Origin: a virus
Virus record (IMG/VR): IMGVR_UViG_3300023110_001306
Span: 1-64,000 of that record
DNA length: 64,000 bases
Reading direction: 5' to 3' (one strand)
Below, piece after piece: positions 1 to 64,000 of the stretch. The position numbers and the translations under genes were made by a program. Numbering within the stretch: position 1 is the first letter of the stretch; the number at the start of each line of letters is the position of its first letter. The notes under the pieces are model-generated. The model was given only the letters and a program-made list of their open reading frames with translations. It made no database searches and was not told the DNA's origin.

Positions 1-996
1 TTCAACTTCAGCCCAAGCCATCTCGTGTGCATTGACTTGTTTGTTCCACCATTTTTCCATTTTGCCTAATATTTTATCAGCAAATCCAGATAGTTTATCA
101 GTAATACCTTCGTCCATTACTTCTTCTGCAGGTTTTTTAAAGTAGTCTTTCAAATTACCAGCCGTCCTTTCAAACTTATGATCTTTGTGTTTAAATCCAA
201 CACCACCTTTTGATTCCCAATTTCTAATGTTACTACCAAAGTCATCAATTAATATGTTTGGTGTTCCATCTGCTTGTTTAGCAAACTTCCATTTGTCTGC
301 TGTAATAATAACTTCTTTAGGCGGAAAGAAACTTAAATTATCTTTAACCCATTCTCTTTTGTGTGGCTCTGCTTTAGGATCATTTGCTAGAGGAGCACTT
401 AGTATTTTATATTCGCCTTTAAGATCCTTAATAATATTTAGTAATCCTTTGGCGTTAGGTGTTAAAGGCAAAGACAACCAAAAGTCTTCTTTGTCTCTAA
501 TTTTTTGTAGTGCATCTTCAATATCTTTAATTTCTCTCCAATCAGCACCAACAAGTTTTTTCCAAGCAGGAAAGAAATCTGCAAGGACACCGTCCATGTC
601 TACAAAAATTTCTGTAGCACTAGACAGTTCTTTACCCATACGTTCGTCTACGTTTTTATACTTTTGTTTGCGGGGAATAATTTTTGACTTGTCTTTATGC
701 GATCCAGCGGCACCACTTTTGCGTAATGCTTCCATATCTTTCCAATTTGGATCTCTTGCTTTAATTGGTTTCTTTATATCTTTTTTACTCTCTGCCATTC
801 CTAAATTAAACAATGTGTTTGGATCGCTATTCTTATGTGCTTTCTTGTGCATAGTATATAACGGTTTGCCTTGTTTGTCAACCGAATTTCCAAATTTCTT
901 TGCTTGTTTAGGGATTTCATTAGGGCCTACATCAACAGTAGTATTAACTCCTGGTACAATTAATCCGCCGTTTTCTTTTAATTCTCTAAATCTCAT
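1..996 (-). CDS. HAD-type 5'(3')-nucleotidase-like protein with long N-terminal extension, partial
   Basis: The gene is open through the left edge of the window, so its C-terminus is missing; 332 codons are visible. The start ATG at 994-996 overlaps the stop of the upstream gene as ATGA. Residues 1-125 are a basic, low-complexity extension starting MRFRELKENGG. A HAD motif I follows (FVDMDGVLADFF, D133 and D135), then the sequence continues like the deoxyribonucleotidase (NT5C) family, with LILIDDFG-type downstream motifs (NILIDDFGSNIRNW). By family it would dephosphorylate nucleotides or a small phosphate ester. The N-terminus resembles a T4 capsid-targeting peptide with a possible cut after LKE, so packaging in the head is possible (inference). 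It is last in a late leftward block. Confidence 0.8.
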   Translation of the reverse strand, partial: MRFRELKENGGLIVPGVNTTVDVGPNEIPKQAKKFGNSVDKQGKPLYTMHKKAHKNSDPNTLFNLGMAESKKDIKKPIKARDPNWKDMEALRKSGAAGSHKDKSKIIPRKQKYKNVDERMGKELSSATEIFVDMDGVLADFFPAWKKLVGADWREIKDIEDALQKIRDKEDFWLSLPLTPNAKGLLNIIKDLKGEYKILSAPLANDPKAEPHKREWVKDNLSFFPPKEVIITADKWKFAKQADGTPNILIDDFGSNIRNWESKGGVGFKHKDHKFERTAGNLKDYFKKPAEEVMDEGITDKLSGFADKILGKMEKWWNKQVNAHEMAWAEVE

Positions 997-1211
997 TTCT
1001 TACGGCCTCTGAATTGTGGCATACCTGTCATAAATGGTTTTGAAAACCAAAGTTTAAACCATTCTGGATCACCAGGCTTAACACCCATGTCACGTTCTTT
1101 TTGTTTAATAGCAGTAGCAGTTAAACTAGGATTCTCATCTATTTTGTATTCTGTGTATCCTTTAAATTCACCAATACCTGCTAGTTTTTGTAATTGCTTT
1201 ATATCGTCCAT
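993..1211 (-). CDS. Small conserved phage protein, unknown function
   Basis: A 72-aa protein that I do not recognise by function. The N-terminus MDDIKQLQKLAGIGE resembles the short leader helices ending in a LAGI motif that recur in marine T4-like phage proteins. An I-G-E tripeptide could be a prohead-protease site. The C-terminus is basic (FRGRKK). Its start overlaps the stop of the 67-aa gene upstream by one base (TAATG), and its own stop overlaps the nucleotidase start by four bases. It is therefore translationally coupled inside the late block read from the promoter at 3307. Confidence 0.75.
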   Translation of the reverse strand: MDDIKQLQKLAGIGEFKGYTEYKIDENPSLTATAIKQKERDMGVKPGDPEWFKLWFSKPFMTGMPQFRGRKK

Positions 1212-1414
1212 TACTTCTTACCGCCCTTCATATTAGCACACCAGTGATACATTTTACCTTTCTCACCACTGTACTTTTTAGCCTTAGCACGTAATGAACT
1301 AACACTTCCTTTACAACTTGCGCCAGCCTTCTTTACACGACCAGGACGACTTTTGCCTTTCTTTTTACCATCAGCAAAGTTTTCGTATACGGATTCTATC
1401 TCAGCAAATCTCAT
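1211..1414 (-). CDS. Small basic Lys/Gly/Cys protein, possible head protein
   Basis: A 67-aa, strongly basic protein starting MRFAEIESVYENF. The body is rich in Lys, Arg and Gly with two Cys (GASCKGS and YHWCANM). From memory, similar short proteins with a conserved K-A-GASC...SLRAKAKKYSGEKGKMYHWC core are common in marine T4-like phages; no function is established to my knowledge. Its first residues match those of the downstream nucleotidase (MRFRE), suggesting a shared targeting or assembly peptide. A DNA-binding or internal head protein role is an inference from charge and context. Confidence 0.75.
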   Translation of the reverse strand: MRFAEIESVYENFADGKKKGKSRPGRVKKAGASCKGSVSSLRAKAKKYSGEKGKMYHWCANMKGGKK

Positions 1415-2184
1415 TTGCCACTCCGTGCCATACTAATAAACCATTCTGCTAGGTCTTCGTCTTTTTTATTAAACTTGTGTGTGAATGCGTCTTTGTCGCC
1501 TTTAGCCGCCGCGGCTCTTCTTGCTTTTAATTTATCCTGTACACTTGGCTCTTCCGGAGCACGTTTCTTTTTAATAGTTGTACGCGGAACATTGCGAGTA
1601 GTAAACCCTAGTATTTCGTTTTTAATGCCCATGCCTTGTTTAACTGCATCAAACATTTCTTTTGCTAGATTTTCGTCTCCAGCAACACCTTGTTTAAATG
1701 TATCAAAGTCATCTTGTGCGGCCGCCGCCTTTAATTTACTAGCACTCATTCCTTCTGCACCTTCTGCATCAGGATCACGTTCACCAGCATTCACAACTTC
1801 GATTACATCAAATGTATAATCATCACCGCCATTATATTTTTTAAGTAATTGATCAAAACTATCAACTCTGTCACTACCAGCAACATAAATTACTTTTGTA
1901 TAACCTAGTGTGTATAGTTTTTTCATAGCATCGATAATAGTTCTAACATCGGGCGAACCAATAGTTATATCTGTACCGAAACTTTTTTGTGCAAAGTAAA
2001 CTTTTTCTTTGTGTGATAAAGGATCTGTTTTAGGTTTTACAGTATGTGATAAAAAAAGAAAGTGGTCACCTGGAATAGAAGTTATTTTATCAACTAATTT
2101 CTTATGCCCAATGGTAGGCGGATTCATTCTGCCAAAAGCAAAAACAGCAATCTTTTGGTTTTCCGTAAGGTGACGAAGTAACAT
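1411..2184 (-). CDS. Nucleotidyltransferase (NMN adenylyltransferase/cytidylyltransferase-like fold)
   Basis: A 257-aa protein of the HIGH-motif nucleotidyltransferase superfamily. Residues 18-27 read GRMNPPTIGH, the ATP-binding motif, preceded by a beta strand (KIAVFAF). A second family element is GMSASKLKAAA near residue 145, which matches the SxSxLR-type motif. NadM- and CoaD-like enzymes transfer AMP or CMP to a phosphorylated substrate; the substrate here cannot be read from sequence. The C-terminal 70 residues are basic and repetitive (KKKRAPEEP). The N-terminus MLLRHLTE before the fold resembles a cleavable capsid-targeting peptide. It overlaps both neighbours by 1-4 bases in the late block. 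Confidence 0.85.
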   Translation of the reverse strand: MLLRHLTENQKIAVFAFGRMNPPTIGHKKLVDKITSIPGDHFLFLSHTVKPKTDPLSHKEKVYFAQKSFGTDITIGSPDVRTIIDAMKKLYTLGYTKVIYVAGSDRVDSFDQLLKKYNGGDDYTFDVIEVVNAGERDPDAEGAEGMSASKLKAAAAQDDFDTFKQGVAGDENLAKEMFDAVKQGMGIKNEILGFTTRNVPRTTIKKKRAPEEPSVQDKLKARRAAAAKGDKDAFTHKFNKKDEDLAEWFISMARSGK

Positions 2185-2519
2185 TAATACTCCCCGTTTC
2201 TCAATAACTCCTCTTCTTCTCCGAAGATTAATTCTGCAAGAGACATTTTTTCTTCTTTGGATAAAAGTTCTTCAGGACGTTTAGGAATATCATATTTTGA
2301 ACAGTAATGTTTTACACCTGTTTCGATCATTTTTTCTAAATCAATTGGACCAATTGAATTACCATTCTTAATTTTATTTTGACAATCACACATTGTTGGA
2401 TAGTAAGACTTCCTATAAAAGATAGGATCGTTCTTCATATGTGTTTGAAGGTCTTGAACTACACTATAAGGTAATTCTGTTTTTTCAGGTTTGCTATCAA
2501 AATCTACTGCTTTTACCAT
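2184..2519 (-). CDS. Conserved phage protein, unknown function
   Basis: A 111-aa acidic protein that I do not recognise by function. It has no membrane segment. Two Cys at MCDCQNK and one at HYCSKYD could bind a metal but do not form a standard ribbon. The C-terminus is highly acidic (FGEEEELLRNGEY). Its start overlaps the end of the CTS-bearing gene upstream by 7 bases, and its stop abuts the nucleotidyltransferase start, so it is co-translated with late virion-type genes. I recall similar proteins in marine T4-like phages, without assigned role. Confidence 0.75.
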   Translation of the reverse strand: MVKAVDFDSKPEKTELPYSVVQDLQTHMKNDPIFYRKSYYPTMCDCQNKIKNGNSIGPIDLEKMIETGVKHYCSKYDIPKRPEELLSKEEKMSLAELIFGEEEELLRNGEY

Positions 2520-3274
2520 TTTCTACAACTCCAGTATCTTGCTTTTGTTCTTGGCCCTGGATTATCACAATTATGTCTAGCACGGAATGAACGTCTACGT
2601 GCTGGATTAGATTTTTTAATCTTCATATTAGGATCGCCAAAGTTAACTTTCTTTACGTTACCTGTTTTAGGATCCTTTACGTATACTTTAAACTTTTTAA
2701 CATCGCCACGCATAGGCTTGCCTAGTTTAACTTTACGTCCTTGGTATTCTGCTTCGTCAACAATGTCATCTTCGTTAAACCACAAATCACCGTATGCTTC
2801 ATAGAAGTCATCACCATCATATGTTTCTTCAAAAACGTTAGATAGTGTTTTTAATCTTGCTAATTCGTCTGACTCATTTTCATCTTCAGGTACAGCCTCT
2901 GCCATTTCTTGACAATCAGTACATCTTCCTACACCGTCATAAACATCTGCAATAGCCGCTCCGCAACAGTTGCTTACCATGTCTGGTTCGTTCTCATCGC
3001 CTGGAGAATAAGATTCTTTTTTAGCCCAGTCGCCTGAAGAAAATGCAAGTCCTAAATCGGCTATAAACTTATCAATAGCGTCTTTATCAAGTGGGTTACT
3101 ATCTGGAAGGATTGTTGTAAATTCTTGTCCAAAAGCACTAGGTTCTGTTTTCCAACCTAGTTGTTGAGCCGCTGTTGGTATTTTAGTATTATTGCCTTTA
3201 ACAACTACCTTGGAATAGTTTCCTTCGCCTAAGGCTACTTCAGCAAGATAATCTTTAAATGTTTTATTAGTCAT
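2513..3274 (-). CDS. Probable head protein with capsid-targeting-like N-terminus and zinc ribbon
   Basis: A 253-aa protein starting MTNKTFKDYLAEVALGEG. The stretch KTFKDYLAE is very close to the T4 internal-protein capsid-targeting sequence (MKTYQEFIAE), with a possible cut after LAE. Near residues 98-122 is a zinc-ribbon pattern (SNCCGA...GRCTDCQE). The last 45 residues are basic and ordered-looking (RRRSFRARHNCDN ... ARYWSCRKW), a tail I recall from conserved proteins of marine T4-like phages. A late promoter lies 33 nt upstream (3307-3314). It is the first gene of the leftward late block. Packaging in the head is inferred from the N-terminus and the promoter. Confidence 0.8.
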   Translation of the reverse strand: MTNKTFKDYLAEVALGEGNYSKVVVKGNNTKIPTAAQQLGWKTEPSAFGQEFTTILPDSNPLDKDAIDKFIADLGLAFSSGDWAKKESYSPGDENEPDMVSNCCGAAIADVYDGVGRCTDCQEMAEAVPEDENESDELARLKTLSNVFEETYDGDDFYEAYGDLWFNEDDIVDEAEYQGRKVKLGKPMRGDVKKFKVYVKDPKTGNVKKVNFGDPNMKIKKSNPARRRSFRARHNCDNPGPRTKARYWSCRKW

Positions 3275-3306
3275 ATGATAGCACCTTCATAATACGTATT
3301 ATAAAG

Positions 3307-3314
3307 TATTTATC
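3307..3314 (-). promoter_or_regulatory. T4-like late promoter GATAAATA
   Basis: GATAAATA on the minus strand, 33 nt upstream of the ATG at 3274. It would drive the CTS-type block running down to the left edge. Confidence 0.7.
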
Positions 3315-3322
3315 AATAATTG

Positions 3323-3595
3323 TTAGATGCTGATTTCGATATCGAAGTTGCTGTAGCCTAGATCAAACAGTTTGTTTGCTACTCTTTCTGCTACAACATT
3401 AGATTCTGACTCTGATAGTGCTTTATGTAGTCCTACAGTAAGCACAATACCGTCATTTACAGTATTATATGACTCATACATAGTTTCGTCTTCTAGTAAT
3501 CCTTCGTCAGCACATTCAAGAATAGCATCAACGAGATACTCGTCTACTTCTGCTACTTGCTTTTTATTCCATACAATGCTAATAAAATTTTCCAT
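3323..3595 (-). CDS. Small acidic protein, unknown function
   Basis: A 90-aa acidic protein starting MENFISIVWNKKQ. I chose the ATG at 3595 rather than the upstream codon at 3646, because AGGAAG lies at good spacing before it and because the longer form would run into the preceding structural gene. Hydrophobic segments are short and alternate, suggesting a small alpha/beta fold (VVAERVANKLFDLGYSNFDIEISI). I do not recognise the family. It follows a probable virion gene, and its end lies next to the late promoter of the next block. Confidence 0.7.
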   Translation of the reverse strand: MENFISIVWNKKQVAEVDEYLVDAILECADEGLLEDETMYESYNTVNDGIVLTVGLHKALSESESNVVAERVANKLFDLGYSNFDIEISI

Positions 3596-3603
3596 GTTAC
3601 TTC

Positions 3604-3954
3604 CTAATGATTTAGTAAGACGCTGTTTATTGTACCGTCTGTCCAATTTTCAATTACTGCTCTAACCCACACAAAATTACCAGTAAAATTCTTAAAATCT
3701 ACACCATCTTGTGAGTATGTTGTAGTAATATCAGTACCAGTAATGTCAAACCAATCACCTGCAACTGGATTGGTAGCAAGTGTGCCTTGCAATTTAACAG
3801 TTCCTAAGAACCCTGTGTAGTTAAATTGTGCTGTGTGAAAGCCGTCTGATCTACCGTAGTAGCCATCACCCTGATATTTGTCACCCGTATGAGTCTGTAC
3901 AGAACTGTCTCCTACGTGTGTTTGTGCTGATAATATTGTAGTACTTGTGGACAT
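3604..3954 (-). CDS. Small beta-rich probable virion protein
   Basis: A 116-aa Thr/Gly/Asn-rich protein with the pattern FLGTVKLQGTLATNP...FTGNFVWVRAVIENW, suggesting a beta-sandwich. I recall similar small proteins in marine T4-like phages annotated as structural. The start ATG (3952-3954) lies only 5 nt after the late promoter octamer at 3960-3967 and has no Shine-Dalgarno, so the mRNA is predicted to be leaderless. Role in the virion is inferred from composition and late promoter. Confidence 0.75.
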   Translation of the reverse strand: MSTSTTILSAQTHVGDSSVQTHTGDKYQGDGYYGRSDGFHTAQFNYTGFLGTVKLQGTLATNPVAGDWFDITGTDITTTYSQDGVDFKNFTGNFVWVRAVIENWTDGTINSVLLNH

Positions 3955-3958
3955 AGTA

Positions 3959-4615
3959 TTATTTATCTGTTTTTTCTATTGTTAGGACTTTGTCTGTACG
4001 TAGCACATTCTTGTTTAAAAATAGGCTAATCATAGTAAATGTTTGCTCATCTTTAACAAAAATATAACGTCCTTTTAGATTATATCCCTTTTCAATATCT
4101 TCTAATACTGCATGACCAACACGTACTTTATCTGGATTCTTTTTACAATAATTTGCTAGGTTAGGGTCAGCAGTACCGTTAAGTGTAATCTTTAGTTGGT
4201 AAGTATCGTCCTCGCTAATAATAGTGTTAGCATCAAGATCTATACCTTCGGGCGGTTCAAATAGTGTGCTATTTGGATTCTTTAATTTGCTATCTAAAAG
4301 TAACAACCAATCTTTGTTATTAGAATAAACTCCTAAATACGAACCTTCGCAACGTAATGAGTATTCTTGATCAGCAAACGTAAAGTGATTAAGAAGTACT
4401 TTTAGATCTTCAACTTGTGAATCAGTTAAAGGCCTTTCGTGCATTCGTGTTTTTAAAAAATACGAGTTACCTTGTTTACTATTAATAATATTATCAATAG
4501 CAGACCTAGCATATTCTAATTTTTTATTACGAAAGATATGAGCAATAGGACAGATTACACCTAATTTGAACTTATACTTATCGTAGAATAGTTTATTTGT
4601 TGTTTTATACTTCAT
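3959..4615 (-). CDS. Unknown protein at end of dnaJ-def-clpA operon
   Basis: A 218-aa soluble protein starting MKYKTTNKLFYDKYKFK, basic at the N-terminus. No motif I can name; it has a mixed alpha/beta pattern and no signal or membrane segment. Its start overlaps the clpA end by 11 bases, so it is translationally coupled to clpA and is the last gene of the early operon starting at dnaJ. A role with the Clp machinery (adaptor or substrate selector) is possible from position only. Confidence 0.75.
   Translation of the reverse strand: MKYKTTNKLFYDKYKFKLGVICPIAHIFRNKKLEYARSAIDNIINSKQGNSYFLKTRMHERPLTDSQVEDLKVLLNHFTFADQEYSLRCEGSYLGVYSNNKDWLLLLDSKLKNPNSTLFEPPEGIDLDANTIISEDDTYQLKITLNGTADPNLANYCKKNPDKVRVGHAVLEDIEKGYNLKGRYIFVKDEQTFTMISLFLNKNVLRTDKVLTIEKTDK
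3960..3967 (-). promoter_or_regulatory. T4-like late promoter, leaderless geometry
   Basis: GATAAATA ends 5 nt before the ATG at 3954 (GATAAATA-ATACT-ATG). In T4 the late octamer spans -13 to -6, which would put +1 on the A of the ATG. Confidence 0.65.
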
Positions 4616-6851
4616 TGGTTACGACTTCTTTGCTTTTGATATTTAACAAGAATTCTCCATCTTTAATATCAATATTTAAGTCGCCACCGTTTTTAAGTTC
4701 ACCAAACAACAATTTTTTAGATAGTGGTGTTTTAATCTGATCGTCAATAACACGTTGTAACGGTCTTGCACCCATCTTAGCATCGAACCCTTTGTCTACC
4801 AATAAGTCTATTGCTTCGTCTGTAATAGTTGTATTAACATTTTTCTCTTTTAACATATTTTTAAGATCAAGCAAGAACTTGCCAACAATCTTAAGCATAG
4901 TATTTTTATCTAGTTTACCAAACAACATAATTCCGTCAAGTCTGTTACGGAACTCTGGAGGGAAAAACTTCTTAAGTTCTTTGTCTTCATATTCTTTTTC
5001 AAGAGTATCACCAAACCCAATTGAATTTTGTTCTGCTTCTTGTGAACCTAAGTTAGTTGTTAAAATAAGAACAACATTTCTACAGTCTGCTTGTTTACCA
5101 TTAGATCCTGTAACAAATCCGTTGTCCATAATTTGTAATAGCAACGAACTTACATCAGGATGTGCCTTTTCAATCTCATCTAATAGTAATACAGCATTAG
5201 GATTTTCTTGTAACTTAGTAATTAATAGTCCTGCGTTTTCTTCAAATCCCACATAACCTGGAGGTGAACCAATTAGTTTAGCAACTGAATGCTTTTCTTG
5301 ATATTCTGACATATCAAAACGTATAAGTTTAACACCCAAGTTGTCTGCTAGTTGTTTTGCAGTTTCTGTTTTACCTACACCAGTTGGTCCCATAAACACA
5401 AACGAACCAATAGGTTTATTTTCTGTCTTAAGTCCTGCTTGGGCAACATGAATTTTATCAACAATGCTTTCTAACGATGCATCTTGACCAAATACAACTG
5501 CTTTGAGGTTCTTTTCTAAGTTTGCAAGATTGCTTGTTTCTGTTTCAGCAATTTGCTCTTTAGGTAGGTCGACTGCTTTTGCAAGTTCAAATTGAATTTC
5601 TGCAACGTCAACAATTTTTTCTTCTGCTTTTTTCAATTTAAATCTTGAACAAGCACAATCAAGTAAGTCAATTGCTTTATCTGGAAGTTTCTTATCACTT
5701 TGATATTTTACACTTAATTTAATAGCAGAGTCAACTGCTTCTTCTGTAATAACAACACCGTGAAATTCTTCGTAGTATTTCTTAATACCTAGCAAAATAC
5801 TCTTAGCAATTTCTTTACTTGGTTCGTCTACGGTTACTCTTGCAAATCTACGCATTAATGCACGATCTTTTTCAAAGTACTTGCGATATTCTTCCCAAGT
5901 AGTTGATGCTACAACTTTAATATTTCCTTTTGTAAGAACAGGCTTTAACATATTAGCAAGATCGTTTGAACTTTGGCTTCCGCCAGCACCAGCACCACTA
6001 ATCATATGTGCTTCATCGATAAACACAATAGTTTTGCCACGCTTCTTTAACCCAGCAATAACTAATTTAAAACGTTCTTCAAAGTCGCCTCGATATTTAC
6101 TACCAGCCAACATACTACCAATGTCTAAATTATATACCGAATACTCTTTTAAGAATTCTGGTACAGCACCGTTTACAATATTCCATGCAAGTCCTTCTGC
6201 AATAGCAGTTTTACCTACACCTGGATCACCTACAAGTAACACATTGTTTTTACTACGGCGACCTAGTGCAAGTGCAATACTTTCTAGTTCTTCGTGTCTG
6301 CCAATTACAGGATCAATTTTACCTGTTTCGGCATCTTTGTTTAAGTTAGTTGTGTATGAACGCAATGCTCTTGCCGCCATACCTGCCATTTCCTCATCTT
6401 CAAATGACTGTTCAATTTCGTTATTCAAGTAATCTGCAAACTTCTCTTTTTCAATATCTGATTGTGCAATATAATAATGTGCCCAAGATTTCTTTTCACT
6501 AAACATACTTAAAAATACATCTTGTATTTCAATAGTACTTCTTCCGCTAAACAATACTTGTGTAAATGCTCTGTTAAGAACACGCTCTACTGCTTGTGTC
6601 TTTTTAGGCTTGTATTTTTTATCAACGGCTTCTCTAATAATATCTTCACATTTAGTTTTTAAATGATGTTCAACATTCTTTTTGAGATACTCAGGATCTG
6701 TTCCAAACCCGTTTACAATATTAACAAAACCGTCATCGCATAACATAGCAAACAACAAGTGCTCCAATGTTACATAGTCATGATTAAGTTTCTTAGCATC
6801 GTTAACTGCTTTGTCAAAAACTCCTTGTAAACTTTCGCTAGGTTCTACCAC
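4605..6851 (-). CDS. clpA: ClpA-type AAA+ unfoldase
   Basis: A 748-aa, full-length class I Clp ATPase. An N-domain (residues 1-145, starting with a typical Clp_N helix pattern and LEHLLFAML) precedes AAA-1, with Walker A GDPGVGKT (208-215) and Walker B IDEAH (278-282). AAA-2 follows with GPTGVGKT (488-495) and LLDEIEKAH (556-564). Residues 611-613 are IGF, inside QNSIGFGD, the loop that docks ClpA or ClpX onto ClpP. There is no long coiled-coil middle domain, so it is ClpA and not ClpB. The start is GTG at 6851 with AGGAG upstream, overlapping the deformylase stop by one base. It should unfold proteins and feed them to ClpP, which the phage also encodes at 60302-60868. Confidence 0.95.
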   Translation of the reverse strand: MVEPSESLQGVFDKAVNDAKKLNHDYVTLEHLLFAMLCDDGFVNIVNGFGTDPEYLKKNVEHHLKTKCEDIIREAVDKKYKPKKTQAVERVLNRAFTQVLFSGRSTIEIQDVFLSMFSEKKSWAHYYIAQSDIEKEKFADYLNNEIEQSFEDEEMAGMAARALRSYTTNLNKDAETGKIDPVIGRHEELESIALALGRRSKNNVLLVGDPGVGKTAIAEGLAWNIVNGAVPEFLKEYSVYNLDIGSMLAGSKYRGDFEERFKLVIAGLKKRGKTIVFIDEAHMISGAGAGGSQSSNDLANMLKPVLTKGNIKVVASTTWEEYRKYFEKDRALMRRFARVTVDEPSKEIAKSILLGIKKYYEEFHGVVITEEAVDSAIKLSVKYQSDKKLPDKAIDLLDCACSRFKLKKAEEKIVDVAEIQFELAKAVDLPKEQIAETETSNLANLEKNLKAVVFGQDASLESIVDKIHVAQAGLKTENKPIGSFVFMGPTGVGKTETAKQLADNLGVKLIRFDMSEYQEKHSVAKLIGSPPGYVGFEENAGLLITKLQENPNAVLLLDEIEKAHPDVSSLLLQIMDNGFVTGSNGKQADCRNVVLILTTNLGSQEAEQNSIGFGDTLEKEYEDKELKKFFPPEFRNRLDGIMLFGKLDKNTMLKIVGKFLLDLKNMLKEKNVNTTITDEAIDLLVDKGFDAKMGARPLQRVIDDQIKTPLSKKLLFGELKNGGDLNIDIKDGEFLLNIKSKEVVTNEV

Positions 6852-7372
6852 TATACATTACTCCTACTAAATTTCTTTATTAATTTTTGTTGTTTCTTCT
6901 TAGCCAAATCAAGTTTTAGTTTGCTTACTCTGTCAATATAATTAATTCCATATAGATGATCATATTCATGACCAAAGATTCTTGCATTCCAACCTGTTAA
7001 TTCTATTGTACACTCTTTTCCGCTAGAGTCAAGACACTCTGTTACCAAACCAAATGGTCGTTTTACTTTTAGATATAGTAAAGGAAAACTTAAACAGCCT
7101 TCTTCACCTTCAATCATCTCTTCGGACACGGCTGTAATTTTAGGATTAATAATTGCAAAAGGTTTTTCATCTTCGTAACCTTTTAATCCTGTTGGTTTAA
7201 TAATAAAGATTTGTCCGTTAAACTCGACCTGATTAGCCGCCAAACCTACACCCTGATGCTTTTCCATAATTTCAATCATATCTTTTTCAATTTGTTTAGC
7301 ATCTTGTGTTTCGAAGTCAAAAGGATCAACCCTTTTCTCTAAGAAATCATTAGGATAAGTTATCAGTTTCAT
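6851..7372 (-). CDS. def: Peptide deformylase
   Basis: A 173-aa enzyme of normal length for the family, which removes the formyl group from N-terminal methionine of nascent proteins. All three motifs are present: GVGLAANQ (41-48), EGCLS (91-95, metal ligand C93) and HEYDH (135-139, ligands H135 and H139, catalytic E136). The start overlaps the 3' end of dnaJ by 23 bases and the stop overlaps the clpA GTG, so it is translated as part of the dnaJ-def-clpA operon. Phage deformylases are known in marine phages, where they are thought to speed maturation of phage or photosystem proteins; the latter is not indicated here. Confidence 0.95.
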   Translation of the reverse strand: MKLITYPNDFLEKRVDPFDFETQDAKQIEKDMIEIMEKHQGVGLAANQVEFNGQIFIIKPTGLKGYEDEKPFAIINPKITAVSEEMIEGEEGCLSFPLLYLKVKRPFGLVTECLDSSGKECTIELTGWNARIFGHEYDHLYGINYIDRVSKLKLDLAKKKQQKLIKKFSRSNV

Positions 7373-8201
7373 TCTTAATCTTTCTCAATTGTTCAATAAT
7401 GTCAGTATCTTGTATCTTAGGAGTATCACCATAAATCTTAACAAATAGGTTACCAGTTTGCCCAGTACGTCTATCCGGAAGACCCTGTCCGTGCATACTA
7501 AAAGTTGTTCCACTATTAGTTCCAGGAGGTATTTTTAAACTTACTTCTTTGCCTTGGATAGTACGTATGTGTATACTAGAACCAATCATAAGATCAAAAA
7601 CATTTACTCTCTCGTCTACATATAAATTTATGCCATCTACGGTATAACGTGGGTGCCTTCTGACTCTTACAATTACAAATAAATCACCTCTAGGAGCATT
7701 AGGAATTTGGTCGCCGCCCATTCCGGAATATCGTATTTTATCTCCTGGTCTTACGCCTGACGGTAATGTAACATTTACACTTTGTTCTTTACCACTAGGT
7801 AGTCTATACGTAATTAAAAAGTCTTTACCAAACACAATATCTTCAATATCAATATCTGCGGCCAATGTAATATCTTGGTTACGCATTTGTCTTTGTCCAA
7901 ATGGTGAACGATGTCCAAAAAATGAACCAAAAATATCTTCCATATCACTAGCATTGAAATGAAAACTCGAACCACCATGCCCTCTTGCGTGTGCCTGTTG
8001 AGGATCAGCAGTTCCGTATTGATCATACATACGTTTCTTTTCAGGATTACTTAGTGTTTGGTATGCTTCGTTTAACTGTGTAAACAATTTATGATCACCA
8101 CCCTTATCGGGGTGCTGAGTCGCCGCCTTTTTTCTAAAGGCAGTTTTAATTTCTTTTTCGGATGCGTTTCGTGAGACGCCTAATAATTCATAATAATCCA
8201 T
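7350..8201 (-). CDS. dnaJ: DnaJ/CbpA-type J-domain co-chaperone
   Basis: A 283-aa Hsp40. It opens with a J-domain (residues 1-65) with the HPD motif at 30-32 and a Gly/Phe/His-rich linker. Two C-terminal substrate-binding beta domains follow (DNAJ_C). It lacks the four CxxCxGxG zinc repeats, so it is CbpA-like. It would recruit host DnaK. The ATG follows TATAAT by only 6 nt and has no Shine-Dalgarno, so it should be made from a leaderless mRNA. It leads the early operon dnaJ-def-clpA-unknown. Confidence 0.92.
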   Translation of the reverse strand: MDYYELLGVSRNASEKEIKTAFRKKAATQHPDKGGDHKLFTQLNEAYQTLSNPEKKRMYDQYGTADPQQAHARGHGGSSFHFNASDMEDIFGSFFGHRSPFGQRQMRNQDITLAADIDIEDIVFGKDFLITYRLPSGKEQSVNVTLPSGVRPGDKIRYSGMGGDQIPNAPRGDLFVIVRVRRHPRYTVDGINLYVDERVNVFDLMIGSSIHIRTIQGKEVSLKIPPGTNSGTTFSMHGQGLPDRRTGQTGNLFVKIYGDTPKIQDTDIIEQLRKIKNETDNLS

Positions 8202-8207
8202 AGTACT

Positions 8208-8236
8208 ATTATATACTTAGTTTAGGCGAAAGTCAA
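8208..8236 (-). promoter_or_regulatory. Early sigma70 promoter of the dnaJ operon
   Basis: TTGACT (8231-8236), 17-nt spacer, TATAAT (8208-8213), then 6 nt to the dnaJ ATG. Near-perfect bacterial promoter with predicted transcription start on the initiation codon. Confidence 0.85.
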
Positions 8237-8239
8237 CGG

Positions 8240-8563
8240 CTACTTGTCTGACTTTTTACTCGAACCTGTATAAAGACCGAACCAAGCCGCACCAGCACCA
8301 ACTACAATACTAACCAACCCTGATTGTTCCATAGTAGGATTTGGAAGTGCCATATACCAAACTACAACTTTGTATAATAAAATAATATATGTTGAAATAA
8401 AGAATCTTGGGAAAATTCTCCAACTATCAACGGCACGTGCCATATGAATCCATTTTGCGTATGGATTAACTCCTAAGTCTTTTGCTGAAGCATCAACTTC
8501 TAACTCAAGATTAACTTTCTTTTTATGTTCTGTACTTTGAACTTTTACTTCTGTATCAGCCAT
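8240..8563 (-). CDS. Two-TM membrane protein, putative holin
   Basis: A 107-aa protein with a charged, soluble N-terminus (residues 1-50), a first hydrophobic segment about 55-73 (FFISTYIILLYKVVVWYMAL) and a second about 80-98 (LVSIVVGAGAAWFGLY), followed by a short basic tail. The Gly/Ala-rich second segment and its place beside spanin and endolysin genes suggest a holin. I recall close relatives in pelagiphages annotated only as hypothetical. Its start abuts the stop of the neighbouring membrane gene (TAATG). Confidence 0.7.
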   Translation of the reverse strand: MADTEVKVQSTEHKKKVNLELEVDASAKDLGVNPYAKWIHMARAVDSWRIFPRFFISTYIILLYKVVVWYMALPNPTMEQSGLVSIVVGAGAAWFGLYTGSSKKSDK

Positions 8564-8844
8564 TATTTTTTACCCTCTAATTTTCTGATTCGAGATTCTA
8601 ACTCGTCAATCTTCTTAGTAACATGGGGATATTTTGTACGCCAAGCATTAGGATCGTTTTGTAACCAAGTCCAGCCCCAACGATTAACTAGATATTCAAG
8701 AGTGGCATCAAATTTACCTACCGCCCATATTGCCATTTTTGTGTCTTTAAACCAGAACAAAAATGCGGCACCAAATAAAGATCCTGCTAAGGCTGTGTAA
8801 ATCCACAGTCTATCGGATGCCATTCTTTCTATCATTTCCCACAT
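8563..8844 (-). CDS. Single-TM membrane protein with C-terminal coiled coil, lysis region
   Basis: A 93-aa protein. It has one hydrophobic segment at about 13-33 (LWIYTALAGSLFGAAFLFWF) and a Trp-rich middle, then a basic helical C-terminus (KKIDELESRIRKLEGKK) that looks coiled-coil. Preceded by a late promoter (8872-8879) and GAGGGA at 28 and 10 nt. Its position between the spanin genes and the putative holin suggests a lysis accessory such as an antiholin; no direct family match is recognised. Confidence 0.7.
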   Translation of the reverse strand: MWEMIERMASDRLWIYTALAGSLFGAAFLFWFKDTKMAIWAVGKFDATLEYLVNRWGWTWLQNDPNAWRTKYPHVTKKIDELESRIRKLEGKK

Positions 8845-8871
8845 ATAAATCCCTCGTTTTGTTTATATGTG

Positions 8872-8879
8872 TATTTATT
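8872..8879 (-). promoter_or_regulatory. T4-like late promoter AATAAATA
   Basis: AATAAATA on the minus strand, 28 nt upstream of the ATG at 8844. It drives the membrane protein and holin-like pair, and its last base pairs overlap the stop of the small lipoprotein gene. Confidence 0.6.
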
Positions 8880-9042
8880 AGAAATTACAGCGAATTTCGC
8901 CTTTGGGTATTACTTTTTCTTGGATGGTTTCGCCCTTGCTAATGTTTATATCAGCGCCAGGGTGTGCGGTACAATTAGATCTAGCAGAACAACTACTGAC
9001 TATCAGTGCCGTCAGTAGCAGTATCGCCTTCGTAATAGTCAC
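8878..9042 (-). CDS. Small lipoprotein, hidden third spanin-like gene
   Basis: A 54-aa ORF starting with GTG at 9042 and overlapping the end of the o-spanin gene in another frame by 50 bases. It has a basic start (TITKAI), a hydrophobic run (LLLTALIV), a lipobox VSSC, then a short Cys- and Pro-containing tail (SNCTAHPGAD) ending RCNF. This is the layout of Rz1-type outer-membrane lipoproteins. No clear Shine-Dalgarno precedes the GTG (only GAGAAA), so translation may depend on coupling. It could be the true short o-spanin, or a second one beside the 130-aa lipoprotein. Confidence 0.55.
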   Translation of the reverse strand: MTITKAILLLTALIVSSCSARSNCTAHPGADINISKGETIQEKVIPKGEIRCNF

Positions 9043-9385
9043 GATATTTCTCTATAATCAATTGTTGCTGTATCATGTACGCACGAATTTGTGCAAAGTT
9101 TTTAGCAAGTGTTTCGTAGTCGTCATCGCTTAAACCAAACAGCACAGGATCTTTACCTTGCTCTTTCATTTTAGCAAACACTTCTTCTGCATTGTTGCTG
9201 TGTATGATAATGAACTTTAGTTCTTCCATTTTTGGAGTCGCAGGATTCTCTAGATTCAGAGGTGCTCTTTTAACCTCAGTCTTGAAAATATCTAACTTGG
9301 ATACCGTACTACAACTAGTAAGGAACGTAGTTAGGATTAGCAAGGCTAGGACATTCTGAATTGATTTCAGACTTCTTAGTTGCAT
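8993..9385 (-). CDS. Lipoprotein, probable o-spanin (Rz1-like)
   Basis: A 130-aa protein with an N-terminal lipoprotein signal: basic start, hydrophobic core (VLALLILTTFL) and lipobox LTSC near residue 25. The mature part is a mixed helical domain of about 105 residues, longer than typical Rz1. It starts inside the end of the i-spanin gene (71-bp overlap, different frame), which is the classical Rz/Rz1 arrangement. Together they would join inner and outer membranes during lysis of a Gram-negative host. Confidence 0.75.
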   Translation of the reverse strand: MQLRSLKSIQNVLALLILTTFLTSCSTVSKLDIFKTEVKRAPLNLENPATPKMEELKFIIIHSNNAEEVFAKMKEQGKDPVLFGLSDDDYETLAKNFAQIRAYMIQQQLIIEKYRDYYEGDTATDGTDSQ

Positions 9386-9800
9386 TTCGCTCTTTCTCCG
9401 TTAATGGACTGCCCATGGCAATCTCTACACATCTCATTGCTTTCTTAGATGCATTGTTTATAATACGTTCTACTGCACGATCTTTATCAATGGCAAGTTT
9501 GCCGATATCTCTAACTTCACCTTTGCCATTAATTTTGTTAAAACGTTCATCAAGCGATTTAAATTCTGCTTGTAGAACTCTATTTTTCTCTTCAAGTTCT
9601 TTATTTGCGGCTAGTATAGCAGTAAAATCTTTTTGCTGTTGTTCTATAACTGCTTTTTGGTCTGCTACACTTTCTTGTAATTTAGCATTGTTGGCTTCAC
9701 TAATAGCAAGATCACTTTTAAGTGTTTTTACATACATAAAACCACCGCCGGCACCTGCCAACATAAACAATACTAACGCAATTTTAATTGAACTAAACAT
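9315..9800 (-). CDS. Probable i-spanin (Rz-like)
   Basis: A 161-aa protein. The ATG at 9800 is chosen over the upstream 9836 because GAGGAAG precedes it by 5 nt and because the longer form runs through the small zinc-ribbon gene. One N-terminal membrane segment (IALVLFMLAGAGGGFMYV) is followed by a long heptad-rich coiled coil (about residues 28-95) and a Cys-containing C-terminus. This is the i-spanin layout. It overlaps the downstream lipoprotein gene and lies next to the endolysin gene. Confidence 0.8.
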   Translation of the reverse strand: MFSSIKIALVLFMLAGAGGGFMYVKTLKSDLAISEANNAKLQESVADQKAVIEQQQKDFTAILAANKELEEKNRVLQAEFKSLDERFNKINGKGEVRDIGKLAIDKDRAVERIINNASKKAMRCVEIAMGSPLTEKERNATKKSEINSECPSLANPNYVPY

Positions 9801-9927
9801 TTTCTTCCTCTGTATAACGCGGTTGTTCGCAAACAACTATGTCGATAGGCTTATTGTCACCATCTGTGAAAGTTTCAATTAGCCTACCTTCGTGTTCTCT
9901 ACCGCAGTTTAAACAGGTTTGACTCAT
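9793..9927 (-). CDS. Tiny zinc-ribbon-like protein in lysis region
   Basis: A 44-aa ORF starting MSQTCLNCGREHEGR. The ATG overlaps the endolysin stop as ATGA, and its end overlaps the i-spanin ATG by 8 bases, so it fills the only gap in an otherwise continuous operon. CLNC and a later Cys (IVVCEQP) could make a small zinc knuckle. Codon periodicity cannot be judged at this length; support comes from the tight overlaps. Confidence 0.6.
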   Translation of the reverse strand: MSQTCLNCGREHEGRLIETFTDGDNKPIDIVVCEQPRYTEEENV

Positions 9928-10436
9928 ACCATTTTAAGTGCGAGTTCAGTAGTTTCTGTTACTCTGCGAGTCCATCCTCTACCGAAAGTTTCAAAAGTAC
10001 TTAATTGTTCATAGTATGATTGACGTGCTTCTTGGAAATTTTTAATAGCAGTCTCAACACCTTCTGAATCAACATAAGTTGCTAATGCTTTTAATGTATT
10101 TGGACCAATACCGCCGTCAGCAACAGTACCAATCATACGTTGTAAGTACTTTGCAGAACGACCAGTGCCTGCATTGACACCAAAGTCAAATACACATAAG
10201 TCAAGACCTGCTGGAATGTCATCGCACTTCATACGGTCCCAATAATTTTTTCTGTAAATGGGAGCAACATCTTCAACTAAAAGATCTTTCATGTCTTTAG
10301 TTCCGCCCCATTCTTCGTAAACCCTTTTTGTAACACCTAAGTTAGTTTCCCCACCTGGATCTTTCGGATGGTTTACATATCCGCCTTCGTGATGAAGGAT
10401 GGTTTCTAAACACTTATCGTAGTTTTCACTTGCCAT
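9924..10436 (-). CDS. Endolysin, GH108 family muramidase
   Basis: A 170-aa lysozyme of the GH108 (DUF847) family. The catalytic motif HHEGGYVNHPKDPGG places the acid at E17, followed by TNLGVT. The C-terminal half (about 100-170) matches the predicted peptidoglycan-binding domain that accompanies this family (VADGGIGPNTLKAL). No signal peptide, so export would depend on the nearby holin. It belongs to the late unit starting at 11711. Confidence 0.9.
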   Translation of the reverse strand: MASENYDKCLETILHHEGGYVNHPKDPGGETNLGVTKRVYEEWGGTKDMKDLLVEDVAPIYRKNYWDRMKCDDIPAGLDLCVFDFGVNAGTGRSAKYLQRMIGTVADGGIGPNTLKALATYVDSEGVETAIKNFQEARQSYYEQLSTFETFGRGWTRRVTETTELALKMV

Positions 10437-10448
10437 ATTTTAATAATC

Positions 10449-11165
10449 CTATCTTTTTGTTAACACTAATGAATAATCATTGTGTTCGATTAGAAACTTA
10501 TCACCGTATTTTTCGATATCAAAGTCTCCAATATATTTAGTTAGGAAAACTATTTCAGGAAAAGAATTGATATTGTATGACTCGGTAACTGTTTTATTAA
10601 CATCTGATGATTTACCAAAATCTACAATATTAAATTTTAATGTATCAGCATATTGCTTCTTCATTATAAGGATAGTTTCGTTGATAATATCAATGCTATC
10701 AACATAACTTTTGCTAAAGAAGTTTTTAACATTATCCATATTACTTTCGTTAACTTTAACTTCATAAGCATCTTTGTCTAACGGAATAGTTTCACCTAAT
10801 TGCTCTTCTGATGAAGGCAAACTTTTAAAACTCTTATAATATCTAAACTTCATATCTTCAATGCCTGATACTTTTTTCACACCGTCAATAATTTCTAAAA
10901 TTTGTGCAGGAACATCTTTCATTCTTTCTAGTTCAACAAACACTTTATAAGTACCATCGCTTTGTTCACCTGATGTAACATCAGCATCTAGTACAAATGG
11001 ATATCCTTTTTCAATAAAGTTCATTAAATCTCTGCCTGAAGTTTCAGTCATAGTGGAAAAACTTAGGACAACAATATCTTTATCTTCTCCCATCTTAGAT
11101 TTAAATGAATCAATTTCGTAAATTCTGTAAACTAGATCTTTAAGATCGTCTGCTCTTAGTCCCAT
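10449..11165 (-). CDS. Conserved phage protein, unknown function
   Basis: A 238-aa, acidic, soluble protein starting MGLRADDLKDLVYRIYEIDSF. It has alternating alpha/beta elements and no motif I can name. It overlaps the 172-aa gene upstream by one base and is followed closely by the endolysin gene. I recall relatives in marine T4-like phages without assigned function. Late expression from the promoter at 11711 suggests a virion or assembly role, by inference. Confidence 0.75.
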   Translation of the reverse strand: MGLRADDLKDLVYRIYEIDSFKSKMGEDKDIVVLSFSTMTETSGRDLMNFIEKGYPFVLDADVTSGEQSDGTYKVFVELERMKDVPAQILEIIDGVKKVSGIEDMKFRYYKSFKSLPSSEEQLGETIPLDKDAYEVKVNESNMDNVKNFFSKSYVDSIDIINETILIMKKQYADTLKFNIVDFGKSSDVNKTVTESYNINSFPEIVFLTKYIGDFDIEKYGDKFLIEHNDYSLVLTKR

Positions 11166-11683
11166 TATAAGCCACCTTCTGCCGCAACGTCTGCTTCTTG
11201 TGGAGCCGCCGCATCGCCACCTGGATTAGTTTCAGCAACTGCTGGTTCTTTTAAGTAATCTAGTTGTTCTGCGTAACCACTGTAGATGTTAAGAATTAAT
11301 TCTTTAGGCATTTTAATTTTAACAACCCAAATAGGATGTCTATCTAGTTTTCCTTTTTTAGTACCAGGACGAACATCGTCTGGTTCTTTAATTTTTCTTG
11401 GTTTAATAATCTGTGTTTTTTCGTATGATACTTGACAATCATAATCTAGTAAACGTTTACCACCTTGTGGATCAGGCATTCTATCTCTAGGCCACATAAA
11501 CGAGCAACTAACCCAATGTCTTTCAATATCAGGACCTGAAACTAATTCACCGTCCTCCCAATTATCATATACATATAGGTCTAGTTCATCTAAAACTCTT
11601 TCAAAGTCTTTTAAAACTGAAAGAGCAGAATCACTATCGTAAATGTTTTCAATATTTTTAACTAGATCTAAAACGTCATACAT
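11165..11683 (-). CDS. Conserved phage protein, possible structural or assembly role
   Basis: A 172-aa protein. The conserved core is DELDLYVYDNWEDGELVSGP followed by RHWVSCSFMWPRDRMPDP and GGKRLLDYDC, a strongly conserved block I remember from marine T4-like phages. The C-terminal 30 residues are an Ala/Gly/Glu-rich tail. First gene of a late leftward unit: the late promoter is 28 nt upstream of its ATG. Function unknown. Confidence 0.75.
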   Translation of the reverse strand: MYDVLDLVKNIENIYDSDSALSVLKDFERVLDELDLYVYDNWEDGELVSGPDIERHWVSCSFMWPRDRMPDPQGGKRLLDYDCQVSYEKTQIIKPRKIKEPDDVRPGTKKGKLDRHPIWVVKIKMPKELILNIYSGYAEQLDYLKEPAVAETNPGGDAAAPQEADVAAEGGL

Positions 11684-11710
11684 ATTATTATCACCTATGC
11701 TTTATATACT

Positions 11711-11718
11711 TATTTATC
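11711..11718 (-). promoter_or_regulatory. T4-like late promoter GATAAATA
   Basis: GATAAATA 28 nt upstream of the ATG at 11683. Expected to drive the unit running through the endolysin, spanins and small lipoprotein. Confidence 0.7.
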
Positions 11719-11853
11719 CGGTTTGCGTTTATAAGTATGCAGTTTTGTCTCTGCAAAATCGACTAAATATTTTTAGTAAGCACTAAAACAAGTGTGTTTA
11801 CGGACATACTAAGTGCCTACTATGACTACTTATAACTCATGAAGGAGGACTTA
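11719..11853 (+). promoter_or_regulatory. Divergent control region and phoH leader
   Basis: A non-coding stretch between leftward late genes and phoH. It contains a perfect small inverted repeat ACTAAA-TATT-TTTAGT at about 11763-11778. A possible -10 TACTAT or TATAAC occurs near 11819-11836, without a convincing TTGACA. The strong Shine-Dalgarno AAGGAGG lies 4-5 nt before the phoH ATG at 11854. Confidence 0.45.
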
Positions 11854-12570
11854 ATGGGTGCAAAAAGAGCCAAACGGCAAAACTACTCTAATAACGGTTC
11901 AAATGTTATTAGTTTTAATCAATCTAAAAAACAAGTTAACATACTTCCAAGAAATAAATCACAAGAAACATATATGCTAAAACTGTTGGATAACAAGAAG
12001 GACATAGTCTTCGGTGTAGGTCCAGCGGGAACCGGTAAAACGCTTCTAGCAGTACAGGTGGCTATTAAAGCATTTAAAGAAGGAGTTGTTGACAAGATTG
12101 TAATCACGAGGCCAGCAGTTTCTGTTGATGAAGATTTAGGGTTTTTACCAGGATCAATGGAAGAAAAAATGGCACCGTGGACCCGACCGATCTTTGATGT
12201 ATTAAAGGAGTACTATAATAAGAAAGAAATAGAAAATATGATTTACGATGGTGTTGTAGAAATTGCACCACTAAGTTATATGCGTGGTCGGACGTTTAAA
12301 AAAGCATTTATTGTTGCAGATGAGATGCAAAATGCCACACCTAACCAAATGAAAATGCTACTTACAAGAATAGGAGAAGGTAGCCAAATGGCAGTAACGG
12401 GTGATTTAGCACAGGCAGATAGAATTAAGAGTAACGGACTTCTTGATTTTATTAAATCATTAGAGCATCACCATGCAACTAAGCACATTGACATAGTCAG
12501 ATTTCATCAAAATGATATTGAGAGACATGAAGCAGTTAAGGAGGTGCTTGAAGTCTACGGAGACGAGTAA
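11854..12570 (+). CDS. phoH: PhoH-like ATPase
   Basis: A 238-aa PhoH-family protein. The start at 11854 is preferred over 11839 because AAGGAGG sits at ideal spacing before it. Walker A is GPAGTGKT in the GVGPAGTGKTLLAVQ stretch. A Walker B-like VADEMQNATPNQMKMLL follows, with conserved PAVSVDEDLGFLPG between them. PhoH is very common in marine phages; its role (possible RNA helicase or nuclease-associated ATPase) is unsettled. It is the only plus-strand gene in the first 38 kb and converges tail-to-tail with the gene ending at 12571. Confidence 0.93.
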   Translation: MGAKRAKRQNYSNNGSNVISFNQSKKQVNILPRNKSQETYMLKLLDNKKDIVFGVGPAGTGKTLLAVQVAIKAFKEGVVDKIVITRPAVSVDEDLGFLPGSMEEKMAPWTRPIFDVLKEYYNKKEIENMIYDGVVEIAPLSYMRGRTFKKAFIVADEMQNATPNQMKMLLTRIGEGSQMAVTGDLAQADRIKSNGLLDFIKSLEHHHATKHIDIVRFHQNDIERHEAVKEVLEVYGDE

Positions 12571-13317
12571 TTAATTATCGCCAGGAAGGTCTGTATCGTT
12601 TCTATCTAAGATATAGGTCTTCTTGGCGTGTTGCCATTTAGACCAGCCATTAAAAATCATTTTTAATTGTTTGATAATGGCATTGTGCCTGTTAACGGCA
12701 GTTTCAGATAAGTCGCCTGAACGGGCAACTACGGGTTCTCTTCTAATTGGAATAACCTGTACTAAAGGTTCACCCATTTTAATTTTAGTTAACTTAGGTT
12801 CTTTTAACATAATATTAATAGGACTAATAAGAGCACCTACATCATGATCAATAACCCCAGGAATTGCGTCCCAATTCTTTTCTTCATGAAACCACATTGG
12901 TTGATATAGTAGACTCCAACCTGGTTTACTATATATTTTCCAAGGACAGTCCAGTTTTACTGCTGTTCTTACACCGTATTGTTTAATAAAACTATTACCT
13001 ACTTGATCGGCAGGATGATAAGCACCGTTGTAATCGGGGTCTGAATATCGAGTTTCAACATATTGTCCGTCTGGTCTTGGATTTATTTCTATATCGCACC
13101 AAGCAGGAATAACATATCCCATTTGCATATAGTCTCCGATACCTGGACAAGCACGAACGGTTTGATCGCTATCAATTTTGTGTGTTTCTTTTTTAGTAAA
13201 CACAGGAATATCTTTCCAAGCCTGTGGTAAAAATTCTTTTGCAGGTAAAATTGGAGCGTGTTTTCTTACAGCCCAATTTTCTGTTTCAAAGAATATTACA
13301 GGTTCTTGTTTACTCAT
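12571..13317 (-). CDS. Conserved protein, unknown function
   Basis: A 248-aa soluble, Trp- and Pro-rich protein. Conserved-looking blocks include FLPQAWKDIPVF, CPGIGDYMQMGYVIPAWCDI and PGWSLLYQPMWFH. The pattern suggests a beta-rich, possibly double-stranded beta-helix fold, but I see no certain metal-binding triad. Start overlaps the thyX stop as ATGA; its stop abuts the phoH stop. Last gene of the early operon from 16366. Confidence 0.7.
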   Translation of the reverse strand: MSKQEPVIFFETENWAVRKHAPILPAKEFLPQAWKDIPVFTKKETHKIDSDQTVRACPGIGDYMQMGYVIPAWCDIEINPRPDGQYVETRYSDPDYNGAYHPADQVGNSFIKQYGVRTAVKLDCPWKIYSKPGWSLLYQPMWFHEEKNWDAIPGVIDHDVGALISPINIMLKEPKLTKIKMGEPLVQVIPIRREPVVARSGDLSETAVNRHNAIIKQLKMIFNGWSKWQHAKKTYILDRNDTDLPGDN

Positions 13318-13994
13318 ACTAATTCTTCTGCTAATGGAAAGATTTTTGCAATAACTTTAGCACAAGCATGAGCAATATCCATGTGTTCTTGCTGTGTACC
13401 GTTAGCACCACGTAATTCAATGTAATGAATCCAAGAACGTAATGTACCGTTCATGTACAATCGTGTCTTAGTACATCCTTCTGGTAGTACAGCACGAGCC
13501 TGTTCTTTAGCAATGCCGTTATCAATTGCCCATTCGTATGCTTCTTTTGCGGCATCAATAACTTTTTGTTGTTGTGATTCCCAATCGTTAATTAGATTCA
13601 TCTCTTGTTGTGTAGTACCTAAGCCAATTGAGTTTTGTCTATTCTTTTCATCTTGTAATCGTGCTTCACGTAGCACAAATTGATTACCAAACTCAGCAGG
13701 ATCAGCATAACGCTGACTAAACTCTTGGAAACTAAATGAACGATGACGCACAATTTGATGTGCAATATCACGTGTAGTATTAATTTCTAAACAAGCACTA
13801 ACCATTTCTAGTGGAGACCAATGTGCGTGTTTGATCAAATACTTTATAAGTTTTTCCGAAGTCTCCTTGTTCATTTGATTGCTAGGATTTGAAACTCTTG
13901 CACAATAGGCAATGAGATCCTGCATATTAGTTAAATGCTGTGCAGTTAAATCTTCAACTGGTGTTGAGTATGATACTAATTTTACATCTGACAT
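13314..13994 (-). CDS. thyX: FAD-dependent thymidylate synthase ThyX
   Basis: A 226-aa enzyme of usual length. The signature RHRSFSFQEFSQRY (from R83) matches the ThyX motif that binds FAD and dUMP. A C-terminal block LRSWIHYIELR is also typical. It makes dTMP from dUMP using methylene-tetrahydrofolate and NADPH, supplying thymidine for phage DNA. Overlaps the next gene by four bases and lies in the early replication operon with gp44. Confidence 0.95.
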   Translation of the reverse strand: MSDVKLVSYSTPVEDLTAQHLTNMQDLIAYCARVSNPSNQMNKETSEKLIKYLIKHAHWSPLEMVSACLEINTTRDIAHQIVRHRSFSFQEFSQRYADPAEFGNQFVLREARLQDEKNRQNSIGLGTTQQEMNLINDWESQQQKVIDAAKEAYEWAIDNGIAKEQARAVLPEGCTKTRLYMNGTLRSWIHYIELRGANGTQQEHMDIAHACAKVIAKIFPLAEELV

Positions 13995-13998
13995 TAAT

Positions 13999-14334
13999 TT
14001 ATCCTGTTCTCCATATTACGTGTACACCAAAAGGTGATACTACTGGGTGTGGTCCTAGTTCTCCAACTGGAATATTTAAACAAGCACTTGAAAATTCAAT
14101 AGCCATTTCAGTTGGATCAAACCAACCAAGATCACCACCGTTTGTTTTGCTTGGACAAGCACTATTTTCTCTTGCCATTTGATCAAAACTTACGCCGCCG
14201 CGTTTTAATTCAGCGGTAATTCTTTCGCCTTCTTGCATAGCGAAAGCAATACTTCTACTATGTGTAGAGTTTCTTGCACCTTTAAATGACAACAAGATAT
14301 GACTTGCTCTCATTTTACTTGGAAACTTAGACAT
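13999..14334 (-). CDS. Parvulin-type peptidyl-prolyl isomerase
   Basis: A 111-aa single-domain rotamase. Features in order: RASHILLSF (first strand with the active-site His), FDQMARENSACPS, GGDLGWF, and the closing FGVHVIWRTG. This is the whole parvulin fold with no signal peptide or membrane anchor, so it acts in the cytoplasm. It catalyses proline isomerisation and so belongs with the phage's other folding factors. Its start overlaps the ferredoxin stop by one base. Confidence 0.88.
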   Translation of the reverse strand: MSKFPSKMRASHILLSFKGARNSTHSRSIAFAMQEGERITAELKRGGVSFDQMARENSACPSKTNGGDLGWFDPTEMAIEFSSACLNIPVGELGPHPVVSPFGVHVIWRTG

Positions 14335-14666
14335 TATTGTCCTCCTGGCTTATCACTAAAATATTTTTCAAATTTACCTTCAACGCCTTGCCATTCTTCT
14401 GCATCTTCAGGTTCAGTACCTTTAACAGTAATGTTAGGCCATTCTTGACTGTATTTAAGATTTAATTGCATCCATTTACCGTCATCCTGGCTTTCAGTGA
14501 TAATTGCTTCTGCTGGACATTCTGGTTCACATACACCGCAATCAATACATTCGTCAGGGTTAATTACAAGCATATTTTCACCTTCATAAAAGCAGTCTAC
14601 CGGACATACTTCTACGCAATCCATGTGTTTACATTTAATACACTTGTCGTTAACTAAGTAACTCAT
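14334..14666 (-). CDS. Seven-iron bacterial ferredoxin (FdxA-like)
   Basis: A 110-aa ferredoxin. The N-terminus carries [17 protein letters not shown] (C9, C12, C17, C21, C25), and a second cluster motif is [12 protein letters not shown] (C40, C43, C46, C50). The spacing matches the [3Fe-4S]/[4Fe-4S] FdxA type of proteobacteria, not the plant-type [2Fe-2S] ferredoxin carried by cyanophages. The remaining 55 residues form the usual helical tail. It could donate electrons to the bilin reductase at the right edge; that link is an inference. Confidence 0.92.
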
Positions 14667-15580
14667 TATAACCTCGCAAGTTTAATTAGTGTTGCTGACA
14701 AGTTAATTTCTGGATCAACAACTAGTGTATGATCTACAAGTCCTTGTTTGATAATTAAAATTGCTTTATCTTGTGTTTCTTCATCGCCAAACAATTCAAT
14801 ATTGTCATACAACCAACGATAAATTTCTTCCATCTCTTCTGTACGAACTGTACCACAAAGAAGTTTACGTGCTTCTTTAATTTTGCCTGCTTTAAACAGT
14901 TCAACCATATCAAGTTTCCAGTCTGCTTCTGACTTATCACTTTCATTTGGTGCAAGTAACTTTCCATCTTGAGAATTCATTTGTACCATATTGATACATT
15001 TACGCAAGTCCGGATATGTTGCTTTTACATAAGTGTCTAATGTATCTAAATCAGGTTGTACACCTTCTGTAATTAGAATTTCTGCTACACGAGCAGTAAA
15101 CTCTGTTTGATCTACTTTAGCAATATGGAATCCTTGACACCTACTGTGAATAGCAGGAATAATTCTGTTTGGGTAGTTACAAGTTAAGATAAAACGTGCA
15201 GTAGTATGATATTCTTCCATTACACCACGTAGTGCCGCCTGTGCGTTTGGACTCAAGTAATCAGCCTCGTCTAGCAGTACAACCTTAAACTCACCAAATG
15301 GAATCATTTGTACAAAGTTTACAATCTTATCACGAACGTCATCTACTGAGTTTGTTCGCGATGCGTTAATTTCTAGTATGTCTAAGTCGTTAATTTCTAG
15401 TTCATTGAAAAGAATCTTAGCAAGTGTTGTTTTACCAATACCTGCATTACCACTAAACAACAAATGCGGAATTGTACCTTCTTTAATCCAGTTCTTTACT
15501 TGTGATTTTTGATGTTCATCTCTGAACACATAACCATCTACTGTTTTAGGACGATATTTTTCTACCCATAGTTCTTTCAT
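14666..15580 (-). CDS. Sliding-clamp loader large subunit (gp44/RFC small-subunit type)
   Basis: A 304-aa AAA+ protein, close to T4 gp44 (319 aa). It has an RFC box [15 protein letters not shown], Walker A GNAGIGKT (44-51) and Walker B VVLLDEAD (100-107). The SRC arginine-finger motif is at 146-148. It loads the DNA polymerase clamp at primer-template ends, with gp62 as partner in T4; no gp62 is visible here. In the early operon, overlapping its neighbours on both sides. Confidence 0.93.
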
Positions 15581-15750
15581 TTATTTGCCTCTTCTTTTTT
15601 CTTTCGACGTTTTGTGTAAAATCCGCCTTTGTAATCTATATTATCAGAACGTTCGCCCGTTTCGCAATATGTAATCTTACCACCTTTAGCCAAATATTCA
15701 TCAATCATTCTTTGTGTTTCGTCATCTGTTTTACGAGGTACTGGGTTCAT
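15577..15750 (-). CDS. Small basic protein upstream of gp44
   Basis: A 57-aa ORF (MNPVPRKTDDETQRMIDEYL...) ending in a Lys/Arg-rich tail ([13 protein letters not shown]). Its start overlaps the stop of the nucleotidyltransferase gene and its stop overlaps the gp44 ATG, both as ATGA, which is strong evidence that it is expressed. The block GGKITYCETGERSDNI followed by GFYTKRRKK is one I recall from other T4-like phages. Function unknown. Confidence 0.7.
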   Translation of the reverse strand: MNPVPRKTDDETQRMIDEYLAKGGKITYCETGERSDNIDYKGGFYTKRRKKKEEANK

Positions 15751-16154
15751 GCCTGTTCTATCCTTTTTCTTAGTCCACTTGTACTAAATGAATGTTGACG
15801 TTTATTATAGTATATTTCTATGCCTTTGTCAACACAAATCTGTTTACCAGTAAAGTCATTATCTCTGTATTCTTCACCAATAAATCGTACATCAATTTGG
15901 TATGTTAATAATATATCAATTAAATCTTTTTCTGTTTCATAGGGAATAATTTGATCAATGTATTTGCACCCTTCAAGTTGAACGTAGCGTTCAAAAACAC
16001 TTTGGATTGGTTTATTCTTTTCAGGCCGATCAATAGTTGGATCTGTTTGTAGTCCTACCATCATGTAATCACAGTTGTTACGTGCTTCTTTTAACATAGC
16101 AACGTGTCCGCTGTGAAATAAGTCAAATGATGAAAAAGTAATTCCTATCTTCAT
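15747..16154 (-). CDS. Cytidylyltransferase-like nucleotidyltransferase (TagD/RfaE type)
   Basis: A 135-aa, single-domain nucleotidyltransferase. ITFSSFDLFHSGH carries the HxGH motif (14-17), and the end has STSGLRKRI, the second family motif. Length matches glycerol-3-phosphate cytidylyltransferase and related enzymes that activate sugar phosphates with CTP or ATP. It may feed a surface- or DNA-modifying sugar pathway. Coupled by ATGA overlap to both neighbours in the early operon. Confidence 0.88.
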   Translation of the reverse strand: MKIGITFSSFDLFHSGHVAMLKEARNNCDYMMVGLQTDPTIDRPEKNKPIQSVFERYVQLEGCKYIDQIIPYETEKDLIDILLTYQIDVRFIGEEYRDNDFTGKQICVDKGIEIYYNKRQHSFSTSGLRKRIEQA

Positions 16155-16318
16155 TTTCTTTTAGGTGCCTGTTCTTCGCCTATACCCATAATAATCAATA
16201 ATACATACAGCAAAGGCCATGCCCATCCTGTTAAATATCCTAAAATGTGTAAGACCATTAATGCTATACCGGTTGCACCAGCAGTACCAATACCAGTATT
16301 TTTATTTTGAAAATACAT
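16151..16318 (-). CDS. Small two-segment membrane protein
   Basis: A 55-aa ORF starting MYFQNKNTGIGTAG. It has two hydrophobic stretches (TGIALMVLHILGYL and WPLLYVLLIIMGIG) and a basic tail (APKRK). Start preceded by AGGAGAA at good spacing; stop overlaps the nucleotidyltransferase ATG as ATGA. First gene after a strong early promoter (16338-16366). Function unknown; an early small membrane protein could affect the host envelope or exclude other phages. Confidence 0.72.
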   Translation of the reverse strand: MYFQNKNTGIGTAGATGIALMVLHILGYLTGWAWPLLYVLLIIMGIGEEQAPKRK

Positions 16319-16337
16319 ATCTTCTCCTATTGTATAA

Positions 16338-16366
16338 ATTATATAATAAAACTAAGGAAAAGTCAA
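16338..16366 (-). promoter_or_regulatory. Early sigma70 promoter of the gp44-thyX operon
   Basis: TTGACT (16361-16366), 17 nt, TATAAT (16338-16343). The leader carries AGGAGAAG before the ATG at 16318. It heads eight overlapping genes down to 12571. Confidence 0.85.
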
Positions 16367-16368
16367 GT

Positions 16369-16992
16369 CTAATTGTGATTAGGAAATATCTTTTCTTGTT
16401 GATCTTTGAATATTGGCATTACAATATTTCTAGATTGTGCAAATGGTGTTGAACGACCACTAAAGACAAACCCAACACTAGTTCTTGGTTCTATTTCTTT
16501 TGGTGGAATCCCTCTATGAATAAATTTACTTGGAAAAACAATGCAACGGCCTTCTTTATATAATACAGACTTGATCATTTTACCACCGTTATCTGGGTTA
16601 TCATCCCAAAAATCCATTCCACTGTCTCCGCTGACTAGATATACCATAGTATAAGCAGGTACATCTTCGCCGCTGTCGACGTGCAATCCACCGACTAGAT
16701 TCTTAGTTGTAATGTTTACTTGTACTTGATTTAATTGTAAGTCACCAATGTTATCACCTAGTTTATCTTTCTGTCCATTGAATGCACTCCATACTGCTTT
16801 TAATTGCCATGGAGCATTTTCAAGTTCTTGGTGTGTCCATTGATTACTAAAAAATTGATGCCCTTGATACGGACCTAATCCTCTATGTCCAAATGACACC
16901 TTAGTATGTGGAATTTCTGCAACTACTTCGTTATGCAACCAACTAGGTACAATATCATCTAATACTATAATGTCATCTGGATTATATTTCAT
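16369..16992 (-). CDS. 2OG-Fe(II) oxygenase-like protein
   Basis: A 207-aa protein with the double-stranded beta-helix signature. It has HxD at H104/D106 (GGLHVDSG), a distal His H159 (FIHRG) and an Arg R170 (EPRTSVGFVF) that would bind 2-oxoglutarate. Iron and co-substrate ligands are therefore complete. Substrate unknown; the set of such enzymes in this phage suggests hydroxylation of proteins, nucleotides or cell-surface compounds. It sits just upstream of the early promoter of the gp44 operon. Confidence 0.82.
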   Translation of the reverse strand: MKYNPDDIIVLDDIVPSWLHNEVVAEIPHTKVSFGHRGLGPYQGHQFFSNQWTHQELENAPWQLKAVWSAFNGQKDKLGDNIGDLQLNQVQVNITTKNLVGGLHVDSGEDVPAYTMVYLVSGDSGMDFWDDNPDNGGKMIKSVLYKEGRCIVFPSKFIHRGIPPKEIEPRTSVGFVFSGRSTPFAQSRNIVMPIFKDQQEKIFPNHN

Positions 16993-16995
16993 TAA

Positions 16996-17409
16996 TTACA
17001 AATCGCCATCTTTACGATTTTCACTGTAATAAACATCAAACTCGCCACCAGGGTAACGTGCTTTAAGTTTGTTTACGTTTTCTGCAACTACCTCGTTAGG
17101 GTCCAAGCCAAGTGCCCTACAAGAATTAATCCAATACCACATAATATCGCCAAGTTCTCGTTTGCAATGAAAGACAGTTTCATCATCCATTGGTTTACCT
17201 TGGAAGATACATTTTTTAACAATTTCACTAAACTCTCCTCCTTCGGACGCAATACCGATTGCACCTGTTAGCAATAATGCTACATTAACATTTGGGTTAT
17301 TTGCTTCAATGTCTTTTGCCCTATAAAACATTTCAGACAATTGATTACTTTCTTTTGATGTGACTTGTTCTACAAATTCTTTGTATTTGTTTAAATCTAC
17401 GTTACTCAA
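16996..17409 (-). CDS. mazG: MazG-like nucleotide pyrophosphohydrolase
   Basis: A 137-aa all-alpha NTP-PPase. The metal-binding EGGEFSEIVKK and ELGDIMWYW helices are present, as is the closing NVNKLKARYPGG. MazG removes pyrophosphate from NTPs or dNTPs, and in marine phages has been linked to nucleotide salvage and altered stringent response. It starts shortly after the co-chaperonin gene and is followed by the 2OG oxygenase with a 3-nt gap. Confidence 0.88.
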   Translation of the reverse strand: MSNVDLNKYKEFVEQVTSKESNQLSEMFYRAKDIEANNPNVNVALLLTGAIGIASEGGEFSEIVKKCIFQGKPMDDETVFHCKRELGDIMWYWINSCRALGLDPNEVVAENVNKLKARYPGGEFDVYYSENRKDGDL

Positions 17410-17420
17410 TTTAACCTCTT

Positions 17421-17858
17421 TTATCTTGGTCTGTCTGCAAAGTCCTCAGGACGAGGACCACCGCTATTAAAGTCAGTATTAGTTCCGATTTGCAAATCTT
17501 CTGGCTCTTCTTCTTGCCAGGCTAATATTGCATTTACATCAATTAGTCTAACTTCAATTTCTCCCATATCGGGATCATCTAAAATGATACCACGTGACCA
17601 ACGTCCGTGTTCAACATAGATCCAGTTACCCACAGCATAGGGGTCTTTATTTTCATGTCCGATAGCATAAATTTTACACCATCTTGGACGGATGCCTGCT
17701 TCTTGGCCGTCATCACTTGCGATAATAATACCACCTTTAGTAGTACGTTCTCCAAAGTTCATGTCATAAGCAAGTACGCCATCATGTATCGGTCTAAGTT
17801 TGCCAGTTGCCCTAGTTTTTAACTTAGGACCGGCTCCTAACATCTGCGTATCCATCAT
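17421..17858 (-). CDS. groES: Phage co-chaperonin GroES (gp31 analogue)
   Basis: A 145-aa protein. A GroES-like barrel runs from about residue 18 to 112 (KLRPIHDGVLAYDMNFGERTTKGGIII, then VGNWIYVEHGRWSRG), followed by a 30-residue acidic, Pro-rich tail. The mobile loop is replaced by GERTTKGGI, as in GroES-like caps. It would cap host GroEL and favour capsid-protein folding, as T4 gp31 does. Preceded by a late-promoter gene and followed by mazG. Confidence 0.82.
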   Translation of the reverse strand: MMDTQMLGAGPKLKTRATGKLRPIHDGVLAYDMNFGERTTKGGIIIASDDGQEAGIRPRWCKIYAIGHENKDPYAVGNWIYVEHGRWSRGIILDDPDMGEIEVRLIDVNAILAWQEEEPEDLQIGTNTDFNSGGPRPEDFADRPR

Positions 17859-17862
17859 TTAA

Positions 17863-18279
17863 CTATTCACCTTTCTTTACAAAGTTACCAGCATCGTCTT
17901 CAACCCACTCTGTACCAGTTTCTTCAGCCTCGGCATCAATATCTGCCATTTCTGCTTCTACTGAATTTGCAGGCGCTTCTTTCTTAACTGCTTCTACTTT
18001 AGGAGTAGGAGCCGCCGCTGGTGTTGATGTTGGAGTTGCTGTTTCTTTGCGAGGTGACTCATCTGGAACTGCTTGTGGATGATCTCTATAATATTCGTCT
18101 AGAATATCATCACGACGCCTAATAATTTTACCACCTGGGCCTAATTCATCGCCACGTGCATTTACACGAGCATTTCCAACCGCAGGAGTAAGTTCATTTT
18201 TTTGACGTAGTAAGTCCATGTCAACTTGCTTACCTTGCATTGACTTATAAACTTTACGTCCAGTTTGTTTCATCGCCAT
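17863..18279 (-). CDS. Conserved late protein with disordered acidic tail
   Basis: A 138-aa protein starting MAMKQTGRKVYKSMQGKQVDMDLL. The first 75 residues are a conserved basic block (NARVNARGDELGPGGKIIRRRD) I recall from T4-like marine phages. The rest is a Pro/Ala/Thr linker and an acidic tail. A late promoter (18305-18312) and Shine-Dalgarno lie upstream. Probable virion or assembly factor, function unknown. Confidence 0.75.
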   Translation of the reverse strand: MAMKQTGRKVYKSMQGKQVDMDLLRQKNELTPAVGNARVNARGDELGPGGKIIRRRDDILDEYYRDHPQAVPDESPRKETATPTSTPAAAPTPKVEAVKKEAPANSVEAEMADIDAEAEETGTEWVEDDAGNFVKKGE

Positions 18280-18304
18280 ATTATCTTCTCCTTAATTATG
18301 TACG

Positions 18305-18312
18305 TATTTATC
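18305..18312 (-). promoter_or_regulatory. T4-like late promoter GATAAATA
   Basis: GATAAATA 26 nt upstream of the ATG at 18279; it overlaps the stop codon of the upstream gene. Confidence 0.68.
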
Positions 18313-18865
18313 TTAGGAACTCACGCCAATCGAGGTCAAAGTGGATTGAGTCTACCCTATGAATTCCAATAATATATAGCACATAACTTGCTACACTTGA
18401 TCCTCTTCCGACACCCCATACAATATTGTTTTCACGCATATAATCAACCAAATATACCAAATATTGTAATAATGGATACATTCCTCTTTCAAAAAACTCA
18501 GTTAATTCTTCGGTAATACGTATCCATTCCTTTGTATCACGTAATGCTACTGGATCATCAATTTGTAATTTTTCCATTAATTTTGCTTCAAGCCATTTGT
18601 TTGGATTTAATTGTTTATACTCTTCTGGCATAAACCATTCGCTTTGACAAACATTATCAAATTCTTTTTGTTCTACATCTAATGGAATATATTTTTGTAA
18701 TGGATTCATACCTTGTTCTTCCATTACTTTATTAAACTTATCAATATCGTCACTAGGGTCGCAGAGAACTACATGACACTTGTCAATGTTTCCTGTATAG
18801 ATCATTTCTATCAGGTCACGATTAGAAAATCGTGGTATTCCTAGAGAATCAGTTTTCATAAGCAT
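18308..18865 (-). CDS. DNA polymerase III alpha-like fragment (standalone)
   Basis: A 185-aa protein whose last 45 residues (NNIVWGVGRGSSVASYVLYI ... DSIHFDLDWREFLR) match the palm-entry segment of bacterial DnaE (GRGS...SYVLYxxGIxxVD...FERFL). It stops just before the place where DnaE has its catalytic PDFDxDF aspartates, so it cannot be a polymerase by itself. The first 140 residues are weakly similar to the preceding DnaE/PHP region. Start ATG lies 7 nt after a TAAAAT -10, with a second in-frame ATG two codons on. Possible regulator or decoy of host replication (inference). Confidence 0.75.
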   Translation of the reverse strand: MLMKTDSLGIPRFSNRDLIEMIYTGNIDKCHVVLCDPSDDIDKFNKVMEEQGMNPLQKYIPLDVEQKEFDNVCQSEWFMPEEYKQLNPNKWLEAKLMEKLQIDDPVALRDTKEWIRITEELTEFFERGMYPLLQYLVYLVDYMRENNIVWGVGRGSSVASYVLYIIGIHRVDSIHFDLDWREFLR

Positions 18866-18872
18866 ATAGTAT

Positions 18873-18901
18873 ATTTTAATCGATATTGATCAAATTGTCA
18901 A
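18873..18901 (-). promoter_or_regulatory. Early sigma70 promoter of DnaE-like gene
   Basis: TTGACA (18896-18901), 17 nt, TAAAAT (18873-18878), then 7 nt to the ATG at 18865. The -35 lies inside the end of the upstream 74-aa gene. Confidence 0.65.
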
Positions 18902-19100
18902 GATCTTTATCAGGATTATTGATAGTTTGTTTTACCAATCTGTCTCGTTGTTCTAATTTTAAATGGTCAAGAATGATAGTGATTTGACGTTTTGCGTCAG
19001 GATTTCTAGTTTGGAAATATTTTTTAGTTAGTGTGCTGATGTTAGCATCTAGATCTGCATCCGATAGATTTTCGGCGTTATTAAATAGCGGATGATCCAT
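18876..19100 (-). CDS. Small helical protein, unknown function
   Basis: A 74-aa, predicted all-alpha protein (MDHPLFNNAENLSDADLDANIS...) with acidic and basic helices alternating. No known motif; I recall similar short proteins starting with PLF and a LSD motif in marine T4-like phages. It follows the 187-aa fibre gene after 10 bases (GAGGT before its ATG) and carries the -35 of the next gene in its 3' end. Confidence 0.7.
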   Translation of the reverse strand: MDHPLFNNAENLSDADLDANISTLTKKYFQTRNPDAKRQITIILDHLKLEQRDRLVKQTINNPDKDLDNLINID

Positions 19101-19110
19101 AAATTACCTC

Positions 19111-19674
19111 TTATGCAAACACGCCGACATATTGAGCATATACAGTTGTACCACCGTCATATGTCCAAAAGTCGACAACTACTGGATTTTCGTTGCTGTT
19201 TACAACAAATGGTGCTGGGAAATCCGGTCCGTATTTAATTGAACCGTTATCAGTTGCCCAAGTTACTGTACGTGCAGTACTATCACCTAGTGTATCTAGT
19301 AGTTGAATTCTAATTTTGCTTAGCCTATCTTCTGCAGGCCAATCTTGGAAAGTTAGTGTAACGTTATTACCAATAGTAAATGTTTGAAAATTACCATTAT
19401 TGAAACTAATATTTTGAGGAGCAACAATAGTACCACCTGCGTAATGCTTTTCAGTATTACCAATTAAGTTAGCACCTGTTACGTCATTGCCAAGAAAGTT
19501 GTTTGTGGTGTTTAACTTTGCAGTATTTGTTTGTAGTTCTTCAATTTCGTTTTTTGCCGCAGTAAAGTTATTCTTAATTGTGTTAAAATTATTTCTAAAC
19601 CCCTGCGAATCATTATCCTGTCCTGCAACAGGAAATTGTGCATCAATACTTGTATTATCAATATTACTTGGCAT
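19111..19674 (-). CDS. Tail-fibre-type structural protein
   Basis: A 187-aa protein. The N-terminal block SIDAQFPVAGQDNDSQGFRN plus FNTIKNNFTAAK is a module seen in marine T4-like fibre or structural proteins. The C-terminal 110 residues are beta-rich (VTLTFQDWP ... YDGGTTVYAQYVG). Late promoter 24 nt upstream (19698-19705) and GAGAGGA before the ATG. Virion location is inferred. Confidence 0.78.
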   Translation of the reverse strand: MPSNIDNTSIDAQFPVAGQDNDSQGFRNNFNTIKNNFTAAKNEIEELQTNTAKLNTTNNFLGNDVTGANLIGNTEKHYAGGTIVAPQNISFNNGNFQTFTIGNNVTLTFQDWPAEDRLSKIRIQLLDTLGDSTARTVTWATDNGSIKYGPDFPAPFVVNSNENPVVVDFWTYDGGTTVYAQYVGVFA

Positions 19675-19697
19675 ATTAGTTCCTCTCTAACTTAATA

Positions 19698-19705
19698 TAT
19701 TTATC
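19698..19705 (-). promoter_or_regulatory. T4-like late promoter GATAAATA
   Basis: GATAAATA 24 nt upstream of the ATG at 19674. Confidence 0.7.
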
Positions 19706-19708
19706 AGA

Positions 19709-22700
19709 TTACACATTATATCTGTAATTTCCGAAAGCGATATACTGCTCATTACTGTTGTTTTCAGTAGCATCGATAATATATCTGTCAATTTCGAAGT
19801 CTATTTGTTTAAAATCAAACCCGCTATTCTGAATATTTAACAGTATTTGCTGGCTTGTCCCTGGCTTACAATAACACAATGGAACAGCAGTAACATACCC
19901 TAGTTCTTGTACACCGTCACCCTGTGCAGTTGCCATCCATAACGGTAAGAAACTTGCTTCTGTAATACCCACCTGACTAATATTTTCACGCATATTGTCA
20001 ACACTACTTAAAAAGCGTGTGTTGTCATTTGGATCACTAATTATTACAGCATCGCTGTCTACTTTAAGTGTATTATAGTCAGGTCTAAATCTAAATGGAT
20101 CACTGCTTGTAGTAGCAATTTGACCTACATTTAATTCTTGCCCATTTCTTAGTGTTACTTGAATGCTTCCATTAGCATCATATACAACAGTACCGGCTCT
20201 TGTAATAATTTCCAAGTCATTACCTAATGCTCTAACTTGAATAAGTTGACCAATACTATTTCTAATTTCAAATACTGCTAGACCAGCACCTTCTTTAGTT
20301 ACATCGTCTCTTGTTTCTAATTCAATGCTATCAACAGTAATTTTATCTTTGTTGGCTATGCTAATTTTTGATCTTAATTTGTTTTCATTTTCTATGTTCT
20401 TTAACGGATCAATTACATCAACATAAATTACTTCATATAATGTGTCGGTACTACCGATGTTTTTAGCAACAGCAGTTCTTAAAGCACCAAACTTAAATCT
20501 TTTTCTCTTATGATTCTTTCTACTTGCAGAAATATATTCTCTAATGTTTCTTGTTTCAATACCTGCATATACTAACATTTTAATATCTTTTTGTAAACCA
20601 AATTGTGAGTCGTTTGGTCTGTAGATCGACCCTGGTAAAAAGATATTACTGTCACCGATAAAGTTTTTGTAAATTTGTCTTTGTGTTTCTTTTAAGAATG
20701 GTTTTACATATAAATTTGAATATGTAATATTATCTGGATCTGTTACAACAATATTAAATGTTTTCTTTGTAGCACTAAAGCCAAATCTGTCTCTTGCTTC
20801 GATAGTAAATGTAAACTTACGATCAATAGTCGAAGTACCGCCATCAAGTGTAAACAAGTTTTTATCAATTGTTGTCAAACCTAAGTTACCGTCATTAGCA
20901 AACTGTCTTACTTTACCAACAATTTCGCCGTTAAGATTAATTGATAATCCCGGCGGAAGTCTACCTTCTGTCAAGTTGTATAATAGTGTTGCATTAGGTA
21001 CGTTAGTTACAGCATTAACAGAGAATGTACTTGTAAAGTTTGCTTGAATAGTTCCTAAGTCTTCGACTGTAGTCCATTGGATAGTACTTTCAACTTCACC
21101 TAGTATTTTTACTGTAAATGTTTTTTTCTTTTCTGCTAAAATATCACTACCGATATCTGTATATCTAATAGCGTTTACTGTAAACTTATATTCTTTTGTA
21201 ATTGCTGGTTGATAAGGAATTCTACCTGCAACTTCTCCACTAATAGCATCGATGCTCATTCCTGGAGGAAGTATACTAGGACTTCCGTCATCATTAAGTG
21301 CTTCTAAATTGTATTGTAATTCGCCTAAAATTGTTTGTGGGTCAAATACTTCTAAGTAAATTGTAATATAATTGTTTGCTCTTTTGTATCCAAGATCTGC
21401 TGGTGTTAACCATACAGGTGCTCTAAGATACGTGTTATCAGCAGTGAATATTCCTGTACCTACTTGCATTACTGTGTTGTCTGATCTTAAGAAATCATCA
21501 CCTACAACATAAATTTGGAAGGTACGTTTTTCAATAGTGTCACCGTCGCTTACACTTACTTTAAATTCATAATAACGATTTAGTTTTTTACGACTTTGTG
21601 TTGCAATAGCATAATCATAACCTTGTGTGTCATAGTAGTAACTTTCAAAACCATTAGCACTTCTTAAACCAAAGTCAAATGCATAAGCGTCAAACTGTGT
21701 TGTATCATAAAAGCCTTGTCCTGCATTTTTATCTAATGCTAAAATAGGATCGATAATACCTACAAGTCTACCGTCAACTGTTAACTGTGTTCCTGGAGGT
21801 AATTCGCCGTCGCCGTCTGCTACATAATATTCTAAAGTGTCGCCTGCTGGTAAATCAGGATCAATTGCCGCAAGTTGAAAATCAATAATACTAGAATCTA
21901 AAACATAGAAACTGTTATTAGTACCAATAGGAAGTAGTCCTTCGTTCGTTGACCATACCGGTTCATCTGGACCTTGTACTTCAATAATGAATGTTCTATC
22001 TCTAATACCGTCCTCATTAGTTGCTCGTAGAACAAACTCAAACTCAGTATTTCTAGCAACTTCAAATGGAGTACCAATAATTTGACTGCTTGACAATCTC
22101 ATTCCATCTGGTAATTTACCACTAATAAGTGTAATAACATCTGTGTTAAGTGTAATTGATGTTGCTGATCCAACATCTAAGTATACATCTTGTAAGTTAT
22201 CTTGTGTATAAAGTAAAAAGTTAGAAACAATAGTTTTTTCAAAATCTTCAATAGTGTGTGTAGTACCTGTTTTATAATGTAGTACTTGCCCTGACAAATA
22301 TGAGTAATAATATGTTTGGAAAGCACCATAAAAGATACCGCCAACATCAGGAATTACATTTCCGTTATATCCTTGTGATTTTGCCCAATAAAAGGTATTG
22401 TCTTGTGCTGGATAATAGTTATATCCGTCGGATGAAATTCCACCATTATAATCTATTGTTGTATCATTAATACCGTTAATAGTTAAAATTCTTCTTCCTA
22501 AGATAGGTGAAGTTACAGTATCATAATTGGCATCGTTTAAACCAGTTGATAGATATGAACTTGGTTTATAAAACGTGTTAGTTCTAAACTGTGGATCAAA
22601 GAGTGCAGTTTTTACAAATACAAAAGTATCTACTGAACTATCGTCAATTTCAATTAATGCTCGTTGTGCTAAAGCACCACCGTTGCCTACACCTAAGATT

Positions 22701-23197
22701 CTAATTTTAGTAGAGTCAACGTTTGAATAATTTTTTAGGTTAACAATTAATTCTTCAAGAAACTGTATATCAGGATGTTTGCTTTCAACAGCAATATTCC
22801 AATCTTGGTTAATACCTGTTGGAGCAATAAGAATATGATCACCTAAATAGTTTTGCCAGTCAGCAATCATGTTACTACCACTACCGCCATTATCGTGTAG
22901 CAGTATACAAACCGGAACAAGTTTATTGTTTAGTGCCGGAATTGACGGAATTCTAATACTAATATTATCATACACGTGATCAGTTACAGGATCATTTGGT
23001 GTATTAATTGTAATAGTTAAATCTGTTGTGTTAGTTACTTTAGGTACAGGATCTAAACTTAATGCACCTGTGCTAGGGTTAAAACCGCCACCTGCTTGTG
23101 TGGAAGGATCGAGCGGTAAGTCAATTGTAGTTGTTACCCTTTCTTGTAGGGTCGCTAACTTATATCCTGATTTTTGTGTCCAATTTGGTGCTGGCAT
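19709..23197 (-). CDS. Large adhesin-like virion protein with degenerate hydrolase and Ig-like repeats
   Basis: A 1162-aa protein. Residues 90-330 resemble an alpha/beta hydrolase of the PHB-depolymerase or esterase type (VCILLHDNGGSGSN, LIAPTGI), but the nucleophile elbow reads GVGNGG where GxSxGG is expected, so the Ser is missing. Then come about four Ig/cadherin-like (He_PIG) repeats, each with an LPPG or LPDG-type turn followed by G-x-(I/V)-x-G, spanning about 340-840. The C-terminal 320 residues are a beta-rich region with Lys/Arg patches. It should be a host-binding fibre or spike. Late promoter 23 nt upstream. Confidence 0.8.
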   Translation of the reverse strand: MPAPNWTQKSGYKLATLQERVTTTIDLPLDPSTQAGGGFNPSTGALSLDPVPKVTNTTDLTITINTPNDPVTDHVYDNISIRIPSIPALNNKLVPVCILLHDNGGSGSNMIADWQNYLGDHILIAPTGINQDWNIAVESKHPDIQFLEELIVNLKNYSNVDSTKIRILGVGNGGALAQRALIEIDDSSVDTFVFVKTALFDPQFRTNTFYKPSSYLSTGLNDANYDTVTSPILGRRILTINGINDTTIDYNGGISSDGYNYYPAQDNTFYWAKSQGYNGNVIPDVGGIFYGAFQTYYYSYLSGQVLHYKTGTTHTIEDFEKTIVSNFLLYTQDNLQDVYLDVGSATSITLNTDVITLISGKLPDGMRLSSSQIIGTPFEVARNTEFEFVLRATNEDGIRDRTFIIEVQGPDEPVWSTNEGLLPIGTNNSFYVLDSSIIDFQLAAIDPDLPAGDTLEYYVADGDGELPPGTQLTVDGRLVGIIDPILALDKNAGQGFYDTTQFDAYAFDFGLRSANGFESYYYDTQGYDYAIATQSRKKLNRYYEFKVSVSDGDTIEKRTFQIYVVGDDFLRSDNTVMQVGTGIFTADNTYLRAPVWLTPADLGYKRANNYITIYLEVFDPQTILGELQYNLEALNDDGSPSILPPGMSIDAISGEVAGRIPYQPAITKEYKFTVNAIRYTDIGSDILAEKKKTFTVKILGEVESTIQWTTVEDLGTIQANFTSTFSVNAVTNVPNATLLYNLTEGRLPPGLSINLNGEIVGKVRQFANDGNLGLTTIDKNLFTLDGGTSTIDRKFTFTIEARDRFGFSATKKTFNIVVTDPDNITYSNLYVKPFLKETQRQIYKNFIGDSNIFLPGSIYRPNDSQFGLQKDIKMLVYAGIETRNIREYISASRKNHKRKRFKFGALRTAVAKNIGSTDTLYEVIYVDVIDPLKNIENENKLRSKISIANKDKITVDSIELETRDDVTKEGAGLAVFEIRNSIGQLIQVRALGNDLEIITRAGTVVYDANGSIQVTLRNGQELNVGQIATTSSDPFRFRPDYNTLKVDSDAVIISDPNDNTRFLSSVDNMRENISQVGITEASFLPLWMATAQGDGVQELGYVTAVPLCYCKPGTSQQILLNIQNSGFDFKQIDFEIDRYIIDATENNSNEQYIAFGNYRYNV

Positions 23198-23219
23198 TAT
23201 CTATCCTCTAACTTAGTAG

Positions 23220-23227
23220 TATTTATC
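23220..23227 (-). promoter_or_regulatory. T4-like late promoter GATAAATA
   Basis: GATAAATA 23 nt upstream of the ATG at 23197, with GAGGAT as Shine-Dalgarno. Confidence 0.7.
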
Positions 23228-23241
23228 GGATATTAATGTTA

Positions 23242-24120
23242 TTAAATTGAGCGTTGTTGTTTAGTTGATGGTCCTACAATATAAGGATATACAGGCTGTA
23301 AACTAGCATTTACTGAAAGGTGATATGCATAAGTTCCATTTGGATATTCTGGAGTTTTTGCAAATCTACCATTATATTCATCTAGTGTTCCTGTACCAAC
23401 TTGATACTCAAAGTCGTTTACAAATGTTCCGGCAGTTTTTTCTGCATATAAATATCCTCGACCTGGGGGTTCACTTGAATAAAATTGATATGAACTAGTC
23501 ATTCTAGTAACAACTGATAACGGATCATTAAAATCTGAATAACCAAATGGACCGTAAATAGGATAACCGTCAAAACAGTAACCTAATATTTTACTGTGAC
23601 CATCTGCGTGTCTAAAGTAATCACCACTAAAGTTTGTACCACTATAATATGTCGGAGTAGGTGTAGCAATAGTTGTAATCATATTGTCATCCCATGCCGC
23701 ACTTGCTTCTGAACTTCCTGTTGGTAGATTTAAAAACATACCAGACATATAATGATACTGTCCATTTGATTCAGGCCAGCCACCTGCATCATCACCACCG
23801 TAGTTTGATCTAAAGTTTACTGAGTTATATTCAAAACCTGTTCCAGGAGCATCGTCTTCAGCATCAAGACCCGGCGGAACTTGACCAATACCTGCATTAG
23901 GAGCATAAAATACTACACCGTTATTAAAAACACCAATTGGAGATAGTGATGCAATTAACTGCGGATTGCTTGTATTTTCTCCACCTCTGTAAGTAAATGA
24001 AAAACTATAGTTTTGTGCTGTTGCTGTATTAGAACTTGGTGCAAATTGGTTTTGCCCAAATGGTTTTCCAAACTTTGCTGGATTAGGTAAACCGTTTGAT
24101 GTAATTGTTAATGTTGCCAT
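23242..24120 (-). CDS. YHYH-domain virion protein
   Basis: A 292-aa protein with the YHYH-domain core: GQYHYMSGMF, DGHSKILGYCFDGYPIYGPFGY, and PNGTYAYHLSVNA near the C-terminus. YHYH proteins are found in marine bacteria and phages; their function is unknown. The gene starts 8 bases after the 234-aa fibre gene and has no promoter of its own. It should be part of the tail-fibre set. Confidence 0.82.
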   Translation of the reverse strand: MATLTITSNGLPNPAKFGKPFGQNQFAPSSNTATAQNYSFSFTYRGGENTSNPQLIASLSPIGVFNNGVVFYAPNAGIGQVPPGLDAEDDAPGTGFEYNSVNFRSNYGGDDAGGWPESNGQYHYMSGMFLNLPTGSSEASAAWDDNMITTIATPTPTYYSGTNFSGDYFRHADGHSKILGYCFDGYPIYGPFGYSDFNDPLSVVTRMTSSYQFYSSEPPGRGYLYAEKTAGTFVNDFEYQVGTGTLDEYNGRFAKTPEYPNGTYAYHLSVNASLQPVYPYIVGPSTKQQRSI

Positions 24121-24128
24121 ATCTTATC

Positions 24129-24833
24129 CTATGCTAGTAACCCCGAATCAAATGTTCTATCATCTGGTAGTAACATTTGACCAAAATCAATATCTGTTTC
24201 GTATATTAACCAGTCACTTAGTCCTCTTACGTTGTTATCTAGTGTACCAAAATCAAAACCTGCTGTGTTTGGTTCAATACTACGAATGTCAATTCCATAT
24301 ACCAAACCGTTAACATTACCAGTTAGTACACCTTGTAAATTACTTGCTGTTAATGTATTTACATTAAAAATATCGTTACCCGCGGCATCAAGGTTTGCAC
24401 TTAATTCCGGAGATGAATCTGTTGAAAGTACAGTTGCTACATCAAAAATAACATCACTGCCAGCAACTCTAGTAGTTACTCCAGTACCACCTGCAAGTCT
24501 AACGCTATCACCGTCAGCAAGTATAACACTTCCAGCATCTGATACAACAACTAATTGCTGTAATCCACCTGTAGCATTTACAGTAATACCTTGTGGTGAA
24601 CTTGTTAACGAAACGTTTGAACCTGCAACTAATTTTTTAAGTTGAATTTCAGCACCAACTTTTTGTGAGAAAAGACCTTCCCCAATGTTTCCTACGTTGG
24701 TTACTGTAGTTGATTCCGGCGCTCTAAGATCTAGGTCATCAAAGTTTTGATTTACTTTAATAAACGCTTCACGGAGATCGTCGCCAGTTCCGTCGTTTGC
24801 AAGTGTTCCAATGTTAATTGTTTGTAAAGCCAT
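24129..24833 (-). CDS. Tail-fibre protein with INIGT N-terminal module
   Basis: A 234-aa protein. The first 35 residues (INIGTLANDGTGDDLREAF then VNQNFDDL) are the same attachment-like module as in the fibres at 30552-31400 and 31400-38272. The middle is a Gly/Ser/Thr/Val repeat region with a trimeric-fibre look. The short C-terminus may join another subunit. Late promoter at 24854-24861. Confidence 0.8.
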   Translation of the reverse strand: MALQTINIGTLANDGTGDDLREAFIKVNQNFDDLDLRAPESTTVTNVGNIGEGLFSQKVGAEIQLKKLVAGSNVSLTSSPQGITVNATGGLQQLVVVSDAGSVILADGDSVRLAGGTGVTTRVAGSDVIFDVATVLSTDSSPELSANLDAAGNDIFNVNTLTASNLQGVLTGNVNGLVYGIDIRSIEPNTAGFDFGTLDNNVRGLSDWLIYETDIDFGQMLLPDDRTFDSGLLA

Positions 24834-24853
24834 TATATCTACCTTCTATAGTG

Positions 24854-24861
24854 TATTTATC
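24854..24861 (-). promoter_or_regulatory. T4-like late promoter GATAAATA
   Basis: GATAAATA 20 nt upstream of the ATG at 24833. Confidence 0.68.
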
Positions 24862-24862
24862 C

Positions 24863-26497
24863 TTATCCTTTAGTGAAGCCACTTGAACTTGTATACTTAA
24901 TTTTATCAGGTGAATTTAAAGGAAAATATACTACCTTATTTGTACCACCATATAACCGTGGTGTAGTATTTGCGTACACATAATCATCTGGACCACCTGT
25001 GTCATATAATTCTTCTTGGGCTATATTTTGTAACCAGTCTTTAAATTGTTGAGCAGTTGCACCTGGATTTGCCTGCATATACAAACAACAAATTCCTGCA
25101 ATTTGAGGAGCCGCCATGCTAGTTCCACTAATTCTTGCAATATAGTGTGCATTGCTTTCCGGGTGTGGTTGTTTTGTGCTATAAGTTGATTGTGTACCTG
25201 TGGCACTTGTAATTTGTGTACCAGCGGCATTAATATCTAATCTTTCGCCACGTTCACTTGATTCTGCTAACATTTCTTCACCGCCAAAATCTGTATTATC
25301 AATGTTGCCAACCCATACAGTATCTAATGAATGTGGTGAACTAGGTCTATTATAATATATAGGGTTACCTGCTACAATGTAGCCGGCCCATGATTCATTA
25401 AGTGTGTAATAACTGTTATAACGTGTACTACCATATTGTCCTGAAGCCTGGCCAGCACAAGGATGATATCCATTACCTGCGGCTTTAATGCAAATAACAC
25501 CAGCATCAGTTAATTGTTCTTGTTCAACATCTGCTGGAAGATATTCCATAGGGTGCCTTGAACCTGTACACCCATATTGTGCAAATGTTGCCGAACTAAA
25601 TGTTTGTGGTGCTATGTTTTGGTTAACTCCTCTAAACCAAATAGTTTGAATATTTGGAGGAGTAAAAAAATCTCCGTTATTGTAGTACCAACTGTAGCCC
25701 CAACTTTGATTTACTACTGTAGGACGTTTATAACCTGTTTTAGGATCTACTGGTTTTTGTTCGTGGAATAATCTTATTAGATCGTATCTATCAGTATCTA
25801 TTCTATAACCAGTTCCGCCAAAAATTCTCATGCTGTATATAGTTGCGTTCTTTGCCCAGCCATACGTTTTACCTGCGGCAATACCACAACAATGGCTACC
25901 ATGTGCGCCACCTGGGTTTGAGTCGTTGGAACCTGGCGAATAAAAGTTCGCAGGCATTGATCCTGCTAATCCGGTTAGTTCATACCAATCAACTTGTTGG
26001 AATCGTGTATTACCGTCTGCATCTTCCCATTCAGGATGTCCTGTTGGGTCAACACCGTCGTCTTGAATAATTAAATCAACGCCAGTTCCGTCCAGTGTAT
26101 ATGTATAGTCTGCATTATTTGTTGTTGAAGTATCGTCAACAGCGCCTAGGGATTTTTGAATATGTCTCCATAATCCCCAGTTAACACTATTTTGTGCATT
26201 GTTAGTTGATCTTTGAAAATTTCCTGTTTGTGTTGCATAAAGTTCTTGTGTTTCGTCTAGTGGTCTAGTTGATACAGATAAAATTCTTGGGTCTGTTGAA
26301 AGTGTTTGTGCTTCTTCGTCAGTCAAATTGTAGTGTGTCATTCTGTTGTTAAATTGACGAGCATTTACTACATCAACTGATCTATCAGGTATTGCATCTG
26401 AAACAGAATCGTCCATTGAAGTATCACGTTGTAGGTCTGCATCTAACTCTGCAACGTCAACACCTTTTACAGTTACTACAATATATTCTTTTTCCAT
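24863..26497 (-). CDS. Subtilase (S8) family protease with complete triad
   Basis: A 544-aa protein. Residues 1-80 look like an inhibitor-type propeptide (YIVVTVKG ... TDEEAQTLSTDPRILSVS). The catalytic domain has Asp in IIQDDGVD (D146), His in AHGSHCCG (H199), the oxyanion Asn in AAGNG (N342) and Ser in SGTSMAAPQIAG (S460), so it should be active. No secretion signal; it is encoded among fibre genes, so it may ride on the virion. The 26506-28002 gene is a tandem paralogue. Confidence 0.9.
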   Translation of the reverse strand: MEKEYIVVTVKGVDVAELDADLQRDTSMDDSVSDAIPDRSVDVVNARQFNNRMTHYNLTDEEAQTLSTDPRILSVSTRPLDETQELYATQTGNFQRSTNNAQNSVNWGLWRHIQKSLGAVDDTSTTNNADYTYTLDGTGVDLIIQDDGVDPTGHPEWEDADGNTRFQQVDWYELTGLAGSMPANFYSPGSNDSNPGGAHGSHCCGIAAGKTYGWAKNATIYSMRIFGGTGYRIDTDRYDLIRLFHEQKPVDPKTGYKRPTVVNQSWGYSWYYNNGDFFTPPNIQTIWFRGVNQNIAPQTFSSATFAQYGCTGSRHPMEYLPADVEQEQLTDAGVICIKAAGNGYHPCAGQASGQYGSTRYNSYYTLNESWAGYIVAGNPIYYNRPSSPHSLDTVWVGNIDNTDFGGEEMLAESSERGERLDINAAGTQITSATGTQSTYSTKQPHPESNAHYIARISGTSMAAPQIAGICCLYMQANPGATAQQFKDWLQNIAQEELYDTGGPDDYVYANTTPRLYGGTNKVVYFPLNSPDKIKYTSSSGFTKG

Positions 26498-26505
26498 AAT
26501 TTAAA

Positions 26506-28002
26506 TTAATCCTGTCTTAATGCTCTATGTCCTGCAAAAGGAAAATAAGCAATTCTATTCACACCGTTATATAAACTTCTTGTATTTGAGAAAAACGTAG
26601 ACGCATTATTTTCGTCGGTATCACCTTGGAACATTAGGCCTTTAATACTACCTTGATTATGCCACCACTGTCTTGCTTGTGCTGGCGTCCACCCTGGGTT
26701 AAGTTGCATCAACAAACAAGTCATTCCACTAATTTGTGGTGTACTCATACTTGTTCCTGTATAGTTTGCTACGGCAGTCGGACTTGAATTATATGCACTA
26801 ACAATATCAGTACCAGCAACCCACACATCAACCCTTGGACCTTTGTCGCTTGATGTTGCAGTTGCTTCTTCACCGTTATATAATCCACTATCTAGATTAC
26901 CACAAACAATAGTGTTTGGACCAATGTTGCCTGCACCTCTGTTATAGTAAATAGGACTTCCTGCTGTAATGCCGCCTGTTGTAATACTTCTAGTAATATA
27001 GTTGTTGTAATCGATGTCTCCAACGGAGCATAATTTTTGTCCTTGGTTACCTGCACTTTTTACATATATTACTCCAACCTCTTCCATTTCTTCAACTTCA
27101 ACATTTAGGTTATAAAGGTTAGCGTTAAATCTATTTGAAATATCTCCAATCATTCCATATTGTGATGATTTGACTGTGCCTACACTACTGCCTCTAAACA
27201 CAATATCAGTTATGCTTGTAAAGTATGCTTTGTATCCCCAACTAGCACCAACTATGGTCGGACGCTTAACACCAGTAATTGGGTCTGGTGTTTTTGCTTT
27301 GTGAAATTCTTTAATAGCATCAAACCAAGCACTTGAACTAATAGTGTTCATATCTAAGCAATAGATATTTGCATTCTTTGCCCAACCGTAATCTTTACCT
27401 ACAGCCGTACCACAACAGTGGGTAGCATGATAACTTGATCCTGATATGTTGTCATAGTCCTGTGTTAACTCAGCACCCATGTTTGGAAGTGTGTTCCATT
27501 GGAATCTTTGTAAACGACTATTACCGTCTTTATCTTCCCATTGTTCATGATCGTATCTAAATTTAGTTTCTTGGTGTACATAATCAACACCAGTACCATC
27601 TAAATGGTAATCATAAGTTCCGCCAATATCACTAGTTACATTTGAGCCCCATGGATTGCTTTCATTTACGTGTCTAGTAAATGCCCAATTATCTCTAGTA
27701 GTGCTTGTACCATCTCTTTGGTTGTTTAATTCTTGTTGATAGTCTGCCCATTCATCGTCCCAAGTTAATGGTTCGTTTACACCACCTACCCTTGGATCAT
27801 TCATTAATGCTTCTGCTTCAGCATCAGATAATTCTACTTCAAAAATACGTTGACTTGACGGACGAGTATTTACATTATCAACTTGTCTATCAGGAATAAT
27901 ATTACTATCAACCCAACTGTCGCTAGTTGTGTCTCTGTTTAGTTCGTCCATTATTTCTGATTTATCGTATCCTTTAACTAAAGACACTACATAATGTTTC
28001 AT
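26506..28002 (-). CDS. Subtilase paralogue lacking the catalytic Asp
   Basis: A 498-aa protein aligned end to end with the neighbour at 24863-26497, including the propeptide-like start and the shared LDGTGVD, EQWEDKDGN and THCCG blocks. His (H192, YHATHCCG), Asn (N319, SAGNQ) and Ser (S418, TGTSMSTPQISG) are kept. At the Asp position it reads HQETKF, so E145 replaces Asp and the following Gly is Lys. It may be an inactive partner or a protease with changed chemistry. A nine-base gap separates the pair, consistent with duplication. Confidence 0.87.
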   Translation of the reverse strand: MKHYVVSLVKGYDKSEIMDELNRDTTSDSWVDSNIIPDRQVDNVNTRPSSQRIFEVELSDAEAEALMNDPRVGGVNEPLTWDDEWADYQQELNNQRDGTSTTRDNWAFTRHVNESNPWGSNVTSDIGGTYDYHLDGTGVDYVHQETKFRYDHEQWEDKDGNSRLQRFQWNTLPNMGAELTQDYDNISGSSYHATHCCGTAVGKDYGWAKNANIYCLDMNTISSSAWFDAIKEFHKAKTPDPITGVKRPTIVGASWGYKAYFTSITDIVFRGSSVGTVKSSQYGMIGDISNRFNANLYNLNVEVEEMEEVGVIYVKSAGNQGQKLCSVGDIDYNNYITRSITTGGITAGSPIYYNRGAGNIGPNTIVCGNLDSGLYNGEEATATSSDKGPRVDVWVAGTDIVSAYNSSPTAVANYTGTSMSTPQISGMTCLLMQLNPGWTPAQARQWWHNQGSIKGLMFQGDTDENNASTFFSNTRSLYNGVNRIAYFPFAGHRALRQD

Positions 28003-28011
28003 AGTTACTCC

Positions 28012-30525
28012 TTAAACAATAGTTAAATTACCAAGCATGGCTGAGTGAAGTGTACATTGATATACTAGTGCTGTATCACTTGGTTCATGTGGTACTTCAA
28101 ATATTTGTGTTCCTGTTTGCGATCCGCTTACTCCTTCACTAAATGTACTACCACCATCTTCTGTTCTAATTGCAAATGGATGTGAAGAACCTGTTGTATT
28201 TTTAAAGATATATGTTGCACCTCTGTAAAGTGTTAGATTCGGATTATCAGTTGTGTTGCTTACACCCGGACCTTCAAGTCTATAAGCAGTTGTACCACTG
28301 TTTGTAACTGTATAATGATAAACTGGTCCGCCAACAGCAACCCAGTTAGTGCCATTGTAATATGTCATGTCACCTTCACTAGGACCAGTAACAACAACAC
28401 CGCCTGCAATCGCGGCATTAACTGTAATATTACCTTCAGCGTCACTAGTTGTTGAAACGTTGTTACCACCAATAATTTTAATGCTTTCTTTATTTTCAAC
28501 AGTACGCATTGTTGAATCATCTGCGCCAATAAAGAATGAATATGGTTGAGTTACTCCTTCAAATTGGGAACCGTTCCACCATTGAATTTCACCAACTGAT
28601 GAGTTATAAATTATATCACCTTTTTGTCCTACAAGAAGGTTAACACCGTCAGTATCAAAAATACCTAATCTTAATGGTGCTCTTTGAATTACAACAGCAT
28701 TCGCGGCATCTAGTATCAAGTTACTTGCACTTGTTAATGTTGGAATACCTGTGCTTGATGAAACAATCTCATCTGCTGAAATTTGTGTAGCATTAATATT
28801 TGTAACTGCAAGTGTGTTAGTGTTTGCATCAAATGTGAAGTCTGCATCACCTGCTAACGATCCGCCATCATTATATTGTACTGTTCCACTAATACCACCC
28901 GGAGTGCTTCCACCTCCTCCAGTTGATGTAATTGTAATGCTATCTGCAACATTATCAGTTGTTAGTGTAATTCCAGAACCTGCAACAAGTGTTAGTGTAT
29001 CACTAATAGAATCTGCGGAAACTGTGTTTTGTCCTGCAACAGCAAAATTAACAAACGTATTTGTGCTTGAACTTACTGAAGTCCAAGATAATGTTCCGCT
29101 ACCGTCTGTTACTAAAACTTGTCCGTTAAGTCCATCACCATTTGGTAAAATAAATGTTGTATTACCACTTAGTGTTGCCGGTGCTCTAAACGCTGAGTAG
29201 TTTTGATTATCACCAGCATAATATCTTACTTCACCTGCACTTGAAAGTTTAACATTATCATTAAATGTTACTTCGTTACTAGTACCACTTACATTTCCGT
29301 TTACAGTAATATTTGTGGTAGTAAATGTTGTTGATGTTAGTACCTGTGTTGCAAGTGTGTTTGTACTAGGATTATATGTAATACCTGCGTCAGTATGTAA
29401 TGTTTGCCCACCTGCACTACCTTGTGAAACAAAAGTTATAAACTGTGAAGTTGCAGTAGCATCAAACTGTGTGCTTACAGTTGCCGCATCTAAGTTGTTT
29501 AGTGGTCTTGGTCTCCACTCACTATTACCGCCATTCCAACTTAATACATAATTGTCTTGTGGAGCAACAGTAATAACGTTTACATCATCTAAGTCACCAA
29601 GTTCTGCAATAGAACTAGAAACTGTACCCGGTTGCCATCTTTGATTTAAGTTACTCCAGATAAGTGCTTGTCCGTTGTTTGGACTTGCCGCATCTACATC
29701 TGTTAAATCATCTAATGCACCAACAGTAATTGTAACATTACCTTGTCCATCAGTTGTAGTAGTAATACCAGTACCACCTAAGAAACTAATTGTTTCATTG
29801 CTCGAAACTGTTTTTGCTTGTCCGTCATCACCAGCAGTTGACCAACCAGCAAACGCTGAGGATTCATTTTGTAAAGGAACCCAAGAACCGCTGTGTGCAA
29901 AATATCCTTTGCCTGTTGCGTGTACATGAGCAAACATACCGTGGTATGTACTTGCATCTGGTAAATCTGCTTCTTCTGCAAATACGTTTGAGAAATAAAC
30001 TTTACCAGTTGAATTAATATCTAGTTCAGTTGTATTACCTCTGCTTAAAATACTGTTTAGTGTATCTGCTTCTGTAACAACGTTAGTTAATTTAAAGTTT
30101 CCTGAAGCATGATCGTAGTATAAAACTTTTCCATCATCTGTTGCACTAACATTATCAACATTAGATAAACTTGATAACGTAGTACCTTGGATCCGAGCAT
30201 CAACTCTAGCAGTTGAAAAATATAAGTTTGACAAGCCTTCATTAACTTGATCAGTAGTTGTACCAGCCGCTAAAAATCCTGTGTCGTTTGCAAACGCACT
30301 TAACGCTGTTGGTACAGTAGGAATAATTGGTTTGTTAGTAAGATCGTTATAGTCACCACTAAATGGATTGTTAAACGAAACTCCGTTAATTGTTACGTCA
30401 GTTGCATTAATTGATCCAACGTTAGTAACACCAGCACCACCTAGATCTAAATTATCACCTACCGGTAGTTCTTTAATTTTATTGTCATCGAGCGTGTCGA
30501 CTATAAGTGGTATTCTATTTGCCAT
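28012..30525 (-). CDS. Tail fibre with C-terminal cupredoxin-like domain
   Basis: An 837-aa, Thr/Ser/Asn/Gly-rich fibre protein with many short beta repeats (VAGSGITLTTD, IKIIGGNNV and similar). The last 110 residues form a separate domain (LTLYRGATYIF ... YQCTLHSAMLGNLTIV). It has His782 (SSHPF), Cys824, His827 and Met830, with C-x2-H-x2-M spacing as in amicyanin-type blue copper proteins. All four type-1 copper ligands are therefore present. A late promoter lies 18 nt upstream. It should be a distal fibre; copper binding is inferred. Confidence 0.8.
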   Translation of the reverse strand: MANRIPLIVDTLDDNKIKELPVGDNLDLGGAGVTNVGSINATDVTINGVSFNNPFSGDYNDLTNKPIIPTVPTALSAFANDTGFLAAGTTTDQVNEGLSNLYFSTARVDARIQGTTLSSLSNVDNVSATDDGKVLYYDHASGNFKLTNVVTEADTLNSILSRGNTTELDINSTGKVYFSNVFAEEADLPDASTYHGMFAHVHATGKGYFAHSGSWVPLQNESSAFAGWSTAGDDGQAKTVSSNETISFLGGTGITTTTDGQGNVTITVGALDDLTDVDAASPNNGQALIWSNLNQRWQPGTVSSSIAELGDLDDVNVITVAPQDNYVLSWNGGNSEWRPRPLNNLDAATVSTQFDATATSQFITFVSQGSAGGQTLHTDAGITYNPSTNTLATQVLTSTTFTTTNITVNGNVSGTSNEVTFNDNVKLSSAGEVRYYAGDNQNYSAFRAPATLSGNTTFILPNGDGLNGQVLVTDGSGTLSWTSVSSSTNTFVNFAVAGQNTVSADSISDTLTLVAGSGITLTTDNVADSITITSTGGGGSTPGGISGTVQYNDGGSLAGDADFTFDANTNTLAVTNINATQISADEIVSSSTGIPTLTSASNLILDAANAVVIQRAPLRLGIFDTDGVNLLVGQKGDIIYNSSVGEIQWWNGSQFEGVTQPYSFFIGADDSTMRTVENKESIKIIGGNNVSTTSDAEGNITVNAAIAGGVVVTGPSEGDMTYYNGTNWVAVGGPVYHYTVTNSGTTAYRLEGPGVSNTTDNPNLTLYRGATYIFKNTTGSSHPFAIRTEDGGSTFSEGVSGSQTGTQIFEVPHEPSDTALVYQCTLHSAMLGNLTIV

Positions 30526-30543
30526 TATGTTTTCCTATACTCA

Positions 30544-30551
30544 TATTTATT
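30544..30551 (-). promoter_or_regulatory. T4-like late promoter AATAAATA
   Basis: AATAAATA 18 nt upstream of the ATG at 30525. It overlaps the end of the next gene upstream. Confidence 0.55.
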
Positions 30552-31400
30552 TTATACTGCATTTGCAATTTCTCTCCAAGCACCATTTAAGTAAACTACC
30601 ATAGTTTGAACACCATTAGTCATTGGATCCCAACCACTGCCGTCTGCTATTGCTACCATACCGTCTGCTGGTGATGTCGGAGCCGATGTTAGTACAGATA
30701 GTTTTGCTAATCCAGTTATGGAAACACCATATGATACAGTATCTAATTTAACATTATTTTGATAACGTAATTCTACACCTTGACCAACAAGAAATCTTGC
30801 AAGTGTTCCACCACTTGTTCCATCAATAACAAAAGAATCTGGTGTTCTAACATATATAAATCCTCGTGAGTTCTGTAATCTTGCATTTGCTCCGTCATGA
30901 TAAAAATCTAAGTCACTATCCGTTCCTAAAAACAAATGATCGCTATCTTGAAATATAATGTCATTTCCATTGGTATCTAAGTTTCCACCAAGTTGTGGGG
31001 TTGTGTCTGAACTTAATTCTACAGTTGTTAAATAATCAGTCCCTGCAACCGCCTGTGAAATATTACCAGCACCGTCTGCTTTTACTAATCCGTTAATAGC
31101 ACCTACAACTGGATCTGTTTCTACAACACTAATACCTGTTAGTGCTGAACCATCTATTGCAGGTAAAGCACCTGATAAGTTTGCCGCTGGAATCTTAGCA
31201 TTGATAGCATCTACAAGTAGTGTACTATCTTCTGCAAAAACATTTCCGCTAACATCTGTTGCAACGTGTCCATCTTCAAGTGCTGTAAGTTTTGTATAAA
31301 CTTCTGTAAAGTTAGTGTTTACTTTATTAAAGGCAACTCTAATTGGATCGCCATCACCCTTATTTGCACTTGACCCAATGTTTATAGTTAGTTGTGCCAT
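30552..31400 (-). CDS. Tail-fibre protein with INIGS N-terminal module
   Basis: A 282-aa protein. It starts with the fibre module INIGSSANKGDGDPIRVAF and VNTNFTEVYTKL. A beta-rich repeat region includes LGGNLDTNGNDI, typical of fibre shafts. The C-terminus DGSGWDPMTNGVQ...AWREI looks like a small tip domain. Its start overlaps the stop of the giant fibre gene by one base. Confidence 0.8.
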   Translation of the reverse strand: MAQLTINIGSSANKGDGDPIRVAFNKVNTNFTEVYTKLTALEDGHVATDVSGNVFAEDSTLLVDAINAKIPAANLSGALPAIDGSALTGISVVETDPVVGAINGLVKADGAGNISQAVAGTDYLTTVELSSDTTPQLGGNLDTNGNDIIFQDSDHLFLGTDSDLDFYHDGANARLQNSRGFIYVRTPDSFVIDGTSGGTLARFLVGQGVELRYQNNVKLDTVSYGVSITGLAKLSVLTSAPTSPADGMVAIADGSGWDPMTNGVQTMVVYLNGAWREIANAV

Positions 31401-34400
31401 TATACTCTCCCTACCACTGCTTCAATTACGCCATGTCCGGGATCGTCTTTGGCTTCTAGTGCTTTACCAATTACAGTACCTACCTTAGCATTATTGTTTG
31501 CTATTGCAAATCCTGGAATACTTGCTGAAACTAACAAGTCTCCTTTCTTAACAATACCAACAACCTTAACTGGAGTACGTCCTTGTAAAGCAACCGCTGT
31601 AACATGATTACCTTCTAACTGGCTGTTCATTAAGTGTGCAGGATTTTCTGAAACAACGCCTGCTACCCTTGTGTCGTCTTTCATCTTAGTAGTTGTAATT
31701 TCTTCTTCACCACCAAATATTAATACAGTACCTACTTCGTAATCTGCATCTGCTAGATAGTTCTCAGCCAAGTCAGCGTATCTTGCTTGTGTTGATGTTC
31801 CATCATAAACACCTGCGTAAAGTGTATTGTATCTTAATGAAGCAGTACCAATATTGTATGTGTTATTCTGACTTGGTTCAAATCCTGATGTTGTAGTTCT
31901 AAGAACCATTTCACCATCGGAAATTAATCCAATTTGTCCTGCGGCAGTATAACCTGTATTAGCACCAACTGATATACCTGTACTTGTTGCATCAAGTTCT
32001 CCTGGTGCTTCAATAAATGAACTGTGTATCCAATCTACAGCAAGTCTACTTTCACCTGCTAGTGCAGAGTTAGTTTGGAAGAATCCTTGTGTAACACCTG
32101 TGTTACCAATATTAACGCTTCCTGGAATTTCAACTGTTGGTGTAACTGTACCTGCTGATGAAAGGAATAATGCACCACCAGGTGTAGTAAATTGAATTTC
32201 AGTACCACTAGTATCTGCAATCAAGTAACCATCAATCTTAAGTCCTTGCATATCAGCATTACCTAAGTTGTCAGTTTTAATTAATGAATTAATTGCACCA
32301 GTTGTTGTAACATTCTCTTGTACACCGCCACCTTCGTTAACGATTGTAGTAAATGGAATTTCTGTAACATCACCTGAACTTGAATCACCACTTGCTCTAC
32401 CTAGTGCAGTACCATCAGCAATATTAATAATTTTTCTGTAGTCTAATGCACCATTGTCAATAGTAATCCAGCCATTATCTGCTGTAAAGATATCACTATC
32501 GAAACTAGCAACACCTAGGTCATTTTGTGTAATGCCTGTTGCGTTTGCTCTTGTACTTGCATTGTTAAGAGCAAGTTTAGTTTGTTGAATACCTGCGGCA
32601 GAATTAACGTCTGCATCAATAATACTGTCTGGTGCAATTCTGTATTCTACAGTTGCTCCATTAGCATCTCTCGATACTACAATGTTAATATCACTTGCGG
32701 CATCTTCAACTAAGTTTGCCCATTCAAAGTGTGGACCGTCTTCCATCTGTGCCGAAACACCGCCGGTTGTTGTAATAATATCTTGAGTATTAAATGTTCC
32801 ACTTGCAGGAGTGTAAACTAACAAGTTGTAATTAACACCACCTACTGTAACATTTTCTACTGTAAGAATTGTACCAGTAGCATTTGTAAAGTTACCTGTA
32901 ATAACATCGCCTGCTTGGAAGTTACCACCAATTGCTGGTTGTGTGTAAATTCTATATTTGCCTGTTGAACCAATTAACTGATCAACATCTAAGTTGTTAA
33001 ATTCAGTATCAACTAGTTCGCCAATTGTATCACCTTCTTTAATTAATCCATCAACATAAGATTTAGTTGCGGCATCCTGAGCACCTTGTGGATCACTTAG
33101 TGATTCAATTCTGTATCCACCAGCATTCAAGTTACCTGTCATTGATGTAGTACCATCACGTGCTAGTACACCTGGACCAATAATATTTGGATTTATATTT
33201 CCACCGTGGTCAAATCCTAAACGTCTAGTAACATAACCACGCACCGCTGATTCAACTGGAACTGTATCAGTTGAGTTGTCAGTCATGCCGTCATCGGCAC
33301 TAAATTCTGCTACAACAACACCACGTTTAAATCCAATACCGTCCAAGTTACTTAATGCAATTGAAGCACTAAATGTAACTGTACCAGTACCTTGGTCAAC
33401 TGTAAAGAATCTACCTACGCGGAAGAAACCATCTTGGTCAGTTGATACGTAGAAACATCTACCTTTATCTCTTTCATCAACTTCTCTGTCTTGGTCTTTA
33501 GGTTGTGTTGCTTCACCTAGTACAACGTTCGGGAAGTTAGAAGTATTATAACCACCAGTACCAATATTTAGGAAGTCGTGTCCTGTTGCTCTACATAGTG
33601 AAATGTTAACAGTAATGTTACCACCTTCACCTGCGGCTAAACCTGCTCTTAGTGTTACGTTATTAGTTGCATTAACAACAGTACTGTTTAGACCTGTACC
33701 AGCATAACTAGCATTAACGTTTGTACCAGCAACATCAGTAATTTGAATAGTACCATAACCAACACGTTGAGTATAATTTGTAATTTGATGTAGTTTACCA
33801 TCCCAGGCAAAAATCATATCACCTGCGTTCAATCTATCAAGCACAGGTTGTGATAAGATACTAACAACAGCAATAACAACGTCACCCTGTGTAGCACCCA
33901 TTGTTGTTCCTACGCCTGCATAGGTATTAGTTGCGGCATTAGTATTATCAACAACTAGTTTAATGTATTCATATGGCGAATCAAATCTAGTAATCTTTTC
34001 TGTTCCTGGTAATGCATTACCTAACGCATCTGTTGTTCCAAATGATAATGTTCTATAAACTTTACCTGGGTTTTGGTCAAATATCAATGCTGAACTTGGT
34101 CTTGAACTTACTGACTCAACACCATCAATATGATGCGACAAGTTCATTCTAATCATACCAATTGAACCATCTACTGGAACTGCTTTAAGTCCTGTTGTAC
34201 TTGTACTATCTGTACCAGTTGTAGCAAGGTTTAATCTATAAACTGTGCCGTCAATGTATGCACTAGATTCAATCTGTCCTGTGTTTTGTACAGTTGTAAT
34301 TTCGTAACGTGTTGTTCCTAATTGTCCACCATGGTCAATTTCAACTTCTGAGTTTGCTAGTGGTACAAATGGCAATTCGTACACATACATATAAAGTTGA

Positions 34401-37400
34401 TCAAGAGCGTGTGTATAATCAGCACCGTCATCGTAAATTCTGATAGGACGTACCATGTCATGTTTAGTAGTAATAATGTCTGGTACTTCGTTTGGATCAG
34501 AGCCAGTTGCAACTAAACCGTATTCACCATATGCGTTAGAACCGTTTAGTGATCTAATTTCACCACCTTTGTCTGCGTAGTAAGCCGCTTGACAGTAGTA
34601 AGTAAATTGTGATACAAGTTCTGATAAACCAGTGTTAGTAACAACAGTACCGTAACCTAAGTCGTTAACCTGTGTAAAGTCGTTTGCCAACATTGATCTA
34701 TTACCTGGTGTTTGTAATACAATGTGTGTTGGTAGTGGTTCACTAAATCCTGCACCACTGTTTGATGTTGGATCAAGTAATAGTGTAGCAGTACCTGCCT
34801 GCTGATCGTAATTTGTAAATGAGTTAACTTGGTAACGTTTACCTTGAATATAGAACGGACAAGGAACGTTTGGTTTCTTAATTCGTAAGCCTTCGCCTAA
34901 TGCACTCTGTACGTTAATGCTGTATGCATTGTTAATGCCAGTTACAACAGTTCTCAAGTTACCAACGAAACCGTCGATAAACATACCACCAGCAAACGTT
35001 TGTTTGTTTACTGATTTACTAAACGATGTACCAGTTTGCATATAAGGTGATTTAGTAAGCACAATACCTTCTGGATCTAGTACTGCCATAAATCCACCGT
35101 GTCCAGTAACACTCATATTTCTTAAGATAGTTGTGTCGTTCATTAAGAACACATCCATCTCATCGTTGTTCTTAGGTGGATTATAATCACTATCAAATGC
35201 GTATAATATTGATGTAATAAAGTTACTTACGATTGTTTGTACTGCTGTCGAAGATGCAATAACATTAGTATTGATGTAAGTTGCAATGTGTTGCATACCA
35301 GAACGACAGTCTGCGTCAATACCTGTTTGATTCCAGAACTTGCCTTGCATAGTAAGAACATTTTCTCTACCACCTTTGCGTAAGTCTGCAACAATAGCAT
35401 CAACAATGTACCCTGTATCTCTTCTGCTCTTTGTTTCTTCAGTACCTGTTAGAACTCCAAGTGCATTAATGTGTGTAACAACAGCGTCTTGGATATCTGA
35501 TTTTGCTTCTGCAATAGCACTTGCTTCTGTATTATATCCGCCAGCATTAGTATATGAAGGACCAATGTCTGTTACAGAAGTATGATCTCTTAAGTAATGA
35601 TAACCATAACTAGTTGAATCGAGTGCAGGTAAAACAGATAGACCATTTTGAATAACATTACTAATGATACCCATTAATGTATCTACTTGTGTAGACGCCG
35701 CCGCTTCGCCGTTTGTACCAGAAATTGTTTGTGTAGTTTTAGACTGTAAAGATCCGTATGCAGTATTTGTTAAAATATAATCTGTTACTAGATCTCTTGT
35801 AAAGTCAATTGCCGCCGCAGTTTGCCCTTCTTGTCCATTAATTAAACTTGAAGTACCTTCATAATAGCGTGAAGCATTAAAATGTGTCTTTTCATTTCCA
35901 CCCCATTTTAGATCATAAATGATACCATCTAAAATAAGTCCTGTATCTCTTTCACATTTCTGTGCATCGTACGTAAACCCTGACCAAATTCCTGTGTTTA
36001 AAGATATTTGGTAATTAATCCAAGCAATAGTTTCGTCTTTAATATATTCTTTATTATCTTCTAATAGTGAAATAGCATCTGGATTGTAAGATGCTTTTAA
36101 ATCCAATCCGTCAAACTCGGGCTCTCTATAGAAGTATGTTTCTGCCCAACGTGACTGTGAAACACCATCTTTTGGTTTAACAATAACACGTCTAAATTCG
36201 TCACCTTTTAGTGAAACACCTACTGGAACTTTAATTGGGAAGTGTTCAAAGTAAGTTCCACTTTCAATGTGGATACTAATATTCTTAATTGTTAATCTAC
36301 TGCCATATTGTAATTCTTCACCAACAACAAATTCTTTTGGTTCTAATAATTCAAGTTCAATAATATCAGCAACACCAACATCACCGTCTCTGTCAACAGA
36401 CACAATTCTACCAACTGCACCTGACTGCTTACCAATAATAAGTTTACCTGGAATTAAGTCTTGGTTTGTAACAACGTTTTGATCAACATAACCTTGTCCG
36501 CCATGTGAAATGTGTATTGTCCAAGTACTACCTTCAACAAGTTGTGGAGCCGCTGTTTTATAATCAGGACCAACAATAATAGTTTTAATAATATCCCATT
36601 TAGCACCAACTGATGTTTGACCAACTAGATCGACAGTTTGGTTAGTGTCAACTTGTTGTGTATATGTAGATTGGTAAAGATTTGTTTCTAGTGTATTAGT
36701 AATAATTTTTGCGTGTAACTGTTTTGCAAAGTTAAGAGAAGCAATAGTTTCTGTTAACTGAGTTCTTCTTGCAATTTGACCACTTGCTGAACTGTAGTAT
36801 CTTAAACCAGCATTTCTACTGTGGTAGTTTGCAAGTGTGCTATCAAGAACATCAAGAACAATACCATCTGCAATAAGTCCTAGGTCTCTGCGGCATAGTT
36901 CTCTATCATATAACAACGATGGATATGTTTCATCGAGATATGCAATAGTTTCTTCAATTAAGAATTTTCTGTTTAGGTCTGTTAGAATTTTAACTTCTTC
37001 GTAACCGCTTGATGTAGTAACACCCGAATCTGTAACAAGACTTTTTCCTGCACCATTATTGTATGTAATGTCTTGTACATATGGTCCAACGCCCAATGGT
37101 GAAGTATCAATAATTTCTTCTGCTTTAGCACAGGCCGCCGCCAGTGTTTTGTAAGCATAGTTCCATGCTCTACCTTCTTGACCAACTGGAACATTAGCCA
37201 TGCTGTCGTCACCACTTGTTGCAACATATAAATTAGCAACGGATGGAAACGCACTATTGTCTACATAAAGTTTTGTAGCCGCTTGTAAATCTGTTTCACC
37301 ATTTGGTGTACCTGCACCTGCAAATGAACCTGGATGATCATGTAATGTTAATGCACCAACCATTGTGTCGCCTTGTCTACGAACAACACTTTGTCTTGGC

Positions 37401-38272
37401 ATTGCTTCTGTACTAATAAAGAAGCCTTGTAAACTTGAATCATACTCGGCATCAGTCATTGACTGCGTACCAGTACCTGTTCCTGTAGTTAAACTAATTT
37501 TAACTCTAGTTTCGTCGTCGTTATTTTGTGCTTCATCAAGAGTTGTATGAACACTTAATTGTGTGTCACTTACAAAGCGTAAGTAATATGTATTACCACT
37601 AACTAAACCAGTTGCATCAGTTCCTGTTGAATTATACTTGTATGCAATACCATTTGATGTAGAAGTAAATCCGTGTCCACCATTAACAACAATATTACCA
37701 TTTGCGTAACTGCTAATTACAAAAGTATAACTTGAAGCATCGGCAGGCTCTGTACGTACACGAACTTGTCCTTCAGCACCTGGTGACCCAGCACTTCTTA
37801 AAAATCTACTATCTGCATACCCTTTGGTAATTACAAGATCATCAATATCAAAGTTAGTACCATGTGCAGAGTTTAACGAGTTTACAGCGGCTTGTGAAAC
37901 TGCCGCGTTAGCAATAGCCTGGTTTGCCGCATTTAGAGGACCACCTAAACTTGGAACACCGTCTGTACTAACAACTGAACTTGTATTTGAAATAACAATC
38001 TGTTCTGGACTTGTTGTTTGGATTGTCATACCTTGGCCAGCAACCAAAGTCTTCATTTCAATTGCACTACCTTGTGCGTTTGCCATTGGTACTGTATATG
38101 GTGTTAATACTGACGGAACATCACTTAAACTTGTAAAGTTAATTTGTCCACCGATACCAAATACTGCGTATAGTTCTGTAAAGTTTTCGTTTACTTTATT
38201 AAACGCTTCACGTATCGCGTCACCGGTATTATCGTTACCCTCTGTACCAATGTTAATAATCTGTTTTGCCAT
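31400..38272 (-). CDS. Giant tail fibre (2290 aa) with C-terminal autoprocessing/chaperone-like domain
   Basis: A 2290-aa protein, the largest in the window. The N-terminal module is INIGTEGNDNTGDAIREAF. Three internal helical modules share C/S-xRDxGxIxDxIxxD (near residues 456, 769 and 946), separated by beta-rich regions. The last 130 residues (ARYADLAENYLADADYEVG to GVIEAVVGRV) match the C-terminal domain of marine T4-like fibres that resembles peptidase G2 or an intramolecular chaperone. It should form the long host-recognition fibre. No clear late octamer precedes it; the closest is GGTAAATA upstream of the iscA-like gene. Confidence 0.85.
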   Translation of the reverse strand: MAKQIINIGTEGNDNTGDAIREAFNKVNENFTELYAVFGIGGQINFTSLSDVPSVLTPYTVPMANAQGSAIEMKTLVAGQGMTIQTTSPEQIVISNTSSVVSTDGVPSLGGPLNAANQAIANAAVSQAAVNSLNSAHGTNFDIDDLVITKGYADSRFLRSAGSPGAEGQVRVRTEPADASSYTFVISSYANGNIVVNGGHGFTSTSNGIAYKYNSTGTDATGLVSGNTYYLRFVSDTQLSVHTTLDEAQNNDDETRVKISLTTGTGTGTQSMTDAEYDSSLQGFFISTEAMPRQSVVRRQGDTMVGALTLHDHPGSFAGAGTPNGETDLQAATKLYVDNSAFPSVANLYVATSGDDSMANVPVGQEGRAWNYAYKTLAAACAKAEEIIDTSPLGVGPYVQDITYNNGAGKSLVTDSGVTTSSGYEEVKILTDLNRKFLIEETIAYLDETYPSLLYDRELCRRDLGLIADGIVLDVLDSTLANYHSRNAGLRYYSSASGQIARRTQLTETIASLNFAKQLHAKIITNTLETNLYQSTYTQQVDTNQTVDLVGQTSVGAKWDIIKTIIVGPDYKTAAPQLVEGSTWTIHISHGGQGYVDQNVVTNQDLIPGKLIIGKQSGAVGRIVSVDRDGDVGVADIIELELLEPKEFVVGEELQYGSRLTIKNISIHIESGTYFEHFPIKVPVGVSLKGDEFRRVIVKPKDGVSQSRWAETYFYREPEFDGLDLKASYNPDAISLLEDNKEYIKDETIAWINYQISLNTGIWSGFTYDAQKCERDTGLILDGIIYDLKWGGNEKTHFNASRYYEGTSSLINGQEGQTAAAIDFTRDLVTDYILTNTAYGSLQSKTTQTISGTNGEAAASTQVDTLMGIISNVIQNGLSVLPALDSTSYGYHYLRDHTSVTDIGPSYTNAGGYNTEASAIAEAKSDIQDAVVTHINALGVLTGTEETKSRRDTGYIVDAIVADLRKGGRENVLTMQGKFWNQTGIDADCRSGMQHIATYINTNVIASSTAVQTIVSNFITSILYAFDSDYNPPKNNDEMDVFLMNDTTILRNMSVTGHGGFMAVLDPEGIVLTKSPYMQTGTSFSKSVNKQTFAGGMFIDGFVGNLRTVVTGINNAYSINVQSALGEGLRIKKPNVPCPFYIQGKRYQVNSFTNYDQQAGTATLLLDPTSNSGAGFSEPLPTHIVLQTPGNRSMLANDFTQVNDLGYGTVVTNTGLSELVSQFTYYCQAAYYADKGGEIRSLNGSNAYGEYGLVATGSDPNEVPDIITTKHDMVRPIRIYDDGADYTHALDQLYMYVYELPFVPLANSEVEIDHGGQLGTTRYEITTVQNTGQIESSAYIDGTVYRLNLATTGTDSTSTTGLKAVPVDGSIGMIRMNLSHHIDGVESVSSRPSSALIFDQNPGKVYRTLSFGTTDALGNALPGTEKITRFDSPYEYIKLVVDNTNAATNTYAGVGTTMGATQGDVVIAVVSILSQPVLDRLNAGDMIFAWDGKLHQITNYTQRVGYGTIQITDVAGTNVNASYAGTGLNSTVVNATNNVTLRAGLAAGEGGNITVNISLCRATGHDFLNIGTGGYNTSNFPNVVLGEATQPKDQDREVDERDKGRCFYVSTDQDGFFRVGRFFTVDQGTGTVTFSASIALSNLDGIGFKRGVVVAEFSADDGMTDNSTDTVPVESAVRGYVTRRLGFDHGGNINPNIIGPGVLARDGTTSMTGNLNAGGYRIESLSDPQGAQDAATKSYVDGLIKEGDTIGELVDTEFNNLDVDQLIGSTGKYRIYTQPAIGGNFQAGDVITGNFTNATGTILTVENVTVGGVNYNLLVYTPASGTFNTQDIITTTGGVSAQMEDGPHFEWANLVEDAASDINIVVSRDANGATVEYRIAPDSIIDADVNSAAGIQQTKLALNNASTRANATGITQNDLGVASFDSDIFTADNGWITIDNGALDYRKIINIADGTALGRASGDSSSGDVTEIPFTTIVNEGGGVQENVTTTGAINSLIKTDNLGNADMQGLKIDGYLIADTSGTEIQFTTPGGALFLSSAGTVTPTVEIPGSVNIGNTGVTQGFFQTNSALAGESRLAVDWIHSSFIEAPGELDATSTGISVGANTGYTAAGQIGLISDGEMVLRTTTSGFEPSQNNTYNIGTASLRYNTLYAGVYDGTSTQARYADLAENYLADADYEVGTVLIFGGEEEITTTKMKDDTRVAGVVSENPAHLMNSQLEGNHVTAVALQGRTPVKVVGIVKKGDLLVSASIPGFAIANNNAKVGTVIGKALEAKDDPGHGVIEAVVGRV

Positions 38273-38281
38273 TTGCTATTC

Positions 38282-38605
38282 CTAAAGTCCTATTGATTCC
38301 CCACAACCGCAACTTGATGTTGAAGCAGGATTTGTAATGTTGAAGTAAGATCCAAATAATTCTTTTTTGTAATCAACTGTTGATCCTATCAAATACATAA
38401 TACTTGTACTATCTATAGCAAACTTGCCATTTTCTAGATCAATTACTTCATCGTTATCTTCTAGCGTGTCCTCTAATGACCAATCATACATGAATCCTGC
38501 ACAGCCACCACCTTTTAAGGATAGTTTTACGGCTGGTTTTTGATGCTCTTTAAGCATACTGTTTAGATGTTCTTTTGCAGAATCAGTTAATGTTACTACT
38601 GTCAT
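38282..38605 (-). CDS. A-type Fe-S carrier (IscA/HesB-like)
   Basis: A 107-aa protein of the usual length. The three conserved Cys are present: GGGCAGF (about residue 35) and SSCGCGES near the C-terminus, in the C-x(n)-CGC pattern. These proteins take and pass Fe-S clusters to target proteins. In this phage the ferredoxin at 14334-14666 is an obvious possible client. It lies just before the giant fibre gene, 9 nt away. Confidence 0.9.
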   Translation of the reverse strand: MTVVTLTDSAKEHLNSMLKEHQKPAVKLSLKGGGCAGFMYDWSLEDTLEDNDEVIDLENGKFAIDSTSIMYLIGSTVDYKKELFGSYFNITNPASTSSCGCGESIGL

Positions 38606-38657
38606 TTTTAAAACCTCTCATTGTTATTTACCTTTATTTCTATAATCTTAATGTAAT

Positions 38658-38665
38658 TATAAATA
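38658..38665 (+). promoter_or_regulatory. T4-consensus late promoter on plus strand
   Basis: TATAAATA, a perfect T4 late octamer, 8 nt before the ATG at 38674. The predicted mRNA start is 3 nt before the ATG. Confidence 0.65.
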
Positions 38666-38673
38666 TATGTGTT

Positions 38674-38964
38674 ATGTTTTTAAGAACCGAGCAAAAAATT
38701 CAGTACTACCTACGTAAAGGTAAGAAGGGTCAGCACCATCCTTATAAACGTAAGAAGACGATTGTGTTCTTCGAATGTGATAATTGTCACGAAGAATTTA
38801 CCCGTGACAAAGGACAAGTAGATCCTAAACGTTTAAATGATGATTATTCACACGTTTGCCCTAAGTGTGATCCTAAAAGATTTGCACAGAAAAAAGGTGT
38901 GCAACAACGAAAGAAATTAAACTTGCCTGTAGATAGTATGGACGTTGACATTAGCAGTCTATAA
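38674..38964 (+). CDS. Zinc-finger protein, conserved in marine T4-like phages
   Basis: A 96-aa protein. The ATG at 38674 is chosen over 38575 because it begins the conserved block MFLRTEQKIQYYLRKGKKG and lies just after a TATAAATA. It has two Cys pairs, FECDNC and HVCPKCD, about 35 residues apart. These make a treble-clef-like zinc site, as in HNH-related or ribosomal-type fingers. It is very basic (PYKRKK, RFAQKKGVQQRKK). Possibly binds nucleic acid or is an HNH-derived factor. Confidence 0.75.
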   Translation: MFLRTEQKIQYYLRKGKKGQHHPYKRKKTIVFFECDNCHEEFTRDKGQVDPKRLNDDYSHVCPKCDPKRFAQKKGVQQRKKLNLPVDSMDVDISSL

Positions 38965-38992
38965 CTTTTTAATGCCAACTCCATTTAACTAA

Positions 38993-39157
38993 TTATTCGG
39001 ACTTCCAAATAGTCCAAGCACCGTATGCGATTGCCCCGTATGCGAATAGAGCCGCGATAGGTTTAAAAATAAGAAAAGTTAGTCCGGCTACTACTAATAC
39101 TACACCGTCTAATGTTGTACGCTCTTTTAAACGAGCATTAATCCATTTTTGTAACAT
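38993..39157 (-). CDS. Small late membrane protein
   Basis: A 54-aa ORF starting MLQKWINARLKERTTLDG, then a hydrophobic hairpin-like run of about 30 residues (VVLVVAGLTFLIF-KP-IAALFAYGAIAYGAW). It ends WKSE. Strong Shine-Dalgarno AAGGAG and a perfect late promoter TATAAATA (39181-39188) lie upstream. I recall similar proteins in pelagiphages. A role in lysis or the envelope is possible. Confidence 0.72.
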   Translation of the reverse strand: MLQKWINARLKERTTLDGVVLVVAGLTFLIFKPIAALFAYGAIAYGAWTIWKSE

Positions 39158-39180
39158 AAGTATCTCCTTTTGTGTAGAAA

Positions 39181-39188
39181 TATTTATA
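39181..39188 (-). promoter_or_regulatory. T4-consensus late promoter TATAAATA
   Basis: TATAAATA on the minus strand, 23 nt upstream of the ATG at 39157 for the small membrane gene. Confidence 0.7.
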
Positions 39189-40208
39189 TTAGATAGATTC
39201 GTACAATTTAATGCTGGCTAAGTTTTTGGCTTTAGATTCTACCATAATATCTGCACGATCACGGAATGAAAGAGCCCATTCGTTAACTGCCGAATTCCAC
39301 ATAAAGTCGGAGTGAGCACGTAGTTTCTGCTTCTTATAACCGTTCATAAGCAGATATTCCATATCAGGCATTTCATCTGTAGGCCATTCTGTAAGTAGAT
39401 CTTCACGTGATACTGAGTAGTGAATAACAGGACGCACACCACGCCAACTATCAATTATGCGATCAAATCTACGATCGGTGGGTTGAATGTATTCTCCACT
39501 AGCGACCCAGTGGTGGTGTATGTCAAGAACGAGTGCGACGTGGTTGGCAAGTTCCAGGCTGGCGTCGATGCCCCAGGACATTTCGTCATTTTCAATTGTA
39601 ATACAGTTTCGTGCTTCTGGAGACAGTCTTGGAAGGACGTCGATGATACCGGCTGGACCTTGTCTGCCTGAGATGTGGACGTTACACTTGAAGTCTTGCC
39701 AATTGTTACCGTAACCCATCCACCTGGCGATGTCAATGTGATACTCAAATTCTTCTATGCTCCGTTCAACGATATCAGGATTATCTGACGCAAGTACAGT
39801 AAACTGACCAGGATGCATAGAAAGCCTAACATCCAGTTCACGAGCCTTTGCGCCGACGTGAGCCAAGTTCCTTTCACAATATTGTCGTACATCAGGCTTG
39901 CGCCAGAAATAACTCCAAGTAGGCTCAGTATAAACAGGTAGGACGTCACTTCCCAACCTAACCATACGTAATTCATTCGGTAGTCCTCCTACATAGTTAA
40001 CAAGGTTCCAATAACTTTGTATGTTATGAACCATAATGTCCCATAGACGCTGTTCAGCAACATCACGTGTTTGCCTATTCAACCAAGCAACAGTTGTTGC
40101 TTTTGTATTTAACGGTCGTTGAATCTCCTCTAGCAGTTTCTTCTTCTGCGTTTGATCAGGATGCATATATTTGCAGGCAAAGCCTATACGTTTCGTAGTC
40201 GATTCCAT
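39189..40208 (-). CDS. uvsE: UV-damage endonuclease (UvdE/UvsE)
   Basis: A 339-aa TIM-barrel nuclease of normal length. Conserved blocks are RIGFACKYMH, RLSMHPGQFTVLAS, ITIENDEMSWG, LDIHHHWV and HYSVSRED, which include the metal-binding His and Glu residues. It nicks DNA 5' to UV photoproducts and so would repair phage DNA. The plus-strand sequence around 39480-39720 is visibly more GC-rich than its neighbours, consistent with recent acquisition. Its start overlaps the phosphomannomutase end by 25 bases. Confidence 0.92.
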   Translation of the reverse strand: MESTTKRIGFACKYMHPDQTQKKKLLEEIQRPLNTKATTVAWLNRQTRDVAEQRLWDIMVHNIQSYWNLVNYVGGLPNELRMVRLGSDVLPVYTEPTWSYFWRKPDVRQYCERNLAHVGAKARELDVRLSMHPGQFTVLASDNPDIVERSIEEFEYHIDIARWMGYGNNWQDFKCNVHISGRQGPAGIIDVLPRLSPEARNCITIENDEMSWGIDASLELANHVALVLDIHHHWVASGEYIQPTDRRFDRIIDSWRGVRPVIHYSVSREDLLTEWPTDEMPDMEYLLMNGYKKQKLRAHSDFMWNSAVNEWALSFRDRADIMVESKAKNLASIKLYESI

Positions 40209-40885
40209 GTGTCTTCCCAGTTTTTAATATTATAGCAAATTCCTAGATCGTTGTCAATGATTTGTTTTTTCAAAGGATAGTCATTTCCTTCAGGATACAT
40301 AGCATCACCAAAAAAGTGTAGTGTATCATTTGGACTAAAATCTCTTAAGATTTGTGATTTGTCATTGCCTTTTGGAAAAACATCAATGCCTGTTTCACCG
40401 CCAACCTTAGCACTTATCTCTGGGAACATAGTTTCGAACGCTCTTGCTATTCTATCTCGTTCGTTTATCCTTAAATCATGCTCTACATATAGTTTACGTT
40501 CACCTACAGTAGCATTACGTCCTACTACACTAAAATTACACATACCAGGTCTATGCTCAAAGTGTAGTCCTGTACGTAGTGGGAATTCGCTTTCGTTCAT
40601 GCATTGTGTTAAAAACTGTTCTGCTATTTCAGGTAATTTCCAATCTGTTGTATAAACATTAGTTCCTGCTTCGTAAACATCACTGCCTGAACAGTTGTAA
40701 ACTTTTTTAACATTTTCGCAAATGTCAGAACCAATTTGTTCAACAGTTTTTTCGTAATCACTGCCTGTTACAAGATATACATTATTTGAATATGTAAATT
40801 CTAAAAACCAACGTTGAAACTCAACGTTCATTTTTTGACGACTCGGAGTCAGAGTACCGTCCACGTCAAATATGAATCTTTCCAT
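40184..40885 (-). CDS. Eukaryotic-type phosphomannomutase (HAD family)
   Basis: A 233-aa HAD-type enzyme. FDVDGTLTPSR is the catalytic motif (phospho-Asp at residue 7). RPGMCNFSVVGRNA and GGETGIDVFPKGNDK are PMM2-like signatures that bind the sugar phosphate and Mg. It interconverts mannose-6- and mannose-1-phosphate, so it would supply GDP-sugars or glycans. It lies in a sugar-related group with a glycosyltransferase and a cupin. Eukaryotic-type PMM is unusual in bacteria and phages. Confidence 0.88.
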   Translation of the reverse strand: MERFIFDVDGTLTPSRQKMNVEFQRWFLEFTYSNNVYLVTGSDYEKTVEQIGSDICENVKKVYNCSGSDVYEAGTNVYTTDWKLPEIAEQFLTQCMNESEFPLRTGLHFEHRPGMCNFSVVGRNATVGERKLYVEHDLRINERDRIARAFETMFPEISAKVGGETGIDVFPKGNDKSQILRDFSPNDTLHFFGDAMYPEGNDYPLKKQIIDNDLGICYNIKNWEDTWNRLRNV

Positions 40886-41038
40886 TTACTGCTTTTTCCT
40901 TACTTGTGGCTTAGGTTTACGTTCTTGCGGTTTTTCTAAAATGTTACGAATTGTATAAAGTTGTTCAATAACATCTTCAACTAGGTCTATGTCACTTGGC
41001 TTGTCTGTATCAAGATCAAGTTCTATTTTAATTTTCAT
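40886..41038 (-). CDS. Small hypothetical protein
   Basis: A 50-aa ORF with an acidic first half (IKIELDLDTDKPSDIDLVEDV) and a basic, Pro-rich C-terminus (PQERKPKPQVRKKQ). Start overlaps the Bax-like gene by 11 bases and its stop abuts the phosphomannomutase ATG, so it fills the space between them. Function unknown. Confidence 0.6.
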   Translation of the reverse strand: MKIKIELDLDTDKPSDIDLVEDVIEQLYTIRNILEKPQERKPKPQVRKKQ

Positions 41039-41693
41039 TTTGTTGTCCGTCTAAATATATATGAATTTTCTTTGCTCTATCTTTTACAAGTGTTGTATAA
41101 TCAGGATTAGTACTCCACTTGTTTAAAAAATCTATTTGTTTATCTATATCAAAATTGTGATCGTTAAATTGTTTTACACGTTCTGCTCTAAATTCTGTGT
41201 AAGCCGGATGGGTGTTAATAATTCTAATCATGTCTTTAACACTTGCACATTTACTTCTATACTTTTTAACACCAAAGTCGGCATCAGGTAAGTCAATCGG
41301 TTTTAATTGAGGTACGTTAGGATCCCAGGTTCTAATGCCAAAAAGGTTATTTCCATCTCTTGCAAATCTACTTTTGCCATAGCCTGTTTCAAGCACAGCC
41401 ATTGCTATAATAATATCTCTATGAATTCTTTCTCTAGGTTCAATACCTAAGTTCCAAAAGTCAACACAACGAGCAACACCTTTAACAAATTGTTCGTCGG
41501 TAGTATAATCAATTGCAGGTTCTAAAAATCCAAACTCAGACCATTCGTTTGCAAATGCTTTTTGCATTTTAGCAGTCCATTTGTCTGTAATCCAATGATT
41601 AGGAAACCAAGTGCCTAGCCCAAATGTAGAAATAATCACAACTACACCTGCAAGAAAATATGTTATTTGTTTTTTGACTTTTTTACTAATCAT
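41028..41693 (-). CDS. Bax-like glucosaminidase with N-terminal membrane anchor
   Basis: A 221-aa protein. Residues 8-30 are a membrane or signal-anchor segment (YFLAGVVVIISTFGLGTWF) with positive charges before it. The domain matches Bax/FlgJ-type glucosaminidases (GH73): AMAVLETGYGKSRFARDGNNLFGIRTW holds the catalytic Glu. It would cut peptidoglycan, either for entry or lysis, from the periplasmic side. Its ATG follows TATAAT by 8 nt without a Shine-Dalgarno. Confidence 0.87.
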   Translation of the reverse strand: MISKKVKKQITYFLAGVVVIISTFGLGTWFPNHWITDKWTAKMQKAFANEWSEFGFLEPAIDYTTDEQFVKGVARCVDFWNLGIEPRERIHRDIIIAMAVLETGYGKSRFARDGNNLFGIRTWDPNVPQLKPIDLPDADFGVKKYRSKCASVKDMIRIINTHPAYTEFRAERVKQFNDHNFDIDKQIDFLNKWSTNPDYTTLVKDRAKKIHIYLDGQQNEN

Positions 41694-41701
41694 ATGACTA
41701 T

Positions 41702-41730
41702 ATTATAACTAACTTTGTTTGAAAAGTCAA
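41702..41730 (-). promoter_or_regulatory. Early sigma70 promoter of Bax-like gene
   Basis: TTGACT (41725-41730), 17 nt, TATAAT (41702-41707), then 8 nt to the ATG at 41693. Confidence 0.8.
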
Positions 41731-41733
41731 GTC

Positions 41734-42435
41734 CTATTTCCAATTTTCTTTGCACCAAGGATCAATGCAATCTTTTGGATTCGGATCACCATGAAAAACT
41801 GCAACACTTGTTTCGGGTAGAATTTTTGGTACGCCAGGAGAGACAAAGTTGCGTTTACCTGTAATACGTGTCATTTCGGGTCTGCCACGCATTTCCCATT
41901 TATAACTTTGTATCCATTCGTCAGGCCAAAAGTTAAATTCTGAACGAACATTTTCATATAGCCAATCTTGATCTCCATGATATCTTTTTGAATGATATCC
42001 AGGCTGTTCCATAAACCTTTGATATACAACCTTGTGTTGTCCTGTTTCTAATCTAAATATACTAGAGTTCATTCGAGACCATGTCGATTGCATTGATCTA
42101 TTAAAATCTCTAATAACACAGAACTCACCTGCCTTATATGTAAACAGTTTATCTATGTTATCAAAGATAATAACATCTAGATCAATATAAAGTACTGTAC
42201 CATGTATTCCTAAATTAGGATTAAAGAACATAGTCTTGTACCACCAACCATTAATTTCAGGATGCTTTTGAATAGGCATAACTTGTATGCCCGGGTTAAT
42301 TCCTGTAGCATCTTCTGTAAAGCAGACAAAGGTATGAGGTACTGTTAGATTACGACTAACCATACTATGCAAAGTGTTTACATACTCAGCACTATATTTG
42401 TTACCGTATTTTAAGCAAACAACATAGTTAGCCAC
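41734..42435 (-). CDS. Glycosyltransferase (GT-A, DxD)
   Basis: A 233-aa protein. It opens with a nucleotide-sugar-binding-type strand (NYVVCLKYGNKYS) and has the DxD motif YIDLDV near residue 95, followed by a glycogenin/GT8-like layout (YHGDQDWLYE, VAVFHGDPNPKD). It should transfer a sugar to an unknown acceptor. It sits between the Bax-like gene and a cupin gene; the nearby phosphomannomutase may feed the donor. Confidence 0.82.
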   Translation of the reverse strand: MANYVVCLKYGNKYSAEYVNTLHSMVSRNLTVPHTFVCFTEDATGINPGIQVMPIQKHPEINGWWYKTMFFNPNLGIHGTVLYIDLDVIIFDNIDKLFTYKAGEFCVIRDFNRSMQSTWSRMNSSIFRLETGQHKVVYQRFMEQPGYHSKRYHGDQDWLYENVRSEFNFWPDEWIQSYKWEMRGRPEMTRITGKRNFVSPGVPKILPETSVAVFHGDPNPKDCIDPWCKENWK

Positions 42436-42445
42436 TGTGCCCTCC

Positions 42446-42997
42446 TTACATTGATGTATTTACTGGACCGTATGATTTAGTATTCATTGCTTTCATAGGA
42501 TTAGCACCCAAACTTAACGTTACCCTTGGACCTATAATCATAGGTTTGTGATTTGTTAGTCTTGGTAATAAAATTGCATCACCCGGATTTAGTGTGTAGA
42601 TTGTTTTTTCTTGAGTATCTTTATCAGTTACTAAGTAAGCAACCTGTCCGTATCCTTGAATTAGTAATACAGTTTCATAGTCATTATGAAGCATTAAACT
42701 ATTGTGTGTGTCACTCATGCTGTAAAATAAACTAGCATTGAAGTGAGTTTCAGTTTCGTGTCGATCATAGTTTGATTGGAAGTCAAGCATATACTTTTGC
42801 AATCTCTTATCAGATCCAACATCGGGCAAGTGCGATCCGCCTCTTGCTAATTCATCGACATTAGTAATTGTTGCTTTGTATTGATTTACTTCTACAAGAG
42901 TTTCAAAATTAATATCGTTTTTTGCATCGGGAAAAGCATTACGATAAACAGCAACGTTTAGATTTTTACGATCTTCGTTTACTTGACTCCAATCCAT
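42446..42997 (-). CDS. Cupin-fold protein
   Basis: A 183-aa protein. The ATG at 42997 is chosen over 43039 because GAGG precedes it and the longer form would overlap the QueD-like gene. A cupin barrel is suggested by LMLHNDYETVLLIQGYGQ and LNPGDAILLPRLTNHKPM, which have cupin motif 1 and 2 spacing. Potential metal-binding His residues lie in both motifs. By neighbours it may act on sugars. Function not identified. Confidence 0.72.
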   Translation of the reverse strand: MDWSQVNEDRKNLNVAVYRNAFPDAKNDINFETLVEVNQYKATITNVDELARGGSHLPDVGSDKRLQKYMLDFQSNYDRHETETHFNASLFYSMSDTHNSLMLHNDYETVLLIQGYGQVAYLVTDKDTQEKTIYTLNPGDAILLPRLTNHKPMIIGPRVTLSLGANPMKAMNTKSYGPVNTSM

Positions 42998-42998
42998 C

Positions 42999-43448
42999 TT
43001 ACGCCTCGTAGATTGCAGAGTTAGCACCGTGTTCTGCACATTCTACCTTAACGCAATAACAACGATTATCTGTCTTTTCTCTAATTAGTTTGTCTGCAAA
43101 ATTAAATGCGTGTTCTGCAAACTTCTCTGCACCAACACCATCAAATATTCTTAGTTCTGCTAGACCCAGTGCTTCTAGTTTTTGTAATTCTTCTAAAAAT
43201 GGATCTGCTCGATCTACTGCTACCTTGTGATCAAAACTATCTTCTAGCCAAGCCTTTAGTGGTTTTAGTCCTCCAAAGTCTACTGCCCAGTTTTTGTTAT
43301 CTAGTTCATCACAACCAAATGTGAATGTAAATGCTAGACTGTAACCGTGTAGTAGATGGCAATGTGAATGATCTGCGTTTGGTTGTCTAAAGACTGCCGA
43401 TAGGCCAATATTATGACCATAATGTTTTGTACTGTAATGTTTACCCAT
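42999..43448 (-). CDS. 6-pyruvoyl-tetrahydropterin synthase/QueD-like protein
   Basis: A 149-aa protein of QueD size. Features are NADHSHCHLLHGYSL (zinc-site region, with HGY in place of the usual HGH), WAVDFGGLK, DHKVAVD and the C-terminal CAEHGANSAIYE. QueD makes carboxytetrahydropterin for preQ0 and 7-deazaguanine synthesis. Similar HGY-type proteins are common in marine phages. The strong early promoter is 73 nt upstream, leaving a GC-rich leader that can fold. No other queuosine gene is in the window. Confidence 0.85.
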   Translation of the reverse strand: MGKHYSTKHYGHNIGLSAVFRQPNADHSHCHLLHGYSLAFTFTFGCDELDNKNWAVDFGGLKPLKAWLEDSFDHKVAVDRADPFLEELQKLEALGLAELRIFDGVGAEKFAEHAFNFADKLIREKTDNRCYCVKVECAEHGANSAIYEA

Positions 43449-43520
43449 TATTAACTCCTATATATAATGGCGGCAGAATTAGAAGGGGTGACGCCAAGTC
43501 CTATATTAAACATATTGTAT
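43449..43520 (-). promoter_or_regulatory. Structured 5' leader of the queD-like gene
   Basis: About 70 nt between the promoter and the start codon. A TGGCG/CGCCA pair with a 19-nt loop (43469-43497) is GC-rich compared with its surroundings, and a Shine-Dalgarno AGGAG follows. It could be an RNA switch. It does not match a preQ1-I consensus. Confidence 0.4.
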
Positions 43521-43549
43521 AGTATATACAATTTATTTGCTTTTGTCAA
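43521..43549 (-). promoter_or_regulatory. Early sigma70 promoter of queD-like gene
   Basis: TTGACA (43544-43549), 17 nt, TATACT (43521-43526). Upstream of the 43448 ATG by 73 nt. Confidence 0.85.
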
Positions 43550-44144
43550 GTCTTTTGTGGTACGTATTAAAACTTATAGTTACTCGTTTTGTAGTTGTGT
43601 TTGGTGTTGAATAGTGATACAACCAACTAGGAAACAGTATTAACAGTTCGCTTCTAGGTTGAAACTCCATATTATTAGTTGTATAATACGTAGCCTTGTT
43701 GTGTATTTCAGCCATTTTAGGTCCAAGTATAGGACTTTCAAATACTAGTGGCGCACTACCTTCTTCAACAATTGGATAATATGCTCCGCTAATAATTGAT
43801 AACTCGTGCCTGTGTTTGTTGATTACACCTTGTTCCTCTTGTATGTTAAGCCAACTCTTTCCAAGTTCTACAATGTCAAGACCTGCATCTTCACAATACT
43901 CGTCAAGACAATCCTGAATGCCTGTTCTTACTTTTGTTAATTCTTTCGAATGTAGAAAGTTCATTTCATGTTGGCTAGAAGTTTTACCATTGCCAATATC
44001 ATCAGGCCATACAGTTAGGTCTTTGTAGTTGTTTAGATATTCTTTTTCTTCAGTGCCAAAAGGAACTTGGTACACCTGTACTAGTGTAGGAAAGATATCA
44101 TATGTTGCTTTTCTAAACGTTCCGTCAACTATCGACGCTCTCAT
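43533..44144 (-). CDS. 2OG-Fe(II) oxygenase-like protein (paralogue 1)
   Basis: A 203-aa protein of the family I know as TIGR02466: WLNIQEEQGVINKHRHELSI with HxH-type metal ligands, SGAYYPIVEEGSAPLVFESP, and FPSWLYHYSTPN then RVTISFN. It shares this layout with the next gene upstream, of which it is a tandem copy. Starts inside that gene's 3' end (20-bp overlap). Substrate unknown; the family occurs widely in marine phages. Confidence 0.82.
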   Translation of the reverse strand: MRASIVDGTFRKATYDIFPTLVQVYQVPFGTEEKEYLNNYKDLTVWPDDIGNGKTSSQHEMNFLHSKELTKVRTGIQDCLDEYCEDAGLDIVELGKSWLNIQEEQGVINKHRHELSIISGAYYPIVEEGSAPLVFESPILGPKMAEIHNKATYYTTNNMEFQPRSELLILFPSWLYHYSTPNTTTKRVTISFNTYHKRLDKSK

Positions 44145-44775
44145 GCTTTTCCATCCTATAATCTCTTAGAGTAGAGTAGTAATCTCTGTCCATGTGTCGA
44201 ACTGTATTAAAACTAATTGTATATCTTTTTTGTGTAGGATTTCTAGGAACACTATGTCGCAACCAACTTGGGAAAATAACTAATAGTCCTGTCTTTGGCA
44301 TACATTCAATTTCGTAACGATTATAATTTGTAAGGTTGATACTGTTAGTGTTCATAAAGTTTGCTTGAATAGGACTTTCAAGAATTAAAGGCGAACTGCC
44401 TGGATCAACATAAGGATAGTATGCTCCACTAATAACACTTCTTTCGTGTCTGTGAGCATCAACTAAACCACCTTCATACAAACAATTAAACCAACTAGTA
44501 CTAAGCAATGTATAATCAATACCTGCTTCTTGTGTATAAATGTCACAGCACTCTTGAATTGTTTTCCATAGGTCTGTTAGTCTTTTGTCATTTAGGAATT
44601 GTTCGTCACCTTTAATATAACTACTTTGGCCTTCGTGAACTAATCTATGATTTCCTGTTGCTTCGAACTTTTCGATTAATTCTAAAACTGTTTTTTCATC
44701 TTTGTGTCCTTCTAATTCAAAAGTTGAGATTAGAGTAGGAAAAGCCTGATGATGAACAAAATCAATTGCTGACAT
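44125..44775 (-). CDS. 2OG-Fe(II) oxygenase-like protein (paralogue 2)
   Basis: A 216-aa paralogue of 43533-44144. Its counterparts are WFNCLYEGGLVDAHRHERSV, SGAYYPYVDPGSSPLILESP, and FPSWLRHSVPRNPTQKRYTISFN. All presumed metal and co-substrate residues are kept in both. Overlaps its neighbours on both sides by 14-20 bases, so the pair is translated together. Confidence 0.82.
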   Translation of the reverse strand: MSAIDFVHHQAFPTLISTFELEGHKDEKTVLELIEKFEATGNHRLVHEGQSSYIKGDEQFLNDKRLTDLWKTIQECCDIYTQEAGIDYTLLSTSWFNCLYEGGLVDAHRHERSVISGAYYPYVDPGSSPLILESPIQANFMNTNSINLTNYNRYEIECMPKTGLLVIFPSWLRHSVPRNPTQKRYTISFNTVRHMDRDYYSTLRDYRMEKHESVDS

Positions 44776-45334
44776 TAAAAACTCCTATATCTAAATTCTT
44801 TAAGTTACTGTACTTATCGGGCCAGATTTTTTTATTGTAATTCCTGAACTTAATATTGGGAAAGTTCTCTATTACTTTGCCTATTTGGTAAATCCAATAA
44901 CTTGGATCAACAGGCTTTTTGGTTTCGGCATCGTAGTTTTTAGTTCCTTTATAAATGTTGTTTACAAACTTTGTTTCGCTATAAAGATCAAATCCGATTA
45001 GATCTACAGTATCTTTGGTTAGCATAGCACCAAGCAATACTGCATAAGGTCCGCTACCCCAATGCCACGGGTCATCTGGCCTAATCCATTCTGATCCACT
45101 ATAAGGTAATTGCGGTAGTGTATGCACTTCATTAAATTGATTACTCCAGTCTTTCCTAGTCCAGATCACGCCTTTATAACCACCAGTTTGTGCTTCAATA
45201 ACCATGCGTTTATCACAGCATACTAGATGATCAACAGCATAGTCTCGATATACTGCATTACATCCTACTTTAATACCAGTATATTGTCCTATGTCAATAC
45301 CTTTTCTAGACTCTCCGTTGCCAATTACAAGCAT
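44762..45334 (-). CDS. Conserved protein, glycosyltransferase/DUF115-like
   Basis: A 190-aa protein. I chose the ATG at 45334 (MLVIGNGESRKGIDI) because the start of the fold is there and the longer form begins with TTG. Conserved blocks are VIGNGESR, VGCNAVYRDY, CCDKRMV, HWGSGPYAVLLGAML and LIGFDLYS, which look like a Rossmann-type enzyme of the DUF115/sialyltransferase-like group. It ends near a 2OG oxygenase start with overlap. Function uncertain. Confidence 0.72.
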   Translation of the reverse strand: MLVIGNGESRKGIDIGQYTGIKVGCNAVYRDYAVDHLVCCDKRMVIEAQTGGYKGVIWTRKDWSNQFNEVHTLPQLPYSGSEWIRPDDPWHWGSGPYAVLLGAMLTKDTVDLIGFDLYSETKFVNNIYKGTKNYDAETKKPVDPSYWIYQIGKVIENFPNIKFRNYNKKIWPDKYSNLKNLDIGVFNVSN

Positions 45335-45339
45335 AGCAA

Positions 45340-45352
45340 TATTTAATAAATA
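45340..45352. promoter_or_regulatory. Divergent late promoters sharing bases
   Basis: On plus, AATAAATA (45345-45352) lies 26 nt before the ATG at 45379. On minus, ATTAAATA (45340-45347) ends 5 nt before the ATG at 45334. The two octamers overlap by 3 bp. The plus one is the better match. Confidence 0.5.
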
Positions 45353-45378
45353 CAATAGTTACAAGGAATAATACTGAA

Positions 45379-47499
45379 ATGACAGCGGCATATTACGATT
45401 TTTTTAGACAAATAAGACTCTTTAGTCAAGATGGTACTCTACTGCATACTATGGAAGCAGATAGTACTACAGACTATGTAGATATCCTACCTGGTGAAGG
45501 TGTACGTTGGAACAACGTAAATGACTCAACAGTTGATGGGTTTGTTCTTGATGTCCAGTATAACTTCGAAGTACCCCTTGCTTCAACTACTTTACGATTG
45601 TCAGATGTAAATGCAAATGCTAAAGATATTGAATTAGTTGCAGGAACTAATATTAGTATTGTTCGTAACAATAGTGGTAGATTAACATTTTCAGCACTAG
45701 TTGGTGGTGTTAGTAAAAGTATTCAAACTATTACCACAACAAATCCAGTTAGAATTACAACAGTTAATCAACACGACTTTGCGGAAGGTACTCCGGTAAC
45801 TATTGTAGATGTTGTTGGTACAACAGAATTGAACGGTAATGAATACTTTATGGACATTATCGATTCAACAACATTTGATTTATACACAGACGAAGATAGA
45901 ACTGTTCCACTAGATGGTACAGCATTTACAGCATACGTTTCGGGTGGTGTTGCTACTGCTGACTATGGTGGTGCAAAACAAGCATTTAAAACAATCGCTG
46001 TTACAGGGCAATCTCCTATAGTAGCAGACAACGTTCAAGACACGTTAACAATCACTGGCGGCGGAGGTATTGATATTACAACATTCCCCGGTAGTGATGC
46101 AATGACTATCGAAATTGACACAAACGTTATTACATCAACAGGTAGTCAAACACTAGTAAACAAAACACTAGCATTCCAAAACAACACGATTACAATGTTG
46201 TTAAGTGAATTAAACACGGCAGTTACTGATACAGATGTTGTTGGTATTGATGAAACACAAACACTTACAAACAAAACACTAACAGCACCAGTTATTTCAA
46301 GTATTAGTAATACAGGTACGTTAACACTTCCAACAGATACTGATACACTAGTTGGTAGAGCAACAACAGATACACTTACAAATAAAAGTATTGACTTTAA
46401 TGATAATACTGTTACAATGACGTTTGCTCAGTTGAATACTGCAATAAGTGATGCAACAGTTGTTGATCTAGATGATTCTCAAACACTTACAAATAAGTCA
46501 ATTGATGCAAGTAACAATACACTTTCAAACATTGCAAACTCGTCATTAACAAACAGCAGTATTACTTTTAGTGACGGTACTACTACAGACGCAACAGCAT
46601 TAGGCGGAACATTTACAGTTACCGGAGGTACAGGACTTACGTCAACTGTAAGCACTGGTGCAGTAACACTTGCTATTGATACTACAGTTGTTACATTAAC
46701 AGGAACACAAACACTGACAAACAAATCAATTGATGCGAGTCAGTTAACAGGCACAGTTGATAATGCTAGACTTGACCAACAATTACAAGATGTTGCAGGA
46801 ATGACTCCAACAGACAGTAATTTTATTGTTGGTGACGGTACAAACTTTGTATTAGAATCTGGTGCAACAGCAAGAACAAGTTTAGGTTTAACTATTGGTA
46901 CAGATGTACAAGCCTGGGACGCAGACCTTGATGCACTTGCTGGGTTAACTTCTGCGGCAGATAAAGGAATTTATTGGACTGGTGCTAATACTGCTGGTAC
47001 ATTTGATTTTTATAACATTGGTAGAACATTCTTAGGTGCAACTAACGTAGGTAATGCCGCTGGTTCACAGCGTAAGTTATTAGGTTTAGATAATGACGAC
47101 AATGTTACACACGGTAGTTTAGGTGTTGGTACTACAGCAAGTGGTACAGCAGGTGAGATTAGAGCCACAGATAACATCACAGCATACTATTCATCAGACA
47201 TGGCACTAAAAGAAAATATAACAGTTATTGATAATGCACTTGATAAACTTAAACAGTTAAACGGTGTGTTCTTTGACTGGACAAAAGAATATATGGATAA
47301 ACGTGGAGGCGAAGATGGATACTTTGTCAAGAAGAAAGACACAGGTATTATTGCACAAGACGTAGAAAAAGTATTACCTGAAATTGTAAGAACCAAACAA
47401 GACGGGTTCAAAGGCGTACAATACGAAAAACTTGCTGGATTACTAATCGAAGCAATTAAAGAACTAAACGAAAAAGTAGATAATTTGAGGAAGTCATAA
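45379..47499 (+). CDS. Tail fibre with C-terminal S74 autoprocessing domain
   Basis: A 706-aa fibre. The shaft is made of TNKS/TNKT-type repeats (TQTLTNKTL, TDTLTNKSIDFN). The C-terminal 110 residues are a peptidase S74 intramolecular chaperone: SSDMALKENI (Ser-Lys dyad), DTGIIAQDVEKVLPE, and the closing helix LAGLLIEAIKELNEKVDNL. Self-cleavage after folding would release the mature trimer. First of a rightward late unit. Confidence 0.9.
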   Translation: MTAAYYDFFRQIRLFSQDGTLLHTMEADSTTDYVDILPGEGVRWNNVNDSTVDGFVLDVQYNFEVPLASTTLRLSDVNANAKDIELVAGTNISIVRNNSGRLTFSALVGGVSKSIQTITTTNPVRITTVNQHDFAEGTPVTIVDVVGTTELNGNEYFMDIIDSTTFDLYTDEDRTVPLDGTAFTAYVSGGVATADYGGAKQAFKTIAVTGQSPIVADNVQDTLTITGGGGIDITTFPGSDAMTIEIDTNVITSTGSQTLVNKTLAFQNNTITMLLSELNTAVTDTDVVGIDETQTLTNKTLTAPVISSISNTGTLTLPTDTDTLVGRATTDTLTNKSIDFNDNTVTMTFAQLNTAISDATVVDLDDSQTLTNKSIDASNNTLSNIANSSLTNSSITFSDGTTTDATALGGTFTVTGGTGLTSTVSTGAVTLAIDTTVVTLTGTQTLTNKSIDASQLTGTVDNARLDQQLQDVAGMTPTDSNFIVGDGTNFVLESGATARTSLGLTIGTDVQAWDADLDALAGLTSAADKGIYWTGANTAGTFDFYNIGRTFLGATNVGNAAGSQRKLLGLDNDDNVTHGSLGVGTTASGTAGEIRATDNITAYYSSDMALKENITVIDNALDKLKQLNGVFFDWTKEYMDKRGGEDGYFVKKKDTGIIAQDVEKVLPEIVRTKQDGFKGVQYEKLAGLLIEAIKELNEKVDNLRKS

Positions 47500-49064
47500 T
47501 GCCCCTTCCTACCACCGGCGCACTATCACTAGACGACATTCAACAAGAATATAAACAGGCCGCAAGTGGCACTGAAGTTGCTCTTAATGATTATAGAGCC
47601 TACTATGACACATCAAAAATCTTTGTATTTTTAAGCCTTACAAATGGCAAACTAGCAATTGGTAGTTTTACCGCAGATCAAGATGTTTATTATCCATTTA
47701 ATCGAATTGAAATAGTTATTAGAGCAGATTCTACACTTACAGGCATTCCGGTCAGGATTAGCAGTAGTGACGAAAATGGCAATGCTGATCTAATAAGTTC
47801 TACAAATGGTGTAACAAATAACAATGCAGACACAGGAAATACTATGATTGCTGTTGACGGAACAAACAGTTATTTTGATAGTTTAACATCAGCCGGGCCA
47901 AGCACTAACTCTTTTTATGTAAAAACTGATACTGCTAGTCACGGATCTTTTAAATTTAGATTTTATCCTGATGTTCCAAGTGGAAATTTAGTATATAGGC
48001 ACTCACCTAGTTGTGTAATTAATATTCCAACAAACATTCTCGGAGGCAGTGAACTTACTTTAGCAAACAACGGTAATTATTTTGCTATTGATAGTAATAC
48101 TAGTTTTGCTTCAATGTTAAAGAATGGAAGATCCTGGTCATTCCAGATGACGTGTGATCCTATTCCTAGTTTATATAGTGGGGGATCATATCTTGCAGTA
48201 TACATTGGACCATTCTATCTTGCGACAGCAACTGGCGCGGCACCATACACATACTCATTTGGCACAGCATTTAATATGGCTTGGCGACAAACAGGCAGTT
48301 ATGTTGGGGGCGGCGGATTAGCCAACAACGCTAATAACGTAGCACAGGTTATTGCGGCTAACACAGGCCAGGCAACACTCGGTGGTGCTGTTACTGGAAT
48401 AACGCTATCATGGACGCGAAGCAACTCTTTATTAACCGGCACTATTACAAACAACAGTGGAAGTGATTACTTGGTTGGAAAATATACAGGAGGCGGCACT
48501 AATAGATTTATGCCTTGTACTGTTGCTTATACCGATGCAAACACAGCGAATACATTTACTAATAGTAGTACTACTTGGGGAGACCCTCATGTTAGACAAG
48601 CATACGGAAGTTCTTTAAGTTTTCAAGTCCAATTAACATATACCGATCAAGGTAGTCAACAAACTCAGTATGTTAGAACAGTTAATTGTCCCCATGGTGC
48701 AACATTTGGTACTGTTAGAACAACTATTAAAGAAGCCCTTAAAGAAGTTTATTATACCGGTGATCCTAGATCAATAAATCCGCCACAAGCAGATTATCCT
48801 ATTTTTGATTTTGAAGATGTAGCAGGTGGATTAAAAGTAACAAGAGTTGGTGGTAGAGGAACACTAACAGGAACAATAACTTTTATTGATACAAGTCTTG
48901 CAACAGTACAACTTTCAAATGATGTAACAACAGGCGCGGCAAATACCGGCATTACTTACACAGCCGCAGGAAGTCTACAAGCAGACGTTACCAATAACAA
49001 TGTTGAAAGATCACTTTTAAATATGTCAGTTGAAGATTATAGGGGAGGTGCAATTGATGTATAA
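47499..49064 (+). CDS. Virion structural protein, fibre-associated
   Basis: A 521-aa protein, Asn/Ser/Thr/Gly-rich. The N-terminus MPLPTTGALSLDDIQQEY is a sequence I recall at the start of marine phage structural or fibre proteins. The rest is beta-rich with no enzymatic motif. The start overlaps the fibre stop by one base (TAATG), so it is translated with the fibre. It may be a fibre tip or receptor-binding subunit. Confidence 0.8.
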   Translation: MPLPTTGALSLDDIQQEYKQAASGTEVALNDYRAYYDTSKIFVFLSLTNGKLAIGSFTADQDVYYPFNRIEIVIRADSTLTGIPVRISSSDENGNADLISSTNGVTNNNADTGNTMIAVDGTNSYFDSLTSAGPSTNSFYVKTDTASHGSFKFRFYPDVPSGNLVYRHSPSCVINIPTNILGGSELTLANNGNYFAIDSNTSFASMLKNGRSWSFQMTCDPIPSLYSGGSYLAVYIGPFYLATATGAAPYTYSFGTAFNMAWRQTGSYVGGGGLANNANNVAQVIAANTGQATLGGAVTGITLSWTRSNSLLTGTITNNSGSDYLVGKYTGGGTNRFMPCTVAYTDANTANTFTNSSTTWGDPHVRQAYGSSLSFQVQLTYTDQGSQQTQYVRTVNCPHGATFGTVRTTIKEALKEVYYTGDPRSINPPQADYPIFDFEDVAGGLKVTRVGGRGTLTGTITFIDTSLATVQLSNDVTTGAANTGITYTAAGSLQADVTNNNVERSLLNMSVEDYRGGAIDV

Positions 49065-49206
49065 CAAAGAGCATGAAGAATTTTTAAAAGAAAGAAAAAG
49101 AATAGCAGAAGAATCTAAAAGAAATCAACCATTCCTTCCTCCATTGCTACTTCCTGATCAAGAAGAATCTACTTCTTCTCTTCCCGCTTCAGATCTCGAC
49201 GAATAG
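49057..49206 (+). CDS. Small charged protein following fibre genes
   Basis: A 49-aa ORF starting MYNKEHEEFLKERKRIAEES. Basic helical first half and acidic, Pro-rich second half. The Shine-Dalgarno GGGGAGG is strong and the start overlaps the upstream gene end. Its 3' end overlaps the opposing minus-strand gene by 38 bp. Could be a small fibre-assembly helper; function unknown. Confidence 0.6.
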   Translation: MYNKEHEEFLKERKRIAEESKRNQPFLPPLLLPDQEESTSSLPASDLDE

Positions 49207-49465
49207 TTTTAAGTTCTTTAACAACTTCAAGAAATTTTAATCTATTATCTTCAAGCATATCTGTTAAACTTTTTACAGCATAGATAACCCACCACCACCA
49301 AGTAAAGGCAGTAACGCCAAATCCAACTGCTATAATGAGTAATACCCAATCGTAAAAATGTGCTATGTCAAAGATTAGTACTAGTATTAGTGCGAAAAGT
49401 GCTGTTAAAGGAAGCACCCGTCCCATCCACGCCCATATTTTGACGTGCTTTTCAAATTTGTTCAT
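49169..49465 (-). CDS. Two-TM membrane protein with basic coiled-coil tail
   Basis: A 98-aa protein. Two hydrophobic segments, about 17-35 (LPLTALFALILVLIFDIA) and 40-64 (VLLIIAVGFGVTAFTWWWWVIY), are followed by a charged helix (KFLEVVKELKTIRRDLKREEKK). Holin-like layout, but far from the main lysis genes. The gene starts 1 base after the end of the 372-aa structural gene. Confidence 0.72.
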   Translation of the reverse strand: MNKFEKHVKIWAWMGRVLPLTALFALILVLIFDIAHFYDWVLLIIAVGFGVTAFTWWWWVIYAVKSLTDMLEDNRLKFLEVVKELKTIRRDLKREEKK

Positions 49466-49466
49466 T

Positions 49467-50585
49467 CTATGCTCCTATTGTGCCAAATGGTTTCCATTCG
49501 CCTGGGGTTCCTTCGCGAATGCAAACCCAACCAACATATCCTGTTGGGGTTGGATGTTCATTCCAAACAATATCGCCTCTTGCGTAGATACCAGTTGACG
49601 GAGCCTCATTTCCAATTTCGAATTTTTTACCTTGAAATTTAATAGGTCCACCTACACTTAGTGGAGCATCAGGATTGTTTACGCCAATCCCTAGTTTACC
49701 TTTTACAGTAACCTGTGCTTCTACATCTGTTCCTAGTTCAATCTTTCCGTTAGCCTTAACTTTAATTCTAACTTGATCGTCTGTAACTATTTCCAGATCG
49801 TGTGTTGTGTATGTTCCTGTTTTTACACTATTGTAATCAGGGTCGACAATGTATTCAACTTCATTGCTACAAACACTTAATTGACCGTTAGCGGCTTCAG
49901 TACCAATACCAAGACGCATACCATCTCCATCATAGAAGATAAATTGATCAATTATTAAGTTGCCTTCAGTTCTTAAGTTTCTTAGTGTGCCTACTGATCT
50001 TAGGCTACTGTCTTGAATAGACTCACCTAATGCTGTTTCACTAATTGCTGTTTTATTGTTAATTTTGTATTCTTTACCCTCACGTAGATCAAAGTCTTCA
50101 GTAGACCATAATCTATCTGGGTGAGCCTGCATTACAAGTTGCCTAGTGTAATCTACTCCAGTCCACATAAGGCCCTTGCCGTATAAACTTTCTTCTTCAC
50201 AGTTAAAAGTTAAAGGACTAGTTCTTTCATTACGGACGTCTGCTTGGAGTTCGTTTACTATCATCTTCTGAGCGTGTACAGTACCTACAACGTTTAAGTT
50301 ACGTTCTACTTGTACATCTCCAAGAAGTTTAACAGTATCAATACTGTCAACTGAAATCTTACCATTCTCAACAATCAATGACTGCTGACTAGCACGGTCC
50401 TGAATACCTACACTAGTAAAATGGCTGATCATACCACCGTGTACCCAATCGCCACTAATTTCATCATTAGTGAACGTTGCCTTAGGTGGCTGTCTATTCG
50501 CTAGGGTGTCAATTGCTTGACCTAACTGCTGAAGGCCGTTTTTAACGGCTAGGATTTCTGTTTCTTGAAGATCATTATTGCTCAT
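49467..50585 (-). CDS. Virion structural protein with fibre-like repeats
   Basis: A 372-aa protein. A helical N-terminus (LQETEILAVKNGLQQLGQAID) is followed by beta-helix-like repeats (GKISVDSIDTVKLLGDVQVERN, GNLIIDQFIFYDGDGM) and a small C-terminal domain (GYVGWVCIREGTPGEWKPFGTIG) typical of phage fibre ends. The ATG lies 5 nt after a GATAAATA octamer and has no Shine-Dalgarno. Likely a tail or baseplate-associated fibre. Confidence 0.8.
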   Translation of the reverse strand: MSNNDLQETEILAVKNGLQQLGQAIDTLANRQPPKATFTNDEISGDWVHGGMISHFTSVGIQDRASQQSLIVENGKISVDSIDTVKLLGDVQVERNLNVVGTVHAQKMIVNELQADVRNERTSPLTFNCEEESLYGKGLMWTGVDYTRQLVMQAHPDRLWSTEDFDLREGKEYKINNKTAISETALGESIQDSSLRSVGTLRNLRTEGNLIIDQFIFYDGDGMRLGIGTEAANGQLSVCSNEVEYIVDPDYNSVKTGTYTTHDLEIVTDDQVRIKVKANGKIELGTDVEAQVTVKGKLGIGVNNPDAPLSVGGPIKFQGKKFEIGNEAPSTGIYARGDIVWNEHPTPTGYVGWVCIREGTPGEWKPFGTIGA

Positions 50586-50590
50586 ATTAT

Positions 50591-50598
50591 TATTTATC
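50591..50598 (-). promoter_or_regulatory. T4-like late promoter, leaderless geometry
   Basis: GATAAATA-ATAAT-ATG, the same arrangement as at 3954. The predicted mRNA start coincides with the A of the ATG at 50585. Confidence 0.65.
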
Positions 50599-50605
50599 TA
50601 GATTG

Positions 50606-51913
50606 CTACAGTATGGCTTTTAGCAAAATAGTTTCAGCATTAATACGGCCGTTTAGTTTGATGTCTACTGCATTGATTTCATCTAAGAATGTAACTATTT
50701 TACGTTTACCAGCATCTTGAAACTCTTTAAGTTTCTCTTCTGGTTTACGTAGTGTTTTTTGAATACTCTTTTCTTCATCAAAGTCTTGTATAGTAGTACC
50801 TTTAACACTTAATCCACTACCTTCTCTTCCTTGGTGTAATGGATCAATAACTCTAGCAACATACTTGCCTAGTTTACGTGTTTTAATGTTAAACACCCAC
50901 AACTCACTAGCACCAATAATATCCTGTGGATTGATACTTACTAGTTGGAACTTGTCATCATTAACTGCATACTTCATTTTAGCAACCATCTTTTCCTTAC
51001 TACGGATACGTTTACGTGGTTTTCTATTTGCTTTAGCAGTATTGATAATAACATCTAAAGCACCGTTAAGTGAATCTAGTGCTTTAACTTTAACTTGAAT
51101 TTGTTTTTTAGGATATACAGAGTATGCTTCACTAAGTTGATTCCAATCTTCTTGTTCATCTTCGCTTAGTTTAGCAATGGCCGCTTTGGTAGGAATATCT
51201 AATACTTTTTGTAATTCCTCTTGTTCAGGAATATAAAACTCTTTCATCTTACGAGCGTGTGCCTGTGTACAGTTTACTTCTCGCAAATGCTTGGCAATAT
51301 CAAACCCTTTTGGATTAAACTTAGCAAAATCTTCTAACCACACTTCTAGCCATTCGTCAATCTTTTCACTCATTTGATAAGACTGGAGTCGGATACGATC
51401 CTGTATGCTCATTTTTACAGGTGCTTCTTTCTTTTCTTTTTCTTCTTCTGCTTTTTTAACTTCTTCTACCATACTCTCCGCTTGTGTATATAACTCGCTA
51501 AGGAATTTATTTACCGATTCTGATAGCGGTTTAGGAGTACCCATAGTTCCTGCAAGGCTTTCCCAGTACTTATTGTATGCCTCGTGTACATCTGGACATC
51601 CTAATGTGAGCATATGACACAATCCACCAACTGTGGAACCAAAACGACTGTCAGGCAGTTTGGATAATGTTTTAGCCTTTGATTTCCATTGCTCGTTATT
51701 TTTACACCATTCAAGAACCCAACGTTTGTAGTCGCTACCCTTGTACTCCAAACGATAGTTGTCAAACGCAGATTGCTTTAGTCGACCATATGCTTCGCCA
51801 CTAAGTTCGGCCGCACCAGAAAAATCAATATCAAAATTCTTATTGGCTCCGCGACGTGCAACAGTTCTTTTTTTCTTCCTAGGGGATCCTTTTAATAGGT
51901 TCTTACCTGCCAT
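50606..51913 (-). CDS. Large conserved basic protein, unknown function
   Basis: A 435-aa protein with a basic N-terminus (KGSPRKKKRTVARRG), helical middle with a Glu/Lys coiled-coil (VEEVKKAEEEKEKKE), and a Lys-rich region near 300. The C-terminal 130 residues look like a folded domain (ASELWVFNIKTRKLGKYVARV). No known catalytic motif. An early promoter precedes it, and the DNA ligase is next door, so a role in DNA metabolism is possible. Confidence 0.72.
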   Translation of the reverse strand: MAGKNLLKGSPRKKKRTVARRGANKNFDIDFSGAAELSGEAYGRLKQSAFDNYRLEYKGSDYKRWVLEWCKNNEQWKSKAKTLSKLPDSRFGSTVGGLCHMLTLGCPDVHEAYNKYWESLAGTMGTPKPLSESVNKFLSELYTQAESMVEEVKKAEEEKEKKEAPVKMSIQDRIRLQSYQMSEKIDEWLEVWLEDFAKFNPKGFDIAKHLREVNCTQAHARKMKEFYIPEQEELQKVLDIPTKAAIAKLSEDEQEDWNQLSEAYSVYPKKQIQVKVKALDSLNGALDVIINTAKANRKPRKRIRSKEKMVAKMKYAVNDDKFQLVSINPQDIIGASELWVFNIKTRKLGKYVARVIDPLHQGREGSGLSVKGTTIQDFDEEKSIQKTLRKPEEKLKEFQDAGKRKIVTFLDEINAVDIKLNGRINAETILLKAIL

Positions 51914-51943
51914 TTCATCTCCAATACTGTGTGATTAGTTAAA

Positions 51944-51971
51944 ACTATATAGCCTAATGTAAAAAAGTCAA
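51944..51971 (-). promoter_or_regulatory. Early sigma70 promoter
   Basis: TTGACT (51966-51971), 16 nt, TATAGT (51944-51949), for the 435-aa gene starting at 51913. Confidence 0.7.
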
Positions 51972-51998
51972 GCAGAAAAAGAATGTTTTTTGTTCTTT

Positions 51999-53312
51999 TT
52001 ATAATTTTTCACCTACATCAAAGCCGCGAAATGTTTTGAATCTTGGAAAACGCAAACTGTAAGTACCGTCCTGATTTTGTGTAATTGCGTCTGCTCGTAC
52101 TTCTACAATATTGCCAATAAGTGTGCTACGATCATTCCAAAAATTATCACGATCGCTGTCGCTAAACCCACTCCCAACATTAACTTTGATATCTCTTCCG
52201 TCATCAAGTCCTTCACAAACGAGTGCACCAAGTTTACCAACATTCCGTCCTGTTCCTTCTTCGACATCTTTTACCTCCAATGATACCTCAATAAATGGTT
52301 TCATCTTTAACCAACTATGAGATCGTTTACATTCATAAGGAGCATCAACGTCCTTAATCATAACTCCTTCATAACCACCGTCTACAGCCGCTTTATTTAG
52401 GTCTACAAAGCGTTTTTCGCCTTCAGGAGTACTTAGGTCTACCTCTTCCCAGTCCAACGCTTGTACGTGCTTTAAAACGCTACTATGCTGGTCTACCCAA
52501 GCCTTAACTGCTTGGCTTCTAAACGATTGTGGTTTGTCCCAGCCACCTTCCAAAAACTTATCCAAAGGACACATATCAAATAAATGGAGAACTGCGTCTG
52601 TGGCATTGCCTCCACTCTTTCTGTGTACCTGCTTCATTAAGTCTTGGAAGTTAGCACTCATTACTTCTCCGTCTAGCACAAGATCGTATGGTGCAGGGTT
52701 ATCCTTTAATACTGTTTCAAGTTCTTCAATGATGTGTCCAAAGTTGTGAAACTGTTTACCATTACGGCTAAACGTTTCAACTTTACCATTCTTGCATACT
52801 GCAAGAACCCTAACACCATCTAGTTTGATTTCGATCTGTTTCTTGCCAACCATTTTCTTTTCATGCTTGGCAGAGTCGTGTGCGAGTTGACAAGTAAACA
52901 CAGGAACACAACCTGGTACTATTTTGTTTACTGTCTTTTCACTTACTCCACAACGTAAATCTTTGATAAGAATTCTACGATACCAACCATTCCATTGTTC
53001 TGCTGTTGCAACACTCATAGACAATTCAATAGCATCACGTGCCGCATGACCGGTTAGTTCTCGATTTTGTAATTTTTCAGCAAGTTCTTTAAACACATTC
53101 CAAGCAAGTCCTTGTGCTGATAATACTTCGTTCTCTGCTTTTTCTGGAACTTGTTTCACACCAAATGTTACAAGTGCGTCAAGACACATACGTACACCAT
53201 CAAAGAACTCTGGTAGTCCTTCATCGTGTGCTTTTTGTAGGATTGCTTCTTTGCCCAAACGTGAGTTGTCTGCTTCTAGTTGAGCGATAATATCTTGTGG
53301 TTGTGTTCTCAT
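51999..53312 (-). CDS. ATP-dependent DNA ligase
   Basis: A 437-aa ligase, close to T4 gp30 (487 aa). Motif I is EIKLDGVR with the adenylated Lys at K163. LDGEVM, GYEGVMIKD and WLKMKP are the later nucleotidyltransferase motifs. It has an N-terminal helical domain and C-terminal OB-fold. It seals nicks in replicated DNA. It has its own early promoter 34 nt upstream of the ATG. Confidence 0.95.
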   Translation of the reverse strand: MRTQPQDIIAQLEADNSRLGKEAILQKAHDEGLPEFFDGVRMCLDALVTFGVKQVPEKAENEVLSAQGLAWNVFKELAEKLQNRELTGHAARDAIELSMSVATAEQWNGWYRRILIKDLRCGVSEKTVNKIVPGCVPVFTCQLAHDSAKHEKKMVGKKQIEIKLDGVRVLAVCKNGKVETFSRNGKQFHNFGHIIEELETVLKDNPAPYDLVLDGEVMSANFQDLMKQVHRKSGGNATDAVLHLFDMCPLDKFLEGGWDKPQSFRSQAVKAWVDQHSSVLKHVQALDWEEVDLSTPEGEKRFVDLNKAAVDGGYEGVMIKDVDAPYECKRSHSWLKMKPFIEVSLEVKDVEEGTGRNVGKLGALVCEGLDDGRDIKVNVGSGFSDSDRDNFWNDRSTLIGNIVEVRADAITQNQDGTYSLRFPRFKTFRGFDVGEKL

Positions 53313-53345
53313 ACTTGCCTCTCAGTTGCCTTATTAATAGTTTAT

Positions 53346-53374
53346 ATTATATATTAAACACATCTAAAAGTCAA
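53346..53374 (-). promoter_or_regulatory. Early sigma70 promoter of DNA ligase
   Basis: TTGACT (53369-53374), 17 nt, TATAAT (53346-53351). Confidence 0.85.
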
Positions 53375-53947
53375 CTAAAAATTATCCAAAAATTGTTCTT
53401 GCATTTTTATTTTAGCCTCTTTGTAGGATTCTACTTCTACATTTTGAATTTGGATATCACTTGGCAAAAACACATACGTAATAATTGAACTTGGTAATTT
53501 ACTAGTTTTAAGTCCGTCACCTGCAGATATACAGTATTTGGTTAGTGTTTGTTTATCAATTACTGCGGCACTATTATTATCGCATATAAGCAAGAAGTCT
53601 GCATAACTTTCTGGTAAATCTCTACCCTCACTTGATCCTCTGCTATTCATAAGTTGTAGATCTGATACGTGCTTTTTTTGTTTCTGTGTTTTGCTGGTAA
53701 ACAAACAATCTTGTGTGTATTTCATTTCAACTGTTGTACCGTCGGGCAATACATGATCAATACCTTCAACATTAATATAACGCATTTGACCATTGCTGAA
53801 TTTTTCTAACGATTTTTCAAACAAGTCGCTTTTATCAAAACGTAACTTACGTTCATTTAGTTCATCACCGACTGTTGAAACAAGTGTGCAGAACCTACTC
53901 CACTCTATATTTGATCTAAGCCAATCTGCTAATTCATTAGTGTTCAT
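53375..53947 (-). CDS. Putative PD-(D/E)XK nuclease-like protein
   Basis: A 190-aa protein. GIDHVLPDGTTVEMKYTQD has the D-x(n)-ExK spacing of restriction-endonuclease-like folds, and a following conserved-looking LQLMNSRGS and YADFLLICD strand fits the same fold. It stands between the tRNA-Arg and the ligase. It could be a nuclease acting on host DNA or a recombination enzyme; no family is certain. Its stop adjoins the ligase -35. Confidence 0.65.
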   Translation of the reverse strand: MNTNELADWLRSNIEWSRFCTLVSTVGDELNERKLRFDKSDLFEKSLEKFSNGQMRYINVEGIDHVLPDGTTVEMKYTQDCLFTSKTQKQKKHVSDLQLMNSRGSSEGRDLPESYADFLLICDNNSAAVIDKQTLTKYCISAGDGLKTSKLPSSIITYVFLPSDIQIQNVEVESYKEAKIKMQEQFLDNF

Positions 53948-53975
53948 TAACTACTCCATCCACTAATTACTTATT

Positions 53976-54052
53976 TGGCGCACTCGAAGAGATTCGAACT
54001 CCTGGCCTCCAGTTCCGCAAACTGGCGTTCTATCCAACTGAACTACGAGTGC
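53976..54052 (-). tRNA. tRNA-Arg, anticodon GCG
   Basis: A 77-nt cloverleaf with encoded CCA. Acceptor stem GCACTCG/CGAGTGC is perfect. D-stem GTTC/GAAC, anticodon stem CCAGT/ACTGG, loop TTGCGGA and TTCGAAT T-loop are all normal. A20 and C35 match bacterial Arg identity and the discriminator is G. Anticodon GCG reads CGC/CGU, where most bacteria use ACG (inosine). Own promoter at 54062-54090. Confidence 0.93.
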
Positions 54053-54061
54053 GTAATTATT

Positions 54062-54090
54062 ATACTACAATATTCTTTGGTGAAAGTCAA
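54062..54090 (-). promoter_or_regulatory. Early sigma70 promoter of tRNA-Arg
   Basis: TTGACT (54085-54090), 17 nt, TAGTAT (54062-54067), 9 nt before the tRNA 5' end. Confidence 0.75.
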
Positions 54091-54093
54091 GAG

Positions 54094-54121
54094 AAAAAAA
54101 TAGGCGACATAAAGCCGCCTA
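54094..54121 (-). terminator. Intrinsic terminator after wHTH gene
   Basis: Stem TAGGCGGC/GTCGCCTA (one G-U pair), loop TTTAT, then a seven-T run, read leftward. Lies 31 nt after the end of the wHTH gene and just before the tRNA promoter. Confidence 0.85.
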
Positions 54122-54151
54122 CTTTCTTTAAGATTGAAATAAGGATTTAGA

Positions 54152-54394
54152 TTATACTAAACCTTTTGCCATTGCTTTGTAACCAGCGGCTACAACTGCT
54201 CTTGACGGAGTACCTAATCTGTACTTCTTAACACCTTTTTTAGTGTTTAGGTACACAGGGTATCCTGCAAATCTTAGTGATTGAATAACTGCTTGTGGGT
54301 TACCAGCACCAAATTTAGAAGCAATTTGCTCTGAAGTTAGTTCTTTACCGTTTTGTAAAGCAGTTAATACGCTATCTTGAATAGTAGTTTTCAT
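54152..54394 (-). CDS. Small winged-helix DNA-binding protein
   Basis: An 80-aa protein. Helices LTALQNGKELTSEQIASKFGA and NPQAVIQSLRFAG form an HTH, followed by a wing (VYLNTKKGVKKYRLG). It has its own early promoter (54459-54487) and intrinsic terminator, so it is expressed as a single-gene unit. Likely an early regulator. Similar wHTH proteins are common in marine T4-like phages. Confidence 0.8.
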   Translation of the reverse strand: MKTTIQDSVLTALQNGKELTSEQIASKFGAGNPQAVIQSLRFAGYPVYLNTKKGVKKYRLGTPSRAVVAAGYKAMAKGLV

Positions 54395-54458
54395 TAATTT
54401 TCTCCTTAATTAAGTTTCAATTAGCAATGAACAGGGAAAGTCTCCATGTTCTTTATAT

Positions 54459-54487
54459 ATAATACACTAAAAATTTAATAAAGTCAA
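54459..54487 (-). promoter_or_regulatory. Early sigma70 promoter of wHTH gene
   Basis: TTGACT (54482-54487), 17 nt, TATTAT (54459-54464), 65 nt before the ATG at 54394. Confidence 0.75.
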
Positions 54488-54502
54488 CGACTTATTTGCC
54501 AA

Positions 54503-55102
54503 TTACACAAAATCGGGTCCATGTACCCATCCAACTAATGACTTTCGGATGCCTTTAGTTACAGGTGTTACTTTGTGTGGCAAATAACTTGGGAAGAAAC
54601 AGATTTGATTGTATTGTAGATCACAGTTAATGCCTTTGTAGTCTACATCAAGAATTAGATCGCCACCTTCAAACTCGTTTGGATCGTTCAATAGCAAACT
54701 AAAACTTAGTTTTCGTGTATCACCATTTTGTCCTTTAAGGGCACCATCGCAATGTGTTACATAATGACCTTTCTTTTCTGCGGTATATACACTATACTGG
54801 CAAGGTTCTAAATAGGTAATAGCAAATTTGTATAATGTATTATTTGCATAATGCACAGCATCGCCTAACCTTGCATAAATTTCTGGAAAACGGTTTGTGT
54901 CAATCCAACTAATATCAGTTGATCGAACAGTATCGTTTGAGCCTACTGCATTGTCATCCTCGATAAATCCAGCGGGTTCTAATGGGTTCTCTTTGTTCAC
55001 ATAGTCAGCCAATTCTTGTATTTGTTCTGGTATTAGAACATTGTCTAACTTAAAATGCGGAAATGGATTGCTGTTAATTAATGGTGGAACTAAATTATAC
55101 AT
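54503..55102 (-). CDS. 2OG-Fe(II) oxygenase (prolyl-hydroxylase type)
   Basis: A 199-aa protein with the full ligand set: H117/D119 (YVTHCDG), distal H176 (YLPHKVTP) and R186 (GIRKSLVGW). The PKHD/P4H-like order of strands supports a protein- or nucleotide-hydroxylating enzyme. Substrate unknown. It overlaps the next oxygenase gene by 8 bases. Confidence 0.85.
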   Translation of the reverse strand: MYNLVPPLINSNPFPHFKLDNVLIPEQIQELADYVNKENPLEPAGFIEDDNAVGSNDTVRSTDISWIDTNRFPEIYARLGDAVHYANNTLYKFAITYLEPCQYSVYTAEKKGHYVTHCDGALKGQNGDTRKLSFSLLLNDPNEFEGGDLILDVDYKGINCDLQYNQICFFPSYLPHKVTPVTKGIRKSLVGWVHGPDFV

Positions 55103-55616
55103 TTGTTGCTCTAATCTGTAGTGTTACTCTTGTCTGTTTTGCCCACGGAGTAATACTAGTAACCGAGTGCATAACAGGCTTTTCCATTCTATTAATCAAG
55201 ATCATTTTGTTGTAATTTGGTTCTTCGGCAATAATTTTTCCTAGTGTGCTATCTCTATATAAAAACAATCCACCATCGTTAAAATCCCAATCATGATTAA
55301 GATAAACTGTTGCACTAGCACCATACCCCATATCATCGTGCCAATCTAGCATACTGTTTCTATTCCAAAGGTACACGTATGATTTAAAATCGTAATCTTT
55401 TAATCTTGGATCTACTTCAACAATAAGTTTTTTAAGTTCTTCGTTAAACTCGTCAATTAAAGTCATATTAAAACTAGTTGAGCCTTCGTGAACAATGTTA
55501 TCAACACTATGGCTTGTCATCCAAGCAAATGAATTGCTTTGAATTTTTTCTTTGATATGAAGAGCAATATCTTCAATCATTTTTTGAGGTAGAAAGTTTT
55601 CTTTAATTGTAATCAT
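55095..55616 (-). CDS. 2OG-Fe(II) oxygenase, compact
   Basis: A 173-aa protein with H93/D95 (DWHDDMGYG), H150 (VMHSVTSI) and R163 (TRVTLQ). Strand order YLNHDWDFNDGGLFLY is typical of the family. A tandem neighbour of 54503-55102, with only the fold in common, so not a recent duplicate. The start overlaps the next gene by 4 bases. Confidence 0.85.
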   Translation of the reverse strand: MITIKENFLPQKMIEDIALHIKEKIQSNSFAWMTSHSVDNIVHEGSTSFNMTLIDEFNEELKKLIVEVDPRLKDYDFKSYVYLWNRNSMLDWHDDMGYGASATVYLNHDWDFNDGGLFLYRDSTLGKIIAEEPNYNKMILINRMEKPVMHSVTSITPWAKQTRVTLQIRATNV

Positions 55617-55903
55617 ATTATTGTTTTTATAAACCCTATTCCATCTATTCCTAAGTATATAACATACATTAGTGTGAAGCCGAACGATTTCCGGCTATAT
55701 GCGGCGGTCATTAACAATACACTAGCCAGTATAAAAAACAAGTAGGCCCAAAACATAGGTGGGTTTGGTGAGTACCACATTAAGATTAAACTAGCAATTA
55801 AATTGCTAACCATACCTACAACTTCGTAGGCAAATCGTTTTGGGTTTGATCTAAAGTCTTTCTTGATCCAGTTTAATGTATCCTTACGACCTATACGACT
55901 CAC
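55613..55903 (-). CDS. Three-TM small membrane protein
   Basis: A 96-aa protein with three hydrophobic segments, about 25-42, 48-67 and 72-92 (VVGMVSNLIASLILMWY, FWAYLFFILASVLLMTAAY, GFTLMYVIYLGIDGIGF). The layout recalls the half-transporter folds of SWEET/PnuC-like proteins, but no motif confirms it. Starts overlap both neighbours as ATGA. Function unknown. Confidence 0.68.
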   Translation of the reverse strand: MSRIGRKDTLNWIKKDFRSNPKRFAYEVVGMVSNLIASLILMWYSPNPPMFWAYLFFILASVLLMTAAYSRKSFGFTLMYVIYLGIDGIGFIKTII

Positions 55904-56622
55904 ACCTGCCTTTCTGCAATGTACTTGTTAGAGTTTACTTGAACAAAGTAACTTCTAGCAATCATATCGCAAAAACGTTGGAATTCTAATCCAAGACGAG
56001 CAGTAGCAGTCATGTATCCTGCTCTTGTTGTTTTACTTTCGTTAATAATTTGATATTTGTATCGAGGATTGATTAGATACACACCACCCTCAATCATTGG
56101 CATTGATCCGCAGTTTTCAACAACTAGTTTACAATCTTTGCCAGGCATTCTAACAGCACAAAGAATTGGTAATGCATCATCAAGAAAATCAAATGCATTG
56201 TTAATATTATATTCTTTATCCTGTCTTGGCTCTATTGAACTTTCAGCATCCAAAAATTCATATTTAATCCAACCAAATCTTTCAGATGGGAAACGTGTTT
56301 CCCACCATTCTCTTGTGTATGGAACTTCGTATGTTGTTGCAGGTCTATACTGTCCATTGGTTGCTAAGAACACTTCGTTTCGTCCTGGAAACTTTTGCTC
56401 AATCTTTTCTAGTTCAATACGTCCTCGGTAGTCTTGTCCTAATGGAATGAATTCTGGACTGTTAACAGATCGAACAGCAAGATTAATCCATCCAATGTCC
56501 TGCTTTATCATTTGTTCCAAATACCATTTAGCAACGTGAAATCCTTGATGTGGGTCAACGTCCTCAGGTAAAGGCGGAAAGATTATTTCTTTATCTTTAT
56601 GTTCGTTATAAAAGTCTGTCAT
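55900..56622 (-). CDS. Conserved protein, possible oxygenase/cupin-like fold
   Basis: A 240-aa protein. ATG at 56622 taken as start; an upstream GTG at 56634 is possible. The end EGGVYLINPRYKYQIINES with TRAGYMTATARLG looks like the closing half of a double-stranded beta-helix (the region where distal His and Arg usually lie), but the metal-binding His are not in place. I do not recognise it. Overlaps the next gene start by 4 bases. Confidence 0.65.
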   Translation of the reverse strand: MTDFYNEHKDKEIIFPPLPEDVDPHQGFHVAKWYLEQMIKQDIGWINLAVRSVNSPEFIPLGQDYRGRIELEKIEQKFPGRNEVFLATNGQYRPATTYEVPYTREWWETRFPSERFGWIKYEFLDAESSIEPRQDKEYNINNAFDFLDDALPILCAVRMPGKDCKLVVENCGSMPMIEGGVYLINPRYKYQIINESKTTRAGYMTATARLGLEFQRFCDMIARSYFVQVNSNKYIAERQV

Positions 56623-56779
56623 TTTTTCTAGCACTTATAAGTTGCCTTTGCAACCTAAATATTTCTTCCTTAACTAACTGTTGCTTCTGAAACTTAACAT
56701 TACGCTTTTGCATTTTAGTAAGTTCATTAATCTTTTCTTGAATCCTTTTTTCAAGAGCGTTTATTAAGTTCTGATCCAT
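56606..56779 (-). CDS. Small coiled-coil protein
   Basis: A 57-aa ORF, almost entirely charged helix with heptad-like hydrophobics (ALEKRIQEKINELTKM, VKEEIFRLQRQLIS). Ends inside the start of the 240-aa gene (17-bp overlap). It follows the tRNA-Thr by 20 nt. Function unknown. Confidence 0.55.
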   Translation of the reverse strand: MDQNLINALEKRIQEKINELTKMQKRNVKFQKQQLVKEEIFRLQRQLISARKNDRLL

Positions 56780-56799
56780 ACTATATTTAATACAATGTT

Positions 56800-56873
56800 T
56801 GGTGCCCAGTGACAGAATCGAACTGCCAATAGATGATTACAAATCAACTGTTATACCATTTAACTAACCGGGC
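56800..56873 (-). tRNA. tRNA-Thr, anticodon TGT
   Basis: A 74-nt cloverleaf with encoded CCA and discriminator A. Acceptor GCCCGGT/ACTGGGC (one G-U), D-stem GTTA/TAAC, T-stem GGCAG/CTGTC with TTCGATT loop. The anticodon stem GTTGA/TCATC has one T-T mismatch; loop TTTGTAA gives UGU (Thr, ACA codons). The first 10 nt encode the final Pro-Gly and stop of the upstream protein. Confidence 0.85.
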
Positions 56874-57232
56874 AAAATTTGAACTGCTGTAATACGATCG
56901 TAGCGGAAACTACGGAAACCTTTTGATTCAGTGGCCCATACAGCAATTACTTTATCTGAAATTTCTCGGACTTTCTTTTGAGTTAACGGCTCGTCTTTTT
57001 TAGCGGGTGGTAGCATACTAGGAATTAGTGTGCAAGGCATTACACGTTTATCGCCGTCTAGTTTAGTAAAGGTTACTTCAACTACGTTTTCCCTTAGCAT
57101 TTTCAGAAGATCGTCCTTTGTCGGAATCCCCTTCATTTCTGCGATCTTTTTTTCCAAAGATTCTGTCGTATCCTTCTGCGTATTTTGCATCGTCTGCACC
57201 TTTTCTTCTTCCACTACCTTTGCCTCCGTCAC
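56864..57232 (-). CDS. WYL_2/DUF2693-type small barrel protein
   Basis: A 122-aa protein. A helical, charged N-terminus (residues 1-48) precedes a beta-barrel domain: VVEVTFTKLDGDKRVMPCTLIPSMLP, then VWATESKGFRSFRYDRITAVQIL. I recall this SH3/Sm-like domain as WYL_2 (DUF2693) in T4-like phages. Possible nucleic-acid or ligand binder. Its last two codons and stop lie in the tRNA-Thr 5' end. Confidence 0.8.
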   Translation of the reverse strand: MTEAKVVEEEKVQTMQNTQKDTTESLEKKIAEMKGIPTKDDLLKMLRENVVEVTFTKLDGDKRVMPCTLIPSMLPPAKKDEPLTQKKVREISDKVIAVWATESKGFRSFRYDRITAVQILPG

Positions 57233-57493
57233 TCAATTCAACGTCCTCTTATTTTTAAGTTTATCTTCTTCTGGAATATCCCATGCCATCTGTTCTTCAA
57301 TAGCATAACGAGCACCTTCGATATAATCTCGATCTTCGTCGTCTAACGCACTCCAAAACTTACTTACTGTTTGAATGTGTTCTTCAACAACTTCAGGACG
57401 TTTTAAATGATAATTATCCTCCATCCACATTTGGAGAATATCCATACGTTGTTTAATTTTTTCTCTTACACTCAAATCAAAATCCTCGACCAT
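57233..57493 (-). CDS. Small helical protein, unknown function
   Basis: An 86-aa protein. The ATG at 57493 (MVEDFDLSVREKIKQRM) is preferred; the longer form from 57628 would overlap almost the whole next gene. Predicted all-helical, with DEDRDYIEGARYAIEEQMAW near the C-terminus. Ends next to the 122-aa gene. Function unknown; a conserved small protein of T4-like marine phages as far as I recall. Confidence 0.68.
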   Translation of the reverse strand: MVEDFDLSVREKIKQRMDILQMWMEDNYHLKRPEVVEEHIQTVSKFWSALDDEDRDYIEGARYAIEEQMAWDIPEEDKLKNKRTLN

Positions 57494-57710
57494 TTGTGAT
57501 CTTGTATTCCTGTGGTCCAGGTGTTGTAAACTCCATGCCCATTTTATTTCCGACATAAACTTTACCATTCCATTGCATCTTGATTTGATTTTGCACCATG
57601 AATACTTCGACAAACTTTCCTTTTTCAAATCTGTCTACATCTGCTGTAATAGTCTTGTCATTATCTGTACAAGTTACTACACACGTTTTATCATGTTCTG
57701 TTCTAATCAT
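57477..57710 (-). CDS. Small beta-rich conserved protein
   Basis: A 77-aa protein. Beta-strand pattern with KGKFVEVFMVQNQIKMQWNGK and VYVGNKMGMEFTTPGP, the latter a block I recall in other marine phages. Preceded by AAAGGAG and an early promoter with TATAAT at 20-25 nt. Function unknown. Confidence 0.72.
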   Translation of the reverse strand: MIRTEHDKTCVVTCTDNDKTITADVDRFEKGKFVEVFMVQNQIKMQWNGKVYVGNKMGMEFTTPGPQEYKITNGRGF

Positions 57711-57711
57711 G

Positions 57712-57897
57712 TTATCTCCTTTTTAAATTATTATATTGTAAGTAGATCAAAAAGTCAACTATTAAAAAATTAAAAAACAATCCTGTAGTAGTAAGCATCA
57801 CTCCAAAAAGCATAGGGATAATAATTAGGAACAATCCTAGTTTAATAAGATAATCAAAGGCTAATTCAACCGGAACTGTCCAAAACAACCAAGTCAT
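57712..57897 (-). CDS. Small hydrophobic membrane protein
   Basis: A 61-aa protein with two hydrophobic runs (LGLFLIIIPMLFGVML and GLFFNFLIVDFLIYL) and a basic end (NNLKRR). The ATG overlaps the GNAT stop as ATGA. Its 3' half contains the early promoter of the next gene, so coding and control sequence share the same DNA. Function unknown. Confidence 0.58.
   Translation of the reverse strand: MTWLFWTVPVELAFDYLIKLGLFLIIIPMLFGVMLTTTGLFFNFLIVDFLIYLQYNNLKRR
57730..57758 (-). promoter_or_regulatory. Early sigma70 promoter inside a coding region
   Basis: TTGACT (57753-57758), 17 nt, TATAAT (57730-57735), for the gene at 57710. Confidence 0.8.
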
Positions 57898-58328
57898 ACA
57901 GTATACTCGAAATTATTTGATTCAGTGTTTTCACTGACCCATTCAGCACCATTGCGTAGATGAAACTTCATTGCCATTTCAGTCTTAGGACTAAGAGTAA
58001 CATATCGTTTAACATTCTTAGTGTTCTTAATATGATCCGCGGCACGTAATACCATGTCACGCCCTGCACCTTTTGCATAACTCCATACTGTATAGAATAT
58101 TGCAATATCACCATCAACTGTACTAAACTCTGTTAGTTCTTGTTCATTAGTTGGAACTTTGTTTGCATAGGCAACACAAATAACCGCTTGTATTACACTA
58201 TCTTCGTTTTCGAGTGCATAAACTTCTCTACCATTACTAATTCGATATGCTAACGGTAAGTGGCCTCGAACAGGATCGTCGGAACAGTGACCAATGTTCC
58301 AGTCATCTTGAATTTGAATTAATTCCAT
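57894..58328 (-). CDS. GNAT-family N-acetyltransferase-like protein
   Basis: A 144-aa protein. VIQAVICVAYANKVP (strand 2-3), AIFYTVWSYAKGAGRDMVLRA (motif A with a GxG-like turn) and a C-terminal AMKFHLRNGAEWV match the GNAT order. The CoA loop AKGAGRDM is a reasonable Q/RxxGxA variant. Target unknown; acetylation of a host factor is possible. Overlaps its neighbours by 1-4 bases. Confidence 0.75.
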   Translation of the reverse strand: MELIQIQDDWNIGHCSDDPVRGHLPLAYRISNGREVYALENEDSVIQAVICVAYANKVPTNEQELTEFSTVDGDIAIFYTVWSYAKGAGRDMVLRAADHIKNTKNVKRYVTLSPKTEMAMKFHLRNGAEWVSENTESNNFEYTV

Positions 58329-58972
58329 TATTTGATTCCTAATATCAGTTTGACCCTGCGTAAATCACTTTCTGGATTGCACACAGGAATTCTATTGTAC
58401 TTTTCGTAGTACTTAACCATCAAAGCCATCTCATGATCTTTGACCTGACTGCTATGCATTGGCAAGTATGCTTGATAGCAATGATCGATATCTGCTTTAT
58501 CAAAGTTTTCTTTAAATGCTGTACCACAACCGTAAGGCGAAAGCCTTTCGTTTCGTACTGTGCCTTTAAAGTCTGTACGGCGACCGAGCATACAATTACG
58601 TGTTACTGCTCTACTTTCGCCAATATAAATTACACCTTCATGTAGGAAGTCTGCAGGACCAGTTGGAGGACCGTCCTTATATAATCCGTAAACATAACAA
58701 CCAGCATCTTTTTTATCAAAACCCCAATTAGCACTCCAAGATTCGTCGATGTGATGCCATTTAGTAAACTCTAAACTCCAAGGGTCAACAAGTGTCATTT
58801 CTTGGGTACTAAATGCATCTAGGCCACTAGTTGTGAAAACTTTCTTGAACGTATAACATAGTTCTTCAAGTTTATCTTCGTGTTGTGTAAAAATGGACTC
58901 TAGTACTTCTTGTTTGAGTCCATGTCCTCCACTAGCCTTTGCAATGTTTTCTGCGAGTATCTTCGCTTTCAT
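58328..58972 (-). CDS. GIY-YIG nuclease-like protein
   Basis: A 214-aa protein. AGCYVYGLY and GVIYIGES carry the GxY...YIG elements of the GIY-YIG fold, with a downstream R (GRRTDFKGT) and HEMAL (Glu) in the expected order. The N-terminal 90 residues are a separate helical domain. It could act in repair, recombination or as a homing-type nuclease. Confidence 0.75.
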   Translation of the reverse strand: MKAKILAENIAKASGGHGLKQEVLESIFTQHEDKLEELCYTFKKVFTTSGLDAFSTQEMTLVDPWSLEFTKWHHIDESWSANWGFDKKDAGCYVYGLYKDGPPTGPADFLHEGVIYIGESRAVTRNCMLGRRTDFKGTVRNERLSPYGCGTAFKENFDKADIDHCYQAYLPMHSSQVKDHEMALMVKYYEKYNRIPVCNPESDLRRVKLILGIK

Positions 58973-58980
58973 GTTACACC

Positions 58981-59178
58981 TTACATCTTTGCTTCGCGTT
59001 CTTTACGAGCCTTGTTTGCTCTAGCAATACCACGCTTCTTGTCAAGTCTTTTTTGCTCACTTGGCTTAGTATAGTATTGACGTTCTTTAAGTTCAACTAG
59101 TAATCCGCTTTTTTTAATTTTACGTTTAAGTTGTCTTAATGCTTTTTCAACGTTATTATTTTTTACTATTACTTGCAT
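58981..59178 (-). CDS. rpsU: Ribosomal protein bS21
   Basis: A 65-aa protein of bS21 size and composition. Core VEKALRQLKRKIKKSGLLVELKERQYYTKPSEQK is the bS21 helix pair, followed by a basic tail. A strong Shine-Dalgarno AAAGGAGGAG precedes it. bS21 is the classic phage-borne ribosomal protein of pelagiphages and may swap into host ribosomes to favour phage mRNA. Just upstream lies a GGAGC/GCTCC hairpin. Confidence 0.92.
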   Translation of the reverse strand: MQVIVKNNNVEKALRQLKRKIKKSGLLVELKERQYYTKPSEQKRLDKKRGIARANKARKEREAKM

Positions 59179-59194
59179 ACTCCTCCTTTCCGTG

Positions 59195-59404
59195 TTAATG
59201 GAGCGTTCTCATTGCTCCTTCATCATTTAAATCAATTCCAAAGTATTCTTCACAAATTGTAACGATACTTTCTGGAACTAAATCTTCTTCTTTACCTGCT
59301 GGTATATACAAGCCTTTCAAATCTCCATCAGCACTAATAATTAGTGCCCAGTCATCATCTTCCATGGCTTCACCAAGTTCAAAATATTCTTGGTTGTCTT
59401 GCAT
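59195..59404 (-). CDS. Small acidic protein, unknown function
   Basis: A 69-aa very acidic protein (MQDNQEYFELGEAMEDDDW). The ATG at 59404 has GGAG at 6-nt spacing. The upstream ATG at 59416 would be only 6 nt after TATAAT, giving a leaderless start, and is also possible. Acidic size and early expression recall small host-takeover or DNA-mimic proteins, but no match is recognised. Confidence 0.65.
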   Translation of the reverse strand: MQDNQEYFELGEAMEDDDWALIISADGDLKGLYIPAGKEEDLVPESIVTICEEYFGIDLNDEGAMRTLH

Positions 59405-59422
59405 TGTACACTCCATAACTAA

Positions 59423-59450
59423 ATTATATACTATTACTATTTAATGTCAA
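59423..59450 (-). promoter_or_regulatory. Early sigma70 promoter
   Basis: TTGACA (59445-59450), 16 nt, TATAAT (59423-59428), for the small acidic protein and bS21. Confidence 0.8.
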
Positions 59451-60241
59451 CCTATTTTTACATAATTGATCATTGTTTCGGGGTATTTGGTAATAAAGTT
59501 TTTACCGTGGCCTTTTACTTTGCCTTTTATTTTGAACGTAGTATCTACTTTTGGCAGTTGCTTAGTTTGATCAAAGTTTTTAAAGAAACTGACAAGGTTA
59601 CCATCAAGTGATCCATTTAATACATGGCAACCGAAACGTTCTACAAAACGAATTTCATTAAGTGTAAACATACCAAACACTTGTTCACCAATACGCCCAA
59701 TGTGTTTACTTTCACTAAAGTCGTTTTTAATCTTTTTCTTTAGTTCTTTCTTTTCGAAACTATCAAAATATACTTTTGGAAGAACTGCTACAACACCAAA
59801 GTCGGAACGTTTCAAAGTACTTTTAGTAATAGATTCAAGTAGTGACTTCATAAAGTCGTTTAACGAATCAGCAATTACGGCAAATGCGTTTTCTTTGTGC
59901 AAATACTCTACACTTTTACGAGCATTCTCACGGTCTTCATCAATTACTGTAATAGGCTGGAAGTCCGGAGGGTTCATACCGTACGGTGCTAATTGGCATA
60001 ACATTGATTCTTTATTAGAGAAAAGTGTAGGATTGTCTTCTGAAAACCTACGTGTATCTCTATAATAGCCACCGTTGTGTCGATGTGTTGCAAATGCAAC
60101 AGACAATACTTCTAGAGTATCGTATTCTTTTTTCTTTGTATTCGCCACGGGTTTTACCTTGCCTTCGTTTCTAAGTTCAAATGCTAGTTCTTGTGTTTTG
60201 AACTCTTTCTTTGTCATATCGCCTATCATTAGAAGCCTCAT
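59447..60241 (-). CDS. Conserved protein, unknown function
   Basis: A 264-aa basic protein. First codons are uncertain (ATG at 60241, or internal ones at 60229 and 60217). Conserved-looking blocks are THRHNGGYYRDTRRF, FGVVAVLPKVYF and RFGCHVLNGSLDGNLVSFF. The C-terminus is Lys-rich (FKIKGKVKGHGKNF). I do not recognise the family. An early promoter is 21-49 nt upstream. Confidence 0.7.
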   Translation of the reverse strand: MRLLMIGDMTKKEFKTQELAFELRNEGKVKPVANTKKKEYDTLEVLSVAFATHRHNGGYYRDTRRFSEDNPTLFSNKESMLCQLAPYGMNPPDFQPITVIDEDRENARKSVEYLHKENAFAVIADSLNDFMKSLLESITKSTLKRSDFGVVAVLPKVYFDSFEKKELKKKIKNDFSESKHIGRIGEQVFGMFTLNEIRFVERFGCHVLNGSLDGNLVSFFKNFDQTKQLPKVDTTFKIKGKVKGHGKNFITKYPETMINYVKIG

Positions 60242-60261
60242 TACCTAAGTGTTATAGTGTT

Positions 60262-60290
60262 ATAATAACACAAAGTATTATATTTGTCAA
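60262..60290 (-). promoter_or_regulatory. Early sigma70 promoter
   Basis: TTGACA (60285-60290), 17 nt, TATTAT (60262-60267), for the 264-aa gene. Confidence 0.75.
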
Positions 60291-60301
60291 CCAAAAAAAT
60301 A

Positions 60302-60868
60302 TTAAAATATGTGATCTGCAATACCTAAATCAACCATTTGTTTGGCTGTGTAATATTGATCACTTGGGTTCTTAATAAATTTGTTACGTACTTCTTGGAT
60401 TGTCATTCCGCTGGCATCTTTTAATATTTGTAAACAACGCATTTCACAGTTTTGGTTTTCTTTCATCTGTGCTTTCATGTCGTGTACTTTGGCTTCCATT
60501 GAGTCGGAATGTTGATGATTCATTGAACCTGCATTTTTACCAACATAACGCTCACCCTGTTTGCCACTAGCAAAAATTAAAAAGCCAGCACTCATAACAG
60601 CACCAATACCGATAGTGCTAATGTTATGATAACTGTTCTTCATTACATCAATCAAAGCAAATGCTTCGTATAGGTCTCCGCCATATGTGTTAATGTAAAG
60701 TTTAAGGGTACGTTTTGGTTTCTTGTTTAAGTTTGCAGAAAGAATCCATTTGATTGCTTCACCTACATTTTCACTAGCAATGTCGCCGTGCAGATAATGG
60801 ATATCACTGTCCAACAGACTTTTATCAATGGCGTCACTTGCAGTCCAATTATCGTATTTTGTAGGCAT
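60302..60868 (-). CDS. clpP: ClpP-type serine protease
   Basis: A 188-aa ClpP. The nucleophile is S93 in IGAVMSAGF, the His is H118 in MNHQHS, and the Asp is D170 in PSDQYYTA. LYINTYGGDLYEAF is the conserved oxyanion strand. No N-terminal extension, so a mature cytoplasmic form. Together with the phage ClpA, whose IGF docking loop is intact, it could form a phage ClpAP protease. A late-type octamer (60895-60902) precedes it, while clpA is early. Confidence 0.93.
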   Translation of the reverse strand: MPTKYDNWTASDAIDKSLLDSDIHYLHGDIASENVGEAIKWILSANLNKKPKRTLKLYINTYGGDLYEAFALIDVMKNSYHNISTIGIGAVMSAGFLIFASGKQGERYVGKNAGSMNHQHSDSMEAKVHDMKAQMKENQNCEMRCLQILKDASGMTIQEVRNKFIKNPSDQYYTAKQMVDLGIADHIF

Positions 60869-60894
60869 ATTTTATTCTATTAGTTATGTACGTA

Positions 60895-60902
60895 TATTTA
60901 TT
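60895..60902 (-). promoter_or_regulatory. Possible late promoter AATAAATA
   Basis: AATAAATA 26 nt before the clpP ATG at 60868. It overlaps the end of the metallopeptidase gene. Confidence 0.5.
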
Positions 60903-61374
60903 CGATTGCCCAGGCTTTGTGACCAAGATCGTTTTGCTCGGCCCATCTAACAAATAGGCCTATTTCACGACCCATTGCTTCAATTTCCCATGGATAATCC
61001 CAGTAACTCATTTTGTCACGGTTGTATTCTACTCCGTCAAATTTAACATATTGACGTCCTTTCATCAGATCCTTCATTTGACCTGTTGCGAACTGTTTGA
61101 CGTGTACCATTTCGTGACACACTGATTCTAGTGCTTTACGTAGTGGTTGTGATTTGTCAATTTCTATAGTAAATTCCTTAGGACGAGTATTATCATCTTC
61201 CCACATACAAGTACCGCACTCGTTGTGTTTTTCATACATATCTTTTGTGTATCGTACTGTAACTTCTAGTGAGTTTGTCATTCGCTTAGACATAAGCATA
61301 TATGCACAGAAATGAACTAGGCTTTCTGTGTATTTCTTTTGACTGCGATTAGCATTTACTACGGTAACTTGCAC
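60898..61374 (-). CDS. Putative zinc metallopeptidase (HExxH)
   Basis: A 158-aa protein. CHEMVHVKQFATG carries HExxH, and a later YWDYPWEIEAMGRE supplies the likely third ligand (Glu), in a SprT/Zincin-like arrangement. Several Cys near ECGTCMW may form a small site. No signal peptide. It could cut phage or host proteins; exact family uncertain. Confidence 0.78.
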   Translation of the reverse strand: MQVTVVNANRSQKKYTESLVHFCAYMLMSKRMTNSLEVTVRYTKDMYEKHNECGTCMWEDDNTRPKEFTIEIDKSQPLRKALESVCHEMVHVKQFATGQMKDLMKGRQYVKFDGVEYNRDKMSYWDYPWEIEAMGREIGLFVRWAEQNDLGHKAWAIE

Positions 61375-61376
61375 TA

Positions 61377-61571
61377 TTACTTTTCCTCTTGTTTAGTGTA
61401 TGCACTTCTGTCTTGTGAAACCAGATAACAATCGGCTTGTATCTGTGCAATTAGATTATCAATTTCTAAATTTGAACCCTTGACTGCACCATATTTTAGT
61501 TCTCTTAATCTGTCGGCATCTTTTTTAATACCATCAATCTTGTCGCACATTTGGCTAATTTTATGAAGCAT
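61377..61571 (-). CDS. Small helical protein
   Basis: A 64-aa, helical, charged protein (MLHKISQMCDKIDGIKKDADRL...). Preceded by AAGGAGGG and an early promoter. Starts the leftward early group with the metallopeptidase. Function unknown. Confidence 0.65.
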   Translation of the reverse strand: MLHKISQMCDKIDGIKKDADRLRELKYGAVKGSNLEIDNLIAQIQADCYLVSQDRSAYTKQEEK

Positions 61572-61593
61572 TGATCCCTCCTTATTTTTAAAC

Positions 61594-61601
61594 TATAAAT
61601 A
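61594..61601 (+). promoter_or_regulatory. T4-consensus late promoter on plus strand
   Basis: TATAAATA inside the palindrome AAACTA-TAAA-TAGTTT, 28 nt before the GTG at 61630. It lies within the early promoter region of the opposite strand. Confidence 0.65.
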
Positions 61602-61629
61602 GTTTAACAGAACGAAAGGCAAAAGTCAA
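61601..61629 (-). promoter_or_regulatory. Early sigma70 promoter, overlapping opposite late promoter
   Basis: TTGACT (61624-61629), 17 nt, TAAACT (61601-61606), for the gene at 61571. Confidence 0.65.
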
Positions 61630-61992
61630 GTGGAAATTTTCCTATTTTTAATGATAAAACACGCTATTGTTGACCTTGGTTTTCAACCATTTGGTCTCGG
61701 TAGTTCCAAAAAATATTATTTTGGTTGGCCCGCTCACAAACAACATTATGTCCCACACGGACTCTTAACCGTGCTTGTAATGGCGTCTTACACGCACATA
61801 AACGTCGCTGTAGCGTTGGGAATACTAGATTATATACTACACTGGCATACAGACTTTACTAAGACTAAAATACGTAATTATTTTGAATGGACTAGCAAAG
61901 ACAGACAGTTTTGGATTTTGAATGCTGTAGATCAAATACTACACTTTACTGGATACTATATAATTGTGTTGATTGCTACTTCACAAATTTAA
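61630..61992 (+). CDS. DUF3307-like membrane protein
   Basis: A 120-aa protein. Start GTG at 61630 with AAAGG upstream; ATG at 61651 is an alternative. HAIVDLGFQP, YVPHGLLTVLVMASY, GILDYILHWHTDFTKTK and DQILHFTGYYIIVLI show the His-rich membrane-helix pattern I recall from DUF3307. Four hydrophobic segments are likely. Late rightward expression from TATAAATA at 61594. Function unknown. Confidence 0.72.
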   Translation: MEIFLFLMIKHAIVDLGFQPFGLGSSKKYYFGWPAHKQHYVPHGLLTVLVMASYTHINVAVALGILDYILHWHTDFTKTKIRNYFEWTSKDRQFWILNAVDQILHFTGYYIIVLIATSQI

Positions 61993-63343
61993 ACGCAAAC
62001 TTACCGCCAATACGTGAACTATAATAATTCTTAGAACCATCTAGTGCAACAGTACCTTGGAAGTTTGGAGGGTAAACAGCCTGGAAGCCAGTTACACGAA
62101 TGTCGTCACCCTTCTTACCAACTTTGGTATAAAGTTGTATAATACTTGCTGTGTTTAATAATGAAATTGCTTCTGTAGAAAATTTTGGATTTTCGTTTAC
62201 CTTGAGTGCAACCTTTTTAGCCAACGCACTTGTGATAGCATATCCGGTATTAAACCCTTGAACAGTCATATCAAAGTTAACACCTTCAACCATTTTAGTT
62301 GCTTCGTCACTCATGTTTTCAAAGTCTTGTTTACCTTGCTTCATATACTCGTCTGCTTCTTTTCTTAGTGCAGGAGTTGATAACTGAAACTTTTCGCCTA
62401 AATCAAAAGGTGCTTCTTTTGCACTCTTAGTTGCAATAGTTGTAACTATGTCTGCAACAAACTTTGTATTTGACATTAGTTCGGCATTGTCTTTGTTCTT
62501 TTGTAAAGAGTCATACAAGTTCTTTGCACTAGCAGATGCACCAGCGCCACCTTTAGAACTAATACCAATCTCTTTGCCGTCTGGAGCAAGGAACACGCTA
62601 TCGACTAAGTTGTAGTTCATTGCCATAGGCCAAAAGATATTAAGGTCTTTCCAGTTAGCGCCACCGGCTAACTCTTGTCTTGCCTGTTCGGCGTCACCTT
62701 GTACAAGGCCACCCATCATAGCAACCGGACCCATAATTTCACCAAAGTAATCTCTAATAGATTCTAGTTTTTCAATCTGCCCTGGGAACTCAGGCATTTG
62801 TCCATTAGATGCTGATTCAAGTGCAGTTACAAGAACTTCACCTTCCTGGCCAGCATTAGTTCTTACAGTTTGAATAATCTGTTCTGGACCTTTAAATTTG
62901 TTTTGAGATTTAATTAGTGTTTGTGGATCTAAACCAGTATCAATCTTTAACGCACCCTTGGTACCTAATTTCCAACCTGATGGAATTTGACTGTTACCCC
63001 AAACACCCATTAGGTCTGCACCTACTTGTCTAAGATATCTACCCCAGTAAATGTCTTTACCATCGCTAGTTCTAATCTGTGCAATACCAAATGCTAGTGT
63101 TCCTGCGTTAGCAGTATTAACCCATTCAATTTTAGCATTGTTATTTTTTTCAAACTCTGCAATGGCTTCGTCACGTTCTTCTGCTGTAGCAAATTTACCA
63201 CCTTGTGAAAGATCTGGAATTGCAATCGCTTGTACGAACTCTGCCTTTTCGCCATTGTCGTGGATATATGGCTCTCCAGGTTTACGCCCGAAAATGCCTT
63301 TAGACTCTATTACTTGTGTTTGTTTAAATTCGAAAAACCTCAT
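61976..63343 (-). CDS. Large late protein with MRFFEF N-terminus, unknown function
   Basis: A 455-aa protein. The start MRFFEFKQTQVIESKG resembles the MRFxE starts of genes at the left end of the window, which I read as capsid-targeting-like. The body is mixed alpha/beta with no known catalytic motif; SSKGGAGASASAKNLYDSL and TNAGQEGEVLVTALESA are notable. The ATG is 8 nt after a CATAAATA octamer with no Shine-Dalgarno. Possible virion protein packaged in the head (inference). Confidence 0.72.
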   Translation of the reverse strand: MRFFEFKQTQVIESKGIFGRKPGEPYIHDNGEKAEFVQAIAIPDLSQGGKFATAEERDEAIAEFEKNNNAKIEWVNTANAGTLAFGIAQIRTSDGKDIYWGRYLRQVGADLMGVWGNSQIPSGWKLGTKGALKIDTGLDPQTLIKSQNKFKGPEQIIQTVRTNAGQEGEVLVTALESASNGQMPEFPGQIEKLESIRDYFGEIMGPVAMMGGLVQGDAEQARQELAGGANWKDLNIFWPMAMNYNLVDSVFLAPDGKEIGISSKGGAGASASAKNLYDSLQKNKDNAELMSNTKFVADIVTTIATKSAKEAPFDLGEKFQLSTPALRKEADEYMKQGKQDFENMSDEATKMVEGVNFDMTVQGFNTGYAITSALAKKVALKVNENPKFSTEAISLLNTASIIQLYTKVGKKGDDIRVTGFQAVYPPNFQGTVALDGSKNYYSSRIGGKFAFKFVK

Positions 63344-63351
63344 AGCACTAG

Positions 63352-63359
63352 TATTTATG
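63352..63359 (-). promoter_or_regulatory. Late promoter CATAAATA
   Basis: CATAAATA ends 8 nt before the ATG at 63343. It overlaps the stop region of the bilin reductase gene. Confidence 0.58.
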
Positions 63360-64000
63360 CTATTTTTGGAAATAATGCGTTAGTGCAGAATTCGTCAACA
63401 TCTGCTTCATTAAGTCCTAATGACTTCATAACTCTAGGTGTATGTGGATTTTGTTGCTGGTTATGGCAGTAGTAGTTTTGAGCACCTGCTGTAATATCTA
63501 CACTAGCATTGCCTGTATACTCAGGAACACTATCAAACCATACACGCAGGTTTTCTAAAGCAAGATCTACAATAGCAGTTGCTTCTTCTTCTGTGCGAAC
63601 ATTACCTGCGGCAACCATTCCTGGTGAAAAGATGTTCTGTGCCCATTCGGGTAGTTCACGTTGTTTACTAGGAATAAAATCTTTAACAGCATCTAAGTAC
63701 CATTCTACAAGAGGATGTTCTTCACCGCCTGAACTTGCTGAAAAATCATGAAATGCACCTGTCATTTTATTCTTACCTGCAATAACATCAAAGCCGTAAA
63801 TAGGACCATCATTTGATAACACAGGAAAACAACATACGTGCATCATCCACAGTCCGTGCGAGTCTCTTGCGTCTACAACATCAATGTGTGCTCTGCGTAC
63901 ATGATCATTTGCCCATACTCTGTTGATCCAACCGTTCTCAGGCTGATTAAATTTGTTTAATCCTTTTTCTTCTATTTCAGTGGCTTTCTCATCAAAGATG
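63355..64000 (-). CDS. Ferredoxin-dependent bilin reductase (PcyA/PcyX-like), N-terminus outside window
   Basis: The frame is open to the right edge, so the N-terminus is missing; 215 codons are visible. Alignable PcyA features are RRAHIDVV (region of PcyA H74), MMHVCCFP (His equal to H88), then exactly 17 residues to YGFDVIAG (Asp equal to D105), HDFSAS, QRELPEWAQNIFS and the closing YYCHNQQQNPHTPRVM. These enzymes reduce biliverdin with electrons from ferredoxin. Retaining both His and Asp is PcyA/PcyX-like. Its product may be phycocyanobilin or phycoerythrobilin. Confidence 0.88.
   Translation of the reverse strand, partial: IFDEKATEIEEKGLNKFNQPENGWINRVWANDHVRRAHIDVVDARDSHGLWMMHVCCFPVLSNDGPIYGFDVIAGKNKMTGAFHDFSASSGGEEHPLVEWYLDAVKDFIPSKQRELPEWAQNIFSPGMVAAGNVRTEEEATAIVDLALENLRVWFDSVPEYTGNASVDITAGAQNYYCHNQQQNPHTPRVMKSLGLNEADVDEFCTNALFPKIA

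Follow-up and report, generated by a model that had tools for sequence, protein, structure and literature searches.

At the right-hand end of a 64,000-base stretch of viral DNA (the window, bases 1-64000 of a virus record that has 77,990 bp and so extends 14 kb beyond it), we identified a gene for a PcyX-type bilin reductase. Our main reading, to which we assign a probability of roughly 0.7, is that this PcyX is a phage phycoerythrobilin (PEB) synthase, encoded by the last gene of a bilin operon that includes a dedicated, probably tailoring halogenase, and that the phage is most likely a jumbo phage. The PcyX cassette found here brings a third, dedicated enzyme whose chemistry is open to assay. 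PcyX would moreover now be placed in a second, very large phage lineage; since this lineage has a ferredoxin of the bacterial 7Fe type in place of the plant-type protein, the identity of the electron donor can be tested.

Identity and predicted product of the bilin reductase

The pcyX gene occupies positions 63355-64050 of the record on the minus strand, of which 63355..64000 lie in the window. An earlier note, made from the letters of the window alone, had proposed a bilin reductase here with 215 visible residues; the frame (63355..63999, minus strand) is real but counts 214 codons, and the enzyme family is borne out by the Fe_bilin_red domain, the match to structure 5owg and the placement in the PcyX clade. 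The N-terminus, which the note expected to the right of the window, lies in bases 64001-64050, so that the complete protein has 231 amino acids with an ATG start and an unbroken frame; the longest alternative proposed by the ORF lister starts at a TTG 15 bases earlier and gives 236 amino acids. A broken gene or a frame shift beyond the window is ruled out by the intact frame up to 64050.

PcyX, whose original description is said to be that of Ledermann in 2016, is readily recognized. The part inside the window matches the Pfam family Fe_bilin_red (PF05996) with 63.3 bits (E 3.3e-17) and the whole protein with 63.6 bits, both above the curated cut-off of 31. By phmmer, PcyX 5owg is the closest of the solved structures (E 9.2e-82, full-length), the best PcyA chain reaching 8.8e-12, and 259 viral stretches encode relatives. 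As a sequence match this is far beyond chance. In a 40-row maximum-likelihood tree, with few references, several partial rows and some long branches meeting, a branch with support 99/98 separates 30 PcyX rows, the window protein among them, from 7 PcyA and 3 Peb rows; a position outside the ferredoxin-dependent bilin reductases, which the note had named as fatal to its claim, was thus not found. The distance from His71 to Asp88 is exactly 17 residues, the spacing that had been read from the letters, and both fall in the same alignment columns as the His/Asp pair of two solved PcyA sequences, while the expected PcyA-type C-terminal block is present as YCHNQQQNPHTPRV. On sequence grounds the gene is therefore a pcyX of the ferredoxin-dependent bilin reductases. 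An identity as PcyA or PebS is ruled out by the tree and the residues.

The solved structure 5owg is that of EBK42635, a metagenomic phage phycoerythrobilin synthase with which the window protein shares the PcyX clade, the His/Asp pair and the position of Asp55, here Asp57. In the 40-row alignment this position holds Asp in 30/30 PcyX rows and in one of the two PebS rows, and Glu in 7/7 PcyA rows. The text of Wegner 2024 (PMC11480375) ties Asp55 to PEB rather than phycocyanobilin (PCB) and explains a phycocyanobilin-making freshwater phage enzyme by its missing Asp55; combined with the Asp at this position, the predicted product of the window enzyme is therefore PEB, which we regard as likely. 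Within PcyX, Mosig-type and window-type proteins are separate in the tree: 5owg belongs to the Mosig-type clade (98/97), the window protein to another (95/94), and two window-type rows, L048 and L062, stand outside both. The enzyme itself is not new, because PcyX together with heme oxygenase has been reported in phages of non-photosynthetic bacteria in the text of the same paper (PMC11480375), where marine contigs are assigned to pelagiphages; the tie to non-cyanobacterial phages mentioned in the earlier note is thus in print.

The operon and its halogenase

The heme oxygenase gene that had been sought to the right was found two genes upstream of pcyX. All genes of this stretch are on the minus strand: halogenase at 64047-65567 (506 amino acids; Trp_halogenase, PF04820, 1.7e-89, 301 bits, cut-off 21), hemO at 65560-66099 (179 amino acids; Heme_oxygenase, PF01126, 1.2e-22, 81.2 bits, cut-off 23), clpS at 66096-66545 (ClpS, 5.2e-27), an Hsp20 gene at 66472-66921 (HSP20, 8.7e-16) and a DnaK gene at 66983-68896 (HSP70). 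The genes clpS, hemO, halogenase and pcyX are tightly packed with overlapping frames, pcyX being the last. The heme oxygenase retains the GDLSGGQ motif and the histidine that we take to be the proximal one, both aligned with solved heme oxygenases. Proteostasis genes of this phage form a broad set, with Clp ATPase, peptide deformylase, DnaJ, GroES-like protein (a weak match, Cpn10 22.5 bits), ClpP, ClpS, Hsp20 and DnaK, located at 4605-8201, 17421-17858 and 60302-60868 of the window and at 66096-68896 of the record.

To survey gene order we used the best 80 of the 259 viral matches to PcyX. hemO lies upstream of pcyX in 79 of these 80, the remaining one (L079) starting at a contig end, and ClpS precedes hemO by -14 to +141 bases in 79 of the 80 loci, the 80th again starting at a contig end. 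Between hemO and pcyX, 22/79 cassettes hold a halogenase and 24/79 another insert, mostly a small ORF, and the two genes are directly adjacent in 33/79, as they also are in Mosig, counted as an 81st locus; the halogenase is therefore dispensable for the core pathway. Where it is present, its frame overlaps that of hemO by 8-20 bases in 22/22 cassettes and that of pcyX by 4 bases in 18/22; in the other four, 116 to 895 bases separate it from pcyX (start codons assigned by script).

Enzymes of other families occupy the same slot. A carbon-nitrogen (CN) hydrolase-like gene stands between hemO and pcyX in L026, L030, L031, L046, L170 and L171, with PF00795 confirmed in both genes tested (L046 and L170), and 2OG-oxygenase genes are found there in L030 and L081 above the Pfam cut-off and, as a weaker match below the curated cut-off, in L171. 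A 2OG reading of the L064 insert, made by eye, was dropped as unsupported by Pfam. In L030 a second, divergent heme-oxygenase-like protein (L030:2629-3255; 30 bits, cut-off 23) is also encoded between hemO and pcyX, adjoining the CN hydrolase and the 2OG oxygenase. A ferrochelatase-like gene lies upstream of hemO-pcyX in Mosig (L083:8357-9127) and in Mosig-type loci such as L209, L214, L234 and L240, where a different halogenase is sometimes found near it.

The 22 cassette contigs carry 14 distinct halogenase sequences. With an alignment of 13 halogenase proteins, including that of the window's phage, as query for a viral scan, and among the best 80 loci obtained, from which relatives between 37% and 52% identity could be absent, hemO and pcyX accompany the halogenase in 16/16 loci of at least 52% identity and in 0/64 loci of at most 37% identity (flanks up to 6 kb, often less). 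These 16 loci and the 22 contigs are non-independent, since 15 of the 16 contigs are already among the 22 and only 14 sequences are distinct. In a tree of 39 halogenases, which took in 18 of the 64 distant viral loci with none excluded for stops, the 13 cassette proteins group in a single clade (100/100), to which VirX1 and HTVC008M do not belong. Among the best 80 matches, this clade was found only within the hemO-pcyX cassette. A halogenase-family match also lies upstream of hemO in 12/80 Mosig-type loci, in the stretch covered; these do not support the linkage, because the six that were included in the tree group with VirX1 and HTVC008M and not with the cassette halogenases. Over 78 pairs, the divergence of the cassette halogenase correlates with that of PcyX (r 0.89) and that of HemO (r 0.83), which fits co-inherited genes but is also expected from whole phages descending together. 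From the overlaps, the 16/16 against 0/64 loci, the clade and the divergence, a chance linkage was judged unlikely.

The FAD motif, Lys82 and Glu349-Ser350 are invariant in 13/13 cassette halogenases, the latter residues aligning with the catalytic Lys79 and Glu358-Ser359 of Thal, whose roles are described in the text of PMC7948982. A structure prediction (mean pLDDT 77, with a weak stretch at 437-454) superposes on SttH with Z 37.3 (rmsd 3.0, 472 aligned), on PrnA with Z 36.1 and on VirX1 of cyanophage Syn10, which has the same fold, with Z 31.3 (rmsd 3.5, 459 aligned). The cassette halogenase is nevertheless only about 26-31% identical to VirX1 and to Thal/RebH/PrnA-type halogenases, forms a clade separate from VirX1 (100/100) and, unlike VirX1, Thal, RebH and PrnA, was found solely with hemO-pcyX. 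Its motif reads WIWKTP, where halogenases usually have WxWxIP. The profile match to Thal, RebH and PrnA ends at about 427-433, and the single sequence aligns on to 463 (RebH) or 483 (PrnA); the C-terminal part of tryptophan halogenases is involved in tryptophan binding.

The phage lineage carrying the cassette

Scanning bacterial genomes with the PcyX alignment yielded four loci, all on MAG contigs with Hsp20, ClpS, HemO and PcyX. We read these as phage contigs in MAGs, as is demonstrated for one of them, the 335-kb contig PBPT01000016.1. Although filed in a Neomarinimicrobiota MAG, this contig has clear head, sheath and terminase genes and encodes Hsp20, ClpS, HemO, a CN hydrolase and PcyX; since it is a phage, the MAG contains phage DNA. 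Of the 83 window ORFs, which include spurious frames, 57 match it, 50 of them in one order, and because of this colinearity the window would be a piece of a jumbo phage, which we consider the most likely origin. Set against a genome size above 200 kb for jumbo phages, the window's own record measures 78 kb and its colinear relative 335 kb.

The phage could instead be another Mosig-type, T4-like pelagiphage, bearing the published cassette into which a gene was inserted locally. In Pelagibacter phage Mosig EXVC030M (MT647606), pcyX likewise follows hemO, there directly and with overlapping frames, and its PcyX is 52.6% identical, and such a phage would agree with the assignment of marine contigs to pelagiphages in the text of Wegner 2024 (PMC11480375). 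The complete Mosig genome is also matched by 20/83 window ORFs, a glycoside hydrolase at 78%, and for the DNA ligase the 15 best isolates listed are Bacillus-type phages of 130-150 kb (32-35% identity), not jumbo phages. Yet these 20 matches are scattered, whereas the 57 to the 335-kb contig are largely colinear, so that the window lacks the gene content and order of the Mosig type; its clamp loader is 89% identical to that of the 335-kb contig against 36% to that of Mosig, the 15 best isolates listed for this protein are phages of 285-490 kb (42-56% identity), and the PcyX tree keeps the two types apart. We therefore regard a Mosig-type phage as very improbable. Head, sheath and terminase proteins share 32-35% identity between the 335-kb contig and Mosig, and the two phages are thus distant kin; a jumbo phage distantly related to the T4-like pelagiphages remains our preferred reading of the window. 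The head protein Gp23 was found in 1/16 records, Mosig alone, the others being fragments, yet the 335-kb contig's head protein is 33% identical to that of Mosig. A Terminase_6N search found nothing in 6 records.

Both phages have a tmRNA, that of Mosig being annotated and that of the 335-kb phage lying at L277:2056-2400 with the tag ANDNYAPEMAMAA, presumably alphaproteobacterial from its looks. On the 335-kb phage a 432-amino-acid ORF (L280:8632-9930) shows, by eye, a CLICH heme-binding-like motif and has no Pfam or PHROG match.

Proposed pathway and alternatives

In the proposed pathway, HemO would likely open host heme to biliverdin, iron and CO, and PcyX would likely reduce biliverdin to PEB with four electrons from ferredoxin. 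The activities of HemO, halogenase and PcyX are predicted from the conserved residues and the clades. A plausible donor is the phage's own FdxA-type 7Fe ferredoxin, encoded at 14334-14666 on the minus strand (DUF3470 2.3e-19, Fer4 1.6e-9; NCBIfam FdxA_Protbact 157 bits, cut-off 135), bacterial and not plant-type as the earlier note had it, although the gene lies 50 kb from the bilin operon. A DUF3470 ferredoxin is present in 7/16 records, including all five uncultured ones of at least 95 kb, and was not found in the other 9/16, Mosig among these; that of the 335-kb contig is 69% identical to the window's, and plant-type Fer2 occurs in 1/16 records, namely Mosig. The cassette-dedicated halogenase would most likely tailor a compound of the pathway or some other small aromatic molecule that is used alongside.

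More tentatively, the jumbo-phage cluster might make a halogenated bilin (chlorinated, brominated or iodinated) by means of HemO, PcyX with the phage's own 7Fe ferredoxin and the halogenase; the CN hydrolase or 2OG oxygenase that sister phages add or substitute in this slot would extend this to a family of tailored bilins that are not light-harvesting pigments. We consider this proposal, and halogenation of the bilin itself, rather unlikely; if the halogenase does act on a bilin, a search could be made for a concrete and unexpected molecule, with which a light-harvesting explanation would not fit.

The cassette could also serve heme breakdown for iron, CO or control of heme levels, PcyX merely draining biliverdin and the halogenase being a passenger of the operon. 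We think this possible, though on balance unlikely. It is in line with the lack of a halogenase in 57/79 hemO cassettes, with the halogenase and 2OG genes of T4-like marine phages that have no FDBR match (e.g. HTVC008M, outside the 17 FDBR records) and with the iron-supply role mentioned in the text of Wegner 2024 (PMC11480375). A pure drain, however, would not need a four-electron reductase, and a passenger sits uneasily with a halogenase clade seen, among the best 80 matches, only in the hemO-pcyX cassette with overlapping frames, and with the recurrence of enzymes of other families in the same slot. Production of a chromophore for a light sensor of the host, or for another bilin-binding protein, appears improbable to us: the same enzymes do lie beside a phytochrome in Bradyrhizobium ORS278 according to the text of Wegner 2024 (PMC11480375), but PHY, phycobilisome and GAF families were each found in 0/16 phage records, the window's own included and the 335-kb contig lying outside this set, all but Mosig being fragments or possibly so. 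Consistent with the earlier note's remark on missing photosynthesis genes, photosystem D1/D2 was found in 0/15 related records (the window's own excluded) and in 0/4 MAGs holding related contigs. These gene absences are weak evidence, because the uncultured records are fragments and only Mosig is complete.

The operon of our main reading can be set beside published cassettes. The hemO-pcyA/X-valaS cassettes in the text of Wegner 2024 (PMC11480375) likewise combine heme oxygenase and PcyX in phages but, unlike them, the window's record has no 5-aminolevulinate synthase. This enzyme is encoded in 6/16 records and on the 335-kb contig (557 bits, cut-off 339) and was not found in the window's own record or in G002. 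In Mosig, pcyX comes directly after hemO and neither a halogenase nor ClpS is annotated in the cassette; upstream of it are 2OG oxygenases and a ferrochelatase, and the ferredoxin is plant-type 2Fe-2S. The word halogenase is absent from the main text of PMC11480375, and in open-licence literature texts, figures and supplements aside, we came across no bilin cassette reported to contain a halogenase, nor any jumbo phage with a marine heme oxygenase; for heme oxygenase in pelagiphages this literature gave Wegner 2024 alone. In passages of a review of cyanophages, halogenase and bilin/heme oxygenase are treated separately, a passage of one paper matching halogenase and jumbo phage describes a cyanophage gene cluster and names no heme genes, and open-licence matches for halogenated bilins concern porphyrins, by title and abstract start (further sources: PMC10452541, PMC13197396, PMC7824862). 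Within these searches, a halogenase inside a bilin operon and a jumbo-phage lineage carrying PcyX look new.

Elsewhere in the window, an iron-sulphur assembly family protein (38282-38605), a weak JmjC-like protein (42446-43039) and a pyruvoyl-tetrahydropterin synthase family gene (42999-43448) are encoded. At 18308-18865 lies a 185-amino-acid stand-alone DNA polymerase fragment, which matches a 171-position PHROG along most of its length (1.7e-35) and is perhaps part of a split polymerase.
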